From Akkermansiaceae bacterium (GTDB taxonomy: Bacteria > Verrucomicrobiota > Verrucomicrobiia > Verrucomicrobiales > Akkermansiaceae), in NCBI GenBank assembly GCA_903934285.1, contig CAIZNN010000027.1, forward strand, positions 1 through 41,966: 41,966 nucleotides of DNA, written 5' to 3'. The stretch's first letter is position 1, and each line of letters begins with the position of its first letter. The notes beneath the pieces are model-generated. The model was given only the letters and a program-made list of their open reading frames with translations, did not search any database and was not told the origin of the DNA. A program made the position numbers and the translations under genes. Of the stretch, positions 1-41,966 are shown piece after piece.

Positions 1-2283
1 GCCGGTCCAACTGATCAAGGTATAACTGCCGGCGCTGAGGGTGCCGCTGAGCTTGTTGATGGTGATGCTGGTGGAATCGACCAGCGCCAAGTCGCCGGTC
101 ACCGCGATGAGGTCGTTGACGCCATCACCTAACGTGTCGGTGGCGCCCAGGTCGAACTTCAAGATACTGCCGCCGAGTGTCAGCTTGCCGGTCTGGGTCA
201 AGGTGGCTGCGGTACTGCCGGTGCCGGCGATGTGGAGTGAACCATTGCCGACGGCGAGGTTGCCCTTGATGTCTTCGGCGAACCCGCTCGTGCGCCCGGC
301 GCTGAGGTTCTGGGTGGAATCCAGGGTGAGGTCGGCGGTGAGGCCCGAGGTATCCAAGCGCGCGCCCTCGGCGAGCGTGATGGTGGTGGCGGCCACGGTG
401 GCGGCATCCGCCAAGGCCAGAGTCGCGCTGCTGGCAACCGTGATGGTGGGGCTGGCCAGGGTGGCGGATCCCGTCAGCGCCAAGGTGCCGCCGTTGATGG
501 TGGTTACCCCGGCGTAGTTGTTCGCGCCGCTGAGGGTCTGGGTGCCACTGCCGGTCTTGGTCAACGCGATATTGCCGCCGCCGCCACCGACGGTCTGGTC
601 GATAGTGCCGCTGAAGGTGGCGCTGCCATCGTTGTTGCCGAGGCTTAAATCGAGATTGCCGAACCACGTCTTTTCGATGGTGCCGGCGCCGCCGAGCGCG
701 TCGATCTTGACATTGCCGGTGCGCATATCGAACAGGGCGTCTGGCGCGATGTTGAGATCCATCAAGCCCGCGCCGGCAGCCCAGCCAGGACCATTATTGC
801 CCAAGATTCCCTGCTGAATATCGATGAGTCCGGCGAAGTCTTTGACGCCCACGCTTAAGATCAATCCGAGGTAGCCCGTGCCGGTCTTGGTGATCGTGCC
901 GCTGCCGGTGATGGCTCCGTAGCTGAAGCTGGTGCTGTCCGCCCCCGTGTTGGTGCCGGTGTGGAGTTGCAGGATGCCATCGGCTTCCACTTTGAGGTTG
1001 CTGCCCGGCAGGACCAGCCCCCCGGCGCCAGCGCCGGAAAGTCCTGATAGATCGATTTGCAGCGTGCCCGCGCTGACGGTGGGAGCGACGAGGTAATTCA
1101 CGGTCCCCACCCACGTCAGCGTGCCGGTGCCTTCCTTGACGAAACTGTCGGCGGCACCGCCGAGCAGGGAGCCGGCGAAAGCGGTATCGGAGTTGTCGCT
1201 GCCGGCTTTGAGCGTGCTGCCGATACCCAGCAGATCGACCACGGTGCCAGCCACCCCGCTGAGCGAACCGAGGGTGTAAGTGCCGGTGCCGGAGGCGATG
1301 GAGAGGGCCTGCATTTCCCAAATACTTTCCCCGCCCGTCCCGAAAACAGTGGCGGAGCTGAACATTCTGACATATCTGCCACTGGCCCCCGCATTGAGGC
1401 TGTAAGTTTCCCAAACATTGGCGGCTGAGGAGGAGAGGGTGCCGCTGGCATTCGTCCAGTTCGATGCATCGTCCGAGGTTTGGATGACAAAAGAGGTTGA
1501 GCGGGAGGCCTCCCAGTTGATCTTGAACTGCCCGATGCTTTGCGAGCTTCCCAGATCCGCATAGATCCAAGAACCGGGGCCGCCCGACCAGCGAGTTGCC
1601 AGATTGCCGTCAATGGCGTAAGCGGCCACATAGCCCGGACCGAAGACAGCCTGGGCCACGGCGCTTCCAGCCACCCACGCCAGTGCCGGGCCGGGACTAC
1701 CCAGGCTCAGTTTGGCGCCGGCGGTCGTAAGGTTGACGGCGGTGCCCGTGGGCAGCGCCGCGGCGCTGGAAACCTGGAGCGTCCCGGCGTTGATGGTGGT
1801 GGCGCCGCTGTAATTGTTGGCGGCGTCGAGGGTGAGCGTGCCGCTGCCAGTTTTCACCAGGCCCGCCGAACCGGAGATGGTGCTATCGATGGCGGCACTG
1901 ACGCCGGGGTCGGTCGTGATGGTGGGCGTGGCGCCGTTAAGCGTGAGGGTGTCGCCCTGGAGAAGGTAGCCGGTGGTGCTGAAGGTCAGGTCGTTGGCGG
2001 TCACCCCGCCGGCGGCCAGTGATACCGTGCCCGCCGTGTTGGCAAACACCGCGTCATTATCGGTGCCTGCATCGGGCCACACCACGTTGGACGTCCCACT
2101 CCACCAGTTGGCGCTAGTGTTGACATCCCAGGTGCCGGCACCGCCGTCGGGGTTGGGGGCGGTGGCCCCGTTGCCATCCCAGGTGAGGGACGTGGCGTGG
2201 GCGGCGGACAGCGACATGGCAAAGCTCACGGCGATTAGAAGCGAGCTGGAGCGGCGGAACGTGGAGTGCTGGCGGGGTTTCAT
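1..2283 (-). CDS. Secreted autotransporter-associated beta-strand repeat protein with discoidin-like domain (partial, C-terminus outside window)
   Basis: An uninterrupted minus-strand frame of 761 codons runs from ATG at 2283 to the left edge, so the C-terminus is missing. Residues 1-30 form a signal peptide: basic start, hydrophobic core, and an AHA site before TSLTWDG. The mature part is rich in Gly, Thr, Ser and Ala and carries passenger-type beta-strand repeats of the form KTGxGTLTL...NNYxGxTTIxxGTL at about residues 142-171, 382-412 and 570-605. Residues about 205-328 break this pattern and resemble an F5/8 type C (discoidin) domain, with YAIDGNLATRW near 222, a FVIQTSDD strand and GRYVRMFS near 302. 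Proteins of this type are abundant in Opitutaceae and are expected at the cell surface or outside the cell. The ligand cannot be read from the sequence. The 263 bases upstream hold no recognised gene and the start has no Shine-Dalgarno sequence. Confidence 0.85.
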   Translation of the reverse strand, partial: MKPRQHSTFRRSSSLLIAVSFAMSLSAAHATSLTWDGNGATAPNPDGGAGTWDVNTSANWWSGTSNVVWPDAGTDNDAVFANTAGTVSLAAGGVTANDLTFSTTGYLLQGDTLTLNGATPTITTDPGVSAAIDSTISGSAGLVKTGSGTLTLDAANNYSGATTINAGTLQVSSAAALPTGTAVNLTTAGAKLSLGSPGPALAWVAGSAVAQAVFGPGYVAAYAIDGNLATRWSGGPGSWIYADLGSSQSIGQFKINWEASRSTSFVIQTSDDASNWTNASGTLSSSAANVWETYSLNAGASGRYVRMFSSATVFGTGGESIWEMQALSIASGTGTYTLGSLSGVAGTVVDLLGIGSTLKAGSDNSDTAFAGSLLGGAADSFVKEGTGTLTWVGTVNYLVAPTVSAGTLQIDLSGLSGAGAGGLVLPGSNLKVEADGILQLHTGTNTGADSTSFSYGAITGSGTITKTGTGYLGLILSVGVKDFAGLIDIQQGILGNNGPGWAAGAGLMDLNIAPDALFDMRTGNVKIDALGGAGTIEKTWFGNLDLSLGNNDGSATFSGTIDQTVGGGGGNIALTKTGSGTQTLSGANNYAGVTTINGGTLALTGSATLASPTITVASSATLALADAATVAATTITLAEGARLDTSGLTADLTLDSTQNLSAGRTSGFAEDIKGNLAVGNGSLHIAGTGSTAATLTQTGKLTLGGSILKFDLGATDTLGDGVNDLIAVTGDLALVDSTSITINKLSGTLSAGSYTLISWTG

Positions 2284-2546
2284 ACGATTTTCGGTTTTTT
2301 AGTTAGGTCATGACAAACTCAAACGGCCATCGACTCCGCCGCAATACCCATGGAATTGGCAACAAGCGCGCGATGTAAACGGTAGAATAGAGAAAATTTC
2401 GAAACCCGCAAATACTCTGCTATAGAAAAACTGATACTTTGTTGCACTCATGCCACCTCGACGCCTGATATTGACTGCGGCACGGGCGGCATGGCAAGGG
2501 CTTGCCTGAATCATGGAAGATCCGCCCTGCCCGGATTCCGAGTGGG

Positions 2547-3524
2547 TCAGCTACAGACAGCCGCAGAGGTTGGCGGCGGCCGCGTGCGACGGCGGGATGC
2601 GGATTGGCCATTGCCTGTGGCCTCAGAGGTTGGCGTGGCCGGCGGAAAACCCATGCGGGAACGTTTGCGGAATGCGGTGGGGGTGAGGCCGATGATTTTT
2701 TGGAAGTGGCGGTTGAAATTCGCGAGGTTGTTGAATCCGAGTGCGAACGCAATGGAAGTGATCGGGGTATCGTCGCCGGCCAGATGCAAGCAGACTCTGG
2801 AGATCCGCATTCTGTTCAGATAGTGCTGGAAGACGCAGCCGGTGTGGCTCTTGAACCAACGGCTGAACGCCGAGGGGGTCATTTTCAGTTTGGCGGCGGC
2901 TTGGCGTTGGGTGATGGGTTGCGCCAGACTGCGCCCGATCCATGCCAGCAGTTCGTCGAGCCGCGGGTTGCTCCGCACGCCCTCCCCCGCCTCGTCGGCG
3001 TGCAACGAATGCGCGGCCAACTTCCCCAACGAGGCAAAAATCCCGAGCAGCGTCGCAAAGGATGTCAAGCTCGGCTCGCTGGCGGCGGCGAGCCGTTCGA
3101 TCCGGCAGCCCACGTCCGCCCCCCCCGGGCCGCTGAACACCAACCCCTGCTGGGCCTGCGCGCACAGCCCGCGCAATGCCTCAAGCTCGGGCAACTGCCA
3201 AAGCCCCCCCCACAGGCCGGGCTGGAAATGAATCACCGAACCCCGACTTGCCCCGACTTGCCCGGCGCTCGAAAAATACGTGTGCGGGACATTCGCCGGC
3301 AGCATCGCCAGATCGCCGGGACCGAAGCTCTCCACCGAGCTGCCGACGTGACGGGTGCCGCAACCGCTGCGGATAAAGACAATCTCCCAATCCGCGTGAA
3401 AATGCCACACAAACTCATGGCGCGGCTCGCAATAGCTGTGGGCGGCAAACGCCCGCCCTTGGGCGAGCGGATGCCCAAAGTGAAGCGGACGGCTCAGGCC
3501 AGTCTGGCGGCGTGGCGGGCTCAT
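2547..3524 (-). CDS. AraC-family transcriptional regulator with N-terminal cupin sensor
   Basis: 325 residues. The N-terminal part (about 20-110) looks like an AraC-type cupin sugar-sensing domain, with HSYCEPRHEFVWHFHADWE and a GDLAMLPANVPHTY strand. The C-terminal part (about 190-286) holds two helix-turn-helix motifs: QRQAAAKLKMTPSAFSRWFK, then ITSIAFALGFNNLANFNRHF followed by GLTPTAFRK. A basic, proline-rich tail of about 39 residues follows. The start chosen is ATG at 3524, which overlaps the TGA of the upstream lacI-type gene as ATGA. The longer frame back to 3653 only reads through the end of that gene. The overlap implies one transcript and coupled translation with the LacI-type regulator. 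The likely role is control of the adjacent symporter/oxidoreductase/glycosidase genes; this is inferred from position only. Confidence 0.88.
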   Translation of the reverse strand: MSPPRRQTGLSRPLHFGHPLAQGRAFAAHSYCEPRHEFVWHFHADWEIVFIRSGCGTRHVGSSVESFGPGDLAMLPANVPHTYFSSAGQVGASRGSVIHFQPGLWGGLWQLPELEALRGLCAQAQQGLVFSGPGGADVGCRIERLAAASEPSLTSFATLLGIFASLGKLAAHSLHADEAGEGVRSNPRLDELLAWIGRSLAQPITQRQAAAKLKMTPSAFSRWFKSHTGCVFQHYLNRMRISRVCLHLAGDDTPITSIAFALGFNNLANFNRHFQKIIGLTPTAFRKRSRMGFPPATPTSEATGNGQSASRRRTRPPPTSAAVCS

Positions 3525-4636
3525 TGTAGCGCAGCGGTTGGGACCGGTTGGGACAGGGTGCGGGTCGCTGGCGGCAGGGGGGGCTCCGGTGGCGGCTGGG
3601 TCCATCCCGGCACACTGCTGCCACGCGCCACCAACTCGGTCTGAATCAAACAATCATGACCGGTCTGCCCACCCAGCATGTTGACCATTTCCTCGGCGGC
3701 GGCCTTGCCGATCTCGTATTCGCCAATGCGCAAGGTCGACATCATCGGTTTGGCGATCTTGCAGATGTCGAGGTCATTGGAGCCCACCACCGCCAGATCG
3801 CCGGGCACCGCCAACCCGCGCGCAGTGGCGGCTTCAATCAACCGGAACGCCTCAAAACATTCGTAACACACCACCGCAGTCGGCCCGGGCGGCGCCAACA
3901 CCGCATCCATCGCCTCCGCCGCGCAATCGTAAAACGACGACGGATCGCCACTCCGGTATTGGTCCAGCGAGTGGGTGAACACCTGCAGCGGCAACCCCGC
4001 TTGCCGCATCGCTTGCTCATATCCCAGATACCGCTCGTGCGCGTCCCGGTTGCGCAGGTAGCGCGCATGGGTCAAATGCGCAATCCGCCGATGCCCCAAC
4101 TCCAGCAAGTGCCGCGTCGCCGCCGCACCCGCACCCACCAAATCCGACATCACATTGGGAATCCCGAATTTTGCCAGGGAATTATCGATCAACTGCAGCA
4201 CCGGAAACCCCGCTTGTTTCATCCGCCGGTAGCGCTCATGCTTGGCGGGACCCACATTGACGATCAGGCCTTCCACCTGCCGCCGCGCAAATTCTATCAA
4301 ATTGCGCTCCTCCCCTTCGTCCCGTTGGTAGGTCAGCAGCAGCGGGGTGAGCTCCGCCATCACCAGCACCTCCTGAATGCCGCGCAGCATCTGATCGCTC
4401 ATCCACCCGTGGTCCACCCGGTTGAGCACCCCAATCAAAAACGACCGCCCGCCGCGGAAACTCTGCGCCAAGATGTTCGGCTGAAAACCCAAATCCCCGG
4501 CCGCTCCCAGCACCTTCTGCCGCGTCGCTTCACTGTACCGCACCGATGACGCCCGACCGCTGAAAACCGCCGATACCAGTTGGTTCGAAACCCCCGCCCT
4601 GCTCGCCACATCCTTCAACGTTACGCGATTTTGCAC
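3521..4636 (-). CDS. LacI-family transcriptional regulator
   Basis: 371 residues from a GTG start at 4636. The N-terminal helix-turn-helix is classic: VTLKDVASRAGVSNQLVSAV, then a hinge with ATRQKVLGAAGDLGFQPN (residues about 5-60). Residues about 64-340 form a periplasmic-binding-protein-like effector domain, ending in the family pattern PGDLAVVGSNDLDICKIAKP with STLRIGEYEIGKAAAEEM. The VSN at the recognition helix and FSGRASSVRYS replace the usual VSxxTVSRVLN, as in many GntR/LacI variants from PVC bacteria. A proline-rich tail follows. The gene diverges from the symporter at 4732 across 95 bases and overlaps the AraC gene downstream by four bases. It probably represses or activates the divergent sugar-use operon and itself. 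The effector is unknown. Confidence 0.9.
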   Translation of the reverse strand: MQNRVTLKDVASRAGVSNQLVSAVFSGRASSVRYSEATRQKVLGAAGDLGFQPNILAQSFRGGRSFLIGVLNRVDHGWMSDQMLRGIQEVLVMAELTPLLLTYQRDEGEERNLIEFARRQVEGLIVNVGPAKHERYRRMKQAGFPVLQLIDNSLAKFGIPNVMSDLVGAGAAATRHLLELGHRRIAHLTHARYLRNRDAHERYLGYEQAMRQAGLPLQVFTHSLDQYRSGDPSSFYDCAAEAMDAVLAPPGPTAVVCYECFEAFRLIEAATARGLAVPGDLAVVGSNDLDICKIAKPMMSTLRIGEYEIGKAAAEEMVNMLGGQTGHDCLIQTELVARGSSVPGWTQPPPEPPLPPATRTLSQPVPTAALQ

Positions 4637-4673
4637 CTTTTTTCGGTTTTTGATTGCCCGCCGGCCGCGGCGA

Positions 4674-4693
4674 CCTATCCTGCCGCCGATAGG
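4674..4693. promoter_or_regulatory. Candidate operator: inverted repeat in the regulator/symporter divergent gap
   Basis: CCTATC (4674-4679) and GATAGG (4688-4693) form a perfect six-base inverted repeat around an eight-base GC-rich spacer. It lies midway between the GTG of the LacI-type gene (4636) and the ATG of the symporter (4732). LacI-family regulators bind palindromes of about this size, so this is a reasonable operator candidate. No convincing -35/-10 pair was found to anchor it. Confidence 0.35.
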
Positions 4694-4731
4694 ATGTCAT
4701 ATTAACCCGTGCTTAGCAAGAATAAATATCA

Positions 4732-6693
4732 ATGAACATGACCGTGCTGGATTGGTTGGTGGTGGTGGGAGTGTTGACGCTTTTCACCGCGATGGCGGTG
4801 CTGGCCAACCGCCTGACCAAGAGCGTGTCGGACTACTTGGTGGCGGGCCGCTGTGCCGGCCGATACATGCTGACGGTGGCGTCGGGGATGGAATGGATCG
4901 GTGCGATCAACATTGTGGCGATGGTGGAGGTTTACTACTTGGGCGGCTTCACCGCGATGTGGTGGGTGATGCTGTGCACGCCCTTCACGGTGTACATGTG
5001 CGTGTCGGGCTGGGGGGTTTACCGGTATCGGGAAACCCGCTCGATGACCATCGCGCAATTTCTCGAAACCCGCTACGGTCTGAAGGTGCGCTTGACCGCG
5101 GGCATCCTGTCGTGGACGGCGGGGATGTTTAATTTCGGGTTTTTCCCCCTCATCAGCGCCCGTTTGTTCATTTCGCTCATCGGTCTGCCGACGCATTTCC
5201 ATCTGCCCGGCCTGCCCGGGTGGGAGATTTCCACCTTTGTGGCGCTGGCCTCGACGATGGTGATCTTGCCGTTGGGTTTCATTGTCATGGGTGGGCACAC
5301 CACGGTGATGGTGTCCAACTTCATGCAGGGGTTGTTCACCAACGTAGCCGCGGTGATCATAGTGGCGACGTTGTTTTTCACGGTGTTTGACTGGCACGCC
5401 ATCTCCACGACCATGCTGGCGAATTGCAAGCCGGACGCCTCGTTGTTCAACCCGCTGCATGCCTCGGGCACCAAGGACTTCAATGCCTGGTATTTCATCA
5501 TCGCCATCGTGGGCACCTGGTATGGGGCGATGAGCAATGTGCCGTCCCAAGCGTTCCTCGGCTCGGGCAAAACCGCCCATGAACAACGCATGGGCTATCT
5601 GCTCGGCCAGATCAGTTGGCAGGGGTTGCTGGTATTCTTCATGATGATCGCGGTGTGCTCATTCAATTTGCTGCATAATCCGGAACACGCCGCCACGGCG
5701 GCCAAGGTCAGGGACGCGCTGGTCACCGTGCCGGAAGGCATGCAGGGCAAGGTCCAGGCGGTGGCCACCCTGCCCTACCTGTTGCCCGCCGGCCTGGTCG
5801 GCTTGTTCTGCGCCATTCTGCTGGCGGCCCTCATTTCCAGCCACAACGGGTTCATGCATGCCTGGGGCGGGGTGTTGCTGCAGGACATCATCCTGCCGCT
5901 GCGCAAGCAACCGTTAAGCACCAAACACCACATCTGGGCCTTGCGCGCCGCCATCATCTTCGTCGGCTTCATCGCCTTCCTGCTCAGCATCAGCTTCAAT
6001 CCCCAGCAGAGCATCCTCATGCTCTTCGCCGCGGTCAACAGCATCTGGCTCGGCCCCGCCGGCGCCGTCATGCTCGGCGGTCTGTACTGGAAAAAAGGCA
6101 CCACCCAGGCGGCCATGACCACGCTCATCGCGGGTTCGCTGGTCGGGATGGTCTTTTTCGTCCTGCAACAGGGCTGGCCAGTCTGGTATAACAAGGCGGA
6201 GTTTCCGATCAACGGCCAGTATTGCTTCCTCATCAACATCGCCTTCAGCGTCAGCATCTATGCCGGCCTGTCCCTGCTCACCTGCACGGAAGACTTCAAC
6301 ATGGAGAAGATGTTGCACCGCGGCCGCTATGCCATCACCGATGAAGCGCTGCCGGTGTTGCGGCCCACCCGCTGGTGGCAATCGATTTTCGGCATCACGC
6401 CGATGTTCAACCTGCGCGACCGCATCACCGCCTATATCATCGTCGGCTGGTTCCTGTTCTGGCTGGGCACCTTCATCGTCGGCATGATCTACGGGTTCTT
6501 CGCCAAGCCCAGCGACGCGGTCTGGGTCACCTTCTGGTATGTCTATCTATGCCTCAACTTCGCGGTGCTCGTCGGCACCACGGTGTGGCTGGGCATCGGC
6601 GGCATCAAGGATGTGCTCTCGCTGTTCTCCACCATGGGGGCGGCCGACCGCGACTTTTCCGACACCGGCGAATCCAAGCACAACTCACACTAA
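4732..6693 (+). CDS. Sodium:solute symporter (SSS family)
   Basis: 653 residues, mostly hydrophobic, with about 13-14 transmembrane segments. The first is LDWLVVVGVLTLFTAMAVLA, followed by the SSS-typical loop SVSDYLVAGRCAGRYMLTVASGMEWIGA. A conserved core LLPAGLVGLFCAILLAALIS(S)HNG lies near residue 350-375. These features match the sodium:solute symporter family, which couples sodium influx to uptake of sugars, carboxylates or other small solutes across the inner membrane. The protein is longer than the usual 500-550 residues because of C-terminal extra helices, as often seen in PVC and Bacteroidetes sugar loci. The first ATG was used; there is no Shine-Dalgarno sequence. It is the first gene of an operon with the Gfo/Idh and GH38-like genes (gaps of 24 and 48 bases), suggesting uptake of a glycoside or sugar acid. 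The substrate is not deducible. Confidence 0.9.
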   Translation: MNMTVLDWLVVVGVLTLFTAMAVLANRLTKSVSDYLVAGRCAGRYMLTVASGMEWIGAINIVAMVEVYYLGGFTAMWWVMLCTPFTVYMCVSGWGVYRYRETRSMTIAQFLETRYGLKVRLTAGILSWTAGMFNFGFFPLISARLFISLIGLPTHFHLPGLPGWEISTFVALASTMVILPLGFIVMGGHTTVMVSNFMQGLFTNVAAVIIVATLFFTVFDWHAISTTMLANCKPDASLFNPLHASGTKDFNAWYFIIAIVGTWYGAMSNVPSQAFLGSGKTAHEQRMGYLLGQISWQGLLVFFMMIAVCSFNLLHNPEHAATAAKVRDALVTVPEGMQGKVQAVATLPYLLPAGLVGLFCAILLAALISSHNGFMHAWGGVLLQDIILPLRKQPLSTKHHIWALRAAIIFVGFIAFLLSISFNPQQSILMLFAAVNSIWLGPAGAVMLGGLYWKKGTTQAAMTTLIAGSLVGMVFFVLQQGWPVWYNKAEFPINGQYCFLINIAFSVSIYAGLSLLTCTEDFNMEKMLHRGRYAITDEALPVLRPTRWWQSIFGITPMFNLRDRITAYIIVGWFLFWLGTFIVGMIYGFFAKPSDAVWVTFWYVYLCLNFAVLVGTTVWLGIGGIKDVLSLFSTMGAADRDFSDTGESKHNSH

Positions 6694-6717
6694 CCTGCAT
6701 CAGCCACCCACACTCCC

Positions 6718-7998
6718 ATGTCCCCTCCCCCCATTACCCTTGCAATCATCGGTGCCGGCAAGCGCGGCGAAGCCTACGCCGACTACGCCAAAAAGCACCC
6801 GGAGCAAATGCGGGTGGTGGCCGTGGCCGAGCCGCGGCAAGTGCTGCGGGAGCGCTTGGCGAAGGAATATGACATTGCGCCGGAACATTGCTACGACGGC
6901 TATGAGGCATTTGCACAGCAGCCCAAATTCTGCGACGCCGTGGCCATCTGCACCCAGGACCGCATGCACCTGGCCCCGGTGGAGGCCCTCGCCCCCAAGG
7001 GCTATGCCATCCTGTTGGAAAAACCACTCTCGCCCGACCTCGAGGAGTGCACACAAATCGTCGCCTGTGTCAAACAACACGGCAATCTGTTCGCCTGCTG
7101 CCATGTCCTGCTCTACACCGAGCTGACCAGCAAACTGCGCGACCTGGTGCGCGGCGGCGCCATCGGCGATATTGTCAGCATCCAACACCTCGAACCGGTC
7201 GCTTGGTGGCACCAAGCTCATTCCTTCGTCCGCGGCAATTGGAGCAACTCCGCGGAGTCCTCGTTCATGCTGCTGTCCAAGTCGTGCCATGATATGGACT
7301 GGCTGCGCCACATCGTCAACCGCCCGTGCCGCCAGGTGGCCAGCTTCGGCTCGCTGCGCCATTTCAAAGCCTCCGAACAACCGCCCGGCGCCGCCGCACG
7401 CTGCCTCGACTGCCCCCCGGCCATCGAACGCCAATGCCCGTACTCCGCCACCAGACTCTATCTGGACGGCTTCGGCCGCGATTGGATCATCGACTATCTC
7501 AACGATGTCATCACCTCCGGGGACTCGACCCGCGAGGGGGTCCGCCACGCCCTTGCCAACGGCCCCTACGGCCGCTGTGCCTACGCCTGCGACAACGACG
7601 TGGTGGACAACCAGACCGTCATGCTGGAATATGACGGGCCGGTGACGGCCAACTTCACCATGACCGCCTTCACCCCCACCATGCATCGCGCCAGCCGCAT
7701 CTTCGGCACGCGCGGCTACCTTGAAACGGACTTCATCCAGATCAAGGTGTTTGATTTCCTAACTGAAAAGGAGACCGTGCATGACACCGCCATCGATCCG
7801 GCCTCCGCCACCGCGGCCTCGGGCCATGGCGGCGGCGACTATCACATGATGCGGGCCTTTGTGCATGCAGTGGCCACCGGCGATGTGTCGGGCATCTATT
7901 CCGGGCCGGATGAGACGCTGGCCAGCCACCGCATCGTTTTTGCCGCCGAGCAGGCGCGCCGCGAAGGCCGCATCATCCAGCTGCCGCAAGGATGTTAG
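6718..7998 (+). CDS. Gfo/Idh/MocA-family NAD(P)-dependent oxidoreductase with cysteine-cluster insertion
   Basis: 426 residues. The N-terminal Rossmann fold carries GAGKRG at 12-17, the family EKP signature at 101-103, and a typical ICTQDRMH loop near 78-84. The C-terminal half has the substrate-binding beta-sheet domain, with HDMDW near 191 and a GHGGGDYHMM motif near 361. An unusual insertion has cysteines at 229, 232 and 240 (CLDC...C) and again at 287 and 291, which could bind zinc. Gfo/Idh enzymes oxidise or reduce sugar and inositol hydroxyls in the cytoplasm. In this operon the enzyme probably acts on the imported sugar, or on the product of the GH38-like enzyme downstream. A decayed relative lies at 38551-39165. 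The stop is TAG within a GTTAG pentamer. Confidence 0.9.
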   Translation: MSPPPITLAIIGAGKRGEAYADYAKKHPEQMRVVAVAEPRQVLRERLAKEYDIAPEHCYDGYEAFAQQPKFCDAVAICTQDRMHLAPVEALAPKGYAILLEKPLSPDLEECTQIVACVKQHGNLFACCHVLLYTELTSKLRDLVRGGAIGDIVSIQHLEPVAWWHQAHSFVRGNWSNSAESSFMLLSKSCHDMDWLRHIVNRPCRQVASFGSLRHFKASEQPPGAAARCLDCPPAIERQCPYSATRLYLDGFGRDWIIDYLNDVITSGDSTREGVRHALANGPYGRCAYACDNDVVDNQTVMLEYDGPVTANFTMTAFTPTMHRASRIFGTRGYLETDFIQIKVFDFLTEKETVHDTAIDPASATAASGHGGGDYHMMRAFVHAVATGDVSGIYSGPDETLASHRIVFAAEQARREGRIIQLPQGC

Positions 7999-8046
7999 CA
8001 AGACGCCTGCCGCCACCGCCCCCCCCCAAGCGCCCCTTGACGGCCC

Positions 8047-10761
8047 ATGAAGATTGGCGAACTCCTGCTGCTGCACCACTCCCATCTGGATATCGGCTAC
8101 ACCCATCCGCCGCCGGTGGTCTGGGAGTTGCATGACCGCTGTCTCGACGAGGCCATCGACCTTTGCGAAGCCACCGCCACGTTCCCCGAGGGCAGCCGCT
8201 GCAAGTGGACCTGTGAGGTAACCAAGGCGGTGCTCCATTGGCTCGAATCCGCCAGCCCCGCGCAAGTCGCGCGCCTGCAACAACTCGTCGCCAACGGCCA
8301 GTTCTCCTTCGGCGCCATGCTCTATCACTGGACCGCGTTGCATCCCGAGGACCTCCTCCACGCCAGCCTCCAGCCACTCAAAAAATTGCGCGCCGTGCTC
8401 GGTGCCACGTTTGGTGTCGCCATCCAGACCGATGTGAATGGCGTGCCGTGGTCGACGGCCGACCTGCTGTTGGATGCCGGCATCAACCGGCTGATGATGA
8501 ACATCAACATCCACATGGGCGGCTATCCGTTGTCACGCCCGACGATTTTCCGCTGGCAGGCACCCAGCGGTCGCGAACTCACCGTGTTCAGCGGCGAACA
8601 TTACAACACCTTCAGCCGCGAGGCCGGACTCAAACACCCCGACTTCTCGCTCCAGCGCATGGCGCAAGGCCTCGACCGCTATTTCACCTGCCTGGCCGCC
8701 AAGGGCTGGCAACATGACTTCGCCATCCTCACCGCCACCCACCCGATGATGGACGACAACGGGCCGCCCAACCCGGAATTGCCCGGATTGGTTAGACAGT
8801 GGAACGCCAGCGGCAACCTGCCGTTCATCCGCCTCGTTTCAGTGGACGAAATCTTTGATAAAATCGCCACCCTCGAGCCGGCCCGCATCCCGCTCCACAC
8901 CGGTGACTGGACCGACTTCTGGACCAGCGGCGTGGCCGCCTCGGCACTGGATGTGACGCTGGCGCGGCGCGCCCACGGCGCGTTGTGGGCGGCCAAGGCG
9001 CTCGCCACCCAACTGCCAATCCCGGCACAAGCCAAGACCACGGCCACCACCGCCGCCGCCGATGAGAAGATGCATTTGGCCAACGAACACACCTGGAATT
9101 CCTATGCCTCAACCGGGGCTTTGGGCGTGGCTGGCACCGGCAAAATCGAGCCGATCCCAGTGGCCGAGCTGGCCATCGACAAATCGGAGAAATGCGCCGG
9201 CGCGCTGTCGTTGGCCCGTTTGGCGCGCCGCGACGCGCTGGACGTTTTGGCGGGCAATCCGGCGCAATCCCGCACCCAGGAAGGCCTGCTGCTCTTCAAC
9301 CCGAGCGAACTGCCGCGCACCGTGTGCTTGCGCATGACCCCCGATTTGGCCGCCGGCACTTACCACTTGGTCGGCGGCACCAAACACCGCCTGGACGTGA
9401 TCGAAGATATCCAGCGCGACACCCCTGCCACCGCTTGGTATGGCCCGGTCGAGCTGCCACCCTTGGCGCTCAAAACCGTCAAACTCACCACCCTCGGGCG
9501 CGACGCCGTGGCCGCTGGCCTCTGCCGCTCCCCAGGCGAGATCGCCAGCCGCTTCTGGTGCCTGCGATACCATACCGCCACCGGCGCCATCACCTCGCTG
9601 GTGCATCTGGCTTCCGGCCGCGAGTGCTTCGACGCCACGACCGGCTTCGCACTTTTCGGCCCGCTGCAGGAGACCGTCGCCGAACCAAGCCAGCACGGCA
9701 AGGATCTCAACGATCCGCGCTTCGATCTGTTCCGTGTGACCGAAGCCACCTTCGACGAGGTGATCCACGCCGATATCGCCGACTGGGCCACCGACTGGAA
9801 AGCCAGGCACACCCCTCCCACCCACGTCACGCGGGTCGAAACCCTCCTCGATGCCGATGGCGTGCACCTGAACCGGTATTTGCAAATGCCCGGGGTCAGC
9901 GGCGAGATGCAGCAGACCATCTCGTTGCCCGCCCACGAAGACCGGGTGCGCTTTGAGGCCTACTTCAACAAGGCCGACGATGCCAACCCGGAATCATTGT
10001 TCTTCACTTTCCCCTTCAACATCGAGGACGCACAAGCGCATTTCGACACCGCCGGCGTCGCGCTGGCCTATGACAAGGAACAATTGCCCGGCGCCTGCCG
10101 CGACTGGTTCACCGCCGGCTCGTTCGTCGCGGTGGCTGGCGCACCACATGCCGGCCATGCCGGCCATGCCGGCCATGCCGGCCATGCCGGCGGCTGCCTG
10201 ACCTTGGCCTGCCCCGATGCCCCCCTATTTCACTTGGGCGGCTTCAACTACGCACGCCGCCTCCGGGATGTGTCGCACCTCAATCACGCGCTGGTCATGG
10301 CGTGGCCCACTAACAATTACTGGAACACCAACTTCAAGGCCTCTCAACCCGGCTGGTTACGCTTTCGCTATGACCTGGCCTACACCCCGGCCTACAACCC
10401 CGCCTGGTCCGCCAGCTTCGCCTCCGCCGCGCGCCGCCCGGTCATCTTCCACCCGGTGGTCAACATGGCCGACGCGATTGCAGATGGCGCACTCATCGCC
10501 GGCCTGGGGGCCGACACCACTGTCGTTTCGCTCAAGCCCGGCCCCTGTGGCGCGTTGCTCGTCGGCCTGCGCAACCATGCCGCCACACCGCGCCTGATCC
10601 GGCCCACCTTTCCGGGCCGGTCCGCCGTGGCGCTGCTGCGCCTCAATGCGTTGGACGAAGACATCCAGGTGTTGTCGCTTGACGCCCCGGTCGAACTTGC
10701 CGGCCGCGCCACCACATGGTTGCGCGTGGCGTTTGACCAACCCGCCGCCACGCCAGCATAA
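8047..10761 (+). CDS. GH38-like glycoside hydrolase (alpha-mannosidase superfamily)
   Basis: 904 residues, no signal peptide, so cytoplasmic. The first residues carry the GH38-type metal-binding signature HSHLDIGYTH (about 11-20). IQTDVNGVPWSTADLL (about 125-140) lies where GH38 enzymes place the nucleophile aspartate, and TATHPMMDDNGPPN follows near 233. DWTDFWTSG (about 295) and ALWAAKAL come before a long C-terminal all-beta region like the GH38 C-terminal domains, with typical LEVxR- and HYDxxTGAITSL-like strands. The assignment as retaining alpha-mannosidase-like is at superfamily level; several similar proteins are only annotated as GH38-related. The operon position after a symporter and a Gfo/Idh enzyme suggests hydrolysis or processing of an imported glycoside. 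A 9-bp tandem repeat encodes (His-Ala-Gly)n near residue 701-715. Confidence 0.75.
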   Translation: MKIGELLLLHHSHLDIGYTHPPPVVWELHDRCLDEAIDLCEATATFPEGSRCKWTCEVTKAVLHWLESASPAQVARLQQLVANGQFSFGAMLYHWTALHPEDLLHASLQPLKKLRAVLGATFGVAIQTDVNGVPWSTADLLLDAGINRLMMNINIHMGGYPLSRPTIFRWQAPSGRELTVFSGEHYNTFSREAGLKHPDFSLQRMAQGLDRYFTCLAAKGWQHDFAILTATHPMMDDNGPPNPELPGLVRQWNASGNLPFIRLVSVDEIFDKIATLEPARIPLHTGDWTDFWTSGVAASALDVTLARRAHGALWAAKALATQLPIPAQAKTTATTAAADEKMHLANEHTWNSYASTGALGVAGTGKIEPIPVAELAIDKSEKCAGALSLARLARRDALDVLAGNPAQSRTQEGLLLFNPSELPRTVCLRMTPDLAAGTYHLVGGTKHRLDVIEDIQRDTPATAWYGPVELPPLALKTVKLTTLGRDAVAAGLCRSPGEIASRFWCLRYHTATGAITSLVHLASGRECFDATTGFALFGPLQETVAEPSQHGKDLNDPRFDLFRVTEATFDEVIHADIADWATDWKARHTPPTHVTRVETLLDADGVHLNRYLQMPGVSGEMQQTISLPAHEDRVRFEAYFNKADDANPESLFFTFPFNIEDAQAHFDTAGVALAYDKEQLPGACRDWFTAGSFVAVAGAPHAGHAGHAGHAGHAGGCLTLACPDAPLFHLGGFNYARRLRDVSHLNHALVMAWPTNNYWNTNFKASQPGWLRFRYDLAYTPAYNPAWSASFASAARRPVIFHPVVNMADAIADGALIAGLGADTTVVSLKPGPCGALLVGLRNHAATPRLIRPTFPGRSAVALLRLNALDEDIQVLSLDAPVELAGRATTWLRVAFDQPAATPA
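10147..10191 (+). repeat. Five tandem copies of a 9-bp unit (CATGCCGGC) inside the GH38-like gene
   Basis: Five identical copies of CATGCCGGC run in frame and encode repeated His-Ala-Gly within the C-terminal beta domain. The unit length keeps the frame when copies are gained or lost, so the site could vary in length without breaking the gene. Confidence 0.9.
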
Positions 10762-10832
10762 GGCCGCGAGCCATGCCCCACGCCCGCCGCCGGAAAAAAT
10801 CCCAAAGCGTTTGGCTGACTGGGACAACACTT

Positions 10833-10912
10833 GGTACTGAGCCTGTGTGCTCTGGCGTCGCCGTTCCCATTGTCCATAAACATAATGCCAGCCATTACCT
10901 TATTGACAACGG
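10833..10912 (+). repeat. Left flanking repeat of the REP-type transposase
   Basis: This begins with GGTACTGAGCCTGTGT (10833-10848) and ends with ATAATGCCAGCCATTA (10882-10897) followed by a TTGACA-containing stretch. Both blocks recur in the same order on the other side of the transposase at 12352-12454. TAATG and CATTA form a small hairpin around CCAGC. CCGTT (10861-10865) and AACGG (10908-10912) can pair outside it. TTGACA (10903-10908) with TATTCC 17 bases later (10926-10931) might also act as a promoter for the transposase; if so, its start site would lie near the first ATG, favouring a later start codon. Confidence 0.7.
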
Positions 10913-10937
10913 CTGCTAAATCCGATATTCCCGCTAC

Positions 10938-12305
10938 ATGAAAACGAATCGTTGGTTGGGAGTGCTGAATTCCGTGTCTGATAGCAGGTCTGGTGGCGGC
11001 GGGACGAGGCGGCGTGGGGCGGCGGCGCTGGCGACTGGCGGGGAGATGGAAGCGGTGGCAGCAACTGCGGCAGGCGAAACGGCAGGCGAAACGGCAGGCG
11101 GAACGGCAGGCGAAACGGCAGGCGGAACGGCGGCCGCGGTGGAGGGGATGGATGCGACAATGGAACCCAAGCCACGAGTGCTCTCGCCCTTGGAACGGAT
11201 TGAATTGCCGACGGGAGCCAGCCTTGGCCGGGTGTTTGCACGGGGCTGGAAGGGCGGGCGGCAGCGGATCGTGCTGAGTCCGACGGAGGGCGCGAGCTAT
11301 CACATCATGAGCCGCACCGCAGGCGGCGAACACTTGCTCGGCGAGACGGAAAAAGAAGCGCTGCGCCGCCTGATGTGGCGCTTGGCCCGCTTCGCCGGTG
11401 TGGAAATCCGCACCTACGCGGTCATGGATAACCATTTTCATATCCTCGCGCGGGTGCCGGCCCACGACGAGTTCGTGGCGCAATTCGCCGGTCCGGGCGG
11501 CGAGGAACGCTTGCTCGACCACCTGCTCCTGCTGTATTCGCGACACTACGTGGCGGCGTTGCGGGTGGAGTTGGCAGACCTGCGGAAACGCGGGATGCCG
11601 GAGGAGGCGGACGCACTCATCGCGGGCTATCTGCGGCGGATGTGCAATCTGCCGGTGTTTGTGAAGGAGCTGAAAGAGCGGTTTACGCGCTGGCACAACA
11701 GGCACCGGGACCGGCGCGGGACGCTGTGGATGGAACGCTTCAAAAGCGTGCTGGTGGAGGACGGCGAGGCGCTGCGCACGATGGCCGCCTACATCGACCT
11801 CAACCCGGTGCGGGCGGGAATGGTGAAAGATCCGAAAGATTACCGGTGGTGCGGCTACGGCGAAGCGATGGGCGGCGGCAAGGCGGCCCGCCTGGGACTG
11901 TGCCAGGTGGCCGGTCACGGCGAGCGCGGCGAGACGGCTTGGGACACCCCCGCCGTGGCCAAGGGCATGAGCGCGGCGGAAGTCTATCGCTGCTGGTTGT
12001 TTGAGGATGGGAAGACCCGCCAGACCCGCGGGGACAAGGCAACCAAGGGCGGGTTTTCCACCGAGGCCGCAGAGGTGGAGAAAAAGCGGAAGGGGAAATT
12101 GAGCCGGGCCGCGTTGCTGCGCTGCCGGGTGCGGTATTTTTCCGACGGGTTGGTGCTGGGCACCAAATCCTATGTGGACGGGGTGTTTGAGACCTATCGC
12201 GGGCATTTCGGGCCGAAGCGAACGAGCGGCGCGCGGGCGCTGCGCGAAGACGCCCAAGGCAGCCTGTTCACCGCACGCCAGTTGTCAGTGAGAACGGTGG
12301 GGTGA
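10938..12305 (+). mobile_element. REP-associated tyrosine transposase (Y1/HUH family, TnpA-REP-like)
   Basis: 455 residues as read from ATG at 10938. The core matches REP-associated Y1 transposases: YHIMSRTAGGEHLL near residue 117, the HUH motif in YAVMDNHFHILARV (near 158-171), a GTLWMERFKSVLVED segment, and MAAYIDLNPVRAGMV (near 283), which carries the catalytic tyrosine. Such enzymes are single-copy housekeeping transposases that nick and spread short palindromic REP sequences. The first 70 residues are low-complexity (Gly/Thr/Ala/Glu) and encoded by a 12-bp tandem repeat. ATG at 11148, directly behind GGAGGGG, or ATG at 11160 may be the true start. The C-terminal 130 residues are an extension beyond the core domain. 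Flanking direct repeats at 10833 and 12352 fit mobilisation by this enzyme. Confidence 0.85.
11069..11128 (+). repeat. Five tandem copies of a 12-bp unit (GGCAGGCGAAAC) at the transposase 5' end
   Basis: Units at 11069, 11081, 11093, 11105 and 11117 differ only by A/G at one position and encode Ala-Gly-Glu/Gly-Thr repeats. The stretch lies upstream of the conserved domain and of the better ribosome-binding site at 11141-11145, so it may be leader sequence and not coding. Confidence 0.9.
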
Positions 12306-12351
12306 TGTCATGATGTTCAAGCAGGGCATTTGGCTGGTCGGGGCTATGCCG

Positions 12352-12454
12352 GGTACTGAGCCTGTGTCCGCTGCCACCGCCGGTGATCGCCGGGTGCTGA
12401 CTTCTTGGGGACAATTGCCACTATAATGCCAGCCATTAAGTTGTTGACAGTGGC
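12352..12454 (+). repeat. Right flanking repeat of the REP-type transposase
   Basis: GGTACTGAGCCTGTGT (12352-12367) and ATAATGCCAGCCATTA (12423-12438) are exact copies of the two blocks on the left side, 16 of 16 bases each. The second is followed by AGTTGTTGACAGTGG, related to the left copy. GCCACT (12417-12422) and AGTGGC (12449-12454) pair around the inner small hairpin, so the whole unit is palindromic. The sequence between the two shared blocks differs in length and content from the left copy. Confidence 0.75.
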
Positions 12455-12660
12455 GGGTTGGGCATGCGGCGCGTCTTTCAAGACGAGGAGGGGCGCGGAG
12501 TTGGACGACGCGGGCATGGCGGTTGGTTTGCGCTCGCGGTGGAGGTTACCCAGTGGCCAGGGGTGCTTCGAGGCCTTGAGGGTGCAGCAACCGGCAACCA
12601 GCATCGAGCAACCCGCGGCGAGCAAAGGTGGGGTGGGGTCATGGCCCGGCTAACATGACG

Positions 12661-12682
12661 AGCTCAGCACCGATGCTGAGCT
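12661..12682. repeat. Perfect hairpin with 9-bp stem, REP-like
   Basis: AGCTCAGCA and TGCTGAGCT form a perfect nine-base stem around CCGA. GGTACT, the first six bases of the flanking repeats, follows directly (12683-12688). A palindrome next to a short conserved tag is the usual form of a REP element. There is no T-run after it, so it is a poor terminator. Confidence 0.6.
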
Positions 12683-12829
12683 GGTACTCAAAAAGCTTTG
12701 CGATTCCGCGCACGGAGGCTGATTGAGCCAATCGCCCCTTGGCCCCCCCACGTCAAAACCACGCTTGACGCCACGGCCGGGAAGCGGGACCTTGGCCGCG
12801 CGCGACATTGCCCGTTACGCACCCGTTGC

Positions 12830-13699
12830 ATGCACCCGATCACTGCCAAAATCCAACTCAGCCCGAACGTCACCCGGCTCGATGTCGAGGCCCGCCGCAT
12901 CGCCGAAATCCGCCAGCCCGGCCAGTTCGTCATCGTGCGCCGCGGCAACGGCGCCGAACGCATCCCGCTGACCATCGCCGACGCCGACCCGGCCCGCGGC
13001 ACCATCACGCTGGTGATCCAGGCAGTTGGGAAATCCACCCGTGAGCTGGTCGCCCTTGAGCCTGGCGAAGCGATCTTGGATATCTCCGGCCCGCTCGGCC
13101 ATCCCACCGAGATGATCGCCGCCGGCCGTGCCGTGTGCGTCGGCGGCGGCGTGGGCACCGCCGTGGTCCACCCGATCGCCCAGGGCTTGCACCAGCGCGG
13201 CGTCGAGGTCATCAGCATTATCGGCGGCCGCTCGCGCGAATGGGTCATTTTTGAGGAGGAATTGCGCCGCCTCGGCCAGGTGGTGGTGTGTACCGACGAC
13301 GGCAGCTACGGCCGCCCGGGGTTTGTGACCGACGCCACCCGCGACGTGTTAGAAGCTGGCGGTGTCGACATCGTCTATGCGGTCGGCCCGGTGCCGATGA
13401 TGCGGGCGGTGGCCGATCTAACACGCCCCTACGGTGTGCGCACCATCGTGTCGCTCAACCCGGTGATGGTCGATGGCACGGGCATGTGCGGCGGTTGCCG
13501 GGTGGACATCGGCGGCCACACCAAGTTTGCCTGTGTGGATGGCCCGGAATTCGACGGTCATCTGGTGGATTTCGACTTGTTAGCCGAGCGGCTCGGCACC
13601 TATCGCGAATTTGAGCAACAAGCCAAGACTGCCTGCGACGCCGGCAGCTGCCGCGTCGGGCTTGTGCGTCCAGCACCAACCCCCGCCCCCCAACCGTGA
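12830..13699 (+). CDS. nfnA: Ferredoxin-NADP reductase / sulfide dehydrogenase small (NfnA-like) subunit
   Basis: 289 residues. An FAD-binding ferredoxin-reductase-type barrel (about 1-95, with RRGNGAERIPLTIAD) is followed by an NAD(P)-binding domain (CVGGGVGTAVVHPIAQ near 104; YAVGPVPMM near 186). A C-terminal [2Fe-2S] site has DGTGMCGGCRVDIG and a later FACVDGPEFDGH. This matches NfnA / SudB, the partner of a GltA-like large subunit. In anaerobes the NfnAB complex transfers electrons between NADH, reduced ferredoxin and NADP, often by flavin-based bifurcation. The start at ATG 12830 (MHPITAKIQLSP) was chosen because the 44 codons upstream show no family similarity. Its TGA overlaps the GTG of the next gene as GTGA, so the two subunits are translationally coupled. 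Confidence 0.9.
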   Translation: MHPITAKIQLSPNVTRLDVEARRIAEIRQPGQFVIVRRGNGAERIPLTIADADPARGTITLVIQAVGKSTRELVALEPGEAILDISGPLGHPTEMIAAGRAVCVGGGVGTAVVHPIAQGLHQRGVEVISIIGGRSREWVIFEEELRRLGQVVVCTDDGSYGRPGFVTDATRDVLEAGGVDIVYAVGPVPMMRAVADLTRPYGVRTIVSLNPVMVDGTGMCGGCRVDIGGHTKFACVDGPEFDGHLVDFDLLAERLGTYREFEQQAKTACDAGSCRVGLVRPAPTPAPQP

Positions 13700-15102
13700 A
13701 CGAACCCAAACTCCCGCTCAAGGAGCGCATGAAGATCGACCGGCAAGCGATGCCGGAACAAGACGCCACCCAACGCAGCGGCAATTTTCTCGAAGTGAAC
13801 CTCGGCTTCAGCGAGAAAATTGCCTTGTTAGAAGCGCAGCGTTGCATCCAATGCAAGGAGCCGAAATGCGTGCAAGGATGCCCGGTGATGGTCAACATCC
13901 CGCGCTTTTTGGGGTTCATCGTGGAGGGCGATCTGCCTGCCGCCGCCCGCAGCTTGTTTGGCGACAACGCGCTGCCGGCCGTCACCGGGCGGGTGTGCCC
14001 GCAGGAAACCCAGTGCGAGATCCAGTGCGTGCGCGGCATCAAGAGCAAACCGGTGGCCATCGGCTATCTGGAGCGTTTCGTCGCCGATTGGGCGCGGGCC
14101 CACAGTGGGGTGGTCAAGATCGAAGCCCGCGCGCCGACCGGCAAGAAGGTGGCCATCGTCGGTGGCGGTCCGGCCGGCCTGACGGCCGCGGGCGAGTTGG
14201 TCAAGTGCGGCCATGAGGTTACGGTGTACGAGGCCTTGCACAAGCCGGGCGGCGTGTTGGTGTATGGCATTCCCGAGTTCCGCCTGCCTAAATTGATTGT
14301 CGAGGAGGAAGTCGAGCGTTTGGTGCAAGCCGGCGTGAAAATCGAAAACAACGTGGTGGTTGGCCGCACCTATACGCTGCCGGAATTGCGGGCGCAATTC
14401 GATGCGGTGTTCATCGCCAACGGTGCCGGCCTGCCGGTGTTCATGAACGTGCCCGGCGAGAACCTCAAGGGCGTCTATTCGGCCAATGAATATCTAACAC
14501 GCGTGAACCTGATGGAAGCCTATGCGCTGGATTCCGACACCCCTATCCTGCGCGCCCGGCGCGTGGCGGTGGTGGGCGGCGGCAACGTCGCCATGGACGC
14601 GGTGCGCACCGCCAAGCGCCTCGGTGCCGAGCGCGCCATCCTGGTGTATCGCCGCAGCCGCGCGGAGATGCCGGCCCGCGTCGAGGAGGTGCATCACGCG
14701 GATGCCGAAGGGGTTGATTTTGAAAACCTGGTGGCGCCGCTCGAGGTGATCGGCAATGACAAAAAATGGGTCACCGGCCTCAAATGCCAGCGCATGGAAC
14801 TGGGCGCGCCCGACGCCTCCGGCCGGCGCAGCCCGATCCCCGTCCCCGGTTCCGAATTTGTGTTGGATTGCGATGCCGTGGTGGTGGCCATAGGCACCCG
14901 TGCCAATCCTCTGCTTACCGCCACTTGCCCCGACCTCAAGCGCAACCGTTGGGGCAACATCGAGGTGGATGACAAGGGCATGACCAGCATCCCCGGCATC
15001 TTCGCCGGCGGCGACATCGTCCGCGGCGCGGCCACCGTCATCCTCGCCATGGGCGATGGCAAACGCAGCGCCCAGGCGATCGATGCCTATCTGATGGACT
15101 GA
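13696..15102 (+). CDS. nfnB: NADPH-dependent glutamate synthase-like / NfnB large subunit
   Basis: 468 residues from GTG at 13696. The N-terminal part has [4Fe-4S] ligands in CIQCKEPKCVQGCP and CPQETQCEIQC (about 49-115). An FAD site GGGPAGLTAAGEL lies near 154, followed by the KPGGVLVYGIPEFRLPK segment. The NADPH site GGGNVAMDAVRTAKRLG is near 295, and the FAD-contacting GIFAGGDIVRGAATVI near 434. This is the homotetrameric glutamate-synthase small-subunit / NfnB family. The preceding nfnA, with a four-base overlap, makes the NfnAB ferredoxin:NADP oxidoreductase assignment better than glutamate synthase, since no large GltB is present. It would balance NADH, NADPH and ferredoxin pools in a fermentative cell. 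Confidence 0.9.
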   Translation: MNEPKLPLKERMKIDRQAMPEQDATQRSGNFLEVNLGFSEKIALLEAQRCIQCKEPKCVQGCPVMVNIPRFLGFIVEGDLPAAARSLFGDNALPAVTGRVCPQETQCEIQCVRGIKSKPVAIGYLERFVADWARAHSGVVKIEARAPTGKKVAIVGGGPAGLTAAGELVKCGHEVTVYEALHKPGGVLVYGIPEFRLPKLIVEEEVERLVQAGVKIENNVVVGRTYTLPELRAQFDAVFIANGAGLPVFMNVPGENLKGVYSANEYLTRVNLMEAYALDSDTPILRARRVAVVGGGNVAMDAVRTAKRLGAERAILVYRRSRAEMPARVEEVHHADAEGVDFENLVAPLEVIGNDKKWVTGLKCQRMELGAPDASGRRSPIPVPGSEFVLDCDAVVVAIGTRANPLLTATCPDLKRNRWGNIEVDDKGMTSIPGIFAGGDIVRGAATVILAMGDGKRSAQAIDAYLMD

Positions 15103-15117
15103 TTTGAAGCGCAGCTC

Positions 15118-15168
15118 CGCCGATCCGCAGCTCATAACCACATGATGAAGGCATCATCTGTCATCGCA
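15118..15168 (+). pseudogene. Duplicated fragment of the DUF1080 gene start (5' remnant)
   Basis: The stretch 15136-15168 matches 21017-21049, the leader and first codons of the DUF1080 gene, at 30 of 33 bases. The match extends upstream through a shared CCGATCCGC with a few gaps. The copy keeps an ATG ATG and codons for Lys-Ala-Ser-Ser-Val-Ile-Ala but then loses all similarity. It is a broken copy, or the end of a recombination event, left between nfnB and the dehydrogenase. The rest of the 15103-15333 gap holds nothing recognised. Confidence 0.6.
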
Positions 15169-15333
15169 CTTTGCAGCGTGAAAGTTAGGGAATGGCCAGT
15201 GAACCAAGTGCCAATCCAAATCGTCGGGTGACAGGGCAGCCAGTGATGGTTTGCATGGTATATAACTTAGCTCGGGCCCGACTTTGCTGATTCCCCTTCA
15301 GGGTTCCGACAGCTATCGGGAATGCCCTGTCTC

Positions 15334-16395
15334 CTACTTGATTTCCTCGTCGAAGACCACGGCTACTTTGCCGCATTTGCCTTCTGCCATCAGCGCGTAT
15401 GCTTCTGCTGCCTGGTCAAGTGTGAAACGGTGTGTGACCAGGTCTTCGGGGTGGATTCCCCAGCGGACAATGCGTTCGACCAGTTCTTCCATTTTCCAGA
15501 TGGACGTCACCCACGAGCCGTAGATGGTTTTCTGGTCGTGGATGATGTCCGGGCTTGGGTTGAATTCCACCGTTCCGCCCTCGCCAATCATCACCATTTT
15601 CCCCCATTGGCGGGTGGCACGGATACAAAGCTGGCGAGCCAAGGCATGCCCTGAACAGTCCACCGTCTTCTCGAATCCTTTGCCTTTGGTCTCTGCCATG
15701 ACTTGTGCCAAGGTGTCAGATCCGGAGACATACACCGCGTCGGCCAGGCGCATTTGCCTGGCGATTTCGCAACGCTCAGCAACGGTATCGACGCCAACAA
15801 GTCGCTGTGCGCCCATGGCTTTTGCAAGCATCAGGGCGGCCAAACCCACAGGTCCCAAACCGGTGACCAACACGGCATCGTTGCCGCTGACACCGATTTT
15901 TTCCAAGCCTTCGTAGACGGTTCCAAAACCGCAAGCCACCTGGGCGCCGTCTGTGTAAGTCAATTCGTCGGGAAGCAATACCAAGTCTTTTTCCTCGGCT
16001 ATCATGTATTCGCTCATGCCGCCGTCGCGTTGCCAACCATAGGCAGCACGTGATTCGCTGGAGCAAGAGATCATGTATCCACGGCGACAATCGTTGCAAC
16101 ATCCGCAGCCCGAAATGTGATAAACAACCACGCGGTCGCCAATTTTGAAGCGTCTCATGCCCGGGCCGCAAGCGATGATTTGTCCGGCGGGTTCGTGGCC
16201 TGCGATTTTGTTCTGGTAACCTTCAGGTCCCTTGCCCAAGTGCTCGCGATAAATGGCGCGGATATCACTGCCGCATATGGTTGATGATTTTGTTTTGAGC
16301 AACACCTGCCCGTGGCCGGGAGTTGGGAATTCTACTTCCTTGAAAATTACCGTGCTATTGCCTGGCAAGAAAGCACTGTTTGATTTTAGTGTCAT
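15334..16395 (-). CDS. Zinc-dependent medium-chain alcohol/polyol dehydrogenase
   Basis: 353 residues, the standard length for zinc MDR dehydrogenases. Catalytic zinc ligands are C41 (TICGSD) and H67-E68 (GHEPAG). Structural zinc cysteines are C97, C100, C103 and C111. The Rossmann glycine motif GLGPVG is at 179-184, with D203 as the NAD-type acidic residue (VGVDT). Enzymes of this group oxidise polyols, threonine or sugars such as sorbitol and galactitol in the cytoplasm. The gene stands alone on the minus strand between nfnB and the phosphoesterase gene. Its base composition is visibly less GC-rich than its neighbours and it uses more A/T-ending codons (GCA, GGT, TTT). This suggests a more recent acquisition. 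The substrate is unknown. Confidence 0.9.
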   Translation of the reverse strand: MTLKSNSAFLPGNSTVIFKEVEFPTPGHGQVLLKTKSSTICGSDIRAIYREHLGKGPEGYQNKIAGHEPAGQIIACGPGMRRFKIGDRVVVYHISGCGCCNDCRRGYMISCSSESRAAYGWQRDGGMSEYMIAEEKDLVLLPDELTYTDGAQVACGFGTVYEGLEKIGVSGNDAVLVTGLGPVGLAALMLAKAMGAQRLVGVDTVAERCEIARQMRLADAVYVSGSDTLAQVMAETKGKGFEKTVDCSGHALARQLCIRATRQWGKMVMIGEGGTVEFNPSPDIIHDQKTIYGSWVTSIWKMEELVERIVRWGIHPEDLVTHRFTLDQAAEAYALMAEGKCGKVAVVFDEEIK

Positions 16396-16884
16396 TGTTG
16401 TGGGTCAGGGGAGGGGATAGGCAGGGATATGGGTGCAGGGGGGCGGAGTCAATGCCTATTTGAATGGGTCGGCACGGCCGATGCCACTGGTTGGCGCGTG
16501 GGTTCATTGATCCGCTGGCCAATGGCGTTCCACAGCGCGGCCACCTTGCCGGCATAAACGGGCGCCGGCAACTGCATGCTGGATGTTAGAATGGGGGATT
16601 CCACCGCTGCCGGTACCAGCGCGGCGTATGCGGGATTCCACCAAAACACTCGATCAGACCGCCTGGCACGCCTGATTCGCGGGCAGCGGGGAACTCGGTC
16701 GCTTCTTTCACCGCATGACCGGGGGGGGCGCCCCGGGGCGCTTCCGCAGACAGGGCAAATGATGAAACCGAGCGCCCGGCGATTTGGCAAAATGCGGAAA
16801 TTATTGGGAGTTTTGCCATTGTCGCGCGCAGTTGGATTTGACAGTGTCGGGCTAACAACCAACCCGACCCAACCCGATCCATCC
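16396..16884. other. Gap without recognised gene upstream of the phosphoesterase gene
   Basis: Frames are open on both strands, including an upstream extension of the next gene to 16576 and a minus-strand frame ending at 16449, but none shows a recognisable domain. A minus-strand stretch around 16450-16650 reads like plausible protein (FWWNPAYAALVPAAVE) and could be a decayed gene end. It was not identified. A G-run followed by CGCCCC (near 16721-16740) forms a small GC palindrome. Confidence 0.4.
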
Positions 16885-19800
16885 GTGAAAAACCGTCGCT
16901 CTAATTCATTCCGTTCGATCTCGAATCTTGTCATGTTCGCGTGCGCGTTTATCGCAATCACCCTGCAGGCCAGCGCCACCGACGGCACTTGGAGCAGCAT
17001 GGCTGGCGGCAGTTGGGCCAGTGGTGGCAGTTGGACCGGCCACACGATTGCCACCGACACGGGTGCCACGGCCAATTTCAACACGTTGAGCCTCTCCACT
17101 GATCCCATTGTGACGCTCGACGGCGGGTGGACCATCGGGAACCTGATTTTCGGCGACCAGGGCACGGCCAACCACAAATGGACACTCGACACCGGCAGCG
17201 GCGGCCCGCTGACTCTAGCAGTTACCAGTGGTTCGCCATTGATCAGCACCAAAGTTGCCACCACCATCGGCGCGGTGTTGGCCGGCACGCAAGGCCTGCG
17301 CAAGACCGGCGGCGGCACACTGACGCTGACCGGCTCTAACACCTATGCCGGCGTGACCAACGTGGACAACGGCACATTGCTGGTCAACGGCTCGCTCGCC
17401 AACACCGCTGTCACCGTTTCCTCGGGCGGCATCCTTGGCGGCACTGGTGTCATTATGGGGGCCGCCAACGTTTACGGTACGCTCGCGCCCGGCAATTCCA
17501 TTGGCACGTTGACTATCAGCAATAACCTCGTCGCCATCGGCACACTCGTTTACGAACTCGGCGCCAGCGACCTTGGTGCCAGCAACGATCTCGTGGAAGT
17601 TGTGGGTAATCTCACCTTGGGCGGCACGCTCAACATCGCCGCTACCGGCGGCTTTGGCGTGGGCAGCTACACGCTTTTCACCTACACCGGTGCGCTCACC
17701 TACAACGGCCTTGCCATTGGCACGATCCCACACGGTTTCATCGGCACCATTGACACCGCTACCGCTGGCCGGATTCGACTCGTCGTCGCCGTGGCGCCGC
17801 CCCAACAAGTGAGTCCGGCCTCGTTCACCTGCGGTCTGTTAGTGACCGGCCAACGCGCCGATACCACCTTCCAGATTCTCAACAATAGCGCCGGCACGTT
17901 GACTGGAACGGCCACGGTTGCCAGCCCGTTCAGCATCACCTCCGGCGGCAGTTACAGCCTCGCCCCCGGGCAGACCGGCGTTGTGACGGTCGCCTTCCAC
18001 CCGGTGAGCGCCGGCACGTTTACCAGCAACGTCGTTTTCACCAGCAACGTCGGCACCAACACGAGCACCATGAGCGGTGCGGCGGTCAATGTGCTGCCGC
18101 CGTTCGAGATGATCATCCTCGGCGACACGCAGCTTTTCTCCTACCATTCACCGATGAATCTACTCGGTGCCCAGACGGCTTGGATCAAGGCCAATCTAAC
18201 AAACGAAAACATTGTTTTTGTCAGTCAGGTTGGGGATGTGACCGACACCGGTGGCGGAGGGCAATGGGCAAACCAGAGTGCGGGGTTTGCCACCTTGGAC
18301 GGTTCTGGTCCGTTGGGCGTGGTGCCCTATAGCGTGAACTTCGGCAACCACGATGGCGGGGCCGCAAGCTTTTTCGGCGCCTCCCGTTATGCCAATTATG
18401 GTGTGGCGAGCGGCGGTTGGTATGGCGGCAGTTCGGCGGACAGCATGAACCATTACCAGATTTTCACCGCCAGCGGCATCACCTTGCTGCACGTCAACAT
18501 CAGAGCGCTGCCCGGTGCCGCCGACCTGGCATGGGCACAAGGCATCATCAGCGCGAATGCCGGCAAGCCCACGATGATTACCACCCACGCGTTCCTGGAC
18601 GGGGGGCAGTTGGGCTACAACACGTGGAATGACCTCGGCCCCAGCATCTGGAACTTGGTGAGCACCAACCCGCAGGTGTTCATGATCATGTGCGGCCACG
18701 ATTGGATCAGCCGCCACGAGGTTGCCACTAACAGCGTCGGCGGCAAAGTCCTCGAAATCATGACCGATTATCAGGATTGCAACAACGGCGGCGATGCCTG
18801 GCTCCAGAAAATCATCTTCGATCCCGCGAACCACCAGATCCGCTCCAAGACCTATTCGCCCACCCTGGATGCCTTTGATACCGGTTATCATGCCGAATGG
18901 GCCTATGCGGCCACCTTCGCCACCAACGCGGTCACCATCGGCAAGCGCCTCGGCGCAACCAGTCGCTTCTGGAACGGTGCCAGCGCCGACAAGCGTTGGA
19001 CCGTTGCCGACAACTGGGGCGGAACCGCACCGGCGGCCGGCGACATTCTGGTGTTCCGCGAATTGAGCAGCGTCGTGAACTCGACCAACGATTTCCCGGC
19101 GGGCACATCCTTTGCGGGGTTGGTGCTCGATCCGGTGCTCGGCTACAACACGGCGCAGACCCTGACATTCTCCGGCAATGCCCTCACGCTGACCGGCGAC
19201 ATACGCGACGGCAACAGCCAAGACGTATCCGGCTCCACCAACTTCAACCTGCCCATCCAGCTGGCTGCCAACTGCGCGGTCAACGTCAACGCCCGCACCA
19301 CCACTATCAACGGCGTCCTCAGCGGCAGCGGCGCTCTGACCAAGGTTGCCGGCGTCGGCACGTTAGTGCTGAGCGCCACCAACACCTTCACCGGCGGCAT
19401 CACCGTCGCCGGCGGCATCCTCTCCATCGCCGACGGCGCCAACCTCGGCAGCGGCCCGTTGCGAATCCTCGGTGGCCAGGAACAACTCACCATCACCGGC
19501 CCGGCTGCGACCATCAGCAACGACCTGGTCCTCGGCGATATCAGCGGGACCCTCAATCAAGCCAGCCACAATATCACCCTGGCCACTCCTAACAATAGCG
19601 CCACCACCATTAGCGGCACCGTCAGCGGTGGCGGCCCTGCCACTATTTGGGTTTTTCAGGGCGGTGCAGCCGGGCAAAACACCGGCGCGCTCACCCTGAC
19701 CGGCAGCAACACGCTAACAGGCATCATTGCTGTCGGGGGAGGTCCGCTGATTCTCGGCAATGGCAGCGCCGCCGGCTTGGCCACCATCCAGCTCAACAGC

Positions 19801-20748
19801 GCGCTGCCTCCTTGCGGCGCGTTGCAGTTTGCCGACTCCTACAACATAGCTAACAACATAATTATCGCCAAATCCCCGGCGGATTACATCGGCGTCGGGG
19901 CGGGCATCACTGGCGGCATCAACGGCGTCATCAGCGGCAACGGCCTGACCAAGGTGGGTGCCGGCACGCTCGCGCTCAACGGCGCGAACACCTACACCGG
20001 CATGACGACGATTGGCGTGGGCACGCTCGCGCTCAACGGCTCGATTGCCGCCGGGGTGACGGTGTCGGGCGGCACGCTCCGCGGCACCGGGGTGATTTCT
20101 GGCGCAGTGGTTAACAACAGCGGGGGAACACTGGCGGCAGGTAGCGCAACGGCCATCGGTGCGCTGACCATCAACAACACACTCACCTTGAACAGCGGCG
20201 GCACGACCCTGCTGCGCATCAACAAGACCGGGGGCGTGTTGTCCAACGATCAGGTGTGCGGCCTGGCCGGTGTGACCTACGGCGGCACGCTGGTGGTCAC
20301 CAACGTCACCGGCGACACAACCGCGTTCGCCAGCGGCGACATCTTCTATCTGTTTGCCAGTTCGGGTAGCCACGTTGGCGCATTCAGCAGCCTGGTGGTT
20401 CCGCCGTTGCCCGCCGGGCTGACTTGGAACACATCCCAACTGCTGGCCAACGGCTCCATTGGGGTGAGCAGCAACTCCGACGCGCCGATGTTCAACCCGC
20501 CGGCCGGTGCCTATGTTGCGGCACAAACGGTAAGCGTCAGTTCAGCCACCCCTGGCGTGACGATTTACTATACAACGGACGGCAGCACACCAACCACCCA
20601 TTCCGCCTCCGGTAACAGTCCGGTCACGATCAACGTGCCGGCCGACGCCAACCTGACCATCAAAGCGTTTGCCCGGGTCGCCGGCCTGGCGGACAGCCCG
20701 CTGGCCACGGCAAACTATCTAATCAGCAGCCCGCACAGCGGGAGCTGA
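16885..20748 (+). CDS. Secreted multidomain protein: beta-strand repeats, metallophosphoesterase, chitobiase-type C-terminal domain
   Basis: About 1287 residues from GTG at 16885, chosen because it begins a good signal peptide (basic VKNRRSNSF, hydrophobic core, cleavage after QASA). In-frame ATGs at 16759 and further upstream are possible. Domains in order: beta-strand repeats (about 35-305); a HYDIN/ASH-like beta domain (about 308-400); a calcineurin-like phosphoesterase (about 407-685) with metal-binding motifs GDTQ (413), GDVTD, GNHDGG, TTHAF and CGHDW; more beta-strand repeats (about 692-1190); and a chitobiase/beta-hexosaminidase C-terminal-like domain (about 1199-1280, TIYYTTDGSTPTTHS). 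All metal ligands expected of the phosphoesterase are present, so activity on an external phosphoester is likely. The gene ends at a TGA while the same frame goes on with another repeat. No membrane barrel or sorting signal is seen. Confidence 0.85.
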   Translation: MKNRRSNSFRSISNLVMFACAFIAITLQASATDGTWSSMAGGSWASGGSWTGHTIATDTGATANFNTLSLSTDPIVTLDGGWTIGNLIFGDQGTANHKWTLDTGSGGPLTLAVTSGSPLISTKVATTIGAVLAGTQGLRKTGGGTLTLTGSNTYAGVTNVDNGTLLVNGSLANTAVTVSSGGILGGTGVIMGAANVYGTLAPGNSIGTLTISNNLVAIGTLVYELGASDLGASNDLVEVVGNLTLGGTLNIAATGGFGVGSYTLFTYTGALTYNGLAIGTIPHGFIGTIDTATAGRIRLVVAVAPPQQVSPASFTCGLLVTGQRADTTFQILNNSAGTLTGTATVASPFSITSGGSYSLAPGQTGVVTVAFHPVSAGTFTSNVVFTSNVGTNTSTMSGAAVNVLPPFEMIILGDTQLFSYHSPMNLLGAQTAWIKANLTNENIVFVSQVGDVTDTGGGGQWANQSAGFATLDGSGPLGVVPYSVNFGNHDGGAASFFGASRYANYGVASGGWYGGSSADSMNHYQIFTASGITLLHVNIRALPGAADLAWAQGIISANAGKPTMITTHAFLDGGQLGYNTWNDLGPSIWNLVSTNPQVFMIMCGHDWISRHEVATNSVGGKVLEIMTDYQDCNNGGDAWLQKIIFDPANHQIRSKTYSPTLDAFDTGYHAEWAYAATFATNAVTIGKRLGATSRFWNGASADKRWTVADNWGGTAPAAGDILVFRELSSVVNSTNDFPAGTSFAGLVLDPVLGYNTAQTLTFSGNALTLTGDIRDGNSQDVSGSTNFNLPIQLAANCAVNVNARTTTINGVLSGSGALTKVAGVGTLVLSATNTFTGGITVAGGILSIADGANLGSGPLRILGGQEQLTITGPAATISNDLVLGDISGTLNQASHNITLATPNNSATTISGTVSGGGPATIWVFQGGAAGQNTGALTLTGSNTLTGIIAVGGGPLILGNGSAAGLATIQLNSALPPCGALQFADSYNIANNIIIAKSPADYIGVGAGITGGINGVISGNGLTKVGAGTLALNGANTYTGMTTIGVGTLALNGSIAAGVTVSGGTLRGTGVISGAVVNNSGGTLAAGSATAIGALTINNTLTLNSGGTTLLRINKTGGVLSNDQVCGLAGVTYGGTLVVTNVTGDTTAFASGDIFYLFASSGSHVGAFSSLVVPPLPAGLTWNTSQLLANGSIGVSSNSDAPMFNPPAGAYVAAQTVSVSSATPGVTIYYTTDGSTPTTHSASGNSPVTINVPADANLTIKAFARVAGLADSPLATANYLISSPHSGS

Positions 20749-20988
20749 AACAACCCGGCGGGCGGACTTTGGTGTGCCGCGACCAACTGGAGTGACTCGC
20801 TCATCGCCATTGGTATGAACAACACGGCTGATTTCACCGCGCTGATACTTGCCGGCAACAACACCTATATCGGCGCAGCCACCATCAATGGCGGCATCCT
20901 CCTGGTGCTTGGCACCAGCGGCACCGGCTCGGGGCAGGTCACCGGCCCGATTTTTCGCCATCGAGAGCTATCGGGTGGCCCGCTGTGA
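20749..20988 (+). pseudogene. In-frame continuation of the beta-strand repeat protein after a stop codon
   Basis: Directly after the TGA at 20746-20748 the same frame stays open for 79 codons to TGA at 20986. It reads as a normal repeat: GLWCAATNWSDSLIAIG, TADFTALILAGNNTYIGA and TINGGILLVLGTSGTGSG. This is the conserved start of such repeats, not chance. The stop thus cuts off a formerly longer C-terminus, which itself ends abruptly. A sequencing error or readthrough cannot be excluded. Confidence 0.65.
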
Positions 20989-21025
20989 AACATTGCGCCC
21001 CCGATCCGCGTCTTAGAACCACATT

Positions 21026-21793
21026 ATGAATGCATCATCCGTCATCGCAATCCTGGCTGCCATGGCCGGTCTGGCTAGCGCCGAAGAGGCAAAATGGGAA
21101 CCCCTCTTCAATGGCAAGGACCTCACCGGGTGGACCCCGAAAATCCGCGGCTGCGAGGCCGGCGAGAATTTCCACAACACATTCCGGGTGCAGGACGGCG
21201 TGCTCAAGGTGGATTATTCCGAGTACAAGGCATGGGACAGCCGCTACGGTCATTTGTTTTATGCCAAGAAATATTCGCATTACCGGTTGCGCGCGGAGTA
21301 CCGGTTTACCGGCAGCCAACTCAGCGGCGGGCCTGACTGGGCGCTGCGCAACAGCGGCATCATGATCCACAGCGAGGCGCCGCAAATGATGGAGAAAAAC
21401 CAGGAGTTCCCCGCCTCGCTGGAGGTTCAGTTGTTAGGTGGCGACGGCAAGGCGGAGCGCCCGACCGGCAATCTGTGCACCCCTGGCACCCATGTGGAGA
21501 TGGCGGGCAAGTTGGAGACCAGGCATTGCATCAACTCCACGTCCAAGACCTTTCACGGCGACCAATGGGTCACCATCGAAGTGGAAGTCCGTGGCAATGA
21601 GTCCATCAAGCACTTCATCAATGGCGTGGAGGTCATCGCCTACAGCAAGCCGCAGTACGGCGGCGACGCCCATGCCGAGGCGCTGGCGCAAGTGGCTGGC
21701 ACCAAGATGCTAGCGGATGGATATATCTGCCTGCAATCCGAAAGCCATCCCGTGGAGTTCCGCAAGCTGGAGATCCAAGTGCTCAAACCGTGA
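21026..21793 (+). CDS. DUF1080 (3-keto-disaccharide hydrolase-like) secreted protein
   Basis: 255 residues. A signal peptide occupies 1-19 (cleavage after GLASA). The mature start WEPLFNGKDLTGWTP is the hallmark of DUF1080. Later family signatures include NSGIMIHSE (about 108), a PASLEVQLLGGDG segment, WVTIEVEVRGNESIKHFING, and the closing GYICLQSESHPVEFRKLEIQ. The fold is a concanavalin-like beta sandwich, and some members hydrolyse 3-keto-glycosides. Presence of Gfo/Idh oxidoreductases in this organism is compatible with such a pathway, but none is next to this gene. The leader and first codons occur again as a remnant at 15118. The stop overlaps GTG at 21790, giving close coupling with the transpeptidase. 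Confidence 0.92.
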   Translation: MNASSVIAILAAMAGLASAEEAKWEPLFNGKDLTGWTPKIRGCEAGENFHNTFRVQDGVLKVDYSEYKAWDSRYGHLFYAKKYSHYRLRAEYRFTGSQLSGGPDWALRNSGIMIHSEAPQMMEKNQEFPASLEVQLLGGDGKAERPTGNLCTPGTHVEMAGKLETRHCINSTSKTFHGDQWVTIEVEVRGNESIKHFINGVEVIAYSKPQYGGDAHAEALAQVAGTKMLADGYICLQSESHPVEFRKLEIQVLKP

Positions 21794-21819
21794 GGGGGAA
21801 TCTTCAGATCAGCACGGTG

Positions 21820-22551
21820 ATGATTCGGCACGCTGCGGTTTGGTTAGGGATGCTGCTGGGCGCGGGCGCGGCGTGCGGCTTCGAGCTGCCGGCAACCTCG
21901 ACCCAGTGCGTGGTGGGAGTGGCCGACGGGTGGACCAGTTCGCATGCCACCCTGAGTTTTCATGAGAAACGCGGCGGCACGTGGCGGCAACTCGGTGAGG
22001 CGTGGCCGGCGCGCCTCGGCAAGCACGGGCTGGTGTGGGGCCGCGGGCTCCATCCGCTGCCACGCGGTGCCAGCACCAAACGTGAGGGCGATTTTCTGGC
22101 GCCGGCCGGGGTGTTTCACATCGGCGGGGTGTGGGGCTATGCCCCGGGCATTCGCAAGCACCCGCAATTGTTCTATCATCAGGTCAGCTCGCGCGACCTG
22201 TGGATCGAGGACCCGGCGTCGCCGGACTATAACCGCCATGTGATGCTCGACCACGAGCCGGCTGGCGCCTGGGAAAAAAAGCAACAGATGAGGCAGGACG
22301 ATCCGGCCCACGCGCTCAAATTGTTCATCGCCCACAATGCGCCGCCCAAGGTGGTGGCCAATGCCGGCTCATCGATTTTCTTCCATATCTGGCGGGCGGC
22401 TGGCAGCAAGCCGACGGCCGGCTGCACCACCATGGCGGAGGGCGACCTGCGCCAACTCATTGCCCGGCTCGACCCCGCCTGCCAGCCGGTCTATGTGCTG
22501 CTGCCAAAGGCGGAGTATGCCAAGTACCGCGCGGCGTGGAAATTGCCGTGA
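21820..22551 (+). CDS. L,D-transpeptidase (YkuD family), exported
   Basis: 243 residues from ATG at 21820; a GTG at 21790 overlapping the upstream TGA would add ten residues. A short signal peptide (VWLGMLLGAGAACG) is followed by a region with KHGLVWGRGLHPLP and KREGDFLAPAGVFHIG, as in COG3786-type YkuD proteins. The catalytic centre is SSIFFHIW, then about 14 residues later TAGCTTM, with the nucleophile cysteine near residue 203. It would form or anchor 3-3 peptidoglycan cross-links in the periplasm. It closes a two-gene unit with the DUF1080 gene and converges on the mutase gene at 22592. Confidence 0.88.
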   Translation: MIRHAAVWLGMLLGAGAACGFELPATSTQCVVGVADGWTSSHATLSFHEKRGGTWRQLGEAWPARLGKHGLVWGRGLHPLPRGASTKREGDFLAPAGVFHIGGVWGYAPGIRKHPQLFYHQVSSRDLWIEDPASPDYNRHVMLDHEPAGAWEKKQQMRQDDPAHALKLFIAHNAPPKVVANAGSSIFFHIWRAAGSKPTAGCTTMAEGDLRQLIARLDPACQPVYVLLPKAEYAKYRAAWKLP

Positions 22552-22591
22552 GCGCGCCGCGGCGGACACGCCCCGCGGTTTAGCGGCGCAA

Positions 22592-24766
22592 CTACCCGAG
22601 TTGCTCCAGCAGCAGCTTGAGGATTTTGCGGGCGGAGTCGGGGATGACGGTGCCGGGGCCGAAGATGGCGGCGGCACCGTTCTGATAGAGGTAGTCGTAG
22701 TCCTGGGCAGGGATGACGCCGCCGCAGACGACCATGATATCTTCGCGGCCGAGTTTTTTGAGTTCGGCGATGAGCTGGGGCAGCAGGGTTTTGTGGCCGG
22801 CGGCGAGCGAACTCATGGCCACCACGTGGACGTCGTTTTCGACGGCTTGTTTGGCGGTTTCCTCGGGAGTCTGGAACAGCGGGCCGATATCGACGTCGAA
22901 ACCCATGTCGGCATAGGCGGTGGACACCACCTTGGCGCCGCGGTCGTGGCCGTCCTGGCCCATCTTGGCGACCATGATGCGGGGCCGGCGGCCTTCGAGC
23001 GCCTCGAATTGTTTGATGAGATCGGGGATGTCTTGCATATCGCCTTGATTGCTGAATTCCTTGCCATAGACGCCGGAAATGGTGCGGATGACCGCTTTGT
23101 AGCGGCCGAAATGGGTTTCCAGCGCATCGGAGATCTCACCGAGGGAGGCGCGCGCCTGGGCGGCTTCAATGGCCAAGGCGAGCAGATTGCCCGCGCCGCC
23201 GCCGGCGCAATCGCACAGTGCCTTGAGCGTGGCCTGGCAGCGCGGTTCGTCGCGTTCGGCGCGCAACTTGTGGAGGCGCTCGATTTGGGACAGGCGCACC
23301 GCGGTGTTGTCCACGTCGAGGATGTCGATCGGGGCTTCCTGGGCGAGGCGGTACTTGTTGACGCCGACGATGGTTTCCTCGCCGGAATCAATGCGCGCCT
23401 GGCGGCGCGCGGAAGCTTCCTCGATGCGCATTTTCGGGATGCCGGCCTCGACGGCCTTGGACATGCCACCGAGTTGCTGGGCTTCCATGATATGCGCCCA
23501 CGCCTTGTGGATCAGCGCGTCGGTTAGGGCTTCCAGGTAGTACGAGCCGCCCCACGGGTCGATGACGCGGCAGATCGAGGTTTCATCCTGGAGGAAGATC
23601 TGGGTGTTGCGGGCGATGCGCGCGGAAAAGTCGGTGGGCAGCGCGATGGCCTCGTCCAGCGCGTTGGTGTGCAGCGACTGGGTGTGGCCGAGGGTGGCGG
23701 CCATCGCCTCGATGCAGGTGCGCGCGATGTTGTTGAACGGGTCTTGTTCGGTGAGGCTCCAGCCGGAGGTCTGCGAGTGGGTGCGCAACGCGAGGGACTT
23801 GGGGTTTTTCGGGTTGAAGGACTTGACGATTTTCGCCCATAGCACGCGCGCGGCGCGCATTTTCGCCACCTCCATGAAGTGGTTTTTCCCTTGTGCCCAG
23901 AAAAACGACAGGCGCGGGGCAAAGGCATCGATATCGATGCCCGCGGCAATGCCGGTGCGCAGGTATTCCCAGCCATCGGCCAGGGTGTAGGCCATCTCGA
24001 GGTCGGCGGTGGCGCCGGCTTCCTGCATGTGGTAGCCCGAAATCGAGATTGAATTGAACTTGGGCATTTTCTGCGAGGTGAACTCGAAGATGTCGGCGAC
24101 GATCCTCATCGATGGTTCCGGCGGATAGATATAGGTGTTGCGCACCATATATTCCTTGAGGATGTCATTCTGGATGGTGCCGGCGAGTTGTTCGAGGGTG
24201 GCACCTTGTTCGAGGGCGGTGACGATGTAGAAGGCGAGGATGGGCAACACCGCCCCGTTCATCGTCATTGAGACCGACACCTTGTCGAGCGGGATGCTGT
24301 CGAAGAGCACCTTCATGTCGAGGATCGAATCAATGGCGACGCCGGCCTTGCCGACATCGCCGACGACGCGCGGGTGGTCCGAATCGTAGCCGCGATGGGT
24401 GGCGAGGTCGAAGGCGACGGAGAGGCCCTTTTGCCCTGCGGCCAGATTGCGCCGGTAGAATGCGTTGGATTCTTCGGCCGTCGAGAACCCGGCGTATTGG
24501 CGGATCGTCCACGGCTGGAAACAGTACATCGTGGCATACGGGCCACGCAGGAACGGGGCGATGCCAGCCTGGTATTTCAGATGCTCCATGCCCGCGGTGT
24601 CCGCCTCGGTGTAAAGCGGCTTGACCGGGATTTTTTCCATGGTGTCCCAGACGATGTCGTCGATGGGCTTGCCCAGCTCGGCTTCGAGTGACTGGCACCA
24701 CGCGGCATAGCTGAGGCTGGCGCTGGGGGCGGTGTAGGGGATGGTGGCGAAATTGGGGCGGCTCAT
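22592..24766 (-). CDS. mutB: Methylmalonyl-CoA mutase, large (catalytic) subunit
   Basis: 724 residues from ATG at 24766 ([11 protein letters not shown]). The frame is open further to 24823 but those codons match no family member. The TIM-barrel domain has RGPYATMY (74-81) with the active-site tyrosine, [20 protein letters not shown], and [11 protein letters not shown]. The C-terminal B12 domain carries the DxHxxG motif as D605-G-H607-D-R-G610 ([12 protein letters not shown]), so histidine-on cobalamin binding is intact. The enzyme isomerises succinyl-CoA and (R)-methylmalonyl-CoA in the cytoplasm. It is the last gene of the propionate operon, 114 bases after mutA. The usual chaperone GTPase MeaB is not in the window. 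Length and identity fit the heterodimeric propionibacterial type. Confidence 0.97.
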
Positions 24767-24775
24767 GGGATTAGG

Positions 24776-24819
24776 ACAGAAGACGTTAAGACAGCAGACG
24801 TTGAGACAGAAGGCAGAAG
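24776..24819. repeat. Three degenerate 15-bp tandem repeats between mutA and mutB
   Basis: ACAGAAGACGTTAAG (24776), ACAGCAGACGTTGAG (24791) and ACAGAAGGCAGAAG (24806) lie in tandem just upstream of the mutB start. They are purine-rich on the plus strand and have no coding role. Confidence 0.75.
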
Positions 24820-24859
24820 ACAAGAGCAGGCATGATACGGCGCGGGTTCCTGATCACCT

Positions 24860-24879
24860 ATAACTGATAACCGATAACT
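24860..24879. repeat. Short intergenic repeat (TAACNGATAAC type), also found at 30152
   Basis: The mutA-mutB gap holds ATAACTGATAACCGATAACT. The reverse complement of 30152-30165, in the gamma/biotin-carrier gap, matches its second half at 13 of 14 bases. Both copies lie in gaps of the same operon, in the same plus-strand-versus-minus-strand inverted relation. Confidence 0.55.
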
Positions 24880-24880
24880 T

Positions 24881-26959
24881 TCACAGCACTCCCGCGGTGG
24901 CGAGGAGGGCGTGGTTGAGCTCGTAATTGTTAGAGCGGACGTTCACGAAGTGGTCGATGCCGGCGGCGCGCCAGGCGGCCTCGTGATCGCCCGGGGCGCC
25001 TGCGACCAGCAAGGTGAGGGCGGGCCGGGCGGTTTTGAGGGCGGTGGCGAGCGGGACGACGGCCTCCAGATAGGAGGCATCGTCGGAGGTGATGACGGCG
25101 ATGGCGGCCTTGCTAGAGGCGGCGGCGGCGGCGGCGGCGGCGGGCGTCGTGAAGTCGCGGCTGCCGTCCACAGCGAAGCCGGCGGCTTCGAAGAACGAGG
25201 CGGTCCAGTCGGCGCGCAAGCGGTAGCGGCCGGACGGGCCGAGGTTGAGTTGGAGGATGGCGGGTGGGGCGCCGGTGGTGGCGGCGAAGGCGGCGGAGGC
25301 GTCACGCAGCGCCTCGTATTCCTCGGCGGCGCGGCGTTGCGGGATCGGCTGGATGGTTAGGGCGGAGGGCGTTGACGATGCCTGGCAGCCGCTGGCGAGG
25401 TCTGCGCTGGAGGCGCCGTTGATCGCGGCGGCGATGGCTTCGGTGATGAAAGCAGCTGCGCTGGGGGACGCTTGCGGCCGGAAGGCGCAACCCCTGTCGC
25501 AACTGCCGGCGGGGGCGGCTGGCGGGTGGGGGGCGGTGGCGGGTTGGGGCGTGAGTTTGGCGCCCTTGAGATCGGGATACATGTTGCTGCCGACCACTTT
25601 GTCCTTGCGCCGCCGGATGTTCTGGATCTTGGCGTTGCACACCGTCGCGACGGCGGCTTGGACGCTGCCGCTTTGCAGGCTGGCGAGGATGCCGCCCTGT
25701 GCTTCGACGTCTTGGAAAATCGCCCAGCTCTTGGCGGCGACCTGATCGGTGAGCCATTCGATATAGTTTGCGCCGCCGGCCGGATCGATGACGCGGTCCA
25801 GCCCGCATTCCTCGCGCAGGATGATGTGGATGTTGCGGGCAATGCGCCGCGAAAACGTGTCGCCGCCCCCGACCAGTTCATCGTAGGGGCCGATGTGCAG
25901 GCTGTCGACGCCGGCGACGACAGCGGCAAATGCCTCCGCAGTGACGCGGAGCATGTTGGTGTGGGCGTCGTAGGTGGTCTTGTTCCAGCGCGAGGTGCTG
26001 GCGTGGATGTGGATGTTAGGCTCGGTGACGCCGTAGCTCGCCGCGACCTTGCTCAGCAGCCAGCGCGCGGCGCGCAGCTTGGCAATTTCCATGAAGTAGT
26101 CCGAGCCGACGGCGAGGCAGAGGCGGACGTGTTGGAAGGCGGTGGCCGGGGCGATGCCGCGGGTTTGCAGTTCATCGATGTAACTGACGAGGGAGGCGAT
26201 GGCGTAGCCGAGTTCCTGGGTGGCGGAGCCGCCGCCGTTGTGATAGACGTCGCCCTGGACCACGATGGTCTGGATGTGCGGCGCCTGTTCGCTGGCGAAC
26301 CGGGTGAGGGCGGCGAGCTGGTCGAGGCGGCTGGCCAGGGGGTCGGCGAGGGCGCCGTGCCGGGTGAGGTCGCCGAGCGGGTCGTTGGCGAAGCAACCGC
26401 GCAGGGACTTGAGATCGAGGCCACGCTGTTGGGCGGCGGCGAAATACAGGGCGGCGACGGGAACGGCGTTAGATCCGGCACGCCAGAAACATGAGATGGC
26501 GCCGAGGTCGATGCCGGCAAGGGCGGTGTGCAGGGATGTTAGGTCTTGGAGCACCAGCCCGGAAGCGGAGGCGCCCGCGGGCTCAAGCCCGCGCTCCAGC
26601 ATCGGGATGTTGAGTTCGGACTGGCCGCCGTGAAGTCCTTCCAGGGCGATGCGGTTGAATTTGGCGGGGCAGCGGGTGATGAGTTCCTGGGAGACCTCCC
26701 AGCCGCACTTGAGGAAGCCGTTGCGGTGGCTGGCGCGGACATGCGAACCGGCGCCCGGCAGGTGCTGGCGGTGCTCGAGGGTGGCGATATCTTCGCTGCG
26801 GTAGAGCGGCTGGATCGTGATATCCTCGTAAGTCTTGCTTACGAGGAGTTTCTCAAAGGAGGCGCCTTTGAGGAGTTGCTCGGCGGCTTGGTGCCATTGT
26901 TCGTAGCTGTGCTCGGGGAACTCGGCGAGCAACGGTTCGGCGGGGGCTGGAGTGGACAT
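24881..26959 (-). CDS. mutA: Methylmalonyl-CoA mutase, small subunit
   Basis: 692 residues from ATG at 26959 (MSTPAPAEPLLAEFPE). The barrel domain is recognisable from YEDITIQPLYRSED, IVVQGDVYHNGGGSATQELGY, SDYFMEIAKLRAARWLL, TNMLRVTAEAF and IDPAGGANYIEWLT. An Ala/Pro-rich linker (about 495-540) leads to a C-terminal flavodoxin-like domain without the DxHxxG motif, as in non-catalytic MutA subunits. It pairs with MutB to form the mutase heterodimer. A GC-rich hairpin (26567-26597) lies within the coding sequence and encodes a GLEPAGASASG loop. The gene follows the CoA-transferase by 117 bases. An alanine run (GCC/GCG repeats) near residue 609-617 is encoded by a short triplet repeat around 25119-25141. 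Confidence 0.95.
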   Translation of the reverse strand: MSTPAPAEPLLAEFPEHSYEQWHQAAEQLLKGASFEKLLVSKTYEDITIQPLYRSEDIATLEHRQHLPGAGSHVRASHRNGFLKCGWEVSQELITRCPAKFNRIALEGLHGGQSELNIPMLERGLEPAGASASGLVLQDLTSLHTALAGIDLGAISCFWRAGSNAVPVAALYFAAAQQRGLDLKSLRGCFANDPLGDLTRHGALADPLASRLDQLAALTRFASEQAPHIQTIVVQGDVYHNGGGSATQELGYAIASLVSYIDELQTRGIAPATAFQHVRLCLAVGSDYFMEIAKLRAARWLLSKVAASYGVTEPNIHIHASTSRWNKTTYDAHTNMLRVTAEAFAAVVAGVDSLHIGPYDELVGGGDTFSRRIARNIHIILREECGLDRVIDPAGGANYIEWLTDQVAAKSWAIFQDVEAQGGILASLQSGSVQAAVATVCNAKIQNIRRRKDKVVGSNMYPDLKGAKLTPQPATAPHPPAAPAGSCDRGCAFRPQASPSAAAFITEAIAAAINGASSADLASGCQASSTPSALTIQPIPQRRAAEEYEALRDASAAFAATTGAPPAILQLNLGPSGRYRLRADWTASFFEAAGFAVDGSRDFTTPAAAAAAAASSKAAIAVITSDDASYLEAVVPLATALKTARPALTLLVAGAPGDHEAAWRAAGIDHFVNVRSNNYELNHALLATAGVL
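26567..26597. repeat. REP-like GC hairpin inside mutA
   Basis: CGCGGGCT (26576-26583) and AGCCCGCG (26586-26593) form a perfect eight-base stem with a two-base loop. The stem extends to GGAG (26567-26570) pairing with CTCC (26594-26597) across a five-base bulge. The shape resembles GC-rich REP palindromes, here inside a reading frame. Confidence 0.5.
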
Positions 26960-27076
26960 GGTGGAGAGAGAGGCGCAATACACACGTGAAGAACGTGCCA
27001 CGCGCCGGCTATGGGTGGATAGTGCCAGATGACGGATTGTCAGGAAACGCGTCGGCGGGACGCCGACACTCCTTGG

Positions 27077-28564
27077 TTAGAAAGTGGCGTCGCGCATGTT
27101 GCCGGTTTCGAGGAATTTCTCGTGGAAGGCGAAGGCGGAGCGGAAGCTTTGCGGGGTGTGGCCGTTGGCGGTGAGTTTGAAGTAATGCCACAGCAGTTCG
27201 CGGTAGGAGGGATCCACGCAGTTGTCGATGACCAATGCGGCGCGCTCGCGCGGGTCCTTGCCGCGGAAGTCCGCCACGCCGTGCTCGGTGACGAGCACCT
27301 GCACCGAGTGTTCGCTGTGGTCCATGTGGGAGCACATCGGCACGATGGCGGAGATGTTGCCGCCCTTGGCGGTGGACGGGCAGGTGAAGATCGAGATGAA
27401 GGCGTTGCGGGTGAAGTCGCCCGAGCCGCCGATGCCATTCATCATTTTCTGACCGAGCACATGGGTGCTGTTGACGTTGCCGAAGATGTCGGCTTCCAGG
27501 GCGGTATTGATCGAGATGATGCCGAGGCGGCGGACGATTTCAGGATTGTTGGATATCTCCTGCGGGCGCAGCAGCAGGCGCCCTTGATAGGCTTCCAGCC
27601 GGGAGTAGATGGTTTGCAGCGTCGGGCTGGACACGGTGAGCGACGAGCCGCTGACGAAGCTGACGCGGTCGGCATTGATGAGGTCGATGACCGAATCCTG
27701 GATCACCTCGGTGTACATCTGGAAGCGGGGGATTTCCGGGTGTGCGCCGATGGCGCCGAGCACGGCATTGGCGACATTGCCGACGCCGGATTGGATCGGC
27801 AGGAACGATTTGGGGATGCGCCCGGCCCGCAGTTCGGCGGCGAGGAAGCCGGCGACGTTCTGGCCGATGCGGGTGGTGGCGTCGCTGGCCGGGGTGAAGC
27901 CCTTGATTTCATCGGGCCGGTTGGACTCGACGATGCCGACGATTTTTTTGGGGTCGACCCAGACGCGTTGGGTGCCGATGCGGTCCTCGGCATTGACCAG
28001 CGGGATGGGGCGGCGGTTGGGCGGGTTTTTCGGTTCGTAGATATCGTGGAAGCCGAGCAATTCCTTGGGATGGTAGCGGTTGACCTCGATGAGGATGCGC
28101 TTGGCTTTGGAGAGGAAGGTGGGGGCGGCGCCGACGCTGGTGGTGAGGAGGATTTTGCCGTCCACCGACACGTCGGCGGCTTCGACGATGGCCCAATCCA
28201 ACTCGCCGAGAAAGCCGTAGCGGACGTATTGCGGCAGCAACGACAGATGCATGTCGAAGAAATGCGTCTTGCCGGCGTTGATGCTTTCGCGCAGGTCCTT
28301 GTCCGATTGATAGGGGGTGCGGAACTTGATCGCGTCAGCTCTGGCCAGTTCGCCATCGAGCGAGGGACCGGTCGAGGCGCCGGTGATGACGCCGACTTTG
28401 AACGGGCGGCCGGCGGCATGCTCGACGCGGGCTTTGGCGGCGATGGCGGTGGGAATGACCTTGGCGGCGCCGGCCGGGGTGAAGCCGCTGAAGCCGATGA
28501 TTTCGTCGTGTTGGACGAGGGCGGCGGCCTCCTCGGCGGTGAGCATGGGATAGGTGTGTTTCAT
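27077..28564 (-). CDS. Acetyl-CoA hydrolase/CoA-transferase family: probable propionyl-CoA:succinate CoA-transferase
   Basis: 495 residues, full length for the AarC/ScpC class I family. Seen: IIGFSGFTPAGAAKVIP near the start, TGASTGPSLDGELARADAI (61-79), QSGVGNVANAVLGAIG (258-273), MYTEVIQDS with E286 at the position of the active-site glutamate, and NGIGGSGDFTRNA near 377-389. Family members swap CoA between acetyl-, propionyl- and succinyl-CoA and the free acids. Between the sodium-pump beta gene (7-base gap) and the mutase genes, the likely reaction is propionyl-CoA + succinate to propionate + succinyl-CoA, as for E. coli ScpC. This closes the cycle without ATP. Acetate as the acceptor or donor is the alternative. 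The stop is TAA inside CTAAC. Confidence 0.93.
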   Translation of the reverse strand: MKHTYPMLTAEEAAALVQHDEIIGFSGFTPAGAAKVIPTAIAAKARVEHAAGRPFKVGVITGASTGPSLDGELARADAIKFRTPYQSDKDLRESINAGKTHFFDMHLSLLPQYVRYGFLGELDWAIVEAADVSVDGKILLTTSVGAAPTFLSKAKRILIEVNRYHPKELLGFHDIYEPKNPPNRRPIPLVNAEDRIGTQRVWVDPKKIVGIVESNRPDEIKGFTPASDATTRIGQNVAGFLAAELRAGRIPKSFLPIQSGVGNVANAVLGAIGAHPEIPRFQMYTEVIQDSVIDLINADRVSFVSGSSLTVSSPTLQTIYSRLEAYQGRLLLRPQEISNNPEIVRRLGIISINTALEADIFGNVNSTHVLGQKMMNGIGGSGDFTRNAFISIFTCPSTAKGGNISAIVPMCSHMDHSEHSVQVLVTEHGVADFRGKDPRERAALVIDNCVDPSYRELLWHYFKLTANGHTPQSFRSAFAFHEKFLETGNMRDATF

Positions 28565-28571
28565 GGGTAGA

Positions 28572-29729
28572 TCATTTCAACATGGCGAGGAAATAGCCGG
28601 CGGCGATGGCGCTGCCGATGACCCCGGCGACATTGGGGCCCATTGCATGCATGAGCAAGAAATTGGTGGGGTCGTATTGTTGGCCGACGTTGTGGGAGAC
28701 GCGCGCGGCCATGGGGACGGCGGACACCCCGGCGGAGCCGATGAGCGGGTTGATCTTATCCTTGCTGAAGACATTCATCAGCTTGGCCATGAGCACGCCG
28801 CCAGCCGTGGCCACGCCGAAGGCGATGACGCCGAGGACGAGGATGCCCAGGGTCCGGGAATTGAGGAACAGATGCTCGCCATTTTCCCCGATGCCCATTT
28901 TCAAGCCGACACAGAGGCCGAGAAAGATGGTGACGACGTTGATGATTTCGTTTTGGGCGGCATGCACGAGCCGCCCGGTGACGCGGCACTCGCGCAGCAG
29001 GTTGCCTATGAACAGCATCGTCAGCAGCGGCGAGGCAGCCGGCACCACCATCACGCAAAAGGACATGACCACCACCGAAAAGATAAGTTTTTCGAGTTGG
29101 GAGACCTTGCGCAAGGTTTTCATTTTGATGGTGCGCTCCGCGGCGGTGGTGAACAGGCGCATGATCGGCGGTTGGATCAACGGCACCAGTGCCATGTAGC
29201 TGTAGGCGGCCACGGCGATGGCACCGAGCAGATCGGGGGCGAGGCGGGTGGCGGTGTAAATTGCGGTGGGGCCGTCGGCACCGCCGATCACGCCGATGGC
29301 GGCGGATTGAGGCAGATCGAAGCCGAAGAGTGGCGCGACGAGGAAGGTGCCGAAGATGCCAAGCTGGGCCGCGCCGCCCAGCAGCAGAGTGCGGGGATTG
29401 GCGATCAGCGGCCCGAAGTCCACCAGCGCACCCACCCCCAGGAATATCAAGGGCGGATAGATCTGGAGCAGGATCCCCTGATTCAGATAGTAGAACAGCC
29501 CGCCGGCCTCGAAGTTGCCGTTGATGGTGGTGGGGGGCTGCAGGATGAAGTTGGTGATGGGCAGGTTCGACACCAGCGCGCCCAGTGCGATGGGCACCAG
29601 CAGCAGCGGCTCAAAGCCTTTGACGATGGCCAGATAGAGCAGCGTGGCGACGACGAACCACATGATCACCATGGTGAACTGGATGCCGGGAAAGCCGGTG
29701 GTCTCCCAAAGTTTGTAGAGGTTGTCCAT
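28572..29729 (-). CDS. mmdB: Sodium-pumping decarboxylase, beta subunit (MmdB/OadB family)
   Basis: 385 residues with about ten hydrophobic segments. The family signature [17 protein letters not shown] has its sodium-coupling aspartate at D152. [18 protein letters not shown] and [18 protein letters not shown] lie near the C-terminus. The subunit sits in the inner membrane, decarboxylates carboxybiotin and exports sodium ions. Its neighbours (separate biotin carrier, gamma subunit, MmdA) mark it as part of a methylmalonyl-CoA decarboxylase, though the same subunit type serves oxaloacetate and glutaconyl-CoA decarboxylases. Its gap to the carrier is 21 bases and to the CoA-transferase 7 bases. 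Confidence 0.95.
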
Positions 29730-29750
29730 AGGATGTTGGGCGGAAAACGG

Positions 29751-30131
29751 TTAGCTGAGCGTGTAGAGGGCTTGGTCCTCGTCAACCGCATCACCCACTT
29801 TGACGTGAATCGCGGTGACGGTGCCATCGGTGGGGGCGTTCATGGCGGTGTACATCTTCATCGCCTCCAGCGTGATGACCGTGTCGCCCGCCTTGACTTT
29901 GGTGCCGACCGGCACATCCAGCGCCTTGACGATGCCGGCCAGCGGGCTGGTGACGGCGCCCGGGGCGGCGGCGGTTTTGGCGGCGGGTTTGGGCGCGGTG
30001 ACCGGAGCGCCGGCGGCGGCGGCACGCACCGGTTGGACGAACGATGCCGGGCTGGCGGGTTCCTCGCTATCGAGGCGTTCGACGGTGACATCGTAGGATT
30101 TTCCTTCAACGGTGATGCGGAGATGTTTCAT
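29751..30131 (-). CDS. mmdC: Biotin carrier protein of methylmalonyl-CoA decarboxylase/transcarboxylase
   Basis: 126 residues, nearly the size of the 1.3S subunit of propionibacterial transcarboxylase. The N-terminus MKHLRITVEGKSYDVTVERL is the subunit-binding strand pair. An Ala/Pro linker (about 36-60) leads to the biotinyl domain with SPLAGIVKAL and the biotin site EAMKM, Lys92. It carries CO2 as carboxybiotin from MmdA to MmdB, and possibly to the 5S-like carboxyltransferase at 36217, which has no biotin domain of its own. It is the only biotin carrier in the window. It lies between the gamma and beta subunit genes. Confidence 0.96.
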   Translation of the reverse strand: MKHLRITVEGKSYDVTVERLDSEEPASPASFVQPVRAAAAGAPVTAPKPAAKTAAAPGAVTSPLAGIVKALDVPVGTKVKAGDTVITLEAMKMYTAMNAPTDGTVTAIHVKVGDAVDEDQALYTLS

Positions 30132-30183
30132 GATGGGGTTGGTTGGTTGGCAGTTATCGGTTAACTAAAGGGAGAACAGGGAG

Positions 30184-30546
30184 TCAGCGGATCCGGTGAG
30201 AGGTTAGAACCGACTGGCGGCCGGCCTTTTCCCAAGTGGAATCCTGTGATTTGATGGAGATGATCTTGTGGTCCTTGCCGAGAATGGCATCGACCGCCGC
30301 GGCGATTACGGCGACGGTTGCCGGCGGGATCGCGCCGGCAACGTGCGGCTGGTCCGCAGCCGGGGCGGCCGCGGGCGCCAGCGCGGCCGCGGCGGGCATG
30401 AAACGATGGACCAGAAATGCGGTCAACTCGCAGACGCCCCAGAGGACGGCGAGGGTGATCATGACCATTAGCATGCCCGTGAGGTGGGGCATGGCACTCC
30501 AGAAGGTCTCCACACTGGTGGCGGCGAGGATGGGCGGAAGGGACAT
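30184..30546 (-). CDS. mmdD: Small membrane (gamma/delta, OadG-like) subunit of sodium-pumping decarboxylase
   Basis: 120 residues. One transmembrane helix (about 21-48: LTGMLMVMITLAVLWGVCELTAFLVH) follows a short N-terminal segment. Next come an Ala/Pro-rich hinge and a soluble tail including PPATVAVIAAAVDAILGKDHKIISI, typical of OadG/MmdD C-termini. These subunits hold the carboxyltransferase to the membrane beta subunit and sometimes bind zinc. The identification rests on topology, size and position, since sequence conservation in this family is low. It begins 7 bases after mmdA. Confidence 0.85.
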   Translation of the reverse strand: MSLPPILAATSVETFWSAMPHLTGMLMVMITLAVLWGVCELTAFLVHRFMPAAAALAPAAAPAADQPHVAGAIPPATVAVIAAAVDAILGKDHKIISIKSQDSTWEKAGRQSVLTSHRIR

Positions 30547-30553
30547 GGTTGTG

Positions 30554-32107
30554 TTAGAGTGGGATGTTGCCGTGTTTCTTGGGGGGGCGGCTTTCCTGCT
30601 TGTTCATGATGCCACGGAAGGCCAGGGCCAAGGTCGAGCGGGTCACTGCGGGGTCGATCACATCGGTGATCATGCCATTGCTGGCGGCCTGATAGGGCGA
30701 GGAGAACTTTTCGCTATAGGCTTTGCGCAGTTCCAGTTCGAGGGCCACCGGATCCTTGGCTTCCTCGAGTTCCTTTTTGTAGAGCACCTTCATCGCGCCT
30801 TGCGCGCCCATCACGGCGATTTCCGCGGTGGGCCAGGCGAACACGAAGTCCGCACCCAGGTCGGTGGGGCACATGGCGAGGTAGGCGCCGCCGTACGCCT
30901 TGCGGCAGATCAGGGTGATCTTCGGCACGGTGCCGGAGGCCCAGGCAAACAACATCTTGGCGCCATGGCGGATGATGCCGCCGCGTTCCTGGGCCAGGCC
31001 GGGCATGAAGCCGGGGACGTCGACCATCGAGAGAATCGGGATGGAGTAGATGTTGCACACCCGGATGAAGCGCGCGGCTTTGTCCGACGCGTCGATATCG
31101 ATGCAGCCGGCCTTGACGGTGGGTTGGCTGGCGATGATGCCGATGACGAGGCCTTCGAGGCGGGCGAAGCCGATGAGGATGTTGGGGGCGAAATCGGGCA
31201 TGATTTCAAACCAACTGCCGGGGTCCATGACCCGCTCAATGACTTGCTGCATGTCGAGCGGGGACTTTTGATCCGCCGGGATGATGTCGTGCATGAGCGG
31301 ATCTTCGACGAGCTCGATCTGCTCGTTCATGCGATGCGGCGGATTGCTTAGATTGTTAGACGGGAGGTAGTCCAGGAGGCGTTTGCAGAGGGCGATGGCA
31401 TGGGTATCGTCGTCAGCGATGAGGTGGATGTTGCCGCTGATCTGGGCGTGGGCGTCGGCGCTGGCGAATTGGTCCAGCGAGGCGGTCTGGCCGGTGGCGG
31501 CGCGGATGACGTCGGGACCGCAAATGAACATGTTGGCGTTCTTGCGGGTCATGATGATGAAGTCGGTTAGCGCGGGCGAATAGGCGGCGCCACCGGCGCA
31601 GGGCCCGGCGATGATGGAGATTTGGGGCACCACGCCGGAGGCCAGCACGTTGCGGAAGAAAATCTGGCCATAGCCGGAGAGGGCCTCGATGCCCTCTTGG
31701 ATGCGGGCGCCGCCGGAATCGTTGATGCCGACCACCGGCATGCCGGCTTTGATGGCGAAATCGAGCAGGTCACAGATTTTTTTGGCGTGGATGGCGCCCA
31801 CCGCGCCGCCGCCGACGGTGAAGTCCTGGGCGAAGGCCGCGACCTGGCGGCCATCGACCACGCCGGTGGCGCAGACCACGCCGTCGCCGGGCATTTTGCG
31901 TTTTTCGAGGCCGAAGTTGGTGCAGGAATGGTGGGCGTGCATGCCGAACTCGATGAAGGCGCCTTCATCGAAGAAGATGGCGAGGCGTTCGCGGGCGGTG
32001 AGCACGCCTTTTTCGTGGCGTTTTTCAATGCGAGCTGCGCCGCCGCCGTCGAGGGCTTCCTTTCTGCGCAGGTTGAGGCTCTCCATGAGTGCTGGGTCGA
32101 TGGCCAT
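30554..32107 (-). CDS. mmdA: Methylmalonyl-CoA carboxyltransferase (MmdA / transcarboxylase 12S-like)
   Basis: 517 residues, full length. The two crotonase-like halves are clear: NDSGGARIQEGIEALSGYG (129-147) and GPCAGGAAYSPALTDF (168-183) in the first, then VDVPGFMPGLAQERGGIIRHG and CRKAYGGAYLAMCPTDLGAD in the second. It moves the carboxyl group of (S)-methylmalonyl-CoA to biotin on the carrier protein. The same family includes propionyl-CoA carboxylase beta. The absence of a biotin carboxylase and the presence of mmdB/C/D make decarboxylation, not ATP-driven carboxylation, the likely direction. The start ATG follows a C-rich leader without Shine-Dalgarno. The stop is TAA in CTAAC. Confidence 0.95.
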   Translation of the reverse strand: MAIDPALMESLNLRRKEALDGGGAARIEKRHEKGVLTARERLAIFFDEGAFIEFGMHAHHSCTNFGLEKRKMPGDGVVCATGVVDGRQVAAFAQDFTVGGGAVGAIHAKKICDLLDFAIKAGMPVVGINDSGGARIQEGIEALSGYGQIFFRNVLASGVVPQISIIAGPCAGGAAYSPALTDFIIMTRKNANMFICGPDVIRAATGQTASLDQFASADAHAQISGNIHLIADDDTHAIALCKRLLDYLPSNNLSNPPHRMNEQIELVEDPLMHDIIPADQKSPLDMQQVIERVMDPGSWFEIMPDFAPNILIGFARLEGLVIGIIASQPTVKAGCIDIDASDKAARFIRVCNIYSIPILSMVDVPGFMPGLAQERGGIIRHGAKMLFAWASGTVPKITLICRKAYGGAYLAMCPTDLGADFVFAWPTAEIAVMGAQGAMKVLYKKELEEAKDPVALELELRKAYSEKFSSPYQAASNGMITDVIDPAVTRSTLALAFRGIMNKQESRPPKKHGNIPL

Positions 32108-32152
32108 GAGGGGTGGGGGTGGGGTGTTGGGGAATTGGGGGTTGGAAAAAAC

Positions 32153-32557
32153 TCAATGCTGGGCTTGGCAGAACTCGGTGAGCACGCCGAAGGTGGATTT
32201 CGGATGGAGAAAGGCCACCAGCTTGTCGGCGGCACCGGTAAACGGGACCTCATGGATGAGGCGGGCGCCGCCGTCGCGGGCCTGGCTGAGCTGGCCGAGG
32301 ATGTCGTCGGTGGCAAACGCGATGTGGTGGATGCCGGGGCCGTTTTTCTCGAGGAACTTGGCGATCGGGCTGTCATCGGAGGTTGGTTCGAGCAGTTCGA
32401 GATGGACCTCGCCGGCGGCGAAAAACGCGGTGCGCACTTTTTGTGATTCGACTTCTTCGCGGCCCTCACACTTCAAGCCGAGCACGGCCTCGTAGTAGGG
32501 GATGGCTTCATCGATAGATCTGACGGCGATGCCGAGGTGGTCGATTTTGGTGATCAT
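32153..32557 (-). CDS. mce: Methylmalonyl-CoA epimerase
   Basis: 134 residues from ATG at 32557 (MITKIDHLGIAV); the frame is open upstream to 32878 but only this start gives a family-like protein. It is a vicinal-oxygen-chelate protein with two beta-alpha-beta-beta-beta halves. Metal ligands expected in the family are present: H7, H78 in GIHHIAF and E128 near LTEF. It interconverts (R)- and (S)-methylmalonyl-CoA, linking the mutase to the MmdA carboxyltransferase. It is the first gene of the operon, 45 bases ahead of mmdA. Its promoter should lie in the 249-base gap shared with htpG, but no clear minus-strand promoter was seen. Confidence 0.95.
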   Translation of the reverse strand: MITKIDHLGIAVRSIDEAIPYYEAVLGLKCEGREEVESQKVRTAFFAAGEVHLELLEPTSDDSPIAKFLEKNGPGIHHIAFATDDILGQLSQARDGGARLIHEVPFTGAADKLVAFLHPKSTFGVLTEFCQAQH

Positions 32558-32738
32558 GGTGGCGGGCGGGTGGCTAGGGGGGTGACGCGGCTGAGTATGG
32601 GGTGGGCGGATCCGCTTGGCACTGCGGGGAGTTGCTAAGACTGCGCATATTCTGCCTTTGTTGCAAGTTTCCCGGCAAGGTGGTGAGCGGGTAGGGACCG
32701 TATTGTCAATGGTGTTGTTTGAATTTTTTTTCCAGGTT

Positions 32739-32766
32739 TTGACAGGCGGGGGAAACCGGGTATGCT
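32739..32766 (+). promoter_or_regulatory. Probable sigma-70-type promoter of htpG
   Basis: TTGACA (32739-32744), the perfect -35 consensus, is followed after 16 bases by TATGCT (32761-32766) as -10. This places the transcript start about 34 bases ahead of the htpG ATG at 32807. No CIRCE-type inverted repeat or sigma-32 signal was noticed. Confidence 0.55.
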
Positions 32767-32806
32767 GCGGCGCGTTCCGCGATGCGGGACAGCCCCCCCA
32801 CAGACC

Positions 32807-34654
32807 ATGAGCGACACGACCAAAGAACAACATCCGTTTCAAGCCGAGATCCGACAACTGCTGGATCTGGTGGTGCATTCGTTATACACGGACAAGGAGA
32901 TTTTTCTGCGCGAGCTCATCTCCAACGCATCGGATGCGATGGAACGGCTGCGCCACATCGAGGCGACCGAGAAGCAGGTGCATGAGCCCGGGCTGCCGAT
33001 GGAGATTCACCTCACCACCGATGAGACCGCCAGAACACTGACCATCGCCGACCACGGCATCGGCATGACGCGGGAGGAATTGGTGAAGAACCTCGGCACC
33101 ATCGCCCACTCGGGGACCAAGGCGTTTTTGGAGGCGATCAAGACCGGCGGCGGCACGCCGGGCAAGCTCATCGGCCAGTTCGGGGTGGGGTTTTACTCGG
33201 CGTTCATGGTGGCCGACGAAGTGCGGGTGTACACCCGGAGTTGGCGCGCCGACGGCGAGGAACTGGTGTGGACCAGCGACGGCGCCAGCGGCTATCAGCT
33301 AGAGGAGCTGCCCGGCCAGGCGCGCGGGGTCAAGGTGGTGCTGCACTTGAAGGAGGAGCAGGCCGAGTATGCCGGCGAAGCGCGGGTCAAGGGCTTGATC
33401 GAGACCTATAGCAATTTCGTGGGCTTCCCGATTTTCCTCAATGGCAAGCGCATCAACGAGGTCGAGGCGCTGTGGTTGAAAAGCAAGGCGGACATTTCGG
33501 AGGAGCAATACAAGGCGTTCTATCAATTTGCCGGGAAGGCGTTTGATGAGCCGGCCTATCGGTTGCATTTCAGTGCGGACGCGCCGCTGGCGATTCACGC
33601 GCTGATGTTTGCGCCGAGCGAAAACCCGGAGCGCATGGGCTTCGGCAAGGTCGATGGCGGGGTGGCGCTGTATTGCCGCAAGGTGTTGATCGATGAGGAT
33701 CCCAAGGGGCTGTTGCCCGAATGGCTGCGCTTCATGAAGGGGGTGGTCGATAGCGCCGATTTGCCCTTGAACATCTCGCGCGAAACCATGCAGGACAGCG
33801 CGCTGGTGCGCAAACTTAACAGCGTGCTGAGCAAACGCGTGATCCGGATGTTTGAAAAGGCGGCCGAGGCCGAACCGGAGAAATACCGCGCCTTCTATCG
33901 CAAGTTCGATCGCTTCTTCAAGGAAGGCATCGCCACCGACTATGCCAACCGCGCGGCGTTGGCCAAGCTGTTGCGCTTTGAATCGTCTCTAACCGAGCCC
34001 GGCGCGCTGTGCGGCTTCGCCGACTATGTCTCGCGCGCCAAGGACGGCCAACAGGAGATTTACTATCTGGCAGGGCCGGGCCGCGACAGCCTCGAGAGCA
34101 GCCCGTACGTGGAGGCCTTCAAGGCGCGCGGCATCGAGGTGATCTTTTTCACCGAGGTGGTGGATGAATATGTGGTCGACTCGCTGGGCGAATTCGAGGG
34201 CAAAAAGCTGGTGTCGATCCGGCATGCCGGGTTGCAGATGGACGATTACGCGGCGGCCGCGGGCGACTCGCTCGATGCGGCGCAAACCGCCGCCCTGTGC
34301 GCGTTTCTCAAAGAGGAATTGGGCGGGCGGGTGGCCGCCGTGGCCAGCGGCAAGCGGCTGGTGGACAGCCCGGTCATCGCGCTGGTGCCGGCCGATGGGC
34401 TCAGTCCGCAGATGCGCCAGATGATGCGGGCCATGGATGAGAACTATAAGGACGAGCTCACAGTGGAGCTCGAGATCAACCCGCGCCACCCGTTGCTGCG
34501 CAAGTTGGCCAGCGCCAAGGACAACAATCCGGAGCTGGCCAAACTCGTCGCCCGCCAGTTGTTCGACAACGCCCTGATCGCCGCCGGGCTGTTGGATGAC
34601 GCCCGCGAAACCGTCAGCCGCATGAACACGCTGATGGAAAAAGCGCTGGGCTAG
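32807..34654 (+). CDS. htpG: Molecular chaperone HtpG (Hsp90)
   Basis: 615 residues from ATG at 32807 (MSDTTKEQHPFQAE); the frame opens at 32762 but the extra codons overlap the promoter. The GHKL ATP-binding motifs are intact: ELISNASDA with E36 and N40, DHGIGM (82-87), and IGQFGVGFYS (122-131). The middle domain has the catalytic-arginine region ADLPLNISRETMQ, and the C-terminal dimer domain ends in ETVSRMNTLMEKALG. It folds and protects cytoplasmic proteins using ATP. It diverges from the propionate operon and converges on the citrate synthase gene with a 16-base gap. Confidence 0.97.
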   Translation: MSDTTKEQHPFQAEIRQLLDLVVHSLYTDKEIFLRELISNASDAMERLRHIEATEKQVHEPGLPMEIHLTTDETARTLTIADHGIGMTREELVKNLGTIAHSGTKAFLEAIKTGGGTPGKLIGQFGVGFYSAFMVADEVRVYTRSWRADGEELVWTSDGASGYQLEELPGQARGVKVVLHLKEEQAEYAGEARVKGLIETYSNFVGFPIFLNGKRINEVEALWLKSKADISEEQYKAFYQFAGKAFDEPAYRLHFSADAPLAIHALMFAPSENPERMGFGKVDGGVALYCRKVLIDEDPKGLLPEWLRFMKGVVDSADLPLNISRETMQDSALVRKLNSVLSKRVIRMFEKAAEAEPEKYRAFYRKFDRFFKEGIATDYANRAALAKLLRFESSLTEPGALCGFADYVSRAKDGQQEIYYLAGPGRDSLESSPYVEAFKARGIEVIFFTEVVDEYVVDSLGEFEGKKLVSIRHAGLQMDDYAAAAGDSLDAAQTAALCAFLKEELGGRVAAVASGKRLVDSPVIALVPADGLSPQMRQMMRAMDENYKDELTVELEINPRHPLLRKLASAKDNNPELAKLVARQLFDNALIAAGLLDDARETVSRMNTLMEKALG

Positions 34655-34670
34655 GCGCGCGCCGCCCCGC

Positions 34671-35963
34671 TCAGGCGCGCCCGTCGAGGGCGACGTAACT
34701 GCGCGGGGTCGGCCCGGTGTAGATTTGGCGGGGGCGGGCGATGCGGCTGTCGGGGTCTTCCATGACTTCCTTGAAGTTGGCGATCCAGCCGGGCATGCGG
34801 CCGATGGCAAACATCACGGTGAACATGTCCATCGGAATGCCGATGGCACGCATGATGATGCCACTGTAGAAATCGACGTTGGGATAGAGTTTGCGCGAGA
34901 TGAAGTAGTCGTCGTGCAGGGCGATTTCCTCGAGTCTCTTGGCGATGTCGAGCAAGGGGTCGGACTTGTGCAATTGGGCGAGCACCTTGTCGCATTGCTC
35001 CTTGATGATGACGGCGCGCGGGTCGAAATTTTTGTAGACGCGGTGGCCGAAGCCCATCAGGCGGCGGTTGCCGGTTTTGTTCTTCACCTCGGTGAGGAAC
35101 TTGCTGCCATCGTCACCTTCGCGGTGGATTTCCTCGAGCATCTCGAGCACGGCTTGGTTGGCGCCGCCATGCAGCGGGCCCCACAGGGCGCAGACCCCGG
35201 CGGCGGCGGAGGCAAACAGGTTGGCGCGGCTGGAGGCGACCATGCGCACCGTGGCGGTGGAGCAGTTTTGCTCATGGTCGGCGTGGAGCAAAAAGATCAG
35301 GTCGAGGGCGCGGACGATTTCGGGGTTGAGCTCGAGGTCCTCGTTGGGCATCGAGAACATCAAGTGGAGGAAGTTCTCGGTGTACTTGAATTTGGATTTT
35401 GGATAGATGACGGGCAGGCCGTGGGCCTTGCGGTAGGAGAAGGCGGCGATGGTGCGGACTTGGGAGACCAGGCGAGCCGCGTGGTGGGGGAAGCGCTCCT
35501 GGCGGTTTTTGCCGCTCACCATGTTGGGATAATAGGAGGAGGCGGCATTGATCATGGCCGAGAGGATGGCCATCGGGTGGGCCGAGGGCGGGAAGCCTTC
35601 GAAGTGGAAGCGCATGCCCTCGTGGAGCATTTGGTTGTCGGTGAGCAGGGCGGAGAATTCCGCCAATTGCGCGGCGGTGGGCAGTTCGCCGTAAATGAGC
35701 AGATAGGACGTTTCGACGAAGGTGCTCTTGGCGGCGAGTTCGGCGATGTCGTAGCCGCGGTATTGGAGGATGCCTTTTTCGCCATCGATGAAGGTGATGG
35801 CGCTTTTGCAGGCACCGGTGTTGCCGTAGCCCGGATCGAGCGTGATGCAACCGGTCTTGTCGCGCAAGGTGGCGATATCGATGCCGACTTCGCCTTCCGA
35901 GCCGACGACGATGGGGAGTGCCAGACGTTTGTTGTCAATGATGAGTTCCGCTGTGCCAGTCAT
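34671..35963 (-). CDS. gltA: Citrate synthase (type II-like)
   Basis: 430 residues from ATG at 35963 (MTGTAELI); the frame opens at 35984. Catalytic residues line up with E. coli GltA: HADH (227-230), LHGG with H265, GHRVY with H307, and NVDFYSG with D364. [15 protein letters not shown] lies near 385-399. The N-terminal extension and length match the hexameric, NADH-sensitive bacterial type. It condenses acetyl-CoA and oxaloacetate in the cytoplasm. It diverges from the carboxyltransferase at 36217, which may make or use oxaloacetate, so the two could be co-regulated from the shared 253-base gap. No Shine-Dalgarno sequence precedes the start. Confidence 0.97.
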
Positions 35964-36124
35964 ACGCGCGGAATATAGGCACACTTCCGTAGGCAGGGCC
36001 AGAGGGAATCGCCGATCTTTGCAGATTTGCTGAAAATAGCGGCGTTTTTTGCGGTGCGGGGGCGAAAAGCGCCCAAGGTAAGGGAATTGGAGGATTTATT
36101 CGGGATTTCCCTGGGTGATTGGTG

Positions 36125-36154
36125 TTGAATGTGGCGGCCCGGGCAGAGAATATG
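36125..36154 (+). promoter_or_regulatory. Weak candidate promoter for the carboxyltransferase gene
   Basis: TTGAAT (36125-36130) and AATATG (36149-36154) are spaced by 18 bases in the gap between gltA and the carboxyltransferase gene. The match is partial. The rest of the gap (35964-36216) shows no other clear signal. Confidence 0.25.
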
Positions 36155-36216
36155 CGTTGTTTTTTCCGTGCGGCTGTCCAGCGCCGCCGGATTTTCCAAT
36201 TTAGCCACCACACCCC

Positions 36217-37716
36217 ATGCAACCTGTCACATTTAATAACACTGTTTTGCGCGATGGTCACCAATCGCTCGCCGCCACCCGCATGAGCACCGCGCAAATG
36301 CTGCCAGCCGCCCCCATCCTCGATGAGATGGGTTTCAGTGGTCTGGAGACCTGGGGCGGCGCGACCATCGATGCCTGCCTTCGCTACCTCGGGGAAAACC
36401 CCTTTGAGCGGTTGCGCCAGCTCAAGCAAGCCGCCCCGCGCACCCCGCAAATCATGCTGCTGCGCGGCCAGAACATCGTGCAATACACCAGTTTCCCCGA
36501 CGACGTGGTGGAGGCCTTTGTGCGCGCCAACGCGGCGGCCGGGCAGGATGTGTTCCGGATTTTCGATGCGCTCAACGACACCCGCAATCTGACCACCGCG
36601 ATCAAGACGGTGCTGGCTTGCGGCAAGCACGCGCGCGGCGAGATTTGCTACACCACCAGCCCGGTGCATACCATTGAGGCGTTTGTGGCCATGGGCGTGG
36701 AGCTGGAAAAAATGGGCTGCCATTCCATCGGCATCAAGGATATGTCCGGCATCATCGCGCCACGGGTGGCCTTTGACATGGTCACCCAATTGAAGCGCCG
36801 CGTCGGCCTGCCCATCACCCTGCACACCCACGACACCGCCGGGCTCGGCGCCGCCTCCTACCTGGCGGCAATCGATGCCGGGGTCGATGCCGTGGAAACT
36901 TCGATCAGCCCCTTTGCCAATGGCACCGGCCAGCCCGACACGGTGCGCATGCTCGCCCTGCTCCATGGCCATCCGCGCTGCCCGCAGTTCGATCCGGCCA
37001 AGCTGCAGGAACTGCGCGTGTATTTTGAGGATGTCTACAAGCAGCTGGGCAAATTCACCAGCCCGGCTAACGAGCGGGTCGACTCCGACATCCTGATTTT
37101 CCAGGTGCCCGGCGGGATGCTCTCCAACTTCCGCAACCAGCTCGCCGAGCAGGGGATGGCCGACAAGTTCGACGATGTTGTTAGGGAGATCCCGGTGGTG
37201 CGTGAGGCGCTCGGGTGGATTCCGCTGGTCACCCCGACGTCACAGATTGTCGGCACCCAGGCGATGATGAACGTCAAGTTCGGCCGCTGGAAAATGATCT
37301 GCCAGCCGGCACAGGACATCGCCCTCGGCAAATACGGCAAGGCGCCCGGACCGATTAATCCGGAGGTGCTGCGCCAGGTGGTGAAACAAAGCGGCCAGCA
37401 GGTGGTGACCGAGCGGCCGGCGAATTTGCTGGCTCCGGCGATGGCGGGTCTGCGCCAGCAATGCGCGGCCAAGGGCCTGCCCGGCGACGATGAGACCGTG
37501 GTGTTGTTTGCGATGTTCCCGCAGCAGGTGGAGGCTCTCGCCAAGGGCACCGCCGCCGCACCCGCCGCGCCAGTCGCCGCACCCGCCGCTGCACCCGCCG
37601 CCACTGCGCGTGCCGCGGCCGCCGCCGCCGCCCCGGCACCTGCTGGCAGCGGCAGGCACATGGTGCTCAATATCAATGGCGGCCACTATGAGGTGACGGT
37701 CGAAAAAATGGACTGA
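36217..37716 (+). CDS. pycB: Pyruvate/oxaloacetate carboxyltransferase without biotin domain (transcarboxylase 5S-like; PycB/OadA family)
   Basis: 499 residues. The TIM-barrel carboxyltransferase domain begins at once: NTVLRDGHQSL, with D13 as metal ligand. It continues with LRGQN (82-86), DVFRIFDALND, IKDMSG with K174 as the probable carbamylated lysine, and HTHDTAG with metal ligands H203 and H205. The conserved second domain follows (PGGMLSNFRNQL). An Ala/Pro-rich linker begins near 450. Where OadA proteins have a biotinyl domain, this one ends after MVLNINGGHYEVTVEKMD, and no biotin site follows downstream in any frame. It resembles the 5S subunit of transcarboxylase, which carries no biotin. 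It would move CO2 between carboxybiotin and pyruvate/oxaloacetate using the separate carrier at 29751. Confidence 0.9.
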   Translation: MQPVTFNNTVLRDGHQSLAATRMSTAQMLPAAPILDEMGFSGLETWGGATIDACLRYLGENPFERLRQLKQAAPRTPQIMLLRGQNIVQYTSFPDDVVEAFVRANAAAGQDVFRIFDALNDTRNLTTAIKTVLACGKHARGEICYTTSPVHTIEAFVAMGVELEKMGCHSIGIKDMSGIIAPRVAFDMVTQLKRRVGLPITLHTHDTAGLGAASYLAAIDAGVDAVETSISPFANGTGQPDTVRMLALLHGHPRCPQFDPAKLQELRVYFEDVYKQLGKFTSPANERVDSDILIFQVPGGMLSNFRNQLAEQGMADKFDDVVREIPVVREALGWIPLVTPTSQIVGTQAMMNVKFGRWKMICQPAQDIALGKYGKAPGPINPEVLRQVVKQSGQQVVTERPANLLAPAMAGLRQQCAAKGLPGDDETVVLFAMFPQQVEALAKGTAAAPAAPVAAPAAAPAATARAAAAAAAPAPAGSGRHMVLNINGGHYEVTVEKMD

Positions 37717-38077
37717 GGCGCGGCGTCACTGCCGCGAGCTGATCGACGTCCTGCCGGGGCGCTCGAGTTCCTCCAGCGCCGCACGGCGATGCCAAGCTGC
37801 GGCGGCATGGCGGCATGAGTCCGGGGGGAACAAGGGCTCCTGGAGTCCGGCCAGGGTGCTGCGCCCCCCCGATCCCGGTTGGGTTGGCCACCGCGGCCAC
37901 TGGCGGTCACTTCATGATAGCCAGCCTGAAGATAAGTTAATGAAATGCGAATATTCCCTGGTATAACTATCACCGTGTCCCGGATTTTGATAATGGCAGC
38001 TACTTGATTCCACCCTGTTCGAGCCGCTCTTTGGCATTGGCATGCGCGGCCACACTAAACACCCCACCCTAACAGCC
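37717..38077. other. Gap without recognised gene before the MarR-type regulator
   Basis: GC-rich up to about 37910, then a more AT-rich part that probably holds the promoter of the MarR gene; TATAAC at 37961-37966 is a possible -10, without a good -35. No coding frame with a recognisable domain was found. No biotin-attachment motif was found either, which matters for the gene upstream. Confidence 0.5.
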
Positions 38078-38530
38078 ATGAAACATATCACACTGGAGCC
38101 CGCGGTGAATGCCGATACAGACCGTCTAGCCGACTTTGTTATTTTCACCCAAAGAAGCTGTGTCCTGAACCTGACAACGGAGCTCAGCAAGGAAAGCATC
38201 TCGTTTCCGCAGTTTTTCCTCCTCGCCTATCTTTCCGGAGGAGACTATCTAACCATGTCGGATATCGCGAAGAAAATGGGTCACTCGACCGCGGCCGCCA
38301 CCGGCCTGATCGATCATCTGGAAGACCTGGGCTATGTTGAGCGCAAGCACGCTGAGGATGACCGCCGTAAGATTATGGTGCGCATCACCCCGAAGGGTGT
38401 TGCGTTGGTCGGCAGGATGCGCTCCGAGATTGCCAACGATCTTGCGGGCATTCTTGCGGGCATGGATGAGAACCCGGCGGAAAGCGGCGCACGGCCCTCC
38501 CTTACTCCCGACCTCAAATACGCGCTTTGA
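38078..38530 (+). CDS. MarR-family transcriptional regulator
   Basis: 150 residues from ATG at 38078 (MKHITLEPAV). Winged helix-turn-helix: LTMSDIAKKMGHSTAAATGLIDHLEDLGYVERK (about 59-91, two helices and recognition helix) followed by the MarR wing with EDDRRKIMVRITPKG. A short dimerisation helix and an 18-residue tail follow. The SISFPQFFLLAYLSG segment is the family's first domain helix. MarR regulators usually act as dimeric repressors released by small aromatic or other ligands. Neither target nor ligand can be read from the context; the downstream neighbour is a pseudogene. The codon mix is slightly more AT-rich than that of its neighbours. Confidence 0.88.
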   Translation: MKHITLEPAVNADTDRLADFVIFTQRSCVLNLTTELSKESISFPQFFLLAYLSGGDYLTMSDIAKKMGHSTAAATGLIDHLEDLGYVERKHAEDDRRKIMVRITPKGVALVGRMRSEIANDLAGILAGMDENPAESGARPSLTPDLKYAL

Positions 38531-38550
38531 CCGCGGGGGAGGGGGGGCGG

Positions 38551-39165
38551 TTAGCGGAGCGCGGCGAGGTCGATGCAGCGCCCGCCGTCGCGCCGCGATT
38601 GCTCTGCGGCAAAGCCGATGAGGTGGCTCTCAAACCAACCTTCGCGCGCGAAGGTGGCCCCGGCGGGGGTGCCGATCAGGTGGTCAAGCGAATCGATCAA
38701 GCCGAAATCGCCGCCGCCGTGGCCATGGTAGCCTTCGGCGGTGAGTGCCGGCACCGGACGGTCTGAGTCACCCCGCTGGCGTGCTGGCGGAACCAGAGTT
38801 GCGCGCCCTGCGGACCATCGCTGCGCTCCGGCCCGCCCCGCAGCACACCCTTGGTGCCACGGTTCGACGCCCTCGGTGGCGTGGATGGTGATCAAGTCGC
38901 CGAGTTTGCCCGAGTCAACAAACTCGCGCACGGTCCGATAAAACGGCGTGTGGCGCAGGACGTAGCAAAGGATGACGCGCCGGTCCTGGGCGCGGGCCGT
39001 GGCGAGAATGGCCCGGCACTCGTCGAGGGTGCTGGCGGCCGGCTTTTCTAGCAACAAATGGTAGCCGTGTTCGAGCGCGCTTAGCGCCGGGCCGGCATGA
39101 TCGCGGTCCTGGGTGGAGATGACGGCGACATCCGCCAGGCGGCCCGTGGCGAGGGAAAGCATAAC
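38551..39165 (-). pseudogene. Decayed Gfo/Idh/MocA oxidoreductase
   Basis: The minus strand holds parts of a Gfo/Idh protein related to the intact one at 6718. Present: LADVAVISTQDRDHAG, LLLEKPAASTLDECRAIL (EKP signature), VREFVDSGKLGDLITIHATE, then EPWHQ, and the end GHGGGDFGLIDSLDHLIG to EQSRRDGG. Missing: the N-terminal GxGxxG strand and about 150 residues between WHQ and the C-terminal part. After WHQ the protein continues in another frame as GTKGVLRGGPERSDG..., then returns to the first frame near VPALTAEGYHG. GGCACCAAG (38850-38858, minus strand) sits at the junction and fits both the WHQ codons and the expected GTKG codons. Two frame changes and a missing start rule out function. It ends with TAA within CTAAC. 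Confidence 0.85.
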
Positions 39166-39420
39166 GCGGCCCAGAATCGCCGAAACACCCGCGGCTGCAG
39201 GCCGAAACCACGGCAAGTCCCGCTCCTGCTCCCGCTCCGGCCGCCGGGCCACACCTCGGCCACCTCACAGTTCCTGATCCCGGTGGCAAATGCTTTGGCA
39301 CATTTGCGCGCGGTGCGCGGGCTTGCTCGCTCACTTCCGCGTCTTTTCAAAGCCGGGGTCAGGAAGTCTGCTCCTTGTGCCCGGCAGCACTCATGGGCGG
39401 GGGAACCCCGCGGGAGCGCC
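39166..39420. other. Unrecognised stretch between the pseudogene and folA
   Basis: No gene is recognised. The lost 5' part of the Gfo/Idh gene is not found here. GGGGGAACCCCGC near 39397-39410 is a small GC palindrome just downstream of the folA stop and may be part of a terminator, though no T-run follows. Confidence 0.4.
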
Positions 39421-39891
39421 TCATGCCCGCGACCAGCGGCGCACTTCAAAGGTCGGGTGGCGTTCCACAACCTCAGACATCGGGAACTGCGCCTCATACT
39501 CCGGAAACCGCGTGTCGCCCGCATGCCTCTCAACCACATGACTTACTAACAAGTCCGCCAGCTGCGGCAGGAACGCCTGATAGATCTCGGCGCCCCCGAT
39601 GATGAACACCTTGCCGTCCAGCCCGGGCAGGCCCGCCAGTTCTGCCGGCGCGTGAATCACCTCCACCCCTGCCGCCGACCAGTTAGGATCGCGAGTCAGC
39701 ACGATGTTGCGCCGCTGTGGCAGCGGCCGGCCCAGCGATTGGTAGGTCTTGCGCCCCATCACGACGGGATGGCCGGAGGTGGTCCGCTTGAAAAACGCCA
39801 GATCCTCCGGCAGGTGCCACGGCAGGGTGCCGGCACGTCCGATCACCCGCTCCGGCGTCATCGCCACAATCGCTGTCAGATGCATCGCCAT
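39421..39891 (-). CDS. folA: Dihydrofolate reductase
   Basis: 156 residues from ATG at 39891; ATG at 39885 would also fit. Seen: LTAIVAMTPERVIGR, LPWHLPEDLAFFKRTT with the catalytic acid D30, GHPVVMGRKTYQSLGRPLP (NADPH site), RRNIVLTRD and VFIIGGAEIYQAFLP. These cover the whole family, and the length is normal. It reduces dihydrofolate to tetrahydrofolate in the cytoplasm with NADPH. It begins 7 bases after the thyA stop, so the two form an operon in which FolA recycles the dihydrofolate made by ThyA. Confidence 0.97.
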   Translation of the reverse strand: MAMHLTAIVAMTPERVIGRAGTLPWHLPEDLAFFKRTTSGHPVVMGRKTYQSLGRPLPQRRNIVLTRDPNWSAAGVEVIHAPAELAGLPGLDGKVFIIGGAEIYQAFLPQLADLLVSHVVERHAGDTRFPEYEAQFPMSEVVERHPTFEVRRWSRA

Positions 39892-39898
39892 GATCCGC

Positions 39899-40711
39899 TC
39901 ACACCGCCACCGCCGCCTTGATCGCCGGTTGTGGGTCGTAGTTGTCGAGACGGATGTCGTCGAAGGTGAAGCCGTCAATGTCGGTCACCAGCGGGTTGAG
40001 CCACAGCGTCGGCAGCGGCCCAGGCTCGCGGGCTAGCTGGAGGTTGGCCTGTTCGAGATGGTTGGAGTAGAGGTGGACGTCGCCGAAGGTGTGGATGAAC
40101 TCGCGCGCCTCGTAGCCGCAGACGTGGGCCACCATGCGGGTGAGCAAGGCATACGAGGCGATGTTGAAGGGCACTCCCAGAAACAAGTCGGCGCTGCGCT
40201 GATAGAGCTGGCAGGACAGCCCGGGGCGCCCGCCGTCGCGCGGTTCGTGCACATAGAACTGAAACAGCAAATGACAGGGCGGCAGCGCCATTTGATGGAG
40301 CTGGCCCACATTCCAAGCCGACACGATGTGGCGGCGCGAATAGGGGTTTCCTAACAATTCGTCGATCAGCAGGTGGATCTGGTCGACGGTGCGGCCTTGC
40401 GGCGTGGGCCAGGCGCGCCATTGTTGGCCATAGATGGGTCCGAGTTCGCCCTGCGCGTCCGCCCATTCATCCCAGATGGTCACGCCGTTGTCCTTGAGGA
40501 AGCCGGTGTTGGTATCGCCGCGCAGAATCCACAGCAGTTCATAAACGATGGAGCGCAGGTGCAGCTTCTTGGTGGTCAGGCAGGGGAAACCCTCGCGCAA
40601 ATCGTAACGCAGTTGGCGGCCGAACACGCCCAGCGTGCCGGTGCCCGTCCGGTCGGAGCGCACTTCGCCGTGAGCCAGCACGTCCCGCATCAAATCAAGA
40701 TAAACTCTCAT
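39899..40711 (-). CDS. thyA: Thymidylate synthase
   Basis: 270 residues. [20 protein letters not shown], the catalytic cysteine C146 in [35 protein letters not shown] and the C-terminal [15 protein letters not shown] are all present. It makes dTMP from dUMP with methylene-tetrahydrofolate. The E. coli-type length and C146 position leave no doubt. It is the first gene of thyA-folA. Upstream (40712-40736) two short copies of GGCAGAAAG lie before the start and there is no Shine-Dalgarno sequence. Confidence 0.98.
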
Positions 40712-40804
40712 GGCAGAAAGTAGGCAGAAAGCCGCCCGCCTTTCAAGCGCAAACGAGCGAACTGGCCAATTCCCCGGTGGTTTGGTGCCGGCCCGGCTGG
40801 CCCG

Positions 40805-41966
40805 TCATCTGCTTGTCCCACTAGACACCTGACAATTCCCGCTCACCCGATAGACGCGGTCGCCGGGGCGGACCGCGGCGGCCAGGGCGACGGCGACCGC
40901 TTGGCCGCGCCGGGCGGTGGTCACCGCTTGGTGCTCGATTTGGATGGATTGGACGCGGATGCGGATCACGCCGGTGGTGGGGCCTTGGATGAGCAGTTCG
41001 TCGCCCAGGGCAAACTCGTTGTCACAGACGCGGATCTCCACCGCGCCTGCCTGGCGGTAGAATTTGACGACTTCGCCGACGTGGAGCTTTTTGTTGGAGG
41101 CCTGGTTATTGGGTACGCCGCTCCATTGGTCGAGCGGGCGGCCCATGTAAAACCCCGGCGCCAGGCCGCGGTGATAGACGCCTTCGAGTTCGCGCATCAG
41201 GGTGGCCTTGAGTTGTTGGAATTGCGCTTGGAAGCCGCGGCGGCGGCGGTGGGCAAAATGGAAATCCACGGCGCGGCGGTAGGCGGCGGTGACGCTGCTG
41301 ACGTATTCGGGCGCGCGGCCGCGGCCTTCGAGCTTGAGGCTGCTGACGCCGGCCTCGAGCAAGTGTTCGATGAACGGGAGGGTGCAGAGGTCTTGCGGGC
41401 TGAGCAGATAGTTGTCGCCCATGCGGAAGGCGACGTCGCCCTCGGTGCCGTTGATTTGATAGGGCCGGCGGCACGGCTGGGTGCACTGGCCGCGGTTGGC
41501 TGATTTGCCGACGGTGAACTCGGACATGAAGCAGCGGCCGCTGATGGCAACGCACATCGCGCCATGGGCAAAGACTTCAAGTTCAATCTTGGCTGCATCC
41601 GCGCCGAGCAGTTTGCCGAGGTGGCGGCGCAGGCTGCGCAGTTGCGCCAGCGTGCACTCGCGGGCGAGCACAAAGCGCCGGATGCCAAAGCACCGGTAGA
41701 AGGCGGCAAGGCTTGCGGAGTTGGCGACCGACATCTGGGTGGATAGAAACACTGGCAGACCACGGGCGGTGGCCGCCTCAATGACCGCCATGTCCCAACA
41801 AATCACCGCGTCGACGCCGGCGGTGGCGGCCGCATCGAGAAGGCGCCGGACGCGGGCAAGCTCGTTTTCGTAAATGATGGTGTTGAGCGCCAGATAGGCG
41901 CGCACTCCTGCCTGCCGGCAGGTCGCCACCATCCGCGGCAACTCGGCCGCGCGGAAATTGTTGGAA
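40805..41966 (-). CDS. Peptidase U32-family protein (partial, N-terminus outside window)
   Basis: 387 codons visible; the frame runs off the right edge with NNFRAAELPRMV, typical of the U32 N-terminal part, so the true start lies outside. TLNTIIYENEL-like residues (LALNTIIYENEL) follow. The U32 signature is present as EVFAHGAMCVAISGRCFMSE with further cysteines in QCTQPCRRPYQ; these bind an iron-sulfur cluster in the RNA-hydroxylating members. A C-terminal beta-barrel part (GEVVKFYRQAGAVEIRV...) closes the protein. Despite the name, well-studied members such as RlhA and TrhP hydroxylate rRNA or tRNA bases; others act with collagenase-like activity. Which branch this is cannot be said without the N-terminus. 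Confidence 0.9.
   Translation of the reverse strand, partial: SNNFRAAELPRMVATCRQAGVRAYLALNTIIYENELARVRRLLDAAATAGVDAVICWDMAVIEAATARGLPVFLSTQMSVANSASLAAFYRCFGIRRFVLARECTLAQLRSLRRHLGKLLGADAAKIELEVFAHGAMCVAISGRCFMSEFTVGKSANRGQCTQPCRRPYQINGTEGDVAFRMGDNYLLSPQDLCTLPFIEHLLEAGVSSLKLEGRGRAPEYVSSVTAAYRRAVDFHFAHRRRRGFQAQFQQLKATLMRELEGVYHRGLAPGFYMGRPLDQWSGVPNNQASNKKLHVGEVVKFYRQAGAVEIRVCDNEFALGDELLIQGPTTGVIRIRVQSIQIEHQAVTTARRGQAVAVALAAAVRPGDRVYRVSGNCQVSSGTSR

Follow-up and report, generated by a model that had tools for sequence, protein, structure and literature searches.

A short palindrome followed at a fixed distance by TTGAC is found at the 5′ ends of a group of Y1/HUH transposase genes, marks one half of a transposase tree from Verrucomicrobiota and is dispersed in about 110 copies through the genome of an uncultured Akkermansiaceae bacterium (G000; 4,795,702 bases in 282 contigs, 96.88% complete, contamination 3.42). 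On these sequence comparisons, gene and palindrome probably make up a RAYT/TnpA_REP-like mobile element of Verrucomicrobiota, whose transposase, TnpA, recognises the palindrome and TTGAC at its own 5′ end. The candidate recognition site would consist of the short palindrome (clade core TGCCAGGCA; ATAATGCCAGSCATTAT in the window, that is, the whole stretch of 41,966 nucleotides under analysis) with TTGAC 5 bases beyond it.

The transposase locus and its repeats

The original prediction described two 16-base blocks that recur in the same order and direction on both sides of a Y1/HUH transposase gene, with different spacers between them, and took them for REP sequences at the home locus of their transposase. 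Both blocks are indeed present as exact copies on the two sides of the open reading frame at 10938-12305, with order and direction preserved; the spacers do differ, and the reading frame encodes a Y1/HUH transposase (Pfam Y1_Tnp, E 4.6e-8). That description missed the TTGAC that stands 5 bases 3′ of both palindromes, as well as the terminal inverted repeats outside the blocks. The features of the locus are as follows.

10804-10848, + strand: left arm, a degenerate terminal inverted repeat (AAAGCGTTTGGCTGACTGG) ending in block 1 (blastn of 10790-10940 against the fetched stretches; end-motif scan)
10833-10848, + strand: block 1 (GGTACTGAGCCTGTGT), copy 1 (exact sequence match; 15 genome matches at up to 2 mismatches)
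10882-10897, + strand: palindrome block (ATAATGCCAGCCATTA), copy 1 (exact sequence match)
10903-10907, + strand: TTGAC tag of palindrome copy 1, GTCAA on the other strand (same offset exact in 99 of 106 copies)
10938-12305, + strand: tnpA, 455-aa Y1/HUH transposase (Pfam; HuH H166/H168, W264, catalytic Y285, N289-P290)
12324-12367, + strand: second left arm (GGGCATTTGGCTGGTCGGGGC...) ending in block 1 (blastn; end-motif scan)
12352-12367, + strand: block 1 (GGTACTGAGCCTGTGT), copy 2 (exact; closes the second left arm)
12423-12438, + strand: palindrome block (ATAATGCCAGCCATTA), copy 2 (exact sequence match)
12444-12448, + strand: TTGAC tag of palindrome copy 2 (same offset as copy 1)
12658-12738, + strand: right arm, with an inner inverted repeat at 12658-12685 and a terminal inverted repeat ending GAGCCAATCGCCCC (blastn; end-motif scan)

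The window holds a gene-bearing unit followed head to tail by a gene-less unit, within terminal inverted repeats whose arms lie near 10804 (degenerate) and 12738. The same blocks stand on both sides of tnpA because a second left arm and palindrome come directly after the stop codon. The left arm (CAGGGCGTTTGGCTGACTGGGGCAACTCTTGGTACTGAGCCTGTGTC) includes block 1, and the right arm, read outward, starts CAGGGCGATTGGCTTAATCAGCC. Block 1 has 7+8 matches in the genome at up to two mismatches (reversed pattern 0+1); in 11 of the 15 cases a same-direction palindrome follows within 140 bases, and of the other four, two come after tnpA genes, one borders a contig edge and one is located elsewhere. Many intergenic copies had been expected of both blocks; the second is found in numerous tagged, mostly intergenic copies, whereas the first is, judged by its matches, a part of the left arm of the larger unit and no independent REP. 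Both arms also occur without a gene, for example around two palindromes at C263:42340-42563, and one or both are missing in several gene copies. Across 10700-12850, no Rfam family reached its gathering score.

The flanks of the C263 element are 83% and 79% identical in a relative, G006, in which the gap between them measures 281 bases versus 472 and shows by eye neither arms nor palindromes. This element, bounded by terminal repeats and carrying two palindromes, represents a presence/absence difference between species rather than an empty allele, and no base-exact junction can be drawn because the G006 flanks are too diverged. In a search for an empty site of the window locus, the ~1.5 kb ahead of the downstream neighbour's homologue in G006, G019 and G018 showed no GH38 gene, and by eye nothing convincing as a target-site duplication was seen at C263 or in the window. 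The G006 C385 intergenic gap (L249) contains a long palindrome (TACAATATATTTGGACGATCGTCCAAATATATTGTA) where G000 has the mobile element.

The transposase has the motifs of its class. Against NCBIfam it scores 66.8 bits with NF047646 REP_Tyr_transpos, below the cut-off of 80, and 14.4 bits with transpos_IS200 (cut-off 55), and its tyrosine motif is YIDLNP, with no Y---Q. The HuH, W, Y and NP residues, including H166, H168, Y285, N289 and P290, are invariant in 40 of 40 aligned sequences; a reading in which the catalytic tyrosine is missing (LKERFTRWHN) is wrong, the tyrosine being that of YIDLNP. The predicted structure (pLDDT 79.1, pTM 0.73; residues 1-69 below 50) has as its best Foldseek match 4er8, the E. 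coli TnpA_REP with a REP hairpin (E 4.2e-6, target TM 0.72). Two further repeats were seen in coding sequence of the window: a 12-bp minisatellite (CGGCAGGCGAAA) at 11056-11148, in the low-complexity N-terminal part of tnpA, and several copies of a 9-bp repeat (GCCGGCCAT-like) at 10150-10195, within a GH38-like gene.

tnpA is multicopy. The genome yields 75 tnpA matches, seven of them with at least 395 of the 455 residues aligned at 75-100% identity, although many transposase pieces end at contig ends, which means that copy number and truncation can be judged for only part of them. Among 24 first-family copies displayed and read by eye, 17 have their 5′ flank in view, and 15 of these carry the palindrome ahead of the start; the two that do not, L055 and L066, start at residues 211 and 159 and are 5′-truncated. 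A same-direction palindrome within 330 bases downstream is found in 4 of the 15 copies with a 3′ flank, and an inverted one in a single copy (L054). A second transposase family is present at ~45% identity. Upstream of second-family genes (L069, L071-L074) we noticed further repeats of palindrome-like form (GGAATAGGATGCTCCTCTTGTGT; GATGCCTAGTGAAGTCTCC), in part tandem, which may constitute a parallel system that uses a motif of its own.

A dispersed and tagged palindrome

Across the whole genome the palindrome core has 67+64 matches (131) at up to two mismatches, and the 26-base pattern of palindrome plus TTGAC has 56+57 (113) at up to three mismatches in the 4.8 Mb; the reversed patterns give 0+0 in both cases, and chance is therefore excluded. 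The number of matches exceeds that of copies because symmetrical copies match on both strands. We extracted 106 copies, by the palindrome alone with two substitutions allowed, from 74 merged stretches (286,023 bases) that had been chosen for holding matches, and the figure thus describes these stretches, not the genome total. TTGAC lies exactly 5 bases past the palindrome 15-mer in 99 of the 106 copies (YGTCAA when read on the other strand). Information content is high at positions -1 to 15, except 9, and again at 20 to 24; it is lower in the linker (16-19) and drops beyond ~33. With a home-made, heuristic gene caller based on codon bias, 72 of the 84 copies that stand apart from tnpA (see below) lie outside called genes.

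The second block had been called a palindrome enclosed by an outer inverted repeat. It is palindromic, but imperfectly: positions 4/10 pair in all 106 copies and 3/11 in 105, but 5/9 in just 32, a pattern that, on sequence, fits a loop at 5-9 and equally the absence of a hairpin. No compensatory changes were seen in the stem pairs of the 106 copies. When folded against shuffles, the window palindromes on both strands give z from -0.21 to -1.59, with no clear margin, and a copy with a perfect palindrome gives -1.50. The outer inverted repeat is present at both window sites (GCCGTT/AACGGC and GCCACT/AGTGGC), yet it does not extend to the repeat in general, since over the 46 solo clusters the duplex energy between upstream and downstream flanks was no better than with permuted partners (p = 0.757); as a general part of the repeat it is ruled out. 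Nor is there a fixed GTAG foot: the linker beside the palindrome varies, and GTAG appears in some copies only. Because the clade core TGCCAGGCA permits only a very short stem, the site may be recognised as double-stranded DNA.

Copies are arranged with a strict polarity. All 43 neighbouring pairs up to 300 bp apart, with direction assigned from the TTGAC tag, point the same way, and none is inverted. The closest spacings, 39-42 bp in 7 of the 43 pairs, put the smallest unit near 40 bp. DNA of tnpA follows within 300 bp after 22 of the 106 copies, and the remaining 84 form 46 clusters. This blastn-based split replaces one of 8 linked and 98 solo copies made with a strict ungapped rule; 14 of those 98 became linked. 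Of the 98 solo copies of the strict split, 92 lose their resemblance to the tnpA 5′ end no more than 17 bases from the first T of TTGAC. Intermediate lengths are also present, with tnpA pieces that follow a palindrome and are cut short in C19 and C223 of the same genome.

These data bear on another reading, in which the palindrome is an operator beside the -35 box (TTGACA) of tnpA and serves self-regulation. The solo copies would then be remnants of decayed elements, scattered by ordinary recombination or through the outer terminal inverted repeats, and would not be units recognised for transposition. By inspection, the TTGAC of copy 1 doubles as a -35-like box ahead of tnpA, ~17 bases before a -10-like stretch, and the order palindrome, TTGAC, start recurs across the clade. 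A dyad of 9-11 bp is also what proteins that bind double-stranded DNA typically recognise. In 31 clusters the gene on the right is read away from TTGAC, against 9 in which it is not (6 of 46 undecided), a bias that is only suggestive because some of the 31 clusters sit behind a tnpA gene. On the other hand, TTGAC is kept in the solo copies even though a -10-like box 16-18 bases from it was found in 0 of 84, by a rule that also finds it in just 2 of the 22 linked copies; and the end of tnpA similarity so close to TTGAC makes these copies more like units than like debris. We therefore regard the operator reading as unlikely, though not far-fetched. A portable promoter was likewise rejected on the 0 of 84, which is weak ground given that the rule is E. 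coli-type and recovers 2 of 22 linked copies. Two observations are recorded here in their own right. On the minus strand, tag and palindrome at 10882-10909 make up a promoter-like TTGTCA-16-CATTAT; and only one clearly convergent site was seen among the 46 solo clusters, which would be unusual for REPs if real.

The palindrome in relatives and on the transposase tree

In 59 genomes, the one studied here included, the 26-base pattern has 113 matches in G000, 40 in G006, 2 in G019 and 1 each in G029 and G051; the other 54 have none, and the reversed control has none in any. A tnpA relative of at least 71% identity is found only in the genome itself and in G006, the next best among the matches listed being at 49-54%. 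In G006, too, tnpA has a palindrome on its 5′ side (L271), and four further sites fetched from contig interiors show one solo copy and three tandem pairs, 40, 41 and 31 bp apart; one of the pairs (L270) is followed by a weak match to tnpA. A looser pattern gives 2-16 matches each in G006 and six other genomes (reversed control 0-2); dispersal is therefore not general in the clade. In G040, four fetched stretches have a palindrome near a contig end and no tnpA match within the stretch.

A rule (TGMCWGNCA, 3-14 bases, then a TTGAC-like tag), which was written after reading the upstream regions and so was not blind, is found upstream of 26 of 62 Verrucomicrobiota transposases and downstream, as a control, of 3 of 62. 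On a quick tree, with midpoint root and no bootstrap, it occurs in 25 of the 31 rows of one half and in 1 of 31 outside (SH-aLRT 99), and it needs 7 changes compared with 20.1 in shuffles, none of 500 shuffles being as low. Five of the six rows of the marked half that fail the rule (L081, L085, L090, L092, L187) show a core that resembles the palindrome, but with a changed tag, and the sixth, L191, has no palindrome-like core upstream; L211, the sole match outside, is probably due to chance. More distant transposases (L101, L102, L193, L197, L202) are preceded by motifs of the GGGGACAG, GGGACAG and CTGTCCC types, which resemble the TIRYT consensus GGGGWSAS.

In one stretch of Prosthecobacter (L091) five palindromes follow one another, and the sequences between them match the tnpA 5′ end for 304, 119, 1255 and 163 alignment columns; each of these four gives way to the next palindrome, and what follows the last palindrome continues up to the edge of L091. 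L090 and C33 contribute two more junctions; in L090 the first piece is missing an internal section as well. At all six, a 3′-truncated tnpA meets the next palindrome head to tail; five end at the A-rich lead of that palindrome, and at the fourth junction of L091 a palindrome-like remnant of ~19 bases lies in between. All three arrays are within ~2 kb of a MAG contig end and may in part be assembly products. They could have formed when new copies, fixed at the start and variable at the end, landed there, or when deletions ran from the palindrome edge into the preceding copy; both readings require action at the palindrome. That the truncations stop at the palindrome side also speaks against the solo copies being the debris of decay.

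The same genome weighs on the idea that the palindromes are older repeats used by the transposon as insertion targets, in the way that some insertion sequences target REPs. Solo palindromes do outnumber gene-linked ones, 84 to 22 in the stretches examined, as this idea would have it. The Prosthecobacter genome, however, has 13 palindrome matches at up to one mismatch (reversed control 1), 10 being 5′ ends of tnpA and the other 3 unrelated; palindrome and tag track the transposase tree; and of the 58 relatives, none that lacks a close tnpA has many palindromes, 54 having none and three having 1-2 weak matches. The insertion-target reading is mostly refuted, and we consider it very improbable.

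Known systems and the mode of spread

The available text of the classification of TnpAY1 proteins describes class 2 by a Y---NP motif, assigns to subclass 2.3 several copies and a HuH-Y distance with a median of 110, and reports no REP-like neighbours for subclasses 2.1 and 2.3 (Quentin 2018, PMC6006769). By motifs alone the window protein appears 2.3- or 2.1-like: its NHFH/YIDLNP is close to NHYH/YVDLNP, its HuH-Y distance is 120, and it shares the long C-terminal part and the several copies per genome. Unlike those subclasses, for which no REP-like sequences are reported there, the palindromes are abundant here, and a 2.3/2.1-like protein with an abundant tagged palindrome therefore departs from the scheme as that text presents it.

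With the TnpA_REP/RAYT REPtron of the same account (PMC6006769) the system shares HuH and Y---NP, a fold nearest to 4er8 and dispersed, tagged palindromes tied to one transposase clade. This fold and active site, together with palindromes cognate with that clade, favour the home-locus proposal, in which a resident transposase, with REPs on either side, would act on them in trans to make them mobile. The dispersed tagged palindromes it foresaw are there, but the form is different: the GT[AG]G foot is absent, the tag is 5 bases off, the copies are head to tail in 43 of 43 pairs, the hairpin appears weak, the transposase is long (455 aa) and multicopy, and a downstream palindrome accompanies only 4 of 15 copies. 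An ordinary REP/RAYT system is thus disfavoured on form, and we hold it to be improbable.

Other described repeats resemble parts of the picture. In the portion of the literature available to us, GTAG and CGTC tags and TIRYTs have been described, with GTAG repeats in the verrucomicrobium Opitutus terrae, and the TIRs have a GGGGWSAS consensus common to only some of them (Di Nocera 2013, PMC3733652). Like a TIRYT/TIRtron, the element has a RAYT-like gene within terminal inverted repeats that are also found off the gene; unlike GGGGWSAS, the terminal repeat here is CAGGGCGWTTGGCT and is joined to a tagged palindrome (PMC3733652). The other-strand YGTCAA resembles the CGTC/TGTC of the CGTC-tagged REP super-family, whose tag, as described there, adjoins the base of a stem of 8-9 bp, with no transposase attached (Di Nocera 2013, PMC3733652); here about six bases lie between stem and tag, and a transposase goes with them. 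The high copy number (113) and the mostly intergenic position (72 of 84) match canonical REPs, while the inverted pairs of REPINs and BIMEs are represented by 0 of 43 neighbouring pairs. IS200/IS605 elements share the HUH transposase and the nature of a mobile, multicopy element, with Y---NP here instead of Y---Q. IS91-like elements undergo one-ended transposition, with a fixed start and a variable end, which the fixed start and variable end proposed here resemble.

How the repeats arose can be sketched on the assumption that the palindrome and TTGAC are what TnpA recognises. TnpA, an HUH enzyme with one catalytic tyrosine (Y285), would nick single-stranded DNA at the palindrome-TTGAC and join it elsewhere. 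The palindrome side would be the fixed end and the other end would be imprecise, and such imprecision would yield full copies, 3′-truncated copies and 40-bp stubs ('REPs'), often just ahead of an existing palindrome. It is conceivable, and we suggest it tentatively, that polar copying by a self-mobile, multicopy RAYT leaves the repeats behind as 5′ stubs, each copy starting at the palindrome-TTGAC, ending anywhere downstream and landing before an existing palindrome. The tandem arrays could instead come from recombination and deletion rather than from copying. For REPs themselves, the tag is described as a guide, with cutting at CT/CA, and, in the text available, the way they spread is described as poorly understood and TnpA_REP as a transposase that has been domesticated (NAR 2021, PMC8266576). 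A search of the literature within our reach, which most subscription journals were beyond, returned nothing on this palindrome or on REPs accompanying such transposases in Verrucomicrobiota.

The system departs from the standard REP system and looks like an unusual, still-mobile variant of the partnership between REPs and their transposase. Here a multicopy transposase, truncated copies and minimal repeats coexist, whereas the nearest described subclasses are reported without REPs in the available text of PMC6006769; this coexistence makes the order of events testable. If the proposed mode of spread is true, it would provide a direct route from a transposon to a REP population with the intermediates present (full element, 3′-truncated copies and 40-bp stubs).
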